Source: Acidobacteriota bacterium
GTDB lineage: Bacteria > Acidobacteriota > Vicinamibacteria > Vicinamibacterales > UBA2999
DNA length: 40,250 nucleotides
Assembly: GCA_023265015.1 (NCBI GenBank)
Contig: JAHFUO010000018.1
Span: 1 to 40,250 of the forward strand
Reading direction: 5' to 3'
Positions 1-40,250 of this stretch are shown here, piece by piece. Made by a program: the position numbers and the translations under genes. The first letter of the stretch is position 1; every line of letters begins with the position of its first letter. The notes beneath the pieces are model-generated. The model saw only the letters and a program-made list of their open reading frames with translations, was not told the DNA's origin and made no database searches.

Positions 1-17
1 TACGTGGGCGCCAGCCT

Positions 18-350
18 CTACGTGGGCGTCAGCTTGAGGTATTCGCGCACGAGGCGCGCGAGCAGGCCGTCGAGTGATTCGCCATCGAGCTCGAATCGCA
101 TCGATGCCGGCGACCACGCAAGCTTGAAGCTGCGCGACATGGCGGAGACCCAGACCTGGCGCATCGGTGCGTTGGGACTGACGACGAACTTCGCGGGCGC
201 GGGCTCCTCGAACACGACTTGAAGCACGCCGTTCTGGCCTTCGAGCTCGAACCCTGCCTCATCGGCAAGCGGCAGCAGCGAGCGCTCGGCGCGCTCGAGC
301 GCGTGGTCCGCCTGGAGCCTGAAGTCCTGCTCGGTCAGCGTCTCGGCCAT
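18..350 (-). CDS. cyaY: Frataxin-like iron donor protein CyaY
   Basis: Predicted 110-aa cytoplasmic frataxin homologue. The family binds iron and modulates Fe-S cluster assembly on IscS/IscU. The protein has the family layout and length: an acidic first helix (LTEQDFRLQADHALERAE), a beta sheet containing VVFEEP and the characteristic QVWVSA strand, and a C-terminal helix (LDGLLARLVREYLKL). I chose the ATG at 350, which gives MAETLTEQDF. The frame stays open upstream into a 9-bp tandem repeat that would add a low-complexity Leu-Ala leader from a TTG codon, which is unlikely to be native. It lies downstream of a VWFA gene on the same strand with a 98-bp gap. No isc or suf genes are visible nearby. 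Family assignment is good; the role is inferred from homology. Confidence 0.82.
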   Translation of the reverse strand: MAETLTEQDFRLQADHALERAERSLLPLADEAGFELEGQNGVLQVVFEEPAPAKFVVSPNAPMRQVWVSAMSRSFKLAWSPASMRFELDGESLDGLLARLVREYLKLTPT

Positions 351-353
351 AGG

Positions 354-443
354 TAAGGCAAGCAAGGCAAGCAAGGCAAGTAAGGCAAGCAAGGCAAGCA
401 AGGCAAGTGGGCCAGGTAAGGCGAGTAAGGCGGGTGGGGCAAG
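354..443. repeat. 9-bp tandem repeat, about ten units
   Basis: Units of the form (T/C)AAGGCAAG follow one another from 354 to 443. The first six are nearly perfect and the last four are degenerate. The array fills almost the whole gap between the VWFA gene and cyaY and reaches to within 3 bp of the cyaY ATG. It therefore contains whatever ribosome-binding site cyaY has. Because the unit is 9 bp, copy-number change would not shift the reading frame. Confidence 0.85.
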
Positions 444-448
444 GGGGT

Positions 449-1324
449 TTACTTCGCGACGTACGACTTGCGCGTGCGTGCCGTCATGCCCGACTGCCGC
501 ATTTTCATATCCAGCTTGTGCTCCTTGCCGTCGAGCATCGGCGGCGCGAAGCCGAGCGTGTACAGGCTGTGGAGCTCCTGCGCGACGCGCGTGAACGTGG
601 GCGCGAGCTCGTCGGTCTTCTTCAGCTCGAAATAGCCGCCGCCGGTTTCCTCGGCCAGCTTCCTCAGCGATCGATCCGGCTGCGACCGCACCATACGCTG
701 GCCGTTGAAGTAGACCGACTGCAGGCCGATCGCGTAGACCATGACCTCATCCTGCCGCGCGTGATCCAGCACGGTGCCGAAGCCGGTCTTGCTGTAGGTG
801 TCGTCGCCGTCGGTGAAGACGAGCACGATCCGGCGCCCGTCGACCGGCTTCAGCATGTCGATGCTCTGGTCGACCGCGTCCCAGAGGCGCGTCGGGTTGC
901 CGTACTGCAGATCCTTGAGCGCCGAAATCAGGTCGTCGCGATCGCTGGTGAACTGGCCGCTGAACTCGATGCGGTCGCTGAACGCGCCGACCTGTCCCTT
1001 GTCCTTCGGCAGCATCCGCAGCAGGAACTGCTCGGACGCCGCCCTGAGCAGGTCGAGGCTGCCGGTCATGCTCGCGCTGTAATCGAGCATCACGATGACG
1101 GTGAACGGCTGCGTCTCGTTCTGGAAGAACGTGATCTCCTGCGGCTTGCCGTTGTCGAGAATCGTGAACTGATCCTGGTCGAGGCTCGGCACGAGCCGGC
1201 CCTGCGCATCGGTGACGGTCGCCGGCACCGATACGATCTGCGTGCCGGCGCGGAATGTCGGCCCTTGCGCCACGGCCGTCAGCGTGGCGAGCAGCACGAG
1301 CGCGAGCGTCGTGGATGTGCGCAT
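449..1324 (-). CDS. Secreted VWFA-related protein (acidobacterial type)
   Basis: Predicted 291-aa exported protein. The ATG at 1324 gives a clear signal peptide (MRTSTTLALVLLATLTAVAQG). A short beta-rich N-terminal part follows (FRAGTQIVSVPATVTDAQG, then LDQDQFTILDNGKPQEITFF), as is typical of the VWFA-related acidobacterial family (TIGR03436). The von Willebrand A domain has an intact MIDAS: D-Y-S-A-S in VIVMLDYSASM, a Thr in NPTRLWD, and Asp in VFTDGDD. It should therefore bind a divalent metal and probably a protein ligand. The C-terminus (LHSLYTLGFAPP) is also family-typical. The function of the family is not known. It faces away from the monooxygenase gene at 1456 and lies upstream of cyaY. 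Confidence 0.85.
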   Translation of the reverse strand: MRTSTTLALVLLATLTAVAQGPTFRAGTQIVSVPATVTDAQGRLVPSLDQDQFTILDNGKPQEITFFQNETQPFTVIVMLDYSASMTGSLDLLRAASEQFLLRMLPKDKGQVGAFSDRIEFSGQFTSDRDDLISALKDLQYGNPTRLWDAVDQSIDMLKPVDGRRIVLVFTDGDDTYSKTGFGTVLDHARQDEVMVYAIGLQSVYFNGQRMVRSQPDRSLRKLAEETGGGYFELKKTDELAPTFTRVAQELHSLYTLGFAPPMLDGKEHKLDMKMRQSGMTARTRKSYVAK

Positions 1325-1455
1325 GGAGACCGAGCTTAGCAATGGTTGTTCCGTCAAGCAATCAGGCGATTCGGGACTATTATCGTGGATGCGGGCGCGC
1401 CCGCACGGGTCGTTGTCCTCCGACCGTGACGCCGCGGCCCGCCGAAATCATCCAG

Positions 1456-1749
1456 ATGGCAGCCACCGCTCACGTTTTTGCCCGTTACCTGGCCCGTCCC
1501 GGCCAGGAGGAGGCAGTCAAGGCCGTGCTCACGGCGCTGATCGCTCCGACGCGCCGCGAGCTCGGGTGCTACCAGTGCGATCTGCTCGAGAATCGCATCG
1601 ATCCGCGCGAGCTCTGCTTTGTCGAGCGGTGGGAGAGCGACAAGGCGTTCGACGAACACCTCGAGATGTCCTACGTCAAATCGGCGACCGCACAGCTCGC
1701 CGATCTGCTCGAGACCCCTCTCGACATCCGCCGTTATCACATCGTCTAG
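1456..1749 (+). CDS. Antibiotic biosynthesis monooxygenase (ABM) family protein
   Basis: Predicted 97-aa cytoplasmic protein of the ABM/YgiN-like dimeric alpha-beta barrel family. Some members are cofactor-free monooxygenases acting on quinols or polyketides; others degrade haem. Visible family features are HVFARYLARPGQEEAVKAVL at the N-terminus, TRRELGCYQCDLLEN with the E-x-G-C-x-x-Y-type strand, the FVERWESDKAFDEHL stretch and a final histidine strand (IRRYHIV). I chose the ATG at 1456 because it starts just before the first beta strand and matches family length; no strong ribosome-binding site is visible. The frame is open further upstream, but that part overlaps the 5' end of the divergent VWFA gene. 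The substrate cannot be told from sequence. Confidence 0.75.
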   Translation: MAATAHVFARYLARPGQEEAVKAVLTALIAPTRRELGCYQCDLLENRIDPRELCFVERWESDKAFDEHLEMSYVKSATAQLADLLETPLDIRRYHIV

Positions 1750-1750
1750 C

Positions 1751-1838
1751 GCAGTTTTCAGTTCCCAGTCGCCAGTTTTCAGCTCGATTCCACCCAGAAC
1801 ACGACTGGGAACTGACTACGGGCAACTGACAACCGATC
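1751..1838. repeat. Intergenic hairpin repeat, family E (CAGTT-CCAGT words)
   Basis: Words such as CAGTTTTCAGTTCCCAGT are followed by their complements. A perfect 12-bp inverted repeat lies at 1759-1770 (CAGTTCCCAGTC) and 1803-1814, with a 32-nt loop. It fills the gap between the monooxygenase stop and the next gene on the same strand. A related single arm lies at 18366-18394. Confidence 0.75.
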
Positions 1839-1884
1839 TGAGCCCGTGACGGGCCGCCCTCCGGCGTCGGGGTATGATCCCGCC

Positions 1885-2919
1885 ATGCGTAATGTCTTCA
1901 TCGCCGCCGGCCTTCTGATCACCATCGCGTGCGCCGCCGGCGCACAAACTGGGACCGCCCAGGCCGGGCAGGACGTCGCGGCCCGCGTCGGCGACCGCGC
2001 CATTACCGTCCGGGAGATCGACGACCGGTGGAAGCGGGAAGACCCTGGTCAGAAAGCGCAGGCGGAGCAGGCGCTCTACGACGGGCGCAAGACGACGCTC
2101 GACGCCATCATTGCCGAGATGCTCGTGGCGGATGCGGCGAAGGCGAAAGGCGTGACGCCCGACGCGTTTATCCAGGGCGAGATCGGCAAGCGCATCAAGA
2201 CGGTCGCGGACGGGGACGTCCGAACCTTCTACGTGCAGAACAGCGAGCGGATGCAGGGCCGGACGTTCGAGCAGATGGCCCCGGCGATCCAGCAGTATCT
2301 CGAAGATCAGCAAGAGACTCTCGCGCGGCAGAATCTGATCGCGGAGCTGCGGAAGGGGGGACCACCCATCAGCGTCATGATGGATCCGCCGCGGACGACG
2401 GTGACGCTCGCGGCTGACGACCCGTCGCAGGGGAGCGCGACCGCGCCGGTGACCGTCGTCGAGTACTCCGACTTCCAGTGCCCGTTCTGCCAGCGCGTGA
2501 TGCCGACGCTGAAGGAGCTTCGCGCGAAGTACGGCGACAAGATGCGCCTGGTGTGGAAGGATTTTCCGCTCACGCAGATTCACCCGATGGCGTTCGTGGC
2601 CGCGCAGGCCGGTAACTGCGCGCGGGAGCAGGGAAAGTTCTGGGAGTACCACGATCGCCTGTTCGCGAATCAGCAGGCGCTGCAGCCGGAGTTCCTGAAG
2701 AAGTACGCGGCGGAGGTGGGGCTCGACACAGGGAAGTTCAACGAGTGTCTCGACAGCTCGAAGTACGAAGCGCGCGTGCAGGAATCGCTCGGGGTGGGCA
2801 CTCGTCTCGGCATCACCTCGACGCCGACGGTCTACGTCAACGGCCGCATGGTCAACGGCGCGCAGCCGATCGAGGTGTTCCAGTCGCTCATCGACGACGA
2901 GCTGGCACGCGGCAAGTAA
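1885..2919 (+). CDS. Exported SurA-N-like / DsbA-type thioredoxin fusion protein
   Basis: Predicted 344-aa envelope protein. The ATG at 1885 begins a signal peptide (MRNVFIAAGLLITIACAAGA). Residues about 30-155 resemble the helical N-terminal part of SurA/PrsA-type chaperones (VAARVGDRAITVREIDDRW, then long helices). From about residue 170 a DsbA/Thioredoxin_4 domain follows, with VVEYSDFQCPFC carrying the redox CPFC at residues 199-202 and the cis-Pro loop in TSTPTVYVNG. Two further cysteines (GNCAREQ, FNECLD) are present. The likely role is thiol oxidation or isomerisation of exported proteins, with the N-terminal part helping to hold clients; the latter is inference. It converges on the quinone oxidoreductase gene, with a family A hairpin between them. 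Confidence 0.8.
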   Translation: MRNVFIAAGLLITIACAAGAQTGTAQAGQDVAARVGDRAITVREIDDRWKREDPGQKAQAEQALYDGRKTTLDAIIAEMLVADAAKAKGVTPDAFIQGEIGKRIKTVADGDVRTFYVQNSERMQGRTFEQMAPAIQQYLEDQQETLARQNLIAELRKGGPPISVMMDPPRTTVTLAADDPSQGSATAPVTVVEYSDFQCPFCQRVMPTLKELRAKYGDKMRLVWKDFPLTQIHPMAFVAAQAGNCAREQGKFWEYHDRLFANQQALQPEFLKKYAAEVGLDTGKFNECLDSSKYEARVQESLGVGTRLGITSTPTVYVNGRMVNGAQPIEVFQSLIDDELARGK

Positions 2920-2934
2920 CGACGAAGAATCTGG

Positions 2935-3014
2935 TCAACCACGAAGAATCTTTTCAACCGCGAAGACTCGAAGGACACGAAGAATTTGATTTACGTCGTG
3001 TGCTTCGTGGTTGA
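2935..3014. repeat. Intergenic hairpin repeat, family A (ACCACGAAG words)
   Basis: A perfect 12-bp inverted repeat, TCAACCACGAAG at 2935-2946 and its complement at 3003-3014, encloses CGAAGACTCGAAGGACACGAAG words. It sits between two convergent genes, so it could act as a bidirectional terminator. The right arm ends immediately before the stop codon of the reverse-strand gene. Confidence 0.8.
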
Positions 3015-3980
3015 TCACGGCACGAGCACGATCTTGCCGTAGGCTCCGGGCTCCATCACCGCAACCTGCGCCCTGGCTGCCTGCGCCAGCGGCAGCTCCT
3101 TCCCGACGACCGGGTTCAGCGTGCCGTTTTCCAGTCCGGCCGCGATGCCGGCGTGAATCTGCCGCAGCTCCGCGGGATCGGCATTGAACTGCGTCATCCC
3201 CAGGATCGCCGCATCCTTCCCCATGGTCTTTCGAGGATCGATTTCGATCCGGCCGCGGTTGCCGACGATCACGACACGCCCGCGAAAGGCCAGGATGTCG
3301 AGATCGTGATCGAGGTTCACGTTGGCGAGCATCTCGAGGACGATGTCGACGCCGTGTCCTGTCAGCTCCACCAGCCGTTTCAGGTAGCCGGGCTCGCGGT
3401 GGTTCAGCACGTTGTGCGCCCCCTGCGCGCGGACGAGCGCAACGCCTCTCTCGGTGCCCGCGGTGCCGATGACGCGCATGCCATGTGCCCGCGCGATCTG
3501 CACCGCCGCGATCCCCACGCCGCCGCTTGCGCCGTGCACGAGCACGATGTCGCCCGCCTTCGCCTGGGCGCGTATGAACAGCGCGCGCCACGCGGTGCCG
3601 TATGGAACCCCGAGCCCCGCGCCCTGCTGGAAGGAGACCCGATCGGGCAGCGGGTGCACGCGGTCTTCATCGCACACCGCGAGCTCCGCATAGGCGCCGC
3701 CGCCGTGTGCGAGCGTCTCTCCGTACACGCGGGCGCCCGTTCGCAGCCGCGTGACCTCCGAGCCCACGCGTTCGACGATCCCCGCGACGTCGAACCCGGG
3801 TGTGTAGGGAAGCGCCGGCTTGAGCGTGTACGCCCCGTTGCGGATGTACGTGTCCGCCGGGTTCACGCCGGCGGCTCGCACACGCACGAGCACCTGGCGC
3901 GCCCCCGGTGAAGGGTCGGGCACATCCTCGAGCTTCAGCACCTCGGGGCCGCCGAATTCGCGCACGAGAATCGCTTTCAA
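3015..3980 (-). CDS. Zinc-independent NADPH:quinone oxidoreductase (MDR family)
   Basis: Predicted 321-aa medium-chain dehydrogenase/reductase of the quinone oxidoreductase type. The N-terminal GroES-like part reads MKAILVREFGGPEVLKLEDV and continues through VRAAGVNPADTYIRNGAY. The nucleotide-binding part has VHGASGGVGIAAVQIARAHG, a GxGxxG-like NADP loop, followed by GTAGTERG. The cysteine and histidine zinc ligands of alcohol dehydrogenases are missing at the usual places, as expected for this subgroup. I chose a TTG start at 3980 because the family begins MKA at this point and TGAGG lies 5 nt upstream; the upstream open frame has no homologous look. The likely reaction is NADPH-dependent reduction of quinones or enones. 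It follows the amidohydrolase gene with a 31-bp gap. Confidence 0.85.
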   Translation of the reverse strand: MKAILVREFGGPEVLKLEDVPDPSPGARQVLVRVRAAGVNPADTYIRNGAYTLKPALPYTPGFDVAGIVERVGSEVTRLRTGARVYGETLAHGGGAYAELAVCDEDRVHPLPDRVSFQQGAGLGVPYGTAWRALFIRAQAKAGDIVLVHGASGGVGIAAVQIARAHGMRVIGTAGTERGVALVRAQGAHNVLNHREPGYLKRLVELTGHGVDIVLEMLANVNLDHDLDILAFRGRVVIVGNRGRIEIDPRKTMGKDAAILGMTQFNADPAELRQIHAGIAAGLENGTLNPVVGKELPLAQAARAQVAVMEPGAYGKIVLVP

Positions 3981-3991
3981 GAGAGCCTCAC

Positions 3992-4011
3992 GGGCCGGCT
4001 GCAGCCGGCCC
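3992..4011. repeat. 20-bp perfect palindrome (GGGCCGGCT type, family F')
   Basis: GGGCCGGCT, a 2-bp centre, then AGCCGGCCC. It sits exactly between the amidohydrolase stop (4012-4014) and the TTG start of the oxidoreductase. The same arms recur at 18042-18061 inside the kinase pseudogene and at 35613-35665 in front of the desaturase. Confidence 0.85.
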
Positions 4012-4932
4012 CTACGAATGCGGAAACACTGGTGGAAACAAGCGATCGAAGTTACCACCAAAGATGAGCGCCGCATCCGCCGCGCTCACGCCCGCCTCCG
4101 CGACGATCTGCTTCTGCGACTCGTAGACGCCGCGCTGCCAGCCGCGCGGAAAGAACGAGGAATCCGTTCCAAACAGCAGGCGCGAAGGCCCCACGACCGA
4201 CAGCGCCGCTGTGAACACCGCATCGAGCGTCAGCCCCGGCGTGTAGCGCACCCAGGCGTTCGAGCTGGACGAGTCGAGATGGATGTTGCTCGCGACGCCG
4301 GCGGCCATCAACGCCTCGCGCAGCAACCCGGCGCCGAAGTGCGGAATGATGAACGGCACCGACGGAAACATCAGCGCGAGGCGCGAGACGTCGAGCGGAT
4401 TTCCAAGCCGCATGTCGAAGCGGCTGGGAAGACCGAGCGTCCCGCGCACGCCGACCGACAGCACGCCGCAGTGGACAAACACTGCCGTGCCCGGCGTCGA
4501 CGCCGCGATCTCGATGATGCGCGTCACGCGCTCGTCGCCGAGCGGCACATGGTGCATCGCGGGAAACAGGCAGACGCCGCGAAGAGACTGTTCGGCGATC
4601 GCGCGACGCACGCGCGCCGGCGCATCCGCGGCAGACGCGTCCACCATGAAGAAGCCGACGATGCGCGAGGGGTGGCGGGCGACAGCGGCCGCCACCGAGT
4701 CCTCGTCACCCGGCACGCTGGCGATCAGCGCGGCCCGTGCCACGCCGTGCGCATCGAGCTCGGCGATCCAGCGATCGGCCAGCGCGTCCGGCGTGCCTGG
4801 ATCGTCCCAGTGCAGCTCGAGGCACACTTCGGCGGGCGACTGGGGCGAGGCCGCGCCGCGTTGCCGCGCGAGCGCGCTGAAGAAATGCCCCGAGAAGAAG
4901 TGGCAATGGATATCGTTGATCGCCGGCGTCAT
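4012..4932 (-). CDS. Amidohydrolase family (amidohydrolase_2 type) metal-dependent hydrolase
   Basis: Predicted 306-aa cytoplasmic TIM-barrel hydrolase. The metal-binding HxH motif is in NDIHCHFFSGHF near the N-terminus. Later ligand-bearing strands are VFVHCGVLS, FIIPHFGAG and the catalytic Asp region LLFGTDSSFFPRGW. This set fits the Amidohydrolase_2 family of ACMSD-like decarboxylases and TIM-barrel hydrolases; which reaction it performs cannot be told. I chose the ATG at 4932 (MTPAINDIHCHF) over a TTG two codons upstream. A family B repeat starts just upstream, at 4939. The quinone oxidoreductase gene follows on the same strand after 31 bp, so co-transcription is likely. Confidence 0.82.
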   Translation of the reverse strand: MTPAINDIHCHFFSGHFFSALARQRGAASPQSPAEVCLELHWDDPGTPDALADRWIAELDAHGVARAALIASVPGDEDSVAAAVARHPSRIVGFFMVDASAADAPARVRRAIAEQSLRGVCLFPAMHHVPLGDERVTRIIEIAASTPGTAVFVHCGVLSVGVRGTLGLPSRFDMRLGNPLDVSRLALMFPSVPFIIPHFGAGLLREALMAAGVASNIHLDSSSSNAWVRYTPGLTLDAVFTAALSVVGPSRLLFGTDSSFFPRGWQRGVYESQKQIVAEAGVSAADAALIFGGNFDRLFPPVFPHS

Positions 4933-4938
4933 AGCCAA

Positions 4939-5037
4939 GAAGTTCGAAGGTGGAAGTTCGAAGTCGGAAGTTAAGTAAGAAGTAGCTCGTTCTACTTCAA
5001 AGTTACTTCAAACTTCGAACTTCAAACTTCGAACTTC
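4939..5037. repeat. Intergenic hairpin repeat, family B (GAAGTTCGAAG words)
   Basis: GAAGTTCGAAG at 4939-4949 is complementary to CTTCGAACTTC at 5013-5023 and again at 5027-5037. Shorter GGAAGTT and ACTTCAAAG words lie between. It fills the gap between the TonB receptor 3' end and the amidohydrolase start, both on the reverse strand. Its right edge overlaps the receptor stop codon (5036-5038). Confidence 0.82.
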
Positions 5038-7969
5038 AGAAACTGATTCGGAATCCGATCTGGCCGACGCGCTGCTCGGGCTGCTGGAAATCGCCCGCGA
5101 ACGCGGTCGGCTGCATGAACGACGAGAGCGGCGCGCCGCCCGCGCTGAGGCGGCGGGTCGTCACCGGGATGAACGGGTTCTTCGCGTTGAACAGGTTGAA
5201 GACCTCCGCGATCGCCTCGACGCGCGCGGAGCCCTTGACCTGGAACGCGCGGCTGACGCGCAGGTTCAGCTGCGAGAACGGCGCCCGCCGGCTGCAGTTG
5301 ACCGTCGCGCAGGTCCCCGCTTCCTTGAACGTCGCCACCCCGGCGTCATTCACGCCGGTATAGCGATAGGCCATCGCCGTCTTGTCGTTGACGTTGCCGT
5401 CGGCGTTGAGATCGAGCCCCTCGAAGCTGTGCGTCGGCATCGCCGACCGGTAGAGGACGATCGGCGCCACATCGATGCCCCACGGTCCTTCGACAATCGC
5501 GCTCAGCGACACGCGGTGCCGGGCGTCGGAGCGCGTGGACGGCGCATCCTGCGCCGGCCCGAAGGGAGTGCGCACGTCCTGCACGAGGTTCGCGTCCGTC
5601 TCGTCGGATGCGCTGCCGATGTCGCTCCATGACTTCGCCAGCGTGTATGAGGCGCTCAGGTCCAGCCTGTGTGACATGCGGCGGTTCACCGCCAGGATCA
5701 AGGCGTCGTAGTCGCTCCGGCCCTTGCTGATCGCCGTTCTGAACGCGAACGAGTTCGGCTGGATCGCGAGGTCCGCGAGATTGCGAAGGCCGTTGATCAG
5801 CGTGTTCACGCGGAAACGGATGTTCAGGTCGCGGCCGTCGACGCGCACGTAATCGGCGGTTACGGCGGTCGCAGGATTCAGCTGGTGCGCCCACCCGATG
5901 TTCGCCTGCCGCGTGTACGGCTGCTCGAGCCGCGGCGACACGACCTGGCCGGCAAGCGGCGGCAGGCTCGCGTTGACGGTGTTCTGCGACGCGATCGTCG
6001 ACAGGGGATCGGACGCGCGGAACAGCGAGCCGTCCGGCTTGCGGAGGCCTGTGGGAGTGAGCGCGAAGAACACGATCCCGTTTCCGCCCATCGAATCGAT
6101 CGCGGCCGTCAGCGCGTTGGCGTTGGTGTACGCGAAGTCGGTGTAGATGCCCCAGCCTCCGCGCACGACGTCGTGGCCGTTGCCGCGCACATCGTAGGCA
6201 AACCCGAGACGCGGCTGGATGTTGTTCCGGTCGGCTCGCGGCGACTTCCCGAAATCATCAAGCGGCGTGCCGGCAAAGCGGCCCGCGGCGCCGGCCGCCT
6301 GCAGCACACGGAAGTTCGGGTTGCCGTCCTGGTTGATCGGCATGCCGGTGACGTAATCCCACCGCGCGCCGAGGTTGAACGTGAGGCGGCTTGTCGCCCG
6401 CCAGTCGTCCTGCACGTAGACCCCGTAGAACTCGAGCGGGATGTTCACCTGTGACGCGCCGCCAATCACCTGCACCGACTGCACCGGCCCATTCACGTCG
6501 TTCGAGCCCATCGTGTAGATGCCCGCCGCGCCGGAGTTGGTCGTGATGAAGAGGTGCGGCTCGTGGACCCAGCTCGCGCCGGCCCTGAACGTGTGGCTCA
6601 GACCGGCCACGCCCGTCGCCGTCCAGCTCACATCGTCGCGAACCTGCCACTTGTCCTGCTCCGTGGTTTGCGGAGCAACCGGGTTCGATCCGGTGGTGAC
6701 ACCGTTCGGAAATATCAGGTACGGCCTGTTGCTGCTCGCGGGAATCGCGTTCTTGAAGTTCGCGAACTGGAAGATGAACTCGTTCAGCTTTGTGCGCCCG
6801 ACGATCCAGTTGTCGTTGACGTTGATCGAGTTGAACGTGTTGCGGCTCGTGGTCCAGGTGGAGGGCGCGGCGCGCAGCGCGGGGCCGTTCGGCTGCGAGT
6901 TCGTATCGCGGCCGTACCGCAGGGCCAGGTAATGCGCCTGGCGCGCGGTCGCCGTCACCTTGCCGGTGAACATGTTCTCGCGGGTCGGCGTCGGAAAGAT
7001 CCCGTCCTCGCCTGGAAAAAGTCCGAGCGTGTTGACGGCCTGCTTCGTCTCCTGCTGCGTGCGCTCGTACGCGACGAAATAGTGCGCCGTGTTCTCCACG
7101 ATGGGCCCGCCAAAGCTGCCGCCGTACTCGTAGCGGCGGTACGCCTGCTTCGGCACGTGGTTGATCGTCTCCGTCATCGTCTGCGCGTTGAGCGCCTTGT
7201 CGCGAAACAGCGTGAACCAGCTGCCATGGAGCGTGTTCGTGCCGCTCTTGGTCACGACGTTGAGCACCCCGCCGTCGCTTCGCCCGTACTGCGCGTCGAA
7301 GCGATGGGTGATGAGGTTGAACTGCTGGATCGCCTCCAGCGGATACACCTGGAGGAGACCGCCGACCGTATCGTCGTTGTCGTCGCCGCCGTCGACGACG
7401 TAGTTGATGTTGCGGCCGTTGCCGCCGCTGACCTGCGGCGTGTACTGCGTGCTCTTGGTCGGGTCGGAGTGGAAGCCGATGCCGATGCCCGGGACCGTGG
7501 CGGCCAGGTTCGCGAACTGGCGGCCGTTCAGCGGCAGCCGCTCGATGCGCGTGAGGTCCACGACCTGGCCGATGGACGAGGAGGTCGTCGGGACGAGCGG
7601 AGTCTCGCTGACGACCGTGACCGTTTCGGCAACCTGCGCGATGCGGAGCACCAGGTTGAGATCGGTGGTCTCGGAGACATCGACCGCTATGCCTTTGCGC
7701 TCGAGGCGCGTGAAGCCGGAGAGCTCCGCCACGAGGTCGTACACCCCCACGGGCAGCGCGTTGAGGCGGTACAGGCCCTGGTTGCTGCTGGTATCGGATC
7801 GGACGAGGCCGGTCGTCGTATTGGTCGCCGTGACGGTCGCGCCGGGCACGGCCATGCCCTGCGGATCAATCACGAGGCCGGTGATCGTGCCAGTGGTCTG
7901 TTGGGCGAATGCCGGGCAGGCGGCCAGCGTCACCGCAACAGCAGCCAGCACGCTTGCAAGCGTCTTCAT
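5036..7969 (-). CDS. TonB-dependent receptor with N-terminal carboxypeptidase-regulatory domain (Oar-like)
   Basis: Predicted 977-aa outer-membrane receptor. A signal peptide (MKTLASVLAAVAVTLAACPAFAQ) is followed by a carboxypeptidase-regulatory-like beta sandwich at about residues 27-110 (GTITGLVIDPQGMAVPGATV, then GLYRLNALPVGVYDL). A plug domain follows (IERLPLNGRQFANLAATVPG, then YVVDGGDDND), and then a long beta-barrel ending in the aromatic residue expected for outer-membrane insertion (RISF). Such receptors are abundant in acidobacteria and are thought to import glycans, peptides or other large nutrients using TonB/ExbBD energy; the substrate is unknown. No SusD or hydrolase partner is adjacent. 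The start is the ATG at 7969, with GAGGAAAC just upstream on the coding strand. Confidence 0.9.
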   Translation of the reverse strand: MKTLASVLAAVAVTLAACPAFAQQTTGTITGLVIDPQGMAVPGATVTATNTTTGLVRSDTSSNQGLYRLNALPVGVYDLVAELSGFTRLERKGIAVDVSETTDLNLVLRIAQVAETVTVVSETPLVPTTSSSIGQVVDLTRIERLPLNGRQFANLAATVPGIGIGFHSDPTKSTQYTPQVSGGNGRNINYVVDGGDDNDDTVGGLLQVYPLEAIQQFNLITHRFDAQYGRSDGGVLNVVTKSGTNTLHGSWFTLFRDKALNAQTMTETINHVPKQAYRRYEYGGSFGGPIVENTAHYFVAYERTQQETKQAVNTLGLFPGEDGIFPTPTRENMFTGKVTATARQAHYLALRYGRDTNSQPNGPALRAAPSTWTTSRNTFNSINVNDNWIVGRTKLNEFIFQFANFKNAIPASSNRPYLIFPNGVTTGSNPVAPQTTEQDKWQVRDDVSWTATGVAGLSHTFRAGASWVHEPHLFITTNSGAAGIYTMGSNDVNGPVQSVQVIGGASQVNIPLEFYGVYVQDDWRATSRLTFNLGARWDYVTGMPINQDGNPNFRVLQAAGAAGRFAGTPLDDFGKSPRADRNNIQPRLGFAYDVRGNGHDVVRGGWGIYTDFAYTNANALTAAIDSMGGNGIVFFALTPTGLRKPDGSLFRASDPLSTIASQNTVNASLPPLAGQVVSPRLEQPYTRQANIGWAHQLNPATAVTADYVRVDGRDLNIRFRVNTLINGLRNLADLAIQPNSFAFRTAISKGRSDYDALILAVNRRMSHRLDLSASYTLAKSWSDIGSASDETDANLVQDVRTPFGPAQDAPSTRSDARHRVSLSAIVEGPWGIDVAPIVLYRSAMPTHSFEGLDLNADGNVNDKTAMAYRYTGVNDAGVATFKEAGTCATVNCSRRAPFSQLNLRVSRAFQVKGSARVEAIAEVFNLFNAKNPFIPVTTRRLSAGGAPLSSFMQPTAFAGDFQQPEQRVGQIGFRISF

Positions 7970-8144
7970 CAGTTTCCTCCGGGGGTGGAGCGGCGCCTGA
8001 TGAACGCCGCCGGAATCCCGTGCTTTTCTCTCTTATCGGTCGTCCGCGGGAAATCATCTGCGTCGGACCTGCACAGAATTGCACGTAAGATACCCGAGGT
8101 GGCACGCACGCGTGTGCGTGTAGGACGGCGGCTGACGCGTATCT

Positions 8145-8363
8145 ATGTGGCTTGGAGCAATTTATGCGGTGGGCGTCGCGATCGGACTGGTCGCGACGGA
8201 CGGCGGTCCCGCCGCGCGCGCCGGCCTGGCGCTCGCCTGGCCGCTCGGCCCCCTCGCGTTCGTGGCGACCATCGTGGGCCTGATCGTCGTCGCGGCGATC
8301 GCGTTCCCCACGTTCGGCCTGGTCCTGGCAGCGGCGGCCGCCGCAGCATTCTGGTTTCGGTAG
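8145..8363 (+). CDS. Small two-helix membrane protein of unknown function
   Basis: Predicted 72-aa protein. It is almost entirely hydrophobic, with at least two likely membrane segments: GAIYAVGVAIGLVATD near the start, and GPLAFVATIVGLIVVAAIAF running into an Ala-rich helix, then a short FWFR tail. I recognise no family. It is supported by a clean ATG start, consistent membrane-protein composition and its own intergenic position between a receptor transcribed away from it and the convergent ppk1. The upstream 175 bp must hold promoters for both this gene and the receptor, but I see no convincing boxes. It could be a spurious frame in GC-rich DNA. Confidence 0.5.
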   Translation: MWLGAIYAVGVAIGLVATDGGPAARAGLALAWPLGPLAFVATIVGLIVVAAIAFPTFGLVLAAAAAAAFWFR

Positions 8364-8368
8364 AAATT

Positions 8369-8405
8369 CACCACGAAATCACGAAGGAAACGAAGGACAC
8401 GAAAA
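8369..8405. repeat. Family A repeat, single arm
   Basis: CACCACGAAATCACGAAGG followed by AAACGAAGGACACGAAAA. It has the same word order as the left arm of the family A hairpins, but I see no matching right arm. It lies between the small membrane-protein gene and the convergent ppk1 3' end. Confidence 0.7.
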
Positions 8406-8414
8406 CCAAAATGG

Positions 8415-10523
8415 TTAATCGTTCTTATTTTCCGTGTAGTGCTGCAGCAGGAACTGCTGCCCGCTGAACGTCCCCCCGGACGACTCGGCGTTCGAGTAGT
8501 GCCCCGCCGAATCAAGCACCATCGCGCGATCGTTGTCCTCGAGGTACGCACGCAGGACGACGTCGCGGAGATGCTCGACGAGCTCGAGGTCGCGCACGGG
8601 CGCCAGCGTCTCCACCCGCCGATCCAGGTTGCGCTCCATCAGGTCGGCGCTGCCGATGTACATCTCCTCGTCCCCGCCGTTCTGGAACCAGAAGATGCGT
8701 GAGTGCTCGAGGAATCGGCCGACGATCGACCTGACCCGGATGTTCTCGCTGACACCCGGGATCCCGGGACGGAGGCTGCAGATGCCGCGCACGATCAGGT
8801 CGATGCCGACGCCGGCCTGCGACGCGCGGTAGAGCACGCGGATCATCTGGTCGTCGGTGACGGCGTTGACCTTGATAATCATCCGCGCCGGGCGTCCTGC
8901 CTTCGCGTGGTCGGCCTCGCGCGTCATCAGCTCGTACAGCCGGGTCCTGAGCTGCACCGGCGCGACGAGCAGCGCCCTGAAATCCTTCTGGCTCGAGTAC
9001 CCCGTCAGGTAATTGAACATGTCGGACACGTCGCCGACGATCTCCGGATCGGCGGTGAAGAGCCCGAGGTCGGTGTAGACCTTCGCGGTCTCCGGGTTGT
9101 AGTTGCCCGTGCTCGTGTGCACGTACCGCTGGATGCCGTCGCCCTCCTGGCGCACGACGAGGCACAGCTTCGCGTGCGTCTTCAGATCGGCGAACCCGTA
9201 GACGACGTGGATGCCGTGCGATTCCAGCCGCTTCGCCCAGATGATGTTGTTCCGCTCGTCGAAGCGCGCCTTCAGCTCCACGAGCACCGCCACCTGCTTG
9301 CCGGCCTCGGCGGCCTGGATGAGGAGACCGATGAGCGGCGAGTTCGCGCCAATCCGATAGAGCGTTATCTTGATCGCGATGACGTGCGGATCCTTCACGG
9401 CGGCGCGCAGAAACGCCTCCACCGATCCAAACGACTCGAACGGATGGTGGACGAGCAGATCCTGGTAGCGAAGCTGGTCGAAGATCACCTGCGGATCTTC
9501 ATCCGGCCGCCAGAAAGTGCGCGGCGAGAACGGCGGATATTTCAGCGCCGGCCGGTGAATCGTCGTGAGCTGCATCCAGTCGCCGAAGCCGAGCCGGGAC
9601 GGCGTCTTCAGGATCACATCGCCGGTGACTTCGAAGTTCTCGGCGAGGATGTTCAGCACGCGCGCCGGCATGCCGGCATCGACGTGCAGGAGCGAGATCG
9701 CGCCGTGGCGCAGCCGATTCAGGCTGCGGTCGACCGTTTCGAGGAGATCGTCCGCTTCGTCCTGCTCGATCTCCAGGTCGGCGTCCCGGATGACCCGGAA
9801 CAGGTGCGCGCTCTTCACCTGCGTGCCGGGAAAGAGCTCCTGGATGCCGGCGCGAATCACGTCCTCGAGAAAGACGAACGTCAGTCCGGGAGACGGGCTG
9901 ATCGTCTCCGGGACCGCGATGAACCGCTGCAGGACATCCGGGATCTTCACGCGCGCGAACTTCGTCCGGTTCCCGTGCCGCACAACGACGGCGAAGTTCT
10001 TGCTGAGGCTCGAGATCAGCGGGAACGGATGGCCGGGGTCGAACGCCAGCGGCGTCAGCACGGGGCAGATCTCGCGCGAGAAATGTGCCCCGAGGAACTC
10101 CTGCACCTGGGGCGTCCACGCGTCGGGCTCGAGAAACGAGATGCGCTCCGCCGCCAGGCGCTGGCGCAGCTCGTCCCAGCACGCCGCCTGGTCCTCGAGC
10201 TGCTGCCGCGCGCGCGTCCGCATCGCGTCGAGCTGCTGCGTGGTGTTGCACCCGTCCGGTCCGACGTCTTCAATCCCCTCCCGCACCTTCTTGACCGTCG
10301 TCGCCACGCGGATCATGAAGAACTCATCGAGGTTCGTCCCGACGATCGAGAGGAACTTCACGCGCTCGAGCAGCGGATGCGACGGGTCGAGCGCCTGCGC
10401 CAGCACGCGCTGGTTGAACTCGAGCCAGCTCAGCTCGCGGTTGATGTAGAGCGCAGGGTTCTTGAGATCGGACGGATCGATCTCCGGTGGCGGGAGGACC
10501 CGAAGCGCGCGAAGGGAATCCAT
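8415..10523 (-). CDS. ppk1: Polyphosphate kinase 1
   Basis: Predicted 702-aa cytoplasmic or membrane-associated enzyme that reversibly makes polyphosphate from ATP. The domain order is complete. The N-terminal domain reads INRELSWLEFNQRVLAQALD and FLSIVGTNLDEFFMIRV. A middle head domain follows (PYPP-type stretch, FSPRTFW). The two phospholipase-D-like C-terminal domains carry the His regions THAKLCLVVR, with STGNYNPETAKVYTD downstream, and FLEHSRIFWF, with IGSADLMERNLDRRVE downstream. Length is normal. I chose the ATG at 10523 (MDSLRALRVLPPPEIDP); the frame is open 19 codons further, but that part overlaps a good promoter-like element. It is divergent from the aconitase-family gene. No ppx neighbour is seen. 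Confidence 0.95.
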   Translation of the reverse strand: MDSLRALRVLPPPEIDPSDLKNPALYINRELSWLEFNQRVLAQALDPSHPLLERVKFLSIVGTNLDEFFMIRVATTVKKVREGIEDVGPDGCNTTQQLDAMRTRARQQLEDQAACWDELRQRLAAERISFLEPDAWTPQVQEFLGAHFSREICPVLTPLAFDPGHPFPLISSLSKNFAVVVRHGNRTKFARVKIPDVLQRFIAVPETISPSPGLTFVFLEDVIRAGIQELFPGTQVKSAHLFRVIRDADLEIEQDEADDLLETVDRSLNRLRHGAISLLHVDAGMPARVLNILAENFEVTGDVILKTPSRLGFGDWMQLTTIHRPALKYPPFSPRTFWRPDEDPQVIFDQLRYQDLLVHHPFESFGSVEAFLRAAVKDPHVIAIKITLYRIGANSPLIGLLIQAAEAGKQVAVLVELKARFDERNNIIWAKRLESHGIHVVYGFADLKTHAKLCLVVRQEGDGIQRYVHTSTGNYNPETAKVYTDLGLFTADPEIVGDVSDMFNYLTGYSSQKDFRALLVAPVQLRTRLYELMTREADHAKAGRPARMIIKVNAVTDDQMIRVLYRASQAGVGIDLIVRGICSLRPGIPGVSENIRVRSIVGRFLEHSRIFWFQNGGDEEMYIGSADLMERNLDRRVETLAPVRDLELVEHLRDVVLRAYLEDNDRAMVLDSAGHYSNAESSGGTFSGQQFLLQHYTENKND

Positions 10524-10557
10524 AGCTACACTAACGGCGAAAAGAGCAGGGCCGCGG

Positions 10558-10563
10558 ATCATA
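10558..10563 (-). promoter_or_regulatory. Candidate extended -10 element for ppk1
   Basis: On the coding strand the sequence reads TGCTATGAT, an extended -10 (TGN-TATGAT), placed about 35 bp before the chosen ppk1 ATG. No good -35 hexamer is visible 17 bp upstream, which is tolerated for extended -10 promoters. This is inference from sequence only. Confidence 0.4.
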
Positions 10564-10628
10564 GCAGACCCGTGTGACATGGGTGTTTTCCGTTGGGAAA
10601 CAGCAGGACGGGCGAGCCGATTCCGGCT

Positions 10629-10659
10629 GTGCGAGGGTGCGACGGTGCGACGGTGCCAC
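10629..10659. repeat. Short GGTGCGAC tandem repeat
   Basis: GTGCGAGG, GTGCGACG, GTGCGACG and GTGCCACG follow in an 8-bp register, ending about 17 bp before the aconitase-family ATG. It lies in the divergent region shared with ppk1. Confidence 0.6.
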
Positions 10660-10675
10660 GGGGTACCATCGATTC

Positions 10676-12727
10676 ATGCACGTGATCGTCCCCGCCGAGC
10701 TCAAGCCGGGCGTGAGGATTGACGACCTGCCGGCGGAGACATCGCCAGGCAGCGCCGCATTGCCAGGCGGGCGCGTCATTCGCGGGAAGGCGCTGATCTT
10801 CTGGGACCCCAAGCTCGCCGGCACGAAGTACGGGAAGAAGCTCGATGCGATCGACACCGATCAGATCACGCCCGCCGCCGATTGCGTGTCCGAGAGCCTC
10901 GAGACGCTCGACGAGCGCTGGAAGGCCGGATCGTTCCGCTACCTGATGCCGGACTTCCGCCGGCGAGTCCATCGCGGAGAGACATTCATCATCGCCGGGG
11001 ATCGATTCGCGATCGGCTCGTCGCGCGAGATGAGCCCCGCGGGGCTCAGGGGCGTCGCCGAGGAGGCGGGGCTCGAGATGGTGATCGTCTGCGGCAGCGG
11101 CATCGGCGACATCTTCCGCCGCAACGCCTTGAACCTCGGGCTGCAGGTCGCGCAGAGTCCGGAGGCGGTGGCGGACGCGAAGGACGGCGACGAGTTCGAG
11201 TTCGATCCGGTGTCGCGGCGCCTGTCCAACCGTACGCAGGGCAAGACGTACGAGCCTGTGCCGATCACGCCGAAGGAGGACGAGATCCGGCAGCGCGGCG
11301 GGATCGTTGCCATCGGCCGCCGCGAGTTCCGCGCGTCGGTGGCGCGCCGGCCGCGCATCGAATTCCCGGGTGAAGCGCTCGCGCGCAACATGACCACGAC
11401 CGAGCAGATCATCTGGGCGCATCGCGTGGACACGGATCGACGCGAGCTGCAGCCCGGCGACACGCTTCGCGTCCATGCGGATCTGCTTCCCGCCTCGGAC
11501 GGCACCGCGCCCTTCGCGATTCACACCTTCAACCAGATCACCGGCGGCAACACGATCTATCCGCGGCAGGCGGCGATTGCCAACGATCACTTCGTGTTCA
11601 CCGGCCGCGAAGACGACGAGCGGCAGACGAGCATCGGGCGCGCCTTCGCACAGGAGCAGCGGCTCGAGAAGCCGTACTACGCCACGCCGGGCGACGGCAT
11701 CTTCCATTTCTATTTTCCCGAGCAGGGGCTCGTCGTCCCCGGGCAGTTCATTCCGGGCGCCGACTCCCACAGCCGCGCGTACGGCGCCTACGGCGCCGTG
11801 GGCATGGGCGTCGGCTCGACCACGCTGGGCTTCGGATGGGCGACCGGCTGCGTCTACGTCACGCTCGCGCAGGCGCGGCGCGTCTCCTTCACCGGCGCGC
11901 TGCAGCCGTGGGTGAGCGGCAAGGACATCGTGCTCGAGCTGCTGCGCCGGTGGGGCGCGAGGCAGTCGCAGGGGATGTCGGTGGAATTCGTCGACGCGAA
12001 TCGACAACTGCCGATCGCCTATCGCAACACGATCGCGAACATGATGGCGGAGGCCGAGGCGCCCAACGGGATTTTTGCCGCCGACGCTGTGACGTACGCG
12101 TGGTACGAGGCGAAGGGCGTGCGCGATCTTCCGTATCCGCGCATCGCGCCAGGCGCAAGCGCGCGCTACGAGATCGACGAAGAGCTGTCGCTGGCGGGCG
12201 TGCAGCCGATGATCGCGAAGCCGTTCAGCCCGGGCAACGCGTATCCCGCCGACGAGGTCGCGCGCGAGCGGATCCAGTTCGACAAGGCGCTGATTGGATC
12301 CTGCACGAACGGCAGCTACGCCGACCTGCTGCAGGCGGCGCTCGTCATCTACCACGCGCGCCGGCAGGGCATCCGCAGGACCGCGCGGCCGTTGGTCGTC
12401 TTCCCCGGATCGGGAGGCGTCGGGACGCAGATCGAGCGGCCCGACCCGCGGCTCGGCGGCGAGTCGATCGCGGGCGTCTTCCGGTCGGTCGGCGGCGAGA
12501 TTCGCGCGTCGTGGTGCGGTCCCTGTTTCGGCCAGGGGCCGGATGCGCTGACCAGGGGCCAGCGCGCGATCACGTCGTTCAACCGGAACTGGCAGAACCG
12601 CATGGGCGTAGGGGGCGAAGGCTACCTGGCCAGCCCGGCCGTCGTGGCGGCGTCGGCGCTGGCCGGATACATGGCCCCGCCCTCCGAGCTCGGCCTGAAA
12701 TGGGACCCCGAGGAGTTCGGGATTTAG
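10676..12727 (+). CDS. Aconitase-family hydratase with swivel domain first (LeuD-LeuC order)
   Basis: Predicted 683-aa Fe-S dehydratase of the aconitase / isopropylmalate isomerase superfamily. The small swivel (LeuD-like) domain comes first, with GDRFAIGSSREMSPAGLRGV (GSSRE from residue 114). The three-domain catalytic (LeuC-like) part follows, with PGDGIFHFYFPEQG, GADSHSRAYGAYG and the three 4Fe-4S cysteines: C543 in GSCTNGSY, and C614 and C617 in WCGPCFG. AcnA and IRP1 have the swivel last. AcnB has it before the catalytic part but with an extra N-terminal HEAT-like domain, which is missing here. The start is the ATG at 10676 (MHVIVPAELKPGVRIDDL). The substrate could be citrate, homocitrate, isopropylmalate or methylcitrate and is not decided by sequence. 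It stands alone, with no leuB or prp genes beside it. Confidence 0.85.
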   Translation: MHVIVPAELKPGVRIDDLPAETSPGSAALPGGRVIRGKALIFWDPKLAGTKYGKKLDAIDTDQITPAADCVSESLETLDERWKAGSFRYLMPDFRRRVHRGETFIIAGDRFAIGSSREMSPAGLRGVAEEAGLEMVIVCGSGIGDIFRRNALNLGLQVAQSPEAVADAKDGDEFEFDPVSRRLSNRTQGKTYEPVPITPKEDEIRQRGGIVAIGRREFRASVARRPRIEFPGEALARNMTTTEQIIWAHRVDTDRRELQPGDTLRVHADLLPASDGTAPFAIHTFNQITGGNTIYPRQAAIANDHFVFTGREDDERQTSIGRAFAQEQRLEKPYYATPGDGIFHFYFPEQGLVVPGQFIPGADSHSRAYGAYGAVGMGVGSTTLGFGWATGCVYVTLAQARRVSFTGALQPWVSGKDIVLELLRRWGARQSQGMSVEFVDANRQLPIAYRNTIANMMAEAEAPNGIFAADAVTYAWYEAKGVRDLPYPRIAPGASARYEIDEELSLAGVQPMIAKPFSPGNAYPADEVARERIQFDKALIGSCTNGSYADLLQAALVIYHARRQGIRRTARPLVVFPGSGGVGTQIERPDPRLGGESIAGVFRSVGGEIRASWCGPCFGQGPDALTRGQRAITSFNRNWQNRMGVGGEGYLASPAVVAASALAGYMAPPSELGLKWDPEEFGI

Positions 12728-12743
12728 GTAAGATTCGCGGGGT

Positions 12744-15542
12744 ATGCCTTCTCTAACCACGAAGTTTCGAAGGACACGAAACTACGGAATCTTCGTGAAC
12801 TTCGCGGCTTCGTGGTTGCTTGCCGCTGCCTCGGTCGCCGCGCAGACTGCTCAGGCGCAGGGCGATCCGCAGCAGCCCACCTTCCGCACCGGCGTCGACG
12901 TCGTCACGGTTGACGTCGGCGTGATCGACGGCAGGGGGCAGCCGGTCACCGACCTGCACGCGCCGGAATTCACGGTCAAGATCGACGGGAAAGAGCGGCG
13001 CGTGATCACCGCCGACCTGGTGAAGTACGCCTATACCCCGGACCCGATCATCCGCCCCCGGCCGCAGAAGCAGGATTCGTTCGAGACGCTCTACACGACC
13101 AACATCACGCAGCCTGAAGGCCGCATGATCATGATCGCGGTCGATCAGATGAACATCCGGCCGGGCGCGGCGCGCCCGATCCTGGACGCCGCATCCAGGT
13201 TCCTCGATCGTCTCAACCCAGCCGACCGGGTCGCGTTCGTGTCGTTCCCCGAGCCGGGCGTCGTCGTCGATTTCACCGGCGACCGCCAGCGCATCCGCCT
13301 TGCGATGCAGAGGGTGATCGGCACGCAGTCGCGCTTCGTCGGCCGCCGCAACATCGGCCTCGTCGAGGCGATCGACATCGCGCAGAAGGGCGACGATCGC
13401 CGGCTGCTCGAGGTCGTGAACCGCGAGTGCCGCGGCCTGCTCGACATGGCGCTCGACCAATGCCAGCGCGACATCGTCGACGAATCGAACTCGATCCTGT
13501 GGACCACGCGGCGCGACGCCGAGGCATCGCTGCGCGGCCTGCGGGAATGGATGCAGCACCTTGGCGAGACCGAGGGGCAGAAGACGCTGATCCTCCTGTC
13601 CGAGGGGTTGGTCACCGACACGCCGGCCGACCTCGAGGATGTCGTGCGGACGGCGATGCGCGGGCGGGTCTCGGTGAACGTGCTGCTGATGGACGTGCCG
13701 CGGTCGGACGCCACGCAGGGGCCGCTGCCGCCGACCTTCACCGAGGATCGCGAGCTCGAGGTCCGCGGCCTCAACGACATGGCGTCGCTCACCCGCGGAT
13801 CGATCTTCCAGGTGGTCGGCACCGCCGACCGCGCATTCGAGCGGCTCGCGTCGGAGATCTCCGCCTACTACCTGCTCAGTGTCGAAGAGGCGCCGAGCGA
13901 TCGCGACGGCCGCAATCACCGCATCGACGTCTCGGTGCGCCGCAACAACGTCCAGCTGCGATCGCGGCAGGCCTTTGTCGTCGATTCGCTGGGCCGCAAC
14001 AGGCCGCCTGACGCCGCGCTGCTCGATTCGCTGCGCTCACCCCTGGGCGTGCCGGGCGTGCCGCTGCGGTTGACGACGTTCGCCTACCAGGATCCGAAGG
14101 GCGAAAAGGTCAGGGTGATGATGGCGGCCGACGTGGGCCAGGCGGGCGCGCAGCCGGCCGAGTACACGATGGGCTACGTCGTCATCGACAGCGACGGACG
14201 CGCGGTCGCCGGGAGCAGCGACAAGATGAAGCTGTCGCCGCTCGAGGGGCGCACGAACGCGTCGCTGTCGTATCTCGGGTACGTGACGCTCGATCCCGGC
14301 ATCTACGAGCTGCGGCTCGCGGCCGTCGACGCGGAAGGGCGGCACGGCAGCGTCGTCCGCGAGATCAACGCGTGGAAGATGGCGGGCGAGGAGTTCACCT
14401 ACGCGGACCTCGTCGTCAATCACGCGTCCACGGCGGCGGACGGGCTGCGGCCCGATGTCGAGCCGCACGTCGATCCCGACGGCCTCGCGGCGTACGTCGA
14501 GTTGTACGCGGCGTCTGCGGAGACCTATAAGGACGTGTCGGTGACGTTCGAGATCGCCGACGACCAGGATGCGCCCGCGCTCATCGCGGTGCCGGTGACG
14601 TTGCGGGCGTCGACGCGGGACACGTGGCGCATCGCGCAGGGATTCATCGGTGCGGAGCCGCTGCCGGCGGGCCGATACATCGCGCGCGCGCGCATCATGC
14701 GCGGGGAGAAGCTGGCCGGCGTGCTCGTGCGGCCGTTCGTCCTCGAGCCGGCTCCCGCGTCGAAGGGCGGACCGATTCTCATCCCTGCGGGCTTCGCGCG
14801 TCTCACGGCGTTCGATCGCACGGCGGTGCTGCAGCCAGCGCTCGTAAAGGACATGCTGGATTCGATGGCGGCGAGATCGCCGTCGCTGAACGACTCGATG
14901 ACCGAGGCGCGCGCCGGACGCTACGGTCCCGCGGCGCTCGAGGCGCTGACGGCCGGCGATCAGCAGGTGGCCGCGTTCCTCAAGGGGCTCGACCTCTACA
15001 GCAAGGGACAGATCGATCAGGCCGCCACGCAGCTCGCCATCGCCTCTGGTCCGCGCAGGGAGTTCTTCCCGGCGGCGTTTCTGCTTGGCGCGTGCTTCGC
15101 CGCCGGCGGGCGCGATCGCGATGCGGCCGGCGTCTGGCAGCTTGCGCTCGGCAACGAGCCGCGCCCGCCGATCGCGTACACGCTGCTCGCGGACGCACGG
15201 CTCCGCGAGGGGCAGTTCGACGCGGTCATCACGGTCCTGAAGCCGGAGCACGAACAGCGTCCGGCGGATGACGACGTGTCCAGGCGCCTGGCGATCGCCT
15301 ACATGATGACCGGCGCGTACACCGCCGCGCTTCCCATCCTCGACACCTACCTCACGCGTCACGCGACCGATGCCGACGCGCTGTTCGCCGCCGTGCTGTC
15401 TCAGTACCAGGCCACGACGGCCGCCGGCGTGGCGATGTCGGCCGCGGACCTCGCGAAGGTCACGAAATACGTGAAAGCCTACCGAGGTCCTCAACAGGCA
15501 CTCGTGGCCAAGTACCTCTCGTCGATGGGGGTGGCGCGATAG
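12744..15542 (+). CDS. Large secreted VWFA-related protein with C-terminal TPR-like region
   Basis: Predicted 932-aa exported protein. An atypical leader (LTTKFRRTRNY, then GIFVNFAASWLLAAASVAAQ) is followed by the family-typical opening FRTGVDVVTVDVGVIDG. The VWA-like domain spans about residues 120-370. Its MIDAS is degenerate: D-Q-M-N-I replaces DxSxS in MIMIAVDQMNI, and LILLSEGL stands where the TDG loop would be. The middle section holds beta-sandwich repeats. The C-terminal 200 residues are helical and TPR-like, for example AFLKGLDLYSKGQIDQAATQ and AYTLLADARLREGQFDAVI. The start is the ATG at 12744, 16 bp after the aconitase-family gene. The region coding residues about 4-25 lies in a family A repeat. 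Function unknown; likely envelope protein interactions. Confidence 0.82.
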   Translation: MPSLTTKFRRTRNYGIFVNFAASWLLAAASVAAQTAQAQGDPQQPTFRTGVDVVTVDVGVIDGRGQPVTDLHAPEFTVKIDGKERRVITADLVKYAYTPDPIIRPRPQKQDSFETLYTTNITQPEGRMIMIAVDQMNIRPGAARPILDAASRFLDRLNPADRVAFVSFPEPGVVVDFTGDRQRIRLAMQRVIGTQSRFVGRRNIGLVEAIDIAQKGDDRRLLEVVNRECRGLLDMALDQCQRDIVDESNSILWTTRRDAEASLRGLREWMQHLGETEGQKTLILLSEGLVTDTPADLEDVVRTAMRGRVSVNVLLMDVPRSDATQGPLPPTFTEDRELEVRGLNDMASLTRGSIFQVVGTADRAFERLASEISAYYLLSVEEAPSDRDGRNHRIDVSVRRNNVQLRSRQAFVVDSLGRNRPPDAALLDSLRSPLGVPGVPLRLTTFAYQDPKGEKVRVMMAADVGQAGAQPAEYTMGYVVIDSDGRAVAGSSDKMKLSPLEGRTNASLSYLGYVTLDPGIYELRLAAVDAEGRHGSVVREINAWKMAGEEFTYADLVVNHASTAADGLRPDVEPHVDPDGLAAYVELYAASAETYKDVSVTFEIADDQDAPALIAVPVTLRASTRDTWRIAQGFIGAEPLPAGRYIARARIMRGEKLAGVLVRPFVLEPAPASKGGPILIPAGFARLTAFDRTAVLQPALVKDMLDSMAARSPSLNDSMTEARAGRYGPAALEALTAGDQQVAAFLKGLDLYSKGQIDQAATQLAIASGPRREFFPAAFLLGACFAAGGRDRDAAGVWQLALGNEPRPPIAYTLLADARLREGQFDAVITVLKPEHEQRPADDDVSRRLAIAYMMTGAYTAALPILDTYLTRHATDADALFAAVLSQYQATTAAGVAMSAADLAKVTKYVKAYRGPQQALVAKYLSSMGVAR
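12755..12823. repeat. Family A hairpin inside the 5' end of a coding gene
   Basis: AACCACGAAG at 12755-12764 is complementary to CTTCGTGGTT at 12808-12817. Between them lie CGAAGGACACGAA and CTTCGTGAACTTCGCGG words, as in the intergenic copies. The element starts 11 bp into the VWFA/TPR gene and encodes roughly residues 4-26 of its leader. Confidence 0.8.
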
Positions 15543-15546
15543 GTTC

Positions 15547-15736
15547 TCTGGTTCACGGGTGCTCGGGTGCTTGGGTTCCGGTTCATGGGTTCATGGTTCG
15601 TTAGTTCTCAGGTGGTTCACGGGTTCACCTCGAGAGCCGATGAACCTCCTGAAAACGCATACGCTTCGAGCACCTGAACAAAGGACACGAAGAGTAATAA
15701 TCCCTTCGTGACCTTCGCGTTCTTCGTGGTTGCTTG
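15547..15736. repeat. Intergenic block of family D and family A repeats
   Basis: The left part (about 15547-15660) repeats words such as GGTTCACGGGTGCTCGGGTGC and GGTTCATGGGTTCATGG. The right part (about 15676-15736) is family A: GGACACGAAGAG, a short loop, then CCTTCGTGACCTTCGCG and TTCTTCGTGGTTGCTTG. It fills the 191-bp gap between the VWFA/TPR gene and the glycoside hydrolase gene. No other content is seen there. Confidence 0.75.
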
Positions 15737-16822
15737 ACCGTGTTCGTCCACGGCTGCAATTACCCCTGGTCCACCGACAGGAACACGGTCTTCTACGGTC
15801 TCGACTTCGGCGCCAACGTCTGGGGATCGCATCTCGGCGTCTCCACGCGGCGTGCCGCGGTGGCGCGCGACTTCGACGAGATGGCCCGCCTCGGCTTCGT
15901 CGTTGTCCGCTGGTTTCTTTTCTGCGACGGCCGCGCCGGCATCGTCTATGACGAGGGCGGGCTGCCGATCGGTGTCGATGAGGAATTCTTCGCCGACGTC
16001 GATGCCGGCCTCGAGATCGCGCGCGACGCCGGCATCCGCCTCGACCTCGCCCTGTTCGATCACCGCTGGCTGTTCCGCGGCGTGAGCCAGCCGCTGGCGG
16101 ACGCGGTCACCGGCGAGTTGCTCGAGGCGCGGCTGCCTGAAGGGCGCGCCCGCGTGCTGCTCTCGGAGCACGGACGCGATGCGCTCTTCGATCGCGTGCT
16201 CGCGCCGCTCGTCCTCCGCTACGGCGAGGGCGGAGCGCGGGCGGATCTCGCCGCGCAGATCTTCGCGTTCGAGTTCATGAACGAGCCCGACTTCGTCATC
16301 GACGAATGGGAGCGCGATCTCAGCCCTCGCGTCGCGCGGCCGTTGCCATTCTGGCTGTTCGCGGACGTCGTCTCTCGTTTCAGCGACCTGGTGCACGACA
16401 ACTCGCCCGCGCTGGTGACGATTGGTGGCGCGCGCCTTCACAACCTGTGGGCGTGGGATGACGATGCCCTCGGGCTCGACGTGCTGCAGATTCATTCGTA
16501 CCCGGATCCGCAGCATCCCGAGCGAGACGCGGACGTGCTCGGCGTGCCGGCTTCCAAGCTGGGCGTGCGGCGGAAGGTCATTCTCGGAGAGTTCCCGGGT
16601 AACGCGGCGGGCCGGCATCCTGACGACGCGTCGCCGCCGGGTCACACACTGGAGGAGCACCTCGAGTTCGCCCTGGCCGGCGGGTACCTGGGCGCGTGGC
16701 CGTGGAGCTTCAGCGGGACGGACGCGCACGGCCGGTTCGACGTGGACGCCCTGCGACGGTTCGGCGAGCGGCATCCCGAGCTTGTGAACCCGCGCTTCGC
16801 GGCCACGAGGGACGAATCGTAG
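15734..16822 (+). CDS. Cellulase-like (GH5-type) glycoside hydrolase
   Basis: Predicted 362-aa TIM-barrel hydrolase without a visible signal peptide. Family-like features are an N-terminal GCNYPWSTDRNTVFYGLDFG, a stretch typical of beta-mannanase and cellulase barrels (DEMARLGFVVVRWFLFCDGR), the probable acid/base Glu after Asn in FAFEFMNEPDFV, and the probable nucleophile Glu in KVILGEFPGN. A QIHSYPDPQ strand lies between them. This is the GH5/GH-A clan pattern; the exact family and substrate are uncertain. The start is probably the TTG at 15734 or the GTG at 15740; no ATG precedes the first conserved residues. The TTG lies in the right end of a family A repeat. Confidence 0.72.
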   Translation: MTVFVHGCNYPWSTDRNTVFYGLDFGANVWGSHLGVSTRRAAVARDFDEMARLGFVVVRWFLFCDGRAGIVYDEGGLPIGVDEEFFADVDAGLEIARDAGIRLDLALFDHRWLFRGVSQPLADAVTGELLEARLPEGRARVLLSEHGRDALFDRVLAPLVLRYGEGGARADLAAQIFAFEFMNEPDFVIDEWERDLSPRVARPLPFWLFADVVSRFSDLVHDNSPALVTIGGARLHNLWAWDDDALGLDVLQIHSYPDPQHPERDADVLGVPASKLGVRRKVILGEFPGNAAGRHPDDASPPGHTLEEHLEFALAGGYLGAWPWSFSGTDAHGRFDVDALRRFGERHPELVNPRFAATRDES

Positions 16823-16882
16823 CGCCGACTCCGCACCGCTTATTGAAAGGGTTGAGGCGCTGCAGCGATAGAATCGGAGGAG

Positions 16883-17104
16883 ATGGCGGGCGATCTCGAT
16901 CGCGTGTTGCGCGGATTGGAAGAGGCGCGGGAGTTCGCCAAGTCCTACCGCTTCGAGATGACCGCCGAGTACCGCGCGCTGATCGCGCAGGTTGAAGGGC
17001 TGCGACGAAATCAGGCTGGCGCCGACAAGAGCGGCCGCTGGCTCGGAAGCCTCACCGATCACAAGGCGTGGCTGTCCCATGTGCGGCCCGCCCCGCGTCG
17101 GTGA
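16883..17104 (+). CDS. Small protein paired with a nucleotidyltransferase
   Basis: Predicted 73-aa charged, mainly helical protein of no family I recognise. Helical stretches are LDRVLRGLEEAREFAKSYRF and YRALIAQVEGLRRNQ, followed by a basic tail (HKAWLSHVRPAPRR). GGAGGAG stands directly before the ATG, an unusually short spacing but a strong match. Its stop overlaps the GTG of the next gene by 4 bp (GTGA), so the two are probably translated together. The arrangement of a small protein followed by a nucleotidyltransferase resembles toxin-antitoxin cassettes such as AbiE or MNT types, but no HTH or HEPN motif is evident. Function is not assigned. Confidence 0.6.
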   Translation: MAGDLDRVLRGLEEAREFAKSYRFEMTAEYRALIAQVEGLRRNQAGADKSGRWLGSLTDHKAWLSHVRPAPRR

Positions 17105-17622
17105 CGCACCCTCTCTCGCCACTCGCCGGGGAGCTACGGCGCCGCGGCGTCCGTTACGTGCTGATAGGCGTTTCGGGCGCAAATCTATACGGCCCCGCCG
17201 GGCAGGCGGTCTTTACGACAGACGACATCGACCTGTTCCTGCCCCTCGACTCCGACAATCTCGTTCAGGCCTGGGGCGCCTGTGAGGACTCGGGTCTGGA
17301 GCTTTGGTCGAACGAGGAACCGATCGATCAGCCGCGCGACCGCTGGCTTGCCGAGCGCATGATCGAGCGGCGCGCGCTCACGCGCGTGACGGGTCCGAAC
17401 GAGCTGCTCGTGGATCTGACGCTGGTGATGAAGGGATTCGACTTCGAGGCCGTCTGGGACGCGCGCCGCGACTTCCTGATTGACGGCGTGCCCGTGCCCA
17501 CCGCGCGCCTGCTGCACATCGTCGAGTCGAAACAGGCGACAGGACGTGACAAGGACAAGCTGTTCCTCGCCACTCACCTTGATGCACTCCAGCAGTTGCT
17601 GAAGAAGCCCGACCGGCCGTGA
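17101..17622 (+). CDS. Nucleotidyltransferase-fold protein (AbiEii/MNT-like)
   Basis: Predicted 173-aa protein with a nucleotidyltransferase core. The Gly-Ser loop is in GVRYVLIGVSGANLYG, the two metal Asp residues are in TTDDIDLFLP, and a third acidic residue follows in NELLVDLTLVMKGF. The helical C-terminus with ESKQATGRDKDKLFLATHLD is typical of AbiEii-like and related uncharacterised families, where the Lys-x-x-x-x-R-x-K-D stretch recurs. The GTG start at 17101 overlaps the upstream stop by 4 bp; an upstream in-frame alternative at 17068 lies within the first gene. It probably transfers a nucleotide to a protein or RNA target. The toxin or housekeeping role is undetermined. Confidence 0.75.
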   Translation: MTHPLSPLAGELRRRGVRYVLIGVSGANLYGPAGQAVFTTDDIDLFLPLDSDNLVQAWGACEDSGLELWSNEEPIDQPRDRWLAERMIERRALTRVTGPNELLVDLTLVMKGFDFEAVWDARRDFLIDGVPVPTARLLHIVESKQATGRDKDKLFLATHLDALQQLLKKPDRP

Positions 17623-17624
17623 GC

Positions 17625-17716
17625 CTGGGAGTCAGACTCGCGCTGGGCGCTGGGAGTCCAGACTCACTTCGCCACTGGGAGTCAGACTCGCGCCGGAGTC
17701 AGACTCACTTCGCCAC
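17625..17716. repeat. Family H repeat (GAGTCAGACTC words) at the kinase 3' end
   Basis: The 11-bp near-palindrome GAGTCAGACTC occurs at 17629-17639 and twice more, with a fourth variant carrying an extra C. They are interleaved with ACTTCGCCAC, the complement of the last codons of the adjacent kinase remnant. It looks like a local duplication of that gene end. It fills the gap between the nucleotidyltransferase stop and the pseudogene. Confidence 0.7.
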
Positions 17717-18335
17717 GGGCGCGAGACGGCGCAGCTCGTCGAAGAAGTTGAAGATGAAGACGACCTTGTCCTGCTTGACGATATTCTGTGCATCCGGCGC
17801 GGCCGCGAGCGCGAACCGTTCGCCGTCCGGATGCAGATCGAAGCTCCGCTGCCTCCGCGGCGCGAACCGAGTATCAGACCAGATGCTCGGCTTCGCGGCT
17901 TGAAACGAGTCGCCGTCCACCGTGTAGGTCGCCACCATGATCCGATTATCCGGGGCCGCGTAGTACAGCTCGTGGCGCGTGCGCGACCAGGTGTTCCGCC
18001 AGCGTCGGCCCCTCGACCAGCTCCATCACGAGCGCGCGGACGGGCCGGCTAAAGCCGGCCCCCACGCCCGTACTTTCGTGGTCAGGTGCCGGCCCTTCTT
18101 CAAGTCCGTAAATCGCTGCGATGTTGGGATGATTGAGTGCCGCCAGCATCTGGGCCTCGCGCTCGAACCGCGCGAGGCGCTCTGGATCGCTCGCGAAGAG
18201 ATCCGGCAGGACTTTGATCGCCACGTCGCGATGCAGCTTCGTATCGCGCGCGCGGTACACCTCACCCATGCCACCGCTGCCGATCAGCGTCAGGATTTCG
18301 TACGGGCCGAGTCGAGCGCCGGCAGCCAGGGCCAT
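17705..18335 (-). pseudogene. Ser/Thr protein kinase/beta-propeller gene with a large internal deletion
   Basis: The upstream part starts at the ATG at 18335 and encodes a kinase N-lobe: GPYEILTLIGSGGMGEVYRA (P-loop), VAIKVLPDLF (Lys) and ARFEREAQMLAALNHPNIAA (Glu). It stops after LVMELVEGPTLAEHLV. The catalytic HRD and DFG motifs are absent. In another frame the sequence continues at once as TWSRTRHELYYAAPDNRIMV and ends NFFDELRRLAPVAK, which is the C-terminal blade typical of acidobacterial kinase/propeller proteins. So most of an originally much longer gene is gone, and the join, around 17960-17985, is out of frame. A family F' palindrome is inserted in the N-lobe part. The 129-aa product would lack kinase activity. 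Confidence 0.85.
18042..18061. repeat. Family F' palindrome inside the kinase pseudogene
   Basis: GGGCCGGCT, 2 bp, AGCCGGCCC: the same arms as at 3992-4011. On the kinase strand it reads in frame as part of VGAGFSRPVRA, a stretch that interrupts the expected run from the YGLEE region to LVMELVEG. Confidence 0.8.
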
Positions 18336-18365
18336 GCGAATGAGCTGGACGCGGTCATTCTAAGG

Positions 18366-18504
18366 CAGTTGTCAGTTGCCAGTTGTCGGTTGCCGGGGTG
18401 CGACGGAGGATCCTGGTCCCGAACCCGTGAACCATCCCGTGAACCGGAACCACGCACCTGTGAACCGAACCCATGCACCTGTGCACCCGAGCACCCGCGA
18501 ACCG
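18366..18504. repeat. Family E and family D repeats upstream of the carrier gene
   Basis: 18366-18394 holds CAGTTGTCAGTTGCCAGTTG-type words (family E). 18412-18504 holds GAACCCGTGAACC, CGCACCTGTGAACC and GCACCCGAGCACCCG words (family D, opposite orientation to 15547). It occupies the region between the divergent kinase pseudogene and the carrier gene, so any promoter for the carrier must lie in or next to it. Confidence 0.7.
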
Positions 18505-18518
18505 TAAGATAGGCTCCA

Positions 18519-19841
18519 GTGAAGCTCCCCCATCCTCTCCTTCTCCTCCTCGGCGGCGTCGCCGTCTGCGCAGCGCTGACGTGGCTCCTTCCCGCAGGCG
18601 AGTACGACAGGCGCGACGATCCGGCGACCGGCCGGCGCGTCGTGGTCGCGGGGACGTATCACCGCGTCGAGGCCGCGCCCGTCAGTGCCTTTGCCGCGGT
18701 CGTGGCGGTTCCGCGCGGATTCGTCGAGGCCGCCGACGTCATTGCCGTTGTGCTCTTTGTCGGCGGCGCATGGCTGGTCGTCGATCGCATCGGCACCCTC
18801 CGCCGCATCGTCGCGGCGCTCGCCTCGCGCTTCCGCCATCAAGGCCTCATCGCGATTCCACTGATGTCGCTCTTCTTCGCCACGATGGGCGCGCTCGAGA
18901 ACATGCAGGAGGAGATCATCCCGCTCGTACCGGCGCTCCTGATGCTCGGGCGCGGTCTTGGCGTGGACGCGGTGACCGTCGTGGCGATGAGCCTCGGCGC
19001 GGCCGCCATTGGCAGCGCCTTCGGGCCGACCAATCCCTTTCAGGCCGGCATCGCGATGAAGCTCGCGCAGCTGCAGCCAATGTCGGGCGGATGGTTGCGC
19101 CCGGCGACCTTTGTCGCCGGCTTCATCCTGTGGGTGGCGTGGACTACGCGGTACGCCGCGCGCACGCGAACGGACGTGTCATTGGAGAGCAGCGGAGAAG
19201 AGCACGCATCGCCGCGGGATCTGCTCGTGCTGCTCATCGTCATCTCGCCGATTGCGGCGTACGTCTACGGATCGATCGCGCTCGGATGGGGATTCAACGA
19301 GCTCTCCGGCGGTTTTCTTGCCGCGGGATTCGTGGCCGGTGTCGTCGGAGGCCTGAGCCTTGCCGGCACGACGACCGCCTACCTCGAAGGGATGCAGGTG
19401 CTCGTCCCCGCGGCCGTGCTGATCGGCGTGGCGCGAAGCCTGTCGCTTGTGCTGACCGACGGGCACGTCACCGACACGATTCTCAACGCGCTCGCGTCGC
19501 CGCTGGCACAGGCGCCTGGCGCGACCGCCGCGATGCTGATGATTCCGTTCCACGGGCTCGTGCACATCTTCGTGCCGAGCGTGAGCGGCCAGGCGGTGTT
19601 GACGATGCCGATCCTGGTGCCGCTGTCGGATCTGCTGGGCATCTCGCGGCAGGTGACCGTGCTCGCGTACCAGACCGGGGCGGGTCTCTGCGAGCTGCTC
19701 ACGCCGTCCAACGGCGCGATGATGGCCGTGCTGCTTGCGGCAGGCGTTCCGTACCAGCGCTGGATCAGGTTCGCGGTGGTGGGCATCGCGCTCGAGGCTC
19801 TCGTTGGCGTCGCCGGGATGATCGCGGCAACGAACCCGTGA
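18519..19841 (+). CDS. YfcC/DcuC-type carrier (C4-dicarboxylate or basic amino-acid carrier family)
   Basis: Predicted 440-aa polytopic inner-membrane protein of the PF03606-type family that includes YfcC, ArcD-like and DcuC proteins. Family features are LLPAGEYDRRDDPATGRRVV with the characteristic periplasmic GTY after the first helix, and a re-entrant ENMQEEIIPLVPALLMLGRG. GAAAIGSAFGPTNPFQAGIA and, near the C-terminus, HIFVPSVSGQAVLTMPIL and GAGLCELLTPSNGAMMAVL also match the family. About 10-12 membrane segments are apparent. The GTG at 18519 starts directly on the first helix (MKLPHPLLLLLGGVAVCAAL). The substrate is unknown; peptides, amino acids or dicarboxylates are all possible. It converges on the PIG-L gene. 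Confidence 0.85.
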   Translation: MKLPHPLLLLLGGVAVCAALTWLLPAGEYDRRDDPATGRRVVVAGTYHRVEAAPVSAFAAVVAVPRGFVEAADVIAVVLFVGGAWLVVDRIGTLRRIVAALASRFRHQGLIAIPLMSLFFATMGALENMQEEIIPLVPALLMLGRGLGVDAVTVVAMSLGAAAIGSAFGPTNPFQAGIAMKLAQLQPMSGGWLRPATFVAGFILWVAWTTRYAARTRTDVSLESSGEEHASPRDLLVLLIVISPIAAYVYGSIALGWGFNELSGGFLAAGFVAGVVGGLSLAGTTTAYLEGMQVLVPAAVLIGVARSLSLVLTDGHVTDTILNALASPLAQAPGATAAMLMIPFHGLVHIFVPSVSGQAVLTMPILVPLSDLLGISRQVTVLAYQTGAGLCELLTPSNGAMMAVLLAAGVPYQRWIRFAVVGIALEALVGVAGMIAATNP

Positions 19842-19849
19842 TCGTTAAC

Positions 19850-20066
19850 GCGGTTCTCAGGTTGCTCTGGCGATTAAACCGGTTCTCAGGTTGCTCTGGT
19901 GCTCACGTGCTTAGGTTCCGGTGCACGGGTGCATTGGTTCTTGGGTGCACCGGTGAGTTCGCGCGAAAAACCCGTGAACGGGAGCACCACCTGAGCACCT
20001 GGAACCCCTGCCTTGAACCGGAGAACCAGAACCTGAGCACCCGAGCACCAGAGCAACCCGAGAACG
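19850..20066. repeat. Large intergenic hairpin, family D
   Basis: A perfect 16-bp inverted repeat, GGTTGCTCTGGTGCTC at 19889-19904 and its complement at 20043-20058, is flanked by near-matching GGTTCTCA / GAGAACGG. Further family D words lie inside (GGTTCCGGTGCACGGGTGC and, reversed, GAGCACCTGGAACCC). It lies between convergent genes and could terminate both. Nothing else is seen in this 230-bp gap. Confidence 0.8.
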
Positions 20067-20071
20067 GCTTC

Positions 20072-22714
20072 TTACCGCGGCGCCTTCGACAGACTGATTA
20101 GGTTCGCGAACTGGCGATAGGCGCCGGGCACGCCCGCCGGCAACTGACGGTACCACGCGTACGCCGTGTAGACGTAGCGCCCTTTCCCGATCTCCGCGTA
20201 CAACTCTGCGCCGCGAACCGGCGGCTCACCCGGATCGGCGCACTCCAGCAGCGGAGTGTAGCGGCTGTCGAAGATGCTGAACGCATACGCGTTCCGATCC
20301 TGTACCCACCCATTGAAATCCGCGTCGGTGATCTTGTTCGGGAACGTAAATGCCGGATGCGTCGGCACGAGGATCTTCACCGGCGCATTCTCGTCGGTGA
20401 CACGAGGATTCGCGTTGGTCGGCGGGCTCGCGGGATATGGCGGAAGCATCCTGTTCGCGTACTCGGCCTGCTGATACTGCACGATCAGCGTGCCGCCTTG
20501 TCGGACGTAGTCGAGCAGGCGGCCGTTATTGGCGACGAAATCAGGGTTCGCTTCGGACGCGCGGATACCGACCACGATTGTGTCGAAGTGCGACAGGTCG
20601 CCCGTCGCCAGTATGTCGCCACCGAGCATCGTCACATCGACGCCCATGCGACGAATCGCCTCCGGTACCTCGTCGCCGCTGCCCATCACGTACCCGACCT
20701 TGACGGGTGCGATTTTGAGATCGAAAGCCCGCGCCGTCGTCGTTGCGGGCCAATAGAGGCGGTGCGTCTGGATGTGTGGATACGAGATGACCTGCACATC
20801 GCGCGAGAACGTCGCGCTGGCCACGGTCGCTTCCGCGGCGATGTCGAAGCTTCCGGCGGCTTGACGTGCCGGCGCCGTGACGACGAACGGCGTCGAGGTT
20901 TTTTCTCCGTTGACCTTCAAGGTGAATGGCGCTTCAGTGGGTGTGGACGTCCAGCCTTGCGGAAGGCGGAGCCGTAGGGTCCCGCTGACAGGCTGCGAGG
21001 AAAAGCTCGTTGCGCGGACCACGAGCTTCTGCTGGCTTGCCGTGCTTCCGAGCGGCACGATCAGCAGACGCGTGTCGAGTCCGACCGCGATCGCAGGGAC
21101 GACGTTAACGTCGCGCCTCAGCTCGCCGCGAACGGAATCGGCGAGTCGGTACTGGACCGGCTGCGATGCCGTGAGGTCAACGCCGCCCACGTTCATCGTT
21201 ACTTCGGCGGTAAGAAGTGGCGGCGCGAAGGGAAGCGCTTTCGGATCGCCATCCGCCCAGCGGTAAACGTCGCCGTCGCGTGCGTCCTTCAGGTAATAGG
21301 GTTGCGTCAGCGCGGCGTCCGCGGGAACGGAGACCCGGTAGCGCAACGATTGCGTCGGCGTTTCGCGACGCCCGAATCCGACGTCGGCGAACGATGTGGA
21401 GGCTGTGACTGACGAGTCCGTGGCGGCATCGACGCGCCATCCCGCCGGCGCTTTGATTGCAGCGCCCGCAACCTTCACGGTCGATCCCTGCGGAAGAAAC
21501 GTGCGGACGGTCACGCCGACAGTGCCGCCCTGCACGATGGTTTCCTGATCGGCAAGGGGATCGACGACGACGGCCGCAGCGCGGAGCAGTCCGTCGACAA
21601 ATTCCTGTTCCTTGAAGGCGAGAAGGAAATCGGCGTCGGCGCGAGCGTCAGTGGAGGCATTCGACGATTTCACCGCCGCGCGCGCGGCGCGCGTGGCGCG
21701 AAGGCCCTCGGCGAGCGAGGGAACGATAAGCGTGGGATCGAGCGGCTCGTAGTCGGCAAGCGCCTTTCTTGCGGCGGCGTCCATTGACGCGAGCTCCGCG
21801 CGGATCATTCCGTCCGGAAGGCCGGCGAGCTTCGCTAGGCCCGGAACAGTGGTGTCGATGCCGTCGAAGATCGAGGCCTCGGGCCGCGGGTTCTGCACGC
21901 CGCTCTGGAGCAGGAGCCCCGACGCCTGCGGACCCTTCGGCTCGATGCCGCCCTGCGCCTGCGTCCTGTGCTGGCTGCGTCCCTCGAACGAGATCTCGGC
22001 GTAGGTTCGTCCCGCGGCGGGATCGATGATCCCTTCCTGTACCTGCACCGTTGGCGGGTTTGCCGGATCGGGCCTGCCGGCACCGCGATACAGCTTCTTT
22101 GCCTGCCACGGACGCAGTCCTTCGCGAAGCTGCTCGGGGAACTGCGAGGGATCCGCGGCCGCCTTGTACGCGAGCGGCGAGAGATAGCCGGCCATCTGAT
22201 GGTGTCCGTGTCCGTCGGCGGGCGTTCCGCTGAACCGCGAGTAGATGACGAGCGGCCGGAACGAGCGGATGACGCGCACCATGTCGCCGAGCGTCTCGCG
22301 CTCGTTCCACTTGCTCTTCGCCTCGTCGAGCGTCTTCGAGAAGCCGTAGTCGAACGTCTCGGTGAAGAACTGGCCGGCGCCGTCGAGCCGGCGCGCCTGC
22401 AGCAGCTCCTCGGTGCGGATGACGCCGAGCGCGTCGAACAGCTCGGGCCCGATCAGGTTCTGGCCGCCCTCGCCGCGGTTCAGCGACAGGTACGCGACGC
22501 GCGCGTGGTCGCCGCGCGCCGCCCGCGCGATGAACGGCGAATCCTCATCGTCTGGATGCGCGCCGGTGTGGAGGACGCTTGCGGTCGTCTGGAGGCGCTC
22601 GAGGACCTGCGTGAGGCCGGCGGCCCCCATGTCGTAGACCGGGCGGACCTGCGCGTCGATGAGCAGTCCAGACGCGGCGAGACAGACGATGGCAACGAGG
22701 GATGCGCGGCGCAT
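20072..22714 (-). CDS. Secreted PIG-L family deacetylase with C-terminal GATase-like domain
   Basis: Predicted 880-aa exported protein with signal peptide (MRRASLVAIVCLAASGLLIDA). The N-terminal third is a PIG-L/LmbE zinc deacetylase: AHPDDEDSP carries the metal-binding AHPDDE, NRGEGGQNLIG follows, and GHGHHQMAG is the distal HxxH. The middle region is beta-rich, with an NEW3-like segment around SGTLRLRLPQGWTSTP. The C-terminal part (VGYVMGSGDEVPEAIRRMGV, FDTIVVGIRA, YVRQGGTLIVQYQQ) looks like a catalytically idle glutamine-amidotransferase/ThuA-like fold. The family removes N-acetyl groups from sugars or GlcNAc-linked lipids; here an extracytoplasmic carbohydrate substrate is inferred. PhoD follows upstream on the same strand, separated by family G repeats. 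Confidence 0.88.
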   Translation of the reverse strand: MRRASLVAIVCLAASGLLIDAQVRPVYDMGAAGLTQVLERLQTTASVLHTGAHPDDEDSPFIARAARGDHARVAYLSLNRGEGGQNLIGPELFDALGVIRTEELLQARRLDGAGQFFTETFDYGFSKTLDEAKSKWNERETLGDMVRVIRSFRPLVIYSRFSGTPADGHGHHQMAGYLSPLAYKAAADPSQFPEQLREGLRPWQAKKLYRGAGRPDPANPPTVQVQEGIIDPAAGRTYAEISFEGRSQHRTQAQGGIEPKGPQASGLLLQSGVQNPRPEASIFDGIDTTVPGLAKLAGLPDGMIRAELASMDAAARKALADYEPLDPTLIVPSLAEGLRATRAARAAVKSSNASTDARADADFLLAFKEQEFVDGLLRAAAVVVDPLADQETIVQGGTVGVTVRTFLPQGSTVKVAGAAIKAPAGWRVDAATDSSVTASTSFADVGFGRRETPTQSLRYRVSVPADAALTQPYYLKDARDGDVYRWADGDPKALPFAPPLLTAEVTMNVGGVDLTASQPVQYRLADSVRGELRRDVNVVPAIAVGLDTRLLIVPLGSTASQQKLVVRATSFSSQPVSGTLRLRLPQGWTSTPTEAPFTLKVNGEKTSTPFVVTAPARQAAGSFDIAAEATVASATFSRDVQVISYPHIQTHRLYWPATTTARAFDLKIAPVKVGYVMGSGDEVPEAIRRMGVDVTMLGGDILATGDLSHFDTIVVGIRASEANPDFVANNGRLLDYVRQGGTLIVQYQQAEYANRMLPPYPASPPTNANPRVTDENAPVKILVPTHPAFTFPNKITDADFNGWVQDRNAYAFSIFDSRYTPLLECADPGEPPVRGAELYAEIGKGRYVYTAYAWYRQLPAGVPGAYRQFANLISLSKAPR

Positions 22715-22740
22715 TTGCAGAGTATAAGCGGGGTCGGCCT

Positions 22741-22792
22741 TCGGGGTCAGACCCCGGTGATGCGGTGTACCGGGGTCAGACCCCGGTGATGG
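22741..22792. repeat. Family G repeat (GGGGTCAGACCCC, two copies)
   Basis: CGGGGTCAGACCCCGGTGATG occurs twice, at 22742-22762 and 22771-22792, with a shorter GGGGTCGG copy just before. Each contains the near-perfect palindrome GGGGTCAGACCCC. It lies between the phoD stop and the PIG-L gene start, in the likely promoter region of the latter. Confidence 0.8.
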
Positions 22793-22811
22793 GCCGACTC
22801 AAGGTTGCAGA

Positions 22812-24380
22812 TCAGGCGGACTGGAGGTGGGCGGAGCCGCGCTCGCAGACGAGGCTGGCGCCGGCCATCTCGCGGTCCGATTTCACCCGCACGTCGGGAA
22901 CAAAATACCAGTCGGCCTTCATGACCTTCGGCGTGGCGTCGACGATGACGTACCCGCGGCGCGTGCCGTCGACGAACTTGAGGTGGGGGAGCAAGACTCG
23001 CAGCGCCGCGGACATGTCCTGCGCCTGAACGCCCCCGAAGCTGGTTGGCGGGGGCGAGCTGATCGCCGGCGTCACCAGCTCCACCGCGAGCGAGCCTTCG
23101 CCGGTCGCGGCGCGATAGCCGTTCCACGGATTCCTCGGGACGTCGAAGCCCCACGAGCTGTGCGCGTCGCCGGTAAGGATGACGAGGTCGCGCACCTTCT
23201 CCCGCTCGATGAAGTCCAGCACCCGATCCCGCTGCGCCTGGTAGCCGTCCCACACGTCGGCGTTCTGCACCGCGCGCCCGGCCGCGGTCACGCGGGCGAA
23301 CATGATTTGCTGCCCGAGCAGCTTCCACGGCGTGCCGGCGCGCTGCGACGCGCGGAGCTGATCGAACAGCCACGCTTCCTGCGCCGCGCCCATCAACGTC
23401 CGCTTCGGATCCGTGAGCCCAGCCAGGTTGTCCTTCGCGACCTGCTTGTCGCGCAGGCCACGCGTGTCGATCATCACGAGATCGACGAGCGTCCCGTAGC
23501 GGAACGTGCGGTAGAGATGGACGCCCGGCTCGGTTGACTCGCGGATCGGCATCCATTCCAGGTACGCTTTGTAGGCGCCCATCCTGCGCGTGGCCCAGTC
23601 GCCCTTCTCGCGGTTGTGATTCACGGCGCCGCCCAGCCACGCGTCGTTCGCGATCTCGTGGTCGTCCCAGACCAGGATGAACGGAAACTGGCGATGCGCT
23701 TCCTGGAGATCGGGATCGGTACGGTACGTCGCGTAGCGCAGGCGATAGTCGGCCAGCGTGATCGCTTCGCGCGGCGGCTGCGGAACGCGGTTGATCCGGA
23801 GGCCCGCGCCGTACTCGCCTTCACCGAACTCGTAGATGTAGTCGCCGACGTGGACGACCGCGTCGAGGTCGGGACGATTCGCGATGCACTGGTATACGTT
23901 GAAGAAGCCGGCCGGGTAGTTCGAGCACGACACGAGCGCGAAGCGCATCCGATCGGCGCCGCCCGTTGGAAACGTCTTCGTGCGGCCAATCGGCGACTGC
24001 TCGCCGCCGGCATCGAACGCGTAGTAATAGGTTGCGCCCGGCATGAGTCCGCCGACGTCCACCTTCACGGTGTAATCGCGCTCGCCGGCCGCCTGCGCCG
24101 TGCCGCTCTGCACGACGCGTCGCAGCTCGGGATCGATGCCGATGCGCCAGCGAACATCGACCGGCTGCGTGGAACCGGGATCGAGCGGTGTGACGCGCGT
24201 CCAGAGGATCAGGCGATCGGCCAGCGGATCGCCGCTCGCTACGCCGTGCTGGAAGCGCGCGCCGGGGGCCGTGCGCGCCTGCTGCGCGACCAGCGGCTTG
24301 TCCCGAGCGGAGCCGAGGGGCCACGAGAGGCTCGCGGCCGCGGAGGTCCAGAGAAACTGCCGGCGCGTGAGCGGCGTCAC
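22812..24380 (-). CDS. phoD: Alkaline phosphatase D (PhoD family), Tat-exported
   Basis: Predicted 522-aa exported phosphodiesterase/phosphatase. The N-terminus has a twin-arginine signal (MTPLTRRQFLWTSAAASLSW). A beta-sandwich domain follows (FQHGVASGDPLADRLILWTR, typical of PhoD). The metallophosphatase core then shows the PhoD-specific Cys in FALVSCSNYPAG, Asp in VVHVGDYIYEFGEG, VWDDHEIANDAW, and near the end LVILTGDAHSSWGFDV. PhoD enzymes use Ca and Fe to release phosphate from phosphodiesters and monoesters outside the cytoplasm. A family C repeat lies upstream; no Pho-box-like sequence is visible there. Length and motifs are complete. Confidence 0.93.
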   Translation of the reverse strand: MTPLTRRQFLWTSAAASLSWPLGSARDKPLVAQQARTAPGARFQHGVASGDPLADRLILWTRVTPLDPGSTQPVDVRWRIGIDPELRRVVQSGTAQAAGERDYTVKVDVGGLMPGATYYYAFDAGGEQSPIGRTKTFPTGGADRMRFALVSCSNYPAGFFNVYQCIANRPDLDAVVHVGDYIYEFGEGEYGAGLRINRVPQPPREAITLADYRLRYATYRTDPDLQEAHRQFPFILVWDDHEIANDAWLGGAVNHNREKGDWATRRMGAYKAYLEWMPIRESTEPGVHLYRTFRYGTLVDLVMIDTRGLRDKQVAKDNLAGLTDPKRTLMGAAQEAWLFDQLRASQRAGTPWKLLGQQIMFARVTAAGRAVQNADVWDGYQAQRDRVLDFIEREKVRDLVILTGDAHSSWGFDVPRNPWNGYRAATGEGSLAVELVTPAISSPPPTSFGGVQAQDMSAALRVLLPHLKFVDGTRRGYVIVDATPKVMKADWYFVPDVRVKSDREMAGASLVCERGSAHLQSA

Positions 24381-24401
24381 GCGTTAGATCAAACCACGAA
24401 A

Positions 24402-24508
24402 TCGGGATTCGGGATTAGGGACTCGGGATTCGGAGTCGGGACTCGGGACCCGAGCGGGATTCGGCACCCGAGTCCCCAATCCCCGATCCCCAATCCCCGA
24501 TCCCCGAT
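24402..24508. repeat. Family C hairpin (CGGGATTC words)
   Basis: GGGATTCGGGATTAGGGACTCGGG words on the left face CCCGAGTCCCCAATCCCCGATCCC words on the right, giving a long imperfect hairpin. It fills the gap between phoD and the di-haem protein gene, which are on the same strand, and ends 2 bp before the latter's stop. Confidence 0.8.
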
Positions 24509-24510
24509 AG

Positions 24511-25731
24511 TTACAGCGACGAAAGAAACGTCAAGAGCTCTGCCGTTTCGCGCGCGTGAAGACCTCGGAAGCGGTGCGTCTCCCGGAACGCTTCGCCGCG
24601 GTGGCGCAGGATCGCGTCGGTCAGCGTGAACGAGAGGCCGTCATGCATGAGCCGGTTGTGCGTGCGAAGACCCCACAGGGGCGCCGTGCGCATCTTGTTT
24701 CGCGTCGTCGGCCCGCCGTTCTGCACGATGCCGTCGCCGGTGCCGATGTCGTGCAGGAGGAAGTCGCCGTACGGGTGGATGATCTTGTCGCCCAGCGCCT
24801 CCGGCACCGTGAATGTGCCACCGTTGATGGACGTGCCGGCCGGCGCCGTCACGATCGAGGGTCGGTGGCAGATGTTGCACCCGAGGTCGTTGAACACCTG
24901 CTCTCCGCGCTGCGCCTCCGGAGTCGCCGCGATCCTCGAGTCGCGCGACGGGGCCTTCGTTGCGCGCATGAACGTCGCGAAGGCCTGCACATCTTCGACG
25001 TTCTCCGGCTCGGGCGTCGGGTCGAATCTCGATCCGAAACCCACGAAGCGTCCGTTCGACGTGTTTTCAGTCGGCTGCAGCGGGCTGGTGATGCCCATCT
25101 CGTTCAGGTACGCATCGGCGGAAAACGAGACCAGGCTCGCCTGCTGGTCCTTCCAGCCGAACCGGCCGGCCCGTAGCGCGTTGCCGGCTTCGAATACCGG
25201 CACCATCACGATCTCGCCTCCGATTCTGCCCCTGGTCATGAGCGACTGCTCGGCCGCGATGCCCTGCAGCGTGGCGTCGTCGATCGCTTCGACGAAGCCG
25301 TCGCCGAGCGTGTTCAACGACGTCCGGAAGGTGTCGACATTCGCCGAAGCCGGCATGTGTTCCTGGATGGCGGCGTTGGTGGCGCGGCTATGAAGCAACG
25401 AGCCGCCCGGGATGCCGGTGAAGACGCCCTGCCTGAAGCGACCAGCCCGGTGCTCGGTGATTTGACTGATGGCACCCGTGACCGGGTTCTGATGGCATTC
25501 GCCGCAGGACTGCGCGTTGTAGACCGGGCCCAGGCCGTCAGCGATGAATTCCTGCTCGGCGAACGTATCCAGGGCTGCATCGAACATGTCCTGATCGACG
25601 AATCCGTTCGTGGCGTTGTCGAATCCCGTCGGCGCCTCGACGAACCCTTGCGTGGAGACGTACGCCGGCACGAGCGCCCACGTCGCAGCTGCCACCCACA
25701 CGATGGCCGTGAGAATTGATACGCGTTTCAT
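24511..25731 (-). CDS. Di-haem oxidoreductase (putative peroxidase, DUF1111/PF06537 type)
   Basis: Predicted 406-aa exported c-type cytochrome. The ATG at 25731 follows GAGGAG with 6-nt spacing and begins a signal sequence (MKRVSILTAIVWVAAATWAL). Two haem c attachment sites are visible: CGECH in YNAQSCGECHQNPVTGA and CNICH in VFNDLGCNICHRPS. Other family features are LHSRATNAAIQEHMP, GRFGWKDQQASLVSFSADAY and a C-terminal TAPLWGLRTHNRLMHDG with DAILRHRGEA. The family is related to bacterial cytochrome-c peroxidases and thiol oxidoreductases and acts in the periplasm; the actual reaction is unknown. The reading frame is open 35 codons further upstream, but without ribosome-binding site or signal peptide. 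Confidence 0.88.
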   Translation of the reverse strand: MKRVSILTAIVWVAAATWALVPAYVSTQGFVEAPTGFDNATNGFVDQDMFDAALDTFAEQEFIADGLGPVYNAQSCGECHQNPVTGAISQITEHRAGRFRQGVFTGIPGGSLLHSRATNAAIQEHMPASANVDTFRTSLNTLGDGFVEAIDDATLQGIAAEQSLMTRGRIGGEIVMVPVFEAGNALRAGRFGWKDQQASLVSFSADAYLNEMGITSPLQPTENTSNGRFVGFGSRFDPTPEPENVEDVQAFATFMRATKAPSRDSRIAATPEAQRGEQVFNDLGCNICHRPSIVTAPAGTSINGGTFTVPEALGDKIIHPYGDFLLHDIGTGDGIVQNGGPTTRNKMRTAPLWGLRTHNRLMHDGLSFTLTDAILRHRGEAFRETHRFRGLHARETAELLTFLSSL

Positions 25732-25896
25732 CGTCTGCTCCTCAGGGGGATTCAACGACGTCCGAAGGTCATCGGGCGCATCAGAGTGCAAACGAGAAAC
25801 CGCGCTGGAACCGCCAAGGAGTTCCACACAGTTCACTATGGGTAGGACTTGGTGACAGAGCCGATCACTGTTCCGTCAGCCGAAGAACATCCGTGA

Positions 25897-25939
25897 TTCC
25901 GGGATTCGGGATTCGGGATTCGGGACTCGGGATTCGGGA
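25897..25939. repeat. Family C repeat, single arm
   Basis: CGGGATTC three times, then CGGGACTC and CGGGATTC, in an 8-bp register. It lies between the rluD-like 3' end and the di-haem gene 5' region; the remainder of this 239-bp gap shows no gene. Confidence 0.8.
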
Positions 25940-25970
25940 GCGGCCCGAAGAAGCGCGTTCGCCCCGATGT

Positions 25971-26888
25971 CTATCGCGCGCTCTCACAGCGCACCGCCAG
26001 GGCCCGCATATCGCCCGGCAGCGGCGCCTCGAGCCGCATCGTCTTCCTCGACACCGGGTGCGGCAGCGTCATCCGCCACGCGTGGAGCGCCTGGCGATCG
26101 ATCGAAGGATCCAGTGAGCCATAGACACGATCCCCGACGATCGGCCAGCCGCTCGCCGCAAGGTGCACACGGATCTGATGCGTGCGTCCGGTCACAAGCT
26201 CGCACTCCACGAGCGATCGTCCGTCGCCGCTCGACACGACTCGATAGCGCGTTTCGCTTGGAAGCCCCTCGTCTGAAGCGATGATGCGCCGGCGATCCGC
26301 GGGGTCGTGGCACAGCGGCCGCGTGATCGCGCCTTGGAGCGGACGCGGAGTCCCGCGCACGACCGCCACGTACTCCTTCATGACGCGCCCGGCTTTCACG
26401 TCCCGCTGGATGCGCGCGTGCGCGCCGGCCGACAGCGCAATCACGACAATGCCCGATGTGTCCTTGTCGAGACGGCTGACGAGACCCGGCCGCACGTCGG
26501 GGCGATCGCGCAGCCGCCAGAGCACGGCATTCAGCACGGTTCCGGAGACATTTCGAAACGAGGGATGGACGACGATCCCCGCCGGCTTGTTGATCGCGAT
26601 GAGGTCATCGTCTTCGTAGATGACGTCGAGCGGCAGCTCTTCAGGCTGCGGTGCTTCGCGCATGGGCGTCGAGGCCGGAAGCGCCACTTCCACCGTGGCG
26701 CCCTCGTGAACGTGGACGGACGAGCGCGCTGCTCGCACGCCGTCGACCGCGACGAGGCCGCCGGCAATCCATTCCTGCGCCTTCGTGCGCGACATGCGCG
26801 AGACATCCGTCACGCGGCGGACAAGCACCTGGTCGAGGCGCCGGCGCGAATCGCCTCGATCGGCGGTAAAGTGAATCTTCCGGGTCAT
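25971..26888 (-). CDS. RluA-family pseudouridine synthase (RluD-like)
   Basis: Predicted 305-aa cytoplasmic enzyme that isomerises uridine to pseudouridine in rRNA. The N-terminal S4 RNA-binding domain is [20 protein letters not shown] with [12 protein letters not shown]. The catalytic domain has [19 protein letters not shown], the motif with the catalytic Asp in [16 protein letters not shown], and the C-terminal [20 protein letters not shown]. This S4-plus-catalytic order is that of RluD and RluC; which position is modified is unclear. The start is the ATG at 26888 ([20 protein letters not shown]). The long open frame upstream is antisense to msrA and is not coding. It is divergent from msrA with only 18 bp between start codons. 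Confidence 0.92.
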
Positions 26889-26906
26889 CGTGGGAGACTC
26901 ATTGTC

Positions 26907-27557
26907 ATGGCTCTGTTCAGCTCGCTCAAGCTCAGGTTGCCCCAGCCCGATCAAGCGCTTCCGGGACGATCCGAGCCGATGGACGTTCCCGGCACGCATT
27001 ACGTCAACGGCCACGCCCTCAAGCCGCCATTCCCAGCCGGCCTCGAGCAGGCGGTCTTCGGCATGGGCTGCTTCTGGGGCGAGGAGAAGAAATTCTGGCA
27101 GGCGCCGGGCGTCTACTCGACCGCCGTCGGGTACGCGGGTGGCTACACGCCGAACGCGAACTACCGCGAGGTCTGCTCGGGGATGACCGGTCATACCGAG
27201 GTCGTCCTCGTGGTCTTCGATCCGAAGCTGACTTCCTACGACGCGATGCTCAAGATTTTCTGGGAAAGCCACGATCCGACGCAGGGGATGCGGCAGGGGA
27301 ACGACATCGGCACGCAGTACCGCTCGGCGATTTACACCTACTCGCCGGAGCAAAAGCGTGCAGCCGAGGCGTCGCGCGAAGCGTTCCAGGATCGCCTGAC
27401 CGCGGCCGGCTACGGCCGCATCACGACCGAGATCGCCGACGCGCCGCCCTTCTACTACGCGGAGGATTATCACCAGCAGTATCTTGCGAAGAATCCTGAT
27501 GGGTACTGCGGGATCGGCGGAACGGGCGTCACGTGTCCCGTCGGTGTAAGAGCCTAG
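26907..27557 (+). CDS. msrA: Peptide methionine sulfoxide reductase MsrA
   Basis: Predicted 216-aa cytoplasmic repair enzyme reducing methionine-S-sulfoxide. It follows the E. coli-type MsrA closely along its full length: [11 protein letters not shown] near the start, then the catalytic Cys55 in [15 protein letters not shown]. Further on come [40 protein letters not shown] and [20 protein letters not shown]. The resolving cysteines are in the C-terminal [13 protein letters not shown]. The ATG at 26907 matches the E. coli start. It is divergent from the rluD-like gene, so both promoters must overlap the opposite coding sequence. Confidence 0.95.
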
Positions 27558-27602
27558 GGCGCCGCTTCCGGCGAAATCGTCAGGCGTCACCGCGATCCGT
27601 CT

Positions 27603-27631
27603 TTGCGTCCGGCCGCGCCGCGGCATATAGG
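27603..27631 (+). promoter_or_regulatory. Candidate sigma-70-like promoter before the micro-ORFs
   Basis: TTGCGT at 27603-27608 and TATAGG at 27626-27631 are 17 bp apart, about 30 bp before the first micro-ORF. A second TATAGT lies at 27634-27639. The TA-rich stretch stands out in GC-rich surroundings. Assignment is by eye only. Confidence 0.4.
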
Positions 27632-27659
27632 CGTATAGTCGGGGCAGAAAGGACACCAG

Positions 27660-27737
27660 ATGTTTATCGATTTTCTCGACTGGTTGTGTGGGGGGCTCTT
27701 CACTACTGAGGGGAGCACCGTAGCGATTCTGGACTAG
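27660..27737 (+). CDS. Micro-ORF 1: 25-aa peptide with amphipathic N-terminus and Gly-Gly
   Basis: ATG at 27660, preceded by AAAGGA with about 6-7 nt spacing, encodes MFIDFLDWLCGG followed by LFTTEGSTVAILD and a TAG. The first half could form an amphipathic helix with acidic residues on one face. The Gly-Gly at positions 11-12, with Leu at -4 and -7 relative to it, resembles a short double-glycine leader. No family is recognised. A near-identical copy follows at 27765, with the same start, stop and ribosome-binding site. Codon use (TTT, GAT, TTG, TGT, ACT, GTA) is less GC-rich than in neighbouring genes. It could be a secreted or signalling peptide, a membrane-active small toxin, or a non-coding repeat that happens to be open. 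Confidence 0.5.
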   Translation: MFIDFLDWLCGGLFTTEGSTVAILD

Positions 27738-27764
27738 CCGCGGTCGGGGCAGAAAGGACACCGA

Positions 27765-27842
27765 ATGTTTATCGATTTTCTCGACTGGCTCTGTGGGGGG
27801 CTCTTCACCACTGAGCAGAGCACCGTAGCGATTCTGGACTAG
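27765..27842 (+). CDS. Micro-ORF 2: paralogue of micro-ORF 1
   Basis: ATG at 27765 encodes MFIDFLDWLCGG then LFTTEQSTVAILD and a TAG. Compared with micro-ORF 1, the five base differences fall in three codons: TTG/CTC (Leu, silent), ACT/ACC (Thr, silent) and GGG/CAG (Gly to Gln at residue 18). The AAAGGACACC upstream is identical in both copies. It ends 39 bp before the start of a 141-aa gene on the same strand, so the three may share a transcript. Function unknown. Confidence 0.5.
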   Translation: MFIDFLDWLCGGLFTTEQSTVAILD

Positions 27843-27881
27843 GCGCGGTCCCTTCGATAGCGTGAACGGCAGAATCCGCTC

Positions 27882-28307
27882 ATGAGCAGGGTCACGTACG
27901 CGAACACGCCGGCCACCCTCGACCAGGAGACCCTTCGCGCGACACACGGAGTGAGAGCGGTGTCGGCGGCGGAAGAGGGAGCCGGGGTCAACATGCTGCC
28001 GGGCGGCGTGTACGGGTTCACGTATTCACCGGCTCTGCCGAACGCGCCGCTGTTTGCCGGGCGCCGCTATCGCAGCTACGAGACGCACAAGCTCGCGGAC
28101 GGCGCGATCTACGTGATTGGGTTTGCGGATGCGCAGACGGCAGCGCAGGTTGAGTCACCGGGGGAGCATACGATCCAGATCCAGCCTGAGCCGGAAGCGA
28201 ATGCGAACACGCTGGTGAAGATCCCGTACGCGCGCATTCAGAACCACCGGCAGTACGCCGCGCCGAATCAGCATGGCTTCACGGTGACGTTGGAAAGTTC
28301 GAAGTAG
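27882..28307 (+). CDS. Hypothetical protein, 141 aa
   Basis: Predicted 141-aa soluble protein that I do not recognise. The N-terminus is polar, without signal peptide or membrane segment. The middle (GGVYGFTYSPALPNAPLFAG, then RSYETHKLADGAIYVIGFAD) is beta-rich, with many aromatic residues. A charged turn follows (SPGEHTIQIQPEPEANANT), then KIPYARIQNHRQYA. No catalytic signature is evident. Codon use looks native. The last codons and stop (LESSK) are formed by the left arm of a family B repeat. It follows the micro-ORFs closely, which is the only clue to its role. Confidence 0.7.
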   Translation: MSRVTYANTPATLDQETLRATHGVRAVSAAEEGAGVNMLPGGVYGFTYSPALPNAPLFAGRRYRSYETHKLADGAIYVIGFADAQTAAQVESPGEHTIQIQPEPEANANTLVKIPYARIQNHRQYAAPNQHGFTVTLESSK

Positions 28308-28377
28308 GAAGTTTGAAGTTCGAAGTAAGTTCGACTTTCAACTTACTTCCCACTTCGAACTTCTCACTTCGAACTTT
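28294..28377. repeat. Family B hairpin spanning the stops of two convergent genes
   Basis: AAAGTTCGAAGT at 28294-28305 and its exact complement at 28366-28377 enclose AGGAAGTTTGAAGTTCGAAG and CAACTTACTTCCCACTTCG words. The left arm contains the last codons and the start of the stop of the 141-aa gene. The right arm contains the last codons and part of the stop of the sulfurtransferase gene. It is a likely bidirectional terminator. Confidence 0.85.
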
Positions 28378-29215
28378 TCTCCACGGGTCTTCTGGGGTCC
28401 GCTTCCCATTCCGACCACGATCCAACGAACAGCTTCATCCCCCGCAGGCCGACGTGCTCCATCGCGAGCAGGTTGTGGCACGCGGTGACGCCCGAGCCGC
28501 AGTACATCACCACGTGATCCGCTGATCGATTGCCGAGCAGCCGCCCGAAGTCGGATCGCAGGGCATCCGCCGGGCGCATCGTCCCGTCCTCGGCGATGTT
28601 GTTCCTGTAGAAACGATTCCGGGCACCGGGAATATGGCCGGCCACGTTGTCGAGCGGATCGGGCTTCCCCTCGAAGCGCTCCGGCGATCGCGCGTCGACC
28701 AGCATCACGGATGGATTGCCAACGAGCCGCTTCACTTCGTCAACCGTGATTCCCATCTCGCTGCGAAGCCGTGGCGTGAATGTCGCGGGCGTGCGCGCCT
28801 CTTCCCCCGTTCGAACCGGCCGCCCCTCGCCGGCCCACTTCGCCAACCCGCCGTCGAGCACCGCCACCGCGTCGTGGCCGGCGTAGCGCAGCATCCACCA
28901 GAGTCGGCTCGCGTACGGTCCAACGTCCTGGTCGCAGGCAACCACCTGCGTGGCGTCACCGATGCCGAGCCGCCCGAAGGTGGCGGCCATCGCCTCGGGC
29001 GAGGGGAGCGGATGACGTCCGTTCGACCCGGTTCGCGGGCCGGCCAGGTCATGTGCAAGGCTGACGAAGACAGCGCCCGGAATGTGACCGGCCAGGTATT
29101 GCGATCGTCCCCACCCCTCGTCCTTGAGGTTGTAGCGGCAGTCGACGATCGCCCACGACGGGTCGTCGAGGCGAGCGGCAAGCGTGTCGGTGGAGATGAG
29201 CGTTGTGTGAGCCAC
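28364..29215 (-). CDS. Thiosulfate/3-mercaptopyruvate sulfurtransferase (tandem rhodanese)
   Basis: Predicted 283-aa enzyme with two rhodanese domains. The N-terminal inactive domain has WAIVDCRYNLKDEGWGRSQY and GHIPGAVFVSLAHDLAG. The C-terminal catalytic domain has VMLVDARSPERFEGKPDPLD, GHIPGARNRFY and the active-site loop MYCGSGVTACHN, with Cys239. The CGSGVTA loop is that of the 3-mercaptopyruvate sulfurtransferase group. It transfers sulfane sulfur to cyanide, thiols or proteins in the cytoplasm. I chose the GTG at 29215 (VAHTTLISTDTLAARLDD); no ATG is suitably placed and the upstream frame is low in homology. The last residues (EKSSK) come from a family B repeat arm. Confidence 0.88.
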   Translation of the reverse strand: MAHTTLISTDTLAARLDDPSWAIVDCRYNLKDEGWGRSQYLAGHIPGAVFVSLAHDLAGPRTGSNGRHPLPSPEAMAATFGRLGIGDATQVVACDQDVGPYASRLWWMLRYAGHDAVAVLDGGLAKWAGEGRPVRTGEEARTPATFTPRLRSEMGITVDEVKRLVGNPSVMLVDARSPERFEGKPDPLDNVAGHIPGARNRFYRNNIAEDGTMRPADALRSDFGRLLGNRSADHVVMYCGSGVTACHNLLAMEHVGLRGMKLFVGSWSEWEADPRRPVEKSSK

Positions 29216-29225
29216 GCGTTGAAAT

Positions 29226-29295
29226 TCAACCACGAAGACGCGAAGGTCACGAAGAAGACTTATTGCTTCGCGTTCTTCGTGTGCTCCGTGGTTGA
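29226..29295. repeat. Family A hairpin between sulfurtransferase and htpX
   Basis: TCAACCACG at 29226-29234 pairs with CGTGGTTGA at 29287-29295. Inside, AAGACGCGAAGG and CACGAAGAAG face CTTCGCGTTCTTCGTG. Both flanking genes are on the reverse strand, so it lies after htpX and before the sulfurtransferase start. Confidence 0.82.
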
Positions 29296-29298
29296 CAT

Positions 29299-30174
29299 TT
29301 ACATGCGCTCGAGCGCGGCAATGCGCGCCTCGAGCGGCGGGTGCGTCGAGAAGAACACCATCCAGCTGCTCTTGTCGTTGATCTTCAGCGTGGCGAGCGC
29401 CTGGTGCTGCGTGTCGACGAGCTCGCGGTTGGCCGCGAGACGGCGCAGCGCCGCAATCATGCGATCGCGTCCGGCGAGCAGGGCGCCGCCCCGATCGGCG
29501 CGGAACTCGCGCTGTCGCGAAAACCACGCAGTGATGAGCGATCCGAGCATGCCCAGCACGATCTGCAGCGCGATGACCACGAAGAAGGAGCCGCCGCCGC
29601 GCGAGTTCCGCGAATCCCCGCGGTTGGCGATCGCAAAGGCGATCAGCCGCGCGAAGAACATCACGAACGCGTTGATCACGCCCTGCAGGAGCGTCATGGT
29701 GACCATGTCGCCGTTGGAGATGTGCGTGATCTCGTGCCCCAGCACGCCGGCAATCTCATCGTCACGCATCGTGCGCAGCAGGCCCGTCGACACCGCGACG
29801 AGCGCGCGGTTCCGGCTTGGGCCGGTCGCGAACGCGTTGACCTCAGGTGAATCGTAGACGGCCACTTCCGGCATCGGCAGCCCGGCCTGCTGCGTCAGGC
29901 TGGCGATCGTCTGGTAGACACGGTCGAGCTCCGGCGTGCCGGTGTTCCCGTCGATCACCTTCGCGCCGGTGGCCTGCTTGGCCATCCACCTCGACATCTG
30001 CAGCGAGATGAAGGCGCCGCCCATGCCCCAGACAAGACAGAAGATCGCCAGCGAGCCGATATCGAGGCCGCCGGGTCCGATGTAGCGGCCGACGCCCAGG
30101 ATGCTGAGGATGATCGACAGCGTCAGGACGACGGCAAGATTGGTCAGGAGGAAGAGAAACATGCGCTTACCCAT
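29299..30174 (-). CDS. htpX: Membrane zinc metalloprotease HtpX (M48)
   Basis: Predicted 291-aa inner-membrane protease involved in quality control of membrane proteins. Two N-terminal membrane segments (MFLFLLTNLAVVLTLSIILS and LDIGSLAIFCLVWGMGGAFI) precede the catalytic part. HEITH is at residues 147-151, in VLGHEITHISNGDM, and the third zinc ligand is in RQREFRADRGGALLAG. Two more hydrophobic stretches lie between them. Length agrees with E. coli HtpX. The start is the ATG at 30174 (MGKRMFLFLL); the in-frame ATG four codons later is also possible. It is divergent from a MocR-type regulator gene with a 90-bp gap. Confidence 0.93.
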   Translation of the reverse strand: MGKRMFLFLLTNLAVVLTLSIILSILGVGRYIGPGGLDIGSLAIFCLVWGMGGAFISLQMSRWMAKQATGAKVIDGNTGTPELDRVYQTIASLTQQAGLPMPEVAVYDSPEVNAFATGPSRNRALVAVSTGLLRTMRDDEIAGVLGHEITHISNGDMVTMTLLQGVINAFVMFFARLIAFAIANRGDSRNSRGGGSFFVVIALQIVLGMLGSLITAWFSRQREFRADRGGALLAGRDRMIAALRRLAANRELVDTQHQALATLKINDKSSWMVFFSTHPPLEARIAALERM

Positions 30175-30207
30175 GAGCAGAGGATAGCACGCAGACATGG
30201 CCAATGT

Positions 30208-30272
30208 ATGACAATCAATCCTTGTCTGCTTGCATTGTGGGGCCGTCAATATCACTATTGCGTCATGACAAT
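30208..30272. promoter_or_regulatory. Candidate operator repeats between htpX and the MocR-type gene
   Basis: ATGACAAT occurs at 30208-30215 and again at 30265-30272, the second overlapping the regulator start codon. ATTG words (CATTGTGG, CTATTGCG) lie between, partly as inverted complements (ATTG-N2-TCATGACAAT). MocR-type regulators commonly bind direct repeats at their own promoters, so autoregulation, possibly with htpX, is an inference. Confidence 0.3.
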
Positions 30273-31626
30273 GTGGCTGCCGAACCTCGAAGGCCGGCGT
30301 GGTCCCGTCTATCGCAGGATTGCCGACGCGATCGATGAGGACGTGCAGAAGGGAAGCCTCCGCGCGGGCACGAAGCTCCCACCGCACCGTGACATGGCCG
30401 ACCACCTCGGCATTACGGTGACGACCGTCACCCGCGCCTATACCGAGGCGGCGCGACGCGGCCTCATCTCGGGCCATGTCGGCCGCGGCACGTTCATCCG
30501 CGGCCACGAGGTGGACGAGCCGTCCGCCCACGATCCGATCGACCTGAGCATCAACATCCTGATGCCCGACAAGGAAGTGGCGTCGTTCGAGCCGCGCCTG
30601 TTCCAGCGGCGCGTGCTTCCGTGGACGCAGCTGCTCGGCTATGTGCCGACGCCCGGCCATCGCCGGCATCGCCAGGCGCTGGCGGACTGGCTGACGAACC
30701 TCGGCATGCCGGCATCGCCCGACCGCATCGTGCTGACGGCGGGCGCGCAGCACGCCATGACGGTCGCGTTTGCGGCGACGACCAAGCCGGGCGACACGAT
30801 CCTCGTCGAGGAGCTCACCTACTCCGGCATGAAGGCGCTCGCACAGCACTTCCACCTGAAGCTGCGCGGCGTGGCGATGGATGGCGAAGGGTTGCGGCCC
30901 GACCTGCTCGAGGCGGCGTGCCGCGCGACGCGCGCGCGCGTGCTCTACTGCATGCCGCGGCTGCAGAACCCAACGTCGGCCATCATGCCCGAGCGCCGTC
31001 GCCGCCAGGTTGCCGCCATTGCGGAGAAGTACCGGCTCACGGTGATCGAAGACGACACCTACGGATTTCTCTCTCCGGAGCAGGCGCCGATGGCGACGCT
31101 CATCCCGGACAGAACGATCTTCGTGACGAGCCTCTCGAAAAGCCTGTTCCCCGGGCTGCGCATGGGGTGCGCGGTCGGCGCTCCGCCGTTTGTCGAGCGG
31201 CTGACCGCCGCCGTGTGGGCGACGATGATCATGTCGTCTCCCATCGGCGCCGATCTGTTGTGCGGGTGGCTCGAGGACGGCACCGCCACGCGCATCGTCG
31301 ACTGGAAGCGGCACGAGGTAGCTGCGCGCCAGGCGATGGCGAAACGGCTGCTCGACGGCCACCGTCTGCTGACGCACGCATCGAGCCCGCACGCGTGGCT
31401 GCAGCTTCCACCGCGATGGACGACCGACGCGTTTGCTGCGGAGATGCGCTCGCGCGGCGTGCTCGTGAACGCGTCGACGGCGTTCTCAGTGAGCGATCAA
31501 CCGGCGCCGCGCGCGGTTCGCCTGTGCGTCGGCACGCCGCGCACGCGAGCGGGGCTGGAGCAGGCTCTCACGCGCGTCGCAGAAACGCTCGCGGAACGCG
31601 CTCCTGCGGCCCGCGCGGTCGTGTGA
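30265..31626 (+). CDS. MocR/PdxR-type regulator (GntR HTH fused to class I aminotransferase)
   Basis: Predicted 453-aa protein. An N-terminal GntR-type winged helix (GPVYRRIADAIDEDVQKGSL, KLPPHRDMADHLGITVTTVT, GRGTFIRG) covers residues about 10-80. An aminotransferase fold follows, with LTAGAQHAMTVAFAATTKPG, the PLP-contacting stretch CMPRLQNPTSAIMPERRRR, ViEDDTYGF and the PLP Lys292 in SLSKSLFPGLRMG. Such proteins are transcription factors that sense PLP or amino-acid derivatives rather than acting as free enzymes. I chose the ATG at 30265; another ATG two codons on is equally good. It is transcribed away from htpX, and no biosynthetic target gene is adjacent. Confidence 0.88.
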   Translation: MTMWLPNLEGRRGPVYRRIADAIDEDVQKGSLRAGTKLPPHRDMADHLGITVTTVTRAYTEAARRGLISGHVGRGTFIRGHEVDEPSAHDPIDLSINILMPDKEVASFEPRLFQRRVLPWTQLLGYVPTPGHRRHRQALADWLTNLGMPASPDRIVLTAGAQHAMTVAFAATTKPGDTILVEELTYSGMKALAQHFHLKLRGVAMDGEGLRPDLLEAACRATRARVLYCMPRLQNPTSAIMPERRRRQVAAIAEKYRLTVIEDDTYGFLSPEQAPMATLIPDRTIFVTSLSKSLFPGLRMGCAVGAPPFVERLTAAVWATMIMSSPIGADLLCGWLEDGTATRIVDWKRHEVAARQAMAKRLLDGHRLLTHASSPHAWLQLPPRWTTDAFAAEMRSRGVLVNASTAFSVSDQPAPRAVRLCVGTPRTRAGLEQALTRVAETLAERAPAARAVV

Positions 31627-31632
31627 CGCGTT

Positions 31633-31687
31633 GGCGGGGCGCAAGGCCCCGCCCTACCTCCGTAGGGCGCCCCTTTACGGGGCGCCC
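31633..31687. repeat. Double-hairpin repeat, family F, copy 1
   Basis: Stem 1 is GGCGGGGC, loop, GCCCCGCC (31633-31653). Stem 2 is GGGCGCCCC, TTTAC, GGGGCGCCC, ending at 31687. They are joined by CCTACCTCCGTAGG. It lies between convergent genes and ends 2 bp before the stop of the reverse-strand gene. A second copy is at 36614-36668. Confidence 0.85.
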
Positions 31688-31689
31688 GT

Positions 31690-32904
31690 TTATCCCCGCA
31701 ACGCTTCGGCGAGACGGTGAAGGAACAGCCCGACATCCGTGACGACCCCAACGGTCTGCATGGACCCGCGATCACTCAGCTTCGTGACGACCGCGGGGTT
31801 GATGTCGACACACACCACGCGCACCCACGACGGCAACATGTTGCCGACGCCGATGCTGTGGAGCATCGACGACAGCATCAGCACGAGCTGCACGTTGTTC
31901 CCCAGCAGCTCGGCGTAGCGCTCCTGCGCCTCGATCAGATCCATCACGGTATCCGGCAGCGGCCCGTCGTCCCGGATGCTGCCGGCGAGCACATACTCCA
32001 CGCCATGCTTGACGCACTCGTACATCACGCCTGACTTCAGCACGCCGCTGTCGACCGCCTTGCGGATGTTACCCGCGCGGTTGATCGTGTTGATGGCCGC
32101 CATGTGGTTGCGGTGGCCCTGCTCGACCAGCGCGCCGGCGGCGAGATCGATGCCGAGCGACGTGCCCGACAGCGCGAACTCGATATCGTGCACGGCGAGC
32201 GCGTTGCCGGCGAGCACGATCTGGACGTACCCGGCGCGGATGAGCGCGGAGAAATGCTCGACCCCACCGGTGTGCACGACGACCGGGCCGGCGACGACCG
32301 CGATGCGGCCCCCCGCCTTCCTGACCTCGCGCATCATCGCGGCGATCCGCGCGACGCTTCCCTCGACACGCCGCTCCGACGAGACGTCGTTGCTCATGAA
32401 CGCGAAGCCGAGCCGATCGCGCTCGCGGAATTCGGGCGTGACGCGGATCCCCTCGTGCCCGCACACGATCGATTCGCCGGCCTTCACGTCGCGGAGCTTC
32501 CGGCACACCGGCCGCCCGTCCGAGACGATGATGACCGCGTCCATGCGCTGCTGCTCGACCTCCATCCACCGGCCGCCGACGCGCACCTGCGTGCGATGGT
32601 TCGTCGTCGAGTAGAAGTCGTCCGGGACGCAGCGATCCTTCTCGGCGGGCCTGACGAGCGCGTCGCTTTCGCGGACCGGGTGACAGCCCCACGTCGTCAG
32701 CTGCTGCAGCAGCTCATCCAGCACCGGCGCGTCGGCCGCGGTAATCCGCATCTCGATGCGCGACGCATCGTCATTGGTGCGGCCGATGTCGAACTTGAGG
32801 ATTTCGTACTGGGCGCGGTATTCGATGATCTTGTCGAAGATGGCCGAGAGGTGACCCGAGTCGATCAGGTGTCCTTCGGCTTCAATGGTGTCGCTGGCGG
32901 CCAT
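31690..32904 (-). CDS. TIGR00300 / archaeal-type ornithine cyclodeaminase-like protein
   Basis: Predicted 404-aa cytoplasmic protein of the LOR/SDH-like TIGR00300 family. Opening features are GHLIDSGHLSAIFDKIIEYR and FDIGRTNDDASRIEMRITA. The middle has CVPDDFYSTTNHRTQVRVGG and VSDGRPVCRKLRDVKAGE. The C-terminal nucleotide-binding part has RIAVVAGPVVVHTGGVEHFS, VLAGNALAVHDIEFALSGTS, GHRNHMAAINTINRAGNI and VCVDINPAVVTKLSDRG. Related archaeal and cyanobacterial proteins (including the C-terminal part of AgrE) convert ornithine to proline and ammonia with NAD. That reaction is inferred, not shown, here. The start is the ATG at 32904. No arginine or proline genes are adjacent. Confidence 0.8.
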   Translation of the reverse strand: MAASDTIEAEGHLIDSGHLSAIFDKIIEYRAQYEILKFDIGRTNDDASRIEMRITAADAPVLDELLQQLTTWGCHPVRESDALVRPAEKDRCVPDDFYSTTNHRTQVRVGGRWMEVEQQRMDAVIIVSDGRPVCRKLRDVKAGESIVCGHEGIRVTPEFRERDRLGFAFMSNDVSSERRVEGSVARIAAMMREVRKAGGRIAVVAGPVVVHTGGVEHFSALIRAGYVQIVLAGNALAVHDIEFALSGTSLGIDLAAGALVEQGHRNHMAAINTINRAGNIRKAVDSGVLKSGVMYECVKHGVEYVLAGSIRDDGPLPDTVMDLIEAQERYAELLGNNVQLVLMLSSMLHSIGVGNMLPSWVRVVCVDINPAVVTKLSDRGSMQTVGVVTDVGLFLHRLAEALRG

Positions 32905-32991
32905 GGCAGCCCATTCTAGCGGGTAGCGGGCAGCAGGCAGCGGGCAGGGATTACGACGCCATTGCCGGATGCATGCTGCCGGCTGCCAGCT

Positions 32992-33732
32992 TCATTTCCC
33001 CTCCGGCACGAATTTGTATCCAACCCCGCGCACGGTAATGAGGAAACGCGGAGAGTCGGGACGATCCTCCAGGTAGCGTCGCAGGCGGACGATGAAGTTG
33101 TCGATCGCGCGCGTGTCGGTGCTCTCGTGCAATCCCCAGACGTTTTCCAGAATCGCTCGACGTGAGACCGGTTGCCCGGCGTTCGTGACGAGATAGCGAA
33201 GCAGGTCGCACTCCATCAGCGTGAGTCGGTACGACTTGCCCCCCGCGCGCAGCTCCATCGTCGTGAAGTCGAGCGTACGTCCGGCAAATGTGTAGACGTC
33301 AGGTGACGCAGGCTGCGCGGCGGTTCCCGCCGTTGGCGGTGCGGGCGCCGCCTCGTTCCATCGTCGGCGCCGCAGGAGGCCGTTGATGCGCGCGATAAGG
33401 ATCGCCAGCTCGAATGGCTTCGGCAGGTAATCGTCCGCCCCCGCCTCGAACCCCTTCAGCACATCCTCCGGGCGGGTTCGCGCGGTCAGCATGAGAATCG
33501 GCAGGAACTGCCCCGCGCGTCGCAGCTCCGTCGCGACGGCAAAGCCATTCTTCCTGCCCGGGAGCATGACGTCGAGGACAACGACGTCGAACGTGCGCCG
33601 TTCGTCGAGGATGGCGGCGAGCGCCTGACCGCCGTCGGATGCCAGCGAAACCTCGTGCCCTTCCGCTTCGAGGTTGAACCGCAGGCCGTTGGCGAGGTGC
33701 TGCTCGTCTTCGACGACGAGGATTCGACTCAC
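32992..33732 (-). CDS. OmpR/PhoB-type response regulator
   Basis: Predicted 246-aa DNA-binding regulator. The receiver domain has the acidic pair in VVEDEQ, phospho-acceptor Asp54 in VVLDVMLPGRKNG, Thr in LMLTART and Lys in YLPKPFEL. A Pro-Ala-rich linker (about residues 128-143) leads to a winged-helix effector domain with LDFTTMELRAGGKSYRLTLM, SRRAILENVWG, DTRAIDNFIVRLRRYLED and ITVRGVGYKF. It begins with GTG at 33732, overlapping the kinase stop by 4 bp (GTGA), so the kinase and regulator are coupled. It is the last gene of the desaturase/kinase/regulator operon. A Pho-box-like direct repeat upstream of the operon fits binding by this subfamily. Confidence 0.93.
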   Translation of the reverse strand: MSRILVVEDEQHLANGLRFNLEAEGHEVSLASDGGQALAAILDERRTFDVVVLDVMLPGRKNGFAVATELRRAGQFLPILMLTARTRPEDVLKGFEAGADDYLPKPFELAILIARINGLLRRRRWNEAAPAPPTAGTAAQPASPDVYTFAGRTLDFTTMELRAGGKSYRLTLMECDLLRYLVTNAGQPVSRRAILENVWGLHESTDTRAIDNFIVRLRRYLEDRPDSPRFLITVRGVGYKFVPEGK

Positions 33733-34694
33733 GATCGATCCGGGACTCGGGACTCGGGACTCGGGACTCGAATCCCGGATCCCGGATCCCGAATCCCCGC
33801 CTGTCTTGGGAGCTCAAGCGTGAAGGTGGCGCCGTGTCCTTCGCCTTCGCTCTGGGCAAACACGCGTCCGCCGTGCGCGCGGGCGATCGAGCGCACGATG
33901 TAGAGCCCGAGCCCGGTGCCCTTGATCTGCCTCAGGCCCCGCGACTGCACGCGGTAGAAGCGACGAAAGATCCGCTTCAGTTGTTTGCGCGGGATGCCGA
34001 CGCCGCGATCCTGCACGCGCACCCACACCGTATCCGGCGACGGCGCCGCGACGGCGACGCTCACGCGCACGATGTCGCTCGAATACTTCACCGCGTTGTC
34101 GAGCAGGTTCGTCAGCACCGTGCGCAGCTCCTCGGCGTCGCCGCGGACCATGAGCGGCCCCTCGTCATGCGACTCGAGCGTGATGGCGTCCGCCTGGAGG
34201 TGATGGCGCGCCAGCGCGAGGTCCACGCATTCGCGCGTCAGGGTCGCGATGTCAACCGGCGCGCGCGCGATGACCTTCGGCTTCTGGCTGACGACGCCCG
34301 CCTTCAGCACCTGGTCGACGGTGTGATGCAGGCGCTCCGCGTCCGCGAGCATGACGTCGTAGAAGCCGCGCCGCTGCTCGTCGCTGATCGGCCGCGATTG
34401 AAGCGTCTCGAGATAGAGGCGGATCGACGCGATCGGCGTCTTCAGCTCGTGGGTGACGGCGTTGATGAAGGTGTCGTGCTCCTCGTTGCGGCGGATTTCC
34501 AGCACGAGGAACACCGTGTAGACAATGAGCCCGGCGATGATCAGCGCGAATGTGATGATGCCGAGGATGAGGACGCTGAGCCGTGTGCGCTCGGCCGTGA
34601 TCACGATCCAGCCGATGTTCAGCGAGATCGCGGCCGCGACGAGCAGGACGCAGAGGGCGACGAAAAAGGCGATGGCCTTCTGGCGCCGGGTCAC
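33729..34694 (-). CDS. Membrane histidine kinase without periplasmic sensor domain
   Basis: Predicted 321-aa HisKA-type sensor kinase. Two membrane helices (about residues 7-32 and 40-66) are joined by only about seven residues (TAERTRL), so there is no extracytoplasmic domain. The cytoplasmic part follows directly: His82 in NAVTHELKTPIASI, N box NLLDNAVKYSS, G1 DRGVGIPRK, F box IFRRFYR, G2 GTGLGLYIVRSIARAHGG. It starts with GTG at 34694, 9 bp after the desaturase stop. The last 22 or so residues, Arg/Pro/Ser-rich (GIRDPGSGIRVPSPESR), are encoded by a family C repeat and are probably not part of the ancestral protein. It probably senses a state of the membrane. Confidence 0.92.
   Translation of the reverse strand: MTRRQKAIAFFVALCVLLVAAAISLNIGWIVITAERTRLSVLILGIITFALIIAGLIVYTVFLVLEIRRNEEHDTFINAVTHELKTPIASIRLYLETLQSRPISDEQRRGFYDVMLADAERLHHTVDQVLKAGVVSQKPKVIARAPVDIATLTRECVDLALARHHLQADAITLESHDEGPLMVRGDAEELRTVLTNLLDNAVKYSSDIVRVSVAVAAPSPDTVWVRVQDRGVGIPRKQLKRIFRRFYRVQSRGLRQIKGTGLGLYIVRSIARAHGGRVFAQSEGEGHGATFTLELPRQAGIRDPGSGIRVPSPESRVPDRS
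33740..33798. repeat. Family C repeat inside the histidine-kinase 3' end
   Basis: CGGGACTCGGGACTCGGGAC words at 33741-33770 are followed by AATCCCGGATCCCGGATCCC words to 33798. The element lies wholly in the coding region and produces the kinase's C-terminal tail, ending just before the start of the response regulator. Confidence 0.85.
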
Positions 34695-34703
34695 GCCCGG
34701 ATC

Positions 34704-35594
34704 TTATGCTATCGCTTCGTCCGGAACGACGAGGCGGTCGTGCTCATCGTGTGAGATGGGCTGCGCGAGCCGGGCCACCTTCAGGTCCCACGCCAGGCCG
34801 AGCAGGCGCAGCGTGCTGATCCCGATGTAGTTCAGATCCAGCTCGTACCACGCAAGGCCATGACGGGCCGAGACCGGGTGCGCGTGGTGATTGTTGTGCC
34901 ACCCCTCGCCGAACGTCACGAGCGCCACCCACCAGTTGTTCGTCGAGTCGTCCCGGGTGACGAAGCGGCGCGAGCCCCAGATGTGCGTCGCCGAGTTGAC
35001 CAGCCACGTGGTGTGCAGGCCGACGGTCGTGCGGAAGAAGATTCCCCAGAGGACGTACGGGATGCCGCCGAACGCCAGCAGGCCGAGGCCGAGGACGATG
35101 TTGGACACCCAATGCCAGTTGGAGAGCCACACGTGAACGCGGTCGCGGCAGAGATCGGGAACGTAGCGCGAGAGGATCGACGCGTCGTGATGGAGACCCT
35201 CGCCGGTGAGGATCCATCCCATGTGCGCCCAGAAAGTGCCTTCACGCGGCGTGTGGGGATCGCCGTCGCGGTCCGACTTCTGATGATGGATGCGATGCGT
35301 CGCCACCCAGAAGATCGGCCCCCCTTCGAGCGCGAGCGTACCGCAGATCGTCAGGAAGTACTCGACCCACTTGTAGGTGGTGTAGCCGCGGTGCGTCAGC
35401 AGGCGGTGGTAAGACATGCCGATGCCGAGCATGCCGGCGACGAAGTACAGGATCAGCGCCGCGATCAGGGCGCCCTTCGTGATGAAGAACAGCGCCGCGA
35501 TCGCGCCGATATGAAAACCGATCATCGCCGTCGCGGTGATCCGGTTGAGACCCTTCTGGTACTTGCGCCCGTACATGAGCGTCGCCTGCGCCAT
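34704..35594 (-). CDS. Acyl-CoA/acyl-lipid delta-9-type fatty acid desaturase
   Basis: Predicted 296-aa integral-membrane di-iron desaturase. The three histidine boxes are complete: HRLLTH at residues 63-68, HRIHHQKSD starting at residue 100, and GWHNNHHAHP in the C-terminal part. Four membrane segments are apparent (around FHIGAIAALFFITK, IAALILYFVAGMLGIG, IVLGLGLLAFGGIPYVLWG and one more). The enzyme inserts a double bond in acyl chains, lowering membrane order. The start is the ATG at 35594 with GAGG 9 nt upstream. It is the first gene of an operon with a histidine kinase and response regulator, an arrangement that recalls the des-desKR system though the regulators are of a different family. 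Confidence 0.93.
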   Translation of the reverse strand: MAQATLMYGRKYQKGLNRITATAMIGFHIGAIAALFFITKGALIAALILYFVAGMLGIGMSYHRLLTHRGYTTYKWVEYFLTICGTLALEGGPIFWVATHRIHHQKSDRDGDPHTPREGTFWAHMGWILTGEGLHHDASILSRYVPDLCRDRVHVWLSNWHWVSNIVLGLGLLAFGGIPYVLWGIFFRTTVGLHTTWLVNSATHIWGSRRFVTRDDSTNNWWVALVTFGEGWHNNHHAHPVSARHGLAWYELDLNYIGISTLRLLGLAWDLKVARLAQPISHDEHDRLVVPDEAIA

Positions 35595-35612
35595 TGAGAA
35601 TCGCCCTCACAG

Positions 35613-35665
35613 GGGCCGGCTTCCTTGGACGCCGAAGCTCGAAGAGCGAAAGCGGCAGCCGGCCC
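35613..35665 (-). repeat. Stem-loop in the desaturase leader (family F' arms)
   Basis: GGGCCGGCT at 35613-35621 pairs with AGCCGGCCC at 35657-35665. The loop holds a second small stem (GCTCGAAGAGC). It would lie about 20 nt upstream of the desaturase ATG in its transcript. The arms are those of the dispersed family F' palindrome, here with a longer loop. Confidence 0.7.
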
Positions 35666-35694
35666 GCGTTGTGTGTCGGTGAAAAAGCCACTGC

Positions 35695-35700
35695 ACGATA
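35695..35700 (-). promoter_or_regulatory. Candidate -10 for the desaturase operon
   Basis: On the coding strand TGCTATCGT forms an extended -10-like element about 100 bp before the desaturase ATG. A 17-bp spacer would place the -35 position at the inner edge of the direct repeat at 35721-35738. Confidence 0.35.
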
Positions 35701-35720
35701 GCAGTCCAGCCGGGCGCCGA

Positions 35721-35738
35721 CTGTAATACTTCTGTAAT
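35721..35738 (+). promoter_or_regulatory. Pho-box-like direct repeat (CTGTAAT-N4-CTGTAAT)
   Basis: Two identical 7-mers CTGTAAT are separated by ACTT, giving the 11-bp period of PhoB/OmpR-type binding sites. It resembles the enteric Pho box (CTGTCAT-N4-CTGTCAT), with one base changed in each half. It lies upstream of the desaturase operon that encodes an OmpR/PhoB-type regulator, so autoregulation is plausible. In the direction of transcription the box reads as its complement. Confidence 0.5.
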
Positions 35739-35812
35739 AGCGGGTAACCCGTTGCCGGGTTGGCGTTTAATCCCGGCGTGAGCTCTCGCACACGTCCCGC
35801 GCAGGAGAATCA

Positions 35813-35838
35813 AACCACGAAGACTCGAAGAGCACGAC
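35813..35838. repeat. Family A repeat, single arm
   Basis: AACCACGAAGACTCGAAGAG followed by CACGACG. It lies about 11 bp beyond the exonuclease III stop, between it and the desaturase operon. The rest of the 254-bp gap holds the Pho-box-like site, a GGGTAACCC small palindrome and the desaturase leader. Confidence 0.7.
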
Positions 35839-35848
35839 GTGTTGAACT

Positions 35849-36601
35849 TCAGATGAGATCGAACACCGCGATCACGGGCCCGTGATCGCTGGTGCCTGCC
35901 TCGCGCTGCACGACGCAGGAGGAGGCGCGTTCGGCTATTCGTTGCGCGGCGAACACGTAGTCCAGCCGCCAGCCGATGTTGCGCTGCTTCATGTTGCGCC
36001 ACGGCGCCCACCACGTGAACAGCTCGGCGTTCTCAGGGTCGAGCGCCCGGTGCACATCCACGAGCCCGCGGCCCAGGATCCGTTCAATCAAGGCACGCTC
36101 TTCCGGAAGCTGGCCGATCGCCCGCGGCTTGCGCTCCTTCGGATGGACGTCCATCTCGGTGCGCGCGACGTTCAAGTCGCCGCACATGATCAGCGGAAGC
36201 CCCGCCGCCTGGAACCCCGCGGCGTACGCGTCCATCGCTTCGAGGAAGCGCATCTTCGCGGGGAAATCCTTGCCGCCGTTCGGCACGTAGATCGACGCGA
36301 CGGTGGCCTGCGGCAGCCGCACGGTCACGATCCGATGCTCGTAGTCGAAGTCAGGATGATGAAAGGCCGGGCGCTCGGAGCAGGCCGCCTTGCGGACGTG
36401 CAGGCCGACGCCTGAATAGCCTTTCCCGCCGTGCCAGTAGCACCAGTACCCCTCGAGCTCGCACAGCCAGACTGGCAGCTGATCCACCGCGGCCTTGATC
36501 TCCTGCAGGCAGAGCACGTCGGGCTGCTCGCGCTCGATGAATGCCTGCACCTCCGCCTGCCGCGCGCGAATCCCGTTGACGTTCCACGTGGCAATTTTCA
36601 T
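35849..36601 (-). CDS. xth: Exodeoxyribonuclease III (AP endonuclease)
   Basis: Predicted 250-aa DNA-repair enzyme of the Xth/ExoA family, cutting at abasic sites and removing 3' blocks. Landmarks are MKIATWNVNGIRARQAEVQ at the start, the metal-binding Glu in DVLCLQEIKA, GYSGVGLHVRK, SIYVPNGGKDFPAKMRFLEA, the catalytic Asp/Asn pair in MCGDLNVARTEMDVH, the Trp-rich FTWWAPWRNMKQRNIGWRLD, and the terminal GTSDHGPVIAVF with the catalytic Asp-His. Length is normal and the ATG at 36601 is the family start. It is divergent from the M14 peptidase gene with a family F double hairpin in the 89-bp gap. Confidence 0.95.
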   Translation of the reverse strand: MKIATWNVNGIRARQAEVQAFIEREQPDVLCLQEIKAAVDQLPVWLCELEGYWCYWHGGKGYSGVGLHVRKAACSERPAFHHPDFDYEHRIVTVRLPQATVASIYVPNGGKDFPAKMRFLEAMDAYAAGFQAAGLPLIMCGDLNVARTEMDVHPKERKPRAIGQLPEERALIERILGRGLVDVHRALDPENAELFTWWAPWRNMKQRNIGWRLDYVFAAQRIAERASSCVVQREAGTSDHGPVIAVFDLI

Positions 36602-36613
36602 AGGAGTGGCGGC

Positions 36614-36668
36614 GGCGGGCCGTAAAGGCCCGCCCTACGCTGGTAGGGCGCCCCTTCACGGGGCGCCA
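36614..36668. repeat. Double-hairpin repeat, family F, copy 2
   Basis: Stem 1 is GGCGGGCC, loop, GGCCCGCC (36614-36634). Stem 2 is GGGCGCCCC, TTCAC, GGGGCGCC. They are joined by CTACGCTGGTAG. The structure is the same as at 31633-31687, with loops and some stem bases changed. It lies between divergent genes, so it is in promoter space here and cannot act simply as a shared terminator. Confidence 0.85.
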
Positions 36669-36690
36669 CCGGGCTATCATTCCCCTCGCG

Positions 36691-39432
36691 ATGGTCAATC
36701 GCAAAGCCCGCGCATTCTTCCTGGCCGGCGTGCTCATCGTGTCCGCCTCGCAATGGACGAGCACGCAGTCGCGTCTCGCATCCGGCATCACCACCCCGAA
36801 ACAGCAGTTTGGCGCGAACCTCGGCGACGACTACTTCCTCGCCAGCTACACGCAGATCGAGGCGTACTGGAAAAAGCTGGATGCGGAATCAGACCGGATG
36901 TCGCTCGTCAACATTGGCACATCGGAAGAAGGGCGGACGCAGTGGATGGCGATCGTCACCGCGCCCGAGAATGTCCCGAAGCTCGATCGCTACAAGGAGA
37001 TCTCACGGCGCCTCGCGCGCGCCGAGGGGTTGACCGACGACCAGGCGCGCGCGCTCGCGGCCGAAGGCAAGGCCGTCGTCTGGATCGACGGGGGGTTGCA
37101 CGCCAGCGAGGTGCTCAGCTCGCAGCAGTTGATCGAGACGGCGTACCAGCTCGTGAGCGGCACCGACGCCGAGACGATGCGCTTTCTGCGCGACGACATC
37201 ATCCTGCTGGTGAACGCGAATCCCGATGGGGAGGAGCTCACGGCCGGCTGGTACATGCGCGAGCCCGATCCGCTGAAGCGGACGCTGAACGGGCTGCCGC
37301 GGCTGTTCCAGAAATACACGGGCCACGACGTCAACCGCGACTTCTACATGTCGACGCAGGCCGAGACGATCAACATGAACCGCGTCCTGTACCGCGAGTG
37401 GTTCCCGCAGATCGTCTACAACCACCATCAGAGCGGGCCGGCCGGCACGGTGATGTTCGCGCCGCCGTTCCGGGATCCGTTCAACTACCTGTTCGATCCG
37501 CTGATTCCCGTCGGCATCGACCTCGTTGGCGCCGCCATGCACGGTCGCTTTGCCGCCGAGCGGAAGCCGGGCGTCACGATGAGGAGCGGATCGACGTACT
37601 CCACGTGGTGGAACGGCGGCCTTCGGACGACAGCGTACTTTCACAACGAGCTGGGACTGCTGACCGAGGCGATTGGCAATCCGACCCCGATCGACATTCC
37701 CTTCGTGGCCGAGCGGCAGCTGCCGCGCGCGGATCTTCCGTATCCGATCGCGCCGCAGCGATGGCACTTCCGCCAGTCCATCGAGTACGAGGTCACCGCC
37801 AATCGCGCGGTGCTCGACGTGGCGTCGCGCTACCGCGAGACGTTCCTCTTCAACATCTACCGGATGGGGAAGAACTCGATCGAGCGCGGCAGCCGCGACT
37901 GGTGGACGGTGTCTCCGCATCGGATGGCCGCGGCCGGAGGCCCGGCCGGCACGGCGGCGCGCCTCGATCGCGACAAGCTGCACGATCCGCAGCTTCGCGA
38001 TCCGCGCGGCTACATCCTGCCGTCGGACCAGCCCGACTTCCTCACCGCGACGAAGTTCGTGAACGCGCTTCTGCTGAACGGCATCACGGTCGCGCGCGCG
38101 ACCGCGCCGTTCGTGGTCAACGGCACGCGCTATCCAGCCGGGTCCTACGTCGTCAAGACCGGCCAGGCGTTCAGGCCGCACGTGCTCGACATGTTCGAGC
38201 CGCAGGATCATCCCGACGACATCCCGTATCCCGGCGCGCCGCCGACGCCGCCGTACGACAGCGCCGGCTGGACGCTGGCGTTCCAGATGGGCGTGAAGGT
38301 CGATCGCATCCTCGACGGGTTTGACGGGCCGTTCGAGCCGATCACGGGCCTCGCGAAGCCGCCGGCGGGCCGCGTGATCGCGACCGCGAAGGCGGCCGGG
38401 TACCTTGTCGGCCACCAGCAGAACGATGCGTTCATCGCGGTCAACCGGCTGTTGAAGGCGGGCGAAGATGTGTACTGGCTTCGCGATCGCAGCGTGGGCG
38501 GGGCGGCGACGACGACGGGATCGATGTATATCGCGGCCAGTCCGACCACGCTGCCGATCCTGCAGAAGGCAGCCACAGACCTGGGGTTGACGTTTACCGC
38601 GGTGTCCGCGCCGCCGGCGGGCGACGGGTCGAAGCTTCGCGCGGTTCGCGTGGGACTCTGGGATCGCTATGGCGGCTCCGTCGAGAGCGGCTGGACCAGG
38701 TGGCTGCTCGAGCGCTACGAGTTCCCCTTCGACGTCGTCTACGCGCAGGCGCTCGATGCGGGGAATCTGGCGGCGAAATACGACGTGCTGATTTTTCCGA
38801 CCGATGCGATTCTCGAACGCGACGCCCGCGAGCCGCCGGTGCCCGCAGACCTGCCCGAGGAATATCGCGATCGCATCGGCAGCGTGACGATCGCGCGGAC
38901 GATTCCGCAGCTGAAGGCGTTTGTCGAGCAGGGAGGCACGGTGCTGGCAATCGGCAGCTCGACGAGCATCGCCAAGCATCTGGGGTTGCCGGTCTCGAGC
39001 GCGCTCGTCGCGAAGGGCGCCGACGGCTCGGTGCAGGCGCTGCCTCGGAGCAGCTTCTATGTGCCCGGGTCGGTGCTCGAGGTCAGCGTCGACAATACGA
39101 CTCCGCTCGCATACGGCTTCGAGCGCCGCGCCGACGTCTTCTTCGACGACAGCCCCGCGTTCGTGCTCGAGCCGGCCGCCGCTGCGAAAGGCGTGAAGAC
39201 GATCGCGTGGTACGACACGGACTCACCGCTGCGCAGCGGGTGGGCGTGGGGCCAGGCCTACCTGAAGGGGAGCGCCGCGGTGATCGACGCGCCGCTGGGC
39301 AAAGGGCACGTGGTGCTGTTCGGCCCAGAGATCACATTCCGCGCGCAATCGCACGGGACCTTCAAATTCCTGTTCAACGGGATCTACGGGGGGGTCGCCA
39401 GCCAGGCGATGGCGCTCTCGCGCAGGGACTGA
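36691..39432 (+). CDS. Secreted M14-family zinc carboxypeptidase with C-terminal GATase-like domain
   Basis: Predicted 913-aa exported peptidase. The N-terminal signal is MVNRKARAFFLAGVLIVSAS. The M14 domain covers about residues 45-370: the zinc-binding HxxE is His137/Glu140 in IDGGLHASEV, NPDGEE and GHDVNRDF follow, a third His ligand is probably in VYNHHQSGP, and the catalytic Glu is in GLLTEAIGNP. A middle beta-rich region leads to a C-terminal class I glutamine-amidotransferase-like fold (RVGLWDRYGGSVESGWTRWL, KYDVLIFPTDAIL, AFVEQGGTVLAIGSSTS, KGHVVLFGPEITFRAQ) without an obvious Cys-His pair. It probably trims peptides or peptidoglycan stems outside the cell. The start is the ATG at 36691. 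Confidence 0.88.
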   Translation: MVNRKARAFFLAGVLIVSASQWTSTQSRLASGITTPKQQFGANLGDDYFLASYTQIEAYWKKLDAESDRMSLVNIGTSEEGRTQWMAIVTAPENVPKLDRYKEISRRLARAEGLTDDQARALAAEGKAVVWIDGGLHASEVLSSQQLIETAYQLVSGTDAETMRFLRDDIILLVNANPDGEELTAGWYMREPDPLKRTLNGLPRLFQKYTGHDVNRDFYMSTQAETINMNRVLYREWFPQIVYNHHQSGPAGTVMFAPPFRDPFNYLFDPLIPVGIDLVGAAMHGRFAAERKPGVTMRSGSTYSTWWNGGLRTTAYFHNELGLLTEAIGNPTPIDIPFVAERQLPRADLPYPIAPQRWHFRQSIEYEVTANRAVLDVASRYRETFLFNIYRMGKNSIERGSRDWWTVSPHRMAAAGGPAGTAARLDRDKLHDPQLRDPRGYILPSDQPDFLTATKFVNALLLNGITVARATAPFVVNGTRYPAGSYVVKTGQAFRPHVLDMFEPQDHPDDIPYPGAPPTPPYDSAGWTLAFQMGVKVDRILDGFDGPFEPITGLAKPPAGRVIATAKAAGYLVGHQQNDAFIAVNRLLKAGEDVYWLRDRSVGGAATTTGSMYIAASPTTLPILQKAATDLGLTFTAVSAPPAGDGSKLRAVRVGLWDRYGGSVESGWTRWLLERYEFPFDVVYAQALDAGNLAAKYDVLIFPTDAILERDAREPPVPADLPEEYRDRIGSVTIARTIPQLKAFVEQGGTVLAIGSSTSIAKHLGLPVSSALVAKGADGSVQALPRSSFYVPGSVLEVSVDNTTPLAYGFERRADVFFDDSPAFVLEPAAAAKGVKTIAWYDTDSPLRSGWAWGQAYLKGSAAVIDAPLGKGHVVLFGPEITFRAQSHGTFKFLFNGIYGGVASQAMALSRRD

Positions 39433-39471
39433 ACGTCGCTCGCGAGCCGATCGGCGCCATAGGATCAAGCG

Positions 39472-40250
39472 GTGCGAATGGACGCGATAGCCGCTCTCGC
39501 CGACCGGGTTCGATCGGCGGGGCGCGTGACGGTCATGACCGGCGCGGGCGTGTCTGCGGCGAGCGGCGTGCCGACGTTTCGCGGTCCCGATGGCCTCTGG
39601 CGGACGTATCGGCCGGAGGAGCTCGCCACCCCCGGCGCGTTCGCGCGCGACCCGGCGCTCGTGTGGGAATGGTATGCATGGCGTCGAGAGAAGGTTGCGG
39701 CGTGCCTGCCGAACGCCGCGCATGCCGTGCTTGCGAAATGGTCGCAGCACGCCTGGCCTGCCAGCCGGAGCGCGGAGCGCGAAGGCTGGTTCCGGCTCAT
39801 CACGCAGAACGTCGATGACCTCCACATCCGCGCGGGGACCCGCGATCTCGTGCGGCTGCACGGATCGCTGTGGGAGCTGTCGTGTTTCGACGGCTGCGCA
39901 CTCGGAGCGACGCCGTGGCGTGACGAGCGAGTGCCGCTGCCGGAGCTGCCGCCACGCTGTCCCCACTGTGGCGGCCGCGCACGGCCGGCGGTCGTCTGGT
40001 TCGGCGAGTCGCTCGATCCGGCGGATGTCGAGCGCGCCGTCGAGGCGACCGCCTGTGATGTGTTCCTGACGGTGGGCACCTCCGCCGTCGTCTATCCGGC
40101 CGCGGGGCTCATGCACCAGGCCCGGTCGCGCGGAGCATTCACCGCCGAAATCAACATGGAGGAAACGCCTGCCTCGACGCTTGTCGACCTGTCAGTGCGT
40201 GGACCTGCCGAGGAGATCCTGCCAACCTTGAGTCGCCTCATCACCGGGGT
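39472..40250 (+). CDS. Sirtuin (NAD-dependent protein deacylase), 3' end outside window
   Basis: At least 259 residues; the frame is still open at the window edge, but the C-terminal VRGPAEEILPTLSRLI suggests that only a few codons are missing. NAD-binding motifs are MTGAGVSAASGVPTFRGPDG and TQNVDDLHIRAG. The catalytic His is in VRLHGSLWELSC. Zinc ligands are probably in SCFDGC and RCPHCGG, and VVWFGESLD follows. WEWYAWRRE contains the Tyr-x-x-Arg of class III sirtuins (SIRT5 and CobB type), which favour succinyl or malonyl groups as well as acetyl. AGGA is 7 nt before the GTG at 39472; the ATG at 39478 is an alternative. Confidence 0.93.
   Translation, partial: MRMDAIAALADRVRSAGRVTVMTGAGVSAASGVPTFRGPDGLWRTYRPEELATPGAFARDPALVWEWYAWRREKVAACLPNAAHAVLAKWSQHAWPASRSAEREGWFRLITQNVDDLHIRAGTRDLVRLHGSLWELSCFDGCALGATPWRDERVPLPELPPRCPHCGGRARPAVVWFGESLDPADVERAVEATACDVFLTVGTSAVVYPAAGLMHQARSRGAFTAEINMEETPASTLVDLSVRGPAEEILPTLSRLITG

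Follow-up and report, generated by a model that had tools for sequence, protein, structure and literature searches.

A swivel-first, HEAT-less protein of the aconitase superfamily in Acidobacteriota: a candidate isomerase for 2-oxoacid elongation

Gene and domain organisation

The window, i.e. the whole stretch of 40,250 nucleotides that was analysed, carries on its forward strand a gene of the aconitase superfamily (Table 1). The open reading frame, which begins with ATG and ends with TAG, is real. A mechanically called frame has its 5' end further out, at a GTG at position 10574; we prefer the start at 10676 because the protein that begins there aligns from its first residue with many homologues. 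The gene is not a chance reading frame, since 29 full-length orthologues and one partial orthologue were found across 59 genomes, the window's own counted.

A match to the LeuD-type model TIGR02087 precedes that to the Aconitase model PF00330, which places the swivel domain ahead of the catalytic core. PF00330 scored 246.1 bits on the window protein, compared to a gathering score of 28.7 bits. It was also found in 30/30 orthologues, which establishes membership in the aconitase superfamily. PF00330 and PF00694 were the sole Pfam matches (E ≤ 0.01) in the 30 orthologues, with no match to a HEAT, AcnB-N or AcnX model. The profile matches are in agreement with a preliminary description of the sequence, which had noticed a LeuD-like followed by a LeuC-like part in one 683-residue chain and the lack of a HEAT domain.

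Upstream of the gene PPK1 is encoded on the opposite strand. The downstream VWFA/TPR protein belongs to a cluster present in 8 of 80 named loci and is a neighbour only, with no functional link shown. As described previously, no leu, prp or TCA gene stands beside the gene within the window.

Table 1. Features of the locus (positions refer to the window).
Feature	Position	Strand	Details
Swivel-first (domain order 4-1-2-3), HEAT-less gene of the aconitase superfamily, predicted [4Fe-4S] hydro-lyase/isomerase	10676..12727	+	683 aa
N-terminal LeuD-like swivel domain, residues ~34-225	10775..11350	+	TIGR02087 at residues 57-215; PDB alignments to LeuD/HacB subunits
Substrate-recognition loop IDTDQITPAADCVSE, residues 59-73, and GSSRE, residues 114-118	inside swivel domain, 10775..11350	+	
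C-terminal LeuC-like catalytic core, residues ~238-673	11387..12694	+	PF00330 at residues 268-664; cysteines C543, C614, C617
Acidobacterial VWFA-domain/TPR protein	12744..15542	+	932 aa; downstream neighbour, 16 bases past the stop codon

Active site and structure model

Core residue positions were set by alignment to m-aconitase. The three Fe-S cysteines and the GSSRE loop, the presence of which had been pointed out before, turned out to be invariant in 30/30 orthologues (for the loop S115, S116 and R117). The same holds for D304, H305, H344, D363, S364, H365, N455, E459, N636, R637 and R642. We take the aligned core residues to have their usual catalytic roles in the window protein.

The AlphaFold model of the protein has a mean pLDDT of 75.3, with block means of 39-65 for residues 271-350. 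It was compared to known structures with VIA-align among Foldseek's 1000 best chains. The swivel matched 2pkp (Z 13.3) and 3vba (Z 13.1), and the core matched the large subunits of isopropylmalate (IPM) isomerase (4kp1, Z 38.9) and of MJ homoaconitase (4kp2, Z 37.5). Over the whole chain, residues 22-683 of the model aligned with residues 154-841 of AcnB (1l5j, Z 30.2, rmsd 4.1, 577 residues aligned). The match to AcnX (7cnq) was loose (Z 15.6, rmsd 6.4, 450 residues aligned).

Judging from residues and modelled fold, the gene appears to be intact and to encode a single-chain isomerase that would bind a [4Fe-4S] cluster and be active. Such an isomerase would shift a hydroxyl group to an adjacent carbon by eliminating water and adding it back, with the N-terminal swivel closing over the LeuC-like core that would hold the cluster.

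Relation to known aconitase-family systems

The domain order had initially been considered unusual. It does differ from that of AcnA and, by the absence of the HEAT domain, from that of AcnB, but the order as such is already in print: PMC8184944 assigns the arrangement 4-linker-1-2-3 to AcnB, AcnX Type-I and, in that paper's wording, fungal IPMI. An order unprecedented by itself was therefore rejected, as AcnB, AcnX Type-I and a Streptomyces/proteobacterial clade (see below) share it.

The closest systems by profile are LeuC/LeuD and HacA/HacB (NF001614 289.7 bits, TIGR02083 260.3, TIGR01343 249.6). They are also closest by core fold and have their catalytic residues in common with the window protein, whose relatives are encoded beside LeuA/LeuB-like genes. 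In contrast to these systems the window protein is one chain with the swivel first, scores under every curated cut-off and lies outside a leu operon. For the LeuCD models the scores were 260.3 of 610.65 (TIGR02083), 142.3 of 560.25 (TIGR00170) and 59.1 of 245.85 (TIGR02084), and instead of two subunits in a leu operon we found a single chain between PPK1 and the VWFA/TPR protein. The HacAB models reached 204.1 of 550 (NF040615) and 40.2 of 230 (NF040604), and the substrate-recognition loop holds V71 in 30/30 orthologues where MJ HacB has an arginine.

With AcnB the protein shares the swivel before the core in one chain and the whole-chain structural match. It differs in length (683 versus about 860 residues), in its low scores with AcnB models (52-75 bits) and in lacking the N-terminal HEAT-like domain, such that the alignment begins only at residue 154 of AcnB. 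Given these scores and the lack of AcnB-N and HEAT matches in 30 members, identity with AcnB was rejected. AcnA and AcnD have the opposite order (TIGR01341 46.4 of 945, TIGR02333 42.4 of 1419.85). AcnX Type-I, according to PMC8184944, has the same order without HEAT domain, whereas the window protein possesses the full three-cysteine set. Identity with AcnX was rejected, as its Pfam models were absent from the 30 members scanned (E ≤ 0.01). Core-first single-chain aconitases of ~650 residues (Ilyobacter, G066, G075, G082) contain the same two domains at similar length, but in opposite order and on other branches of the tree.

The same order at similar length was found in nine plasmid-borne proteins (649-665 aa) of Streptomyces, among them strain KN37, Burkholderiales and Roseomonas, which are named 'aconitase family protein'. 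They are ~28-31% identical to the window protein and form a clade of their own (100/100). A single origin of both swivel-first clades was neither shown nor rejected (p-AU 0.475). Such distant relatives suggest a catabolic hydratase, e.g. for citraconate, mesaconate or dimethylmalate, as another role: in Caballeronia and Paraburkholderia they adjoin a CoA-transferase and an HMG-CoA-lyase-like gene, and others sit with tricarboxylate transporter genes. We regard this role as highly improbable for the window protein, whose clade stands apart on a long stem and has no such genes noticed among its recurring neighbours, most clusters of which were judged by eye only.

Orthologue clade and phylogeny

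The orthologues, which come mainly from Acidobacteriota, Chloroflexota and Eiseniibacteriota, form a well conserved clade; among the 80 loci kept, identity is 69-86%. In a first tree this clade joined YbhJ, a grouping that, by the program's warning, may be an artefact of long branches; NifV drew an equivalent warning in the tree of the synthase cluster c16 (see below). AcnB, YbhJ and the CD pair G050C4 were left out of a concatenated tree because of their long branches, as were L100 (partial frame) and two PDB rows (no swivel row). In the concatenated tree a stem of 3.2 changes per site sets the window clade apart, and the clade falls outside every family sampled. The phylogeny that the preliminary description had called for thus groups the protein inside no characterised family among those sampled. 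Comparisons with this clade may help to trace how the swivel domain reached the N-terminus in aconitase-family enzymes.

Our searches found no study of the clade, and the open-licence literature, including passages of PMC11237513, yielded no characterised member or named product. In passages of PMC11085741 (strain KN37), 'aconitase' and 'crotonyl' both have 0 occurrences. Where relatives are annotated at all, they are called 'aconitase family protein' or '3-isopropylmalate dehydratase', names that would pass into metabolic models of uncultured Acidobacteriota and Chloroflexota.

Synthase and dehydrogenase genes in relatives

Neighbouring genes were clustered from 79 of the 80 named loci and 18 further stretches, 97 in total, among which the window's own gene occurs four times. 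Two clusters concern us here: c16, a short LeuA-like synthase, and c20, a LeuB-like dehydrogenase. Among the 15 Chloroflexota loci, c16 was present in the fetched stretch of nine and a LeuB-like gene in five (L100 was not scanned; it has a LeuB-like gene by clustering). In L091, L093 and L099 the genes of c20 and the swivel-first enzyme overlap by 4 bases, and in L069 and L075 the c16 stop lies within ~20 bases of the enzyme start. For the 65 named loci outside Chloroflexota, neither c16 nor c20 was found by motif in the fetched stretches, which vary in length. An overlapping synthase-isomerase-dehydrogenase trio is also carried by the Streptomyces KN37 plasmid. Its members belong to the LeuA family (43% to c16), the swivel-first aconitase family (28% to the window protein) and the IPM/isocitrate dehydrogenase family (36-41% to c20). 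The low identity of the KN37 enzyme and its place in the other clade count against reading the genes as one module.

Beyond adjacency, the enzyme is associated with c16 across genomes. In the 59 genomes, 25 have both, five only the enzyme, two only c16 and 27 neither (p = 1.2e-9, relatedness ignored); within the window's family (36 genomes) the corresponding numbers are 16, 5, 1 and 14 (p = 3.6e-5, again ignoring relatedness). Among 198 genomes of the phylum, c16 occurs in 21 of 22 bearers of the enzyme (p = 1.6e-9 without regard to relatedness). The one exception is the window's genome (G000), in which c16 was not found; the synthase partner may be missing there, lost or unassembled. Two isocitrate/isopropylmalate dehydrogenase-type (IsoDH) genes of G000 (C117, C67) fall near c20 but on a branch of their own and look tartrate-dehydrogenase-like by eye. 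A search for a vicinamibacterial LeuB-like partner gave no assignment; G012, which is without the enzyme, also has four IsoDH genes.

Conversely, 52 of 73 c16-bearing genomes of the phylum are without the enzyme, which means that c16 can also function with another partner. No aconitase-type motif was found in 16 c16 stretches from 15 such genomes (gene caller and motif, ~5.5 kb where the centre was found; the motif missed c16 itself in L180 and L181). Within these stretches, thiolase and enoyl-CoA hydratase genes adjoin c16 in L178 and L179; in L177 c16 is overlapped by an IsoDH gene.

Part of the gene context fits a tricarboxylate substrate and thus speaks against the module. Of 18 genomes checked in the window's order, 10 have c16 adjoining citrate synthase, at 0.2-1.5 kb in nine and 8.5 kb in one (some of the remaining stretches are short). 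In L087, where the enzyme frame holds a stop, the gene directly upstream of the enzyme is isocitrate-lyase-like. Together with an IDH-like gene ~4 kb from c16 in G074, the whole-chain match to AcnB and the 240 bits of NF005558 (single-chain aconitate hydratase) on the core, though under its cut-off of 612, this would suit a role in the TCA, glyoxylate or methylcitrate cycle: the protein would then correspond to AcnB without its HEAT domain, as an isozyme of aconitase or 2-methylisocitrate dehydratase. We consider this unlikely. A check of the genome for other aconitases, as had been proposed, revealed two of AcnA type elsewhere in G000, plus LeuC, and G074, G076, G132 and G210 each have an additional AcnA-sized match. 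Moreover, AcnB models give 52-75 bits as opposed to 250-290 for the best LeuC/HacA models, and c16 as a partner would duplicate citrate synthase, which is present in 24 of 25 genomes.

Proposed role in 2-oxoacid elongation

We favour, with slightly better than even confidence, an active [4Fe-4S] isomerase that most likely catalyses the second of three steps in a 2-oxoacid elongation module other than that for leucine. In this module c16 would join acetyl-CoA and a 2-oxoacid to a 2-substituted malate, the swivel-first enzyme would isomerise it, and oxidative decarboxylation of the product by c20 would yield a 2-oxoacid extended by one carbon. Conversion of this 2-oxoacid to an acyl-CoA may then follow, through a 2-oxoacid dehydrogenase complex. 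The LeuA-like synthase that such a module needs is encoded with or co-occurs with the enzyme in relatives, not in the window's own genome. What is shown is that enzyme and synthase are associated in genomes; the reactions, the substrate and the product of the pathway are inferred.

More tentatively, and with somewhat less than even confidence, the three genes may constitute a conserved non-leucine pathway across Acidobacteriota, Eiseniibacteriota, Krumholzibacteriota and Chloroflexota that has a synthase family (c16) and a swivel-first isomerase family of its own besides a LeuB-like dehydrogenase and feeds acyl-CoA metabolism through 2-oxoacid dehydrogenase, while the homologous Streptomyces trio, situated in a PKS/NRPS cluster, would make an unusual building block. 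As far as our searches reached, such a pathway is undescribed. If the reading as a module is true, Acidobacteriota and Chloroflexota possess a chain-elongation route besides leucine biosynthesis.

Candidate substrate of the proposed module

The preliminary description had left the substrate open. The choice has been narrowed somewhat by the LeuA- and LeuB-like neighbours and the co-occurrence with the LeuA-like synthase. The substrate is perhaps a neutral 2-alkylmalate; its side group is probably an uncharged alkyl and not a distal carboxylate. This is suggested by the invariant V71 (30/30), whose counterparts in the alignment are V28 in MJ IPM isomerase and R26 in MJ homoaconitase, and by the substrate helix of c20, which is hydrophobic as in LeuB. 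In the substrate-recognition loop of MJ HacB, R26 reads the distal carboxylate. AcnB likewise has no arginine at the position matching V71, which makes the argument from this residue weak.

A distal carboxylate would be expected for a homoaconitase-type role, in which c16 would make homocitrate from 2-oxoglutarate and the enzyme and c20 would carry it to 2-oxoadipate. The scores of c16 lie close together for this function (185-189 bits with homocitrate synthase models, 197 with the best IPM synthase model), the core resembles that of MJ homoaconitase, and the thiolase and enoyl-CoA hydratase by c16 would fit glutaryl-CoA breakdown (Pfam for L178 only). With V71 in place of the carboxylate-reading arginine, a c20 helix without the charged pattern and every score far under the curated cut-offs, we judge it distinctly unlikely.

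The LeuA-like and LeuB-like partners of the favoured elongation module would also suit a second isopropylmalate or citramalate isomerase for branched-chain amino acid synthesis. Seven of ten bearers checked are without a LeuC-sized and a canonical LeuA match (G112, G132 (one contig, 99% complete), G159, G183, G197, G204 and G210), and IlvC is present in G074, G075, G080 and G081. Nevertheless, canonical LeuA and LeuC are also encoded in G000, G048, G099 and G227, which argues that the module does not serve leucine biosynthesis, and LeuCD accepts citramalate in known pathways. Furthermore, G076, G077, G078, G079 and G082 bear the enzyme without an IlvC match; G076 has c16 and a c20-like gene as well, with no LeuC or canonical LeuA match. 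The absence of IlvC is a weak test, since G008 (called 100% complete, with LeuA and LeuC) also has no IlvC match. We thus hold a second isomerase of this kind to be very unlikely. Synthesis of leucine or other branched-chain amino acids was rejected as general role in view of the own LeuA/LeuC of several bearers, though some bearers may use the enzyme in this way. In G159 and G183 one more aconitase-family match, of different size, was seen.

Domain order, conserved residues and fold

In NCBIfam residues 57-215 of the window protein form a LeuD-type domain and residues ~239-671 are covered by LeuC-type models. Pfam assigns residues 268-664 to Aconitase and has a sub-threshold Aconitase_C match at 96-156. 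Since the LeuD-type match lies N-terminal of the LeuC-type and Aconitase matches, the swivel precedes the core. A Pfam scan of 30 orthologues (E<=0.01) returned only the families Aconitase and Aconitase_C and therefore no HEAT or AcnX model. Both the swivel-first order and the lack of a HEAT domain, as claimed in the preliminary description, are thus confirmed. The three Fe-S cysteines and the GSSRE loop that it had listed were found to be invariant: C543, C614 and C617, the loop and eleven more positions are identical in 30/30 orthologues. The invariant core positions align with active-site residues of m-aconitase.

An AlphaFold model of the protein was made from the 30-row alignment (mean pLDDT 75.3, pTM 0.76). 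Its core matched the large subunits of isopropylmalate (IPM) isomerase (Z 38.9) and homoaconitase (Z 37.5), and its swivel matched LeuD-type small subunits (Z 13.3 and 13.1). As a whole chain, 577 residues superposed on E. coli AcnB (model 22-683 on chain 154-841, Z 30.2, rmsd 4.1). Judged from the model, the protein shares the layout of AcnB minus the HEAT domain, whereas in sequence LeuC/HacA are nearer to it than AcnB.

Features of the window and of related loci
Feature	Position or loci	Strand	Remarks
Swivel-first aconitase-family gene, 683 aa	10676-12727	+	ATG start, TAG stop
Acidobacterial VWFA-domain protein (TIGR03436) with TPR	12744-15542	+	Follows the enzyme gene at 16 bases
LeuA-like / swivel-first aconitase-like / LeuB-like trio	L129:11953-16221		Streptomyces sp. 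KN37, 578-kb plasmid
LeuA-like synthase (c16) loci with citrate synthase	L101, L102, L104-L106, L123, L124, L128, L166, L167		Window's order

Phylogenetic position and distribution

The swivel-first order is not new: according to PMC8184944, AcnB, AcnX Type-I and fungal IPMI also have an N-terminal domain 4. A plasmid tblastn search furthermore yielded 'aconitase family' proteins with this arrangement from Streptomyces, Burkholderiales, Roseomonas and others; nine were retrieved (649-665 aa) and verified as swivel-first. A concatenated tree comprised 49 rows, 27 of them swivel-first; in it the window clade (18 rows) is separate with a support of 100/100 and a stem of 3.2, outside the characterised families sampled. 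The Streptomyces/Burkholderiales/Roseomonas group (9 rows, 100/100) lies apart from it. Forcing all 27 rows into one group cost 1.35 log-likelihood units (p-AU 0.475), such that a single origin is compatible with the tree, being neither rejected nor demonstrated. Within the aconitase superfamily the window protein represents a new subfamily, with a known but uncommon domain order.

Its distribution is patchy while the sequence is tightly conserved. The best 80 of 179 related loci were retained and show 69-86% identity in the best segment. They are labelled Acidobacteriota (51), Chloroflexota (15), Eiseniibacteriota (8), Actinomycetota (2), Cyanobacteriota (1), Krumholzibacteriota (1) or carry no label (2), some of these labels probably being misbinned. 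A full-length orthologue occurs in 29 of 59 related genomes including the window's own, with a partial one in 1 more, and the enzyme was found in 22/198 genomes drawn from the phylum. Unusually long frames (1417-1579 aa), in which the aconitase match is divided between two stretches, were seen in G079:C82, G080:C129, G068:C25, G072:C32 and G073:C158.

Gene neighbourhood and co-occurrence

The preliminary description had left the substrate open, as the gene stood without pathway partners. Within the window this holds, the neighbours being PPK1 on the opposite strand and the VWFA/TPR protein, but in some relatives a LeuA-like synthase (c16) and a LeuB-like dehydrogenase (c20) lie near the enzyme. 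The VWFA/TPR cluster is present in 8 of 80 named loci and five loci of related genomes. A divergent small ApaG-like protein, recognised by eye (cluster c1), accompanies the gene in 18 of 80 named loci at a median of 143 bases upstream.

c16, roughly 400 aa long and without regulatory domain, and c20 were the two informative families from clustering the neighbour genes of 97 partly redundant stretches. Among the 15 Chloroflexota loci (motif scan without L100), the fetched stretch includes c16 in 9 and c20 in 5; in L100 c20 is present by clustering. The motif scan detected neither family in the fetched stretches of the other 65 loci. Where c16 is present, the gap between its edge and the enzyme ranges from <20 bases to 3.1 kb; in L091, L093 and L099 c20 overlaps the enzyme by 4 bases. 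In L099 a series of 2-oxoacid dehydrogenase E1 and E2 genes lies on the other strand from the enzyme and closes with c16. Thiolase and enoyl-CoA hydratase genes accompany c16 or c20 in Eiseniibacteriota and some Acidobacteriota (Pfam-checked for L178). Such adjoining pairs are seen in L178 (9909-12005), L179 (10045-12070), L111 and L119, and this neighbourhood extends to distant lineages, including genomes without the window enzyme.

Enzyme and c16 also co-occur by genome, with p-values (Fisher) that ignore relatedness and samples that overlap. Among 59 genomes 25 have both, 5 the enzyme only (G000, G016, G024, G025, G028), 2 c16 only (G006, G056) and 27 neither (p 1.2e-9); for 36 genomes of the window's family the numbers are 16, 5, 1 and 14 (p 3.6e-5). 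In 198 phylum genomes we found the enzyme in 22 (E<=1e-100), c16 in 73 (E<=1e-70) and both in 21 (p 1.6e-9); the enzyme and c16 figures come from two draws equal in size, whose handles agree insofar as they are listed. The link is asymmetric: c16 is almost always present where the enzyme is, yet in 52 genomes c16 occurs without the enzyme. G000, the genome of the window (3.18 Mb, 92.3% complete), has no c16 match despite carrying the enzyme, while the only two other genomes of the genus contain enzyme and c16 alike.

Leucine biosynthesis and substrate

A search for other aconitases, as proposed beforehand, found two AcnA-type proteins and one LeuC in G000 besides the swivel-first enzyme; the latter is therefore not the sole candidate aconitase or IPM isomerase there. 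Canonical LeuA and LeuC coexist with the enzyme in G000, G048, G099 and G227, and 7/10 bearers checked have neither; the enzyme thus occurs with and without branched-chain synthesis genes. In G132 (one contig, 99% complete) the aconitase family comprises only an AcnA-sized protein and the enzyme, and c16 is the only HMGL-like match. IlvC had no match in the bearers G076, G077, G078, G079 and G082, genomes of unstated completeness; such an absence can mislead, since G008, 100% complete and bearing LeuA and LeuC, gives no match either.

The invariant swivel-loop residue V71 corresponds in the alignment to V28 in the small subunit of MJ IPM isomerase and, in that of MJ homoaconitase, to R26, the arginine that reads the distal carboxylate. 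The substrate helix of c20 is hydrophobic as in LeuB, without the Ser/Asn pattern typical of isocitrate dehydrogenase. According to PMC7308503 the swivel loop sets substrate preference. V71 and the c20 helix point weakly to a neutral side group. Against this speaks that citrate synthase adjoins c16 in 10/18 genomes of the window's order, at 0.2-1.5 kb in nine of them and 8.5 kb in the tenth; some of the remaining stretches are short or reach a contig edge. A second point against it is that in L087 (Chloroflexota) an isocitrate-lyase-like gene immediately precedes the enzyme gene, whose frame has one stop there. Most likely the enzyme is the isomerase of a 2-oxoacid elongation module other than leucine biosynthesis. 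Its anatomy, conservation, placement in a clade of its own and genomic association are demonstrated here, whereas activity, substrate and product are inferred. The observation in the preliminary description stood, and its interpretation was supported in part.

Streptomyces and proteobacterial relatives

On the KN37 plasmid three mutually overlapping genes encode a LeuA-family protein (43% to c16), a swivel-first aconitase-family protein (28% to the window protein) and an isocitrate/isopropylmalate-family dehydrogenase (36-41% to c20). NRPS/PKS genes, two crotonyl-CoA carboxylase/reductase genes, a fatty acyl-AMP ligase gene and beta-ketoacyl-ACP synthase III belong to the same run of genes as the trio. 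In a 16-row tree a 100/100 branch parts c16 and the Streptomyces LeuA-like protein from LeuA, CimA and NifV references. On Caballeronia and Paraburkholderia plasmids (L130, L136) the swivel-first gene is accompanied by a CaiB/BaiF CoA-transferase and an HMG-CoA-lyase-like gene, a set that suggests the breakdown of a citramalate-like acid.
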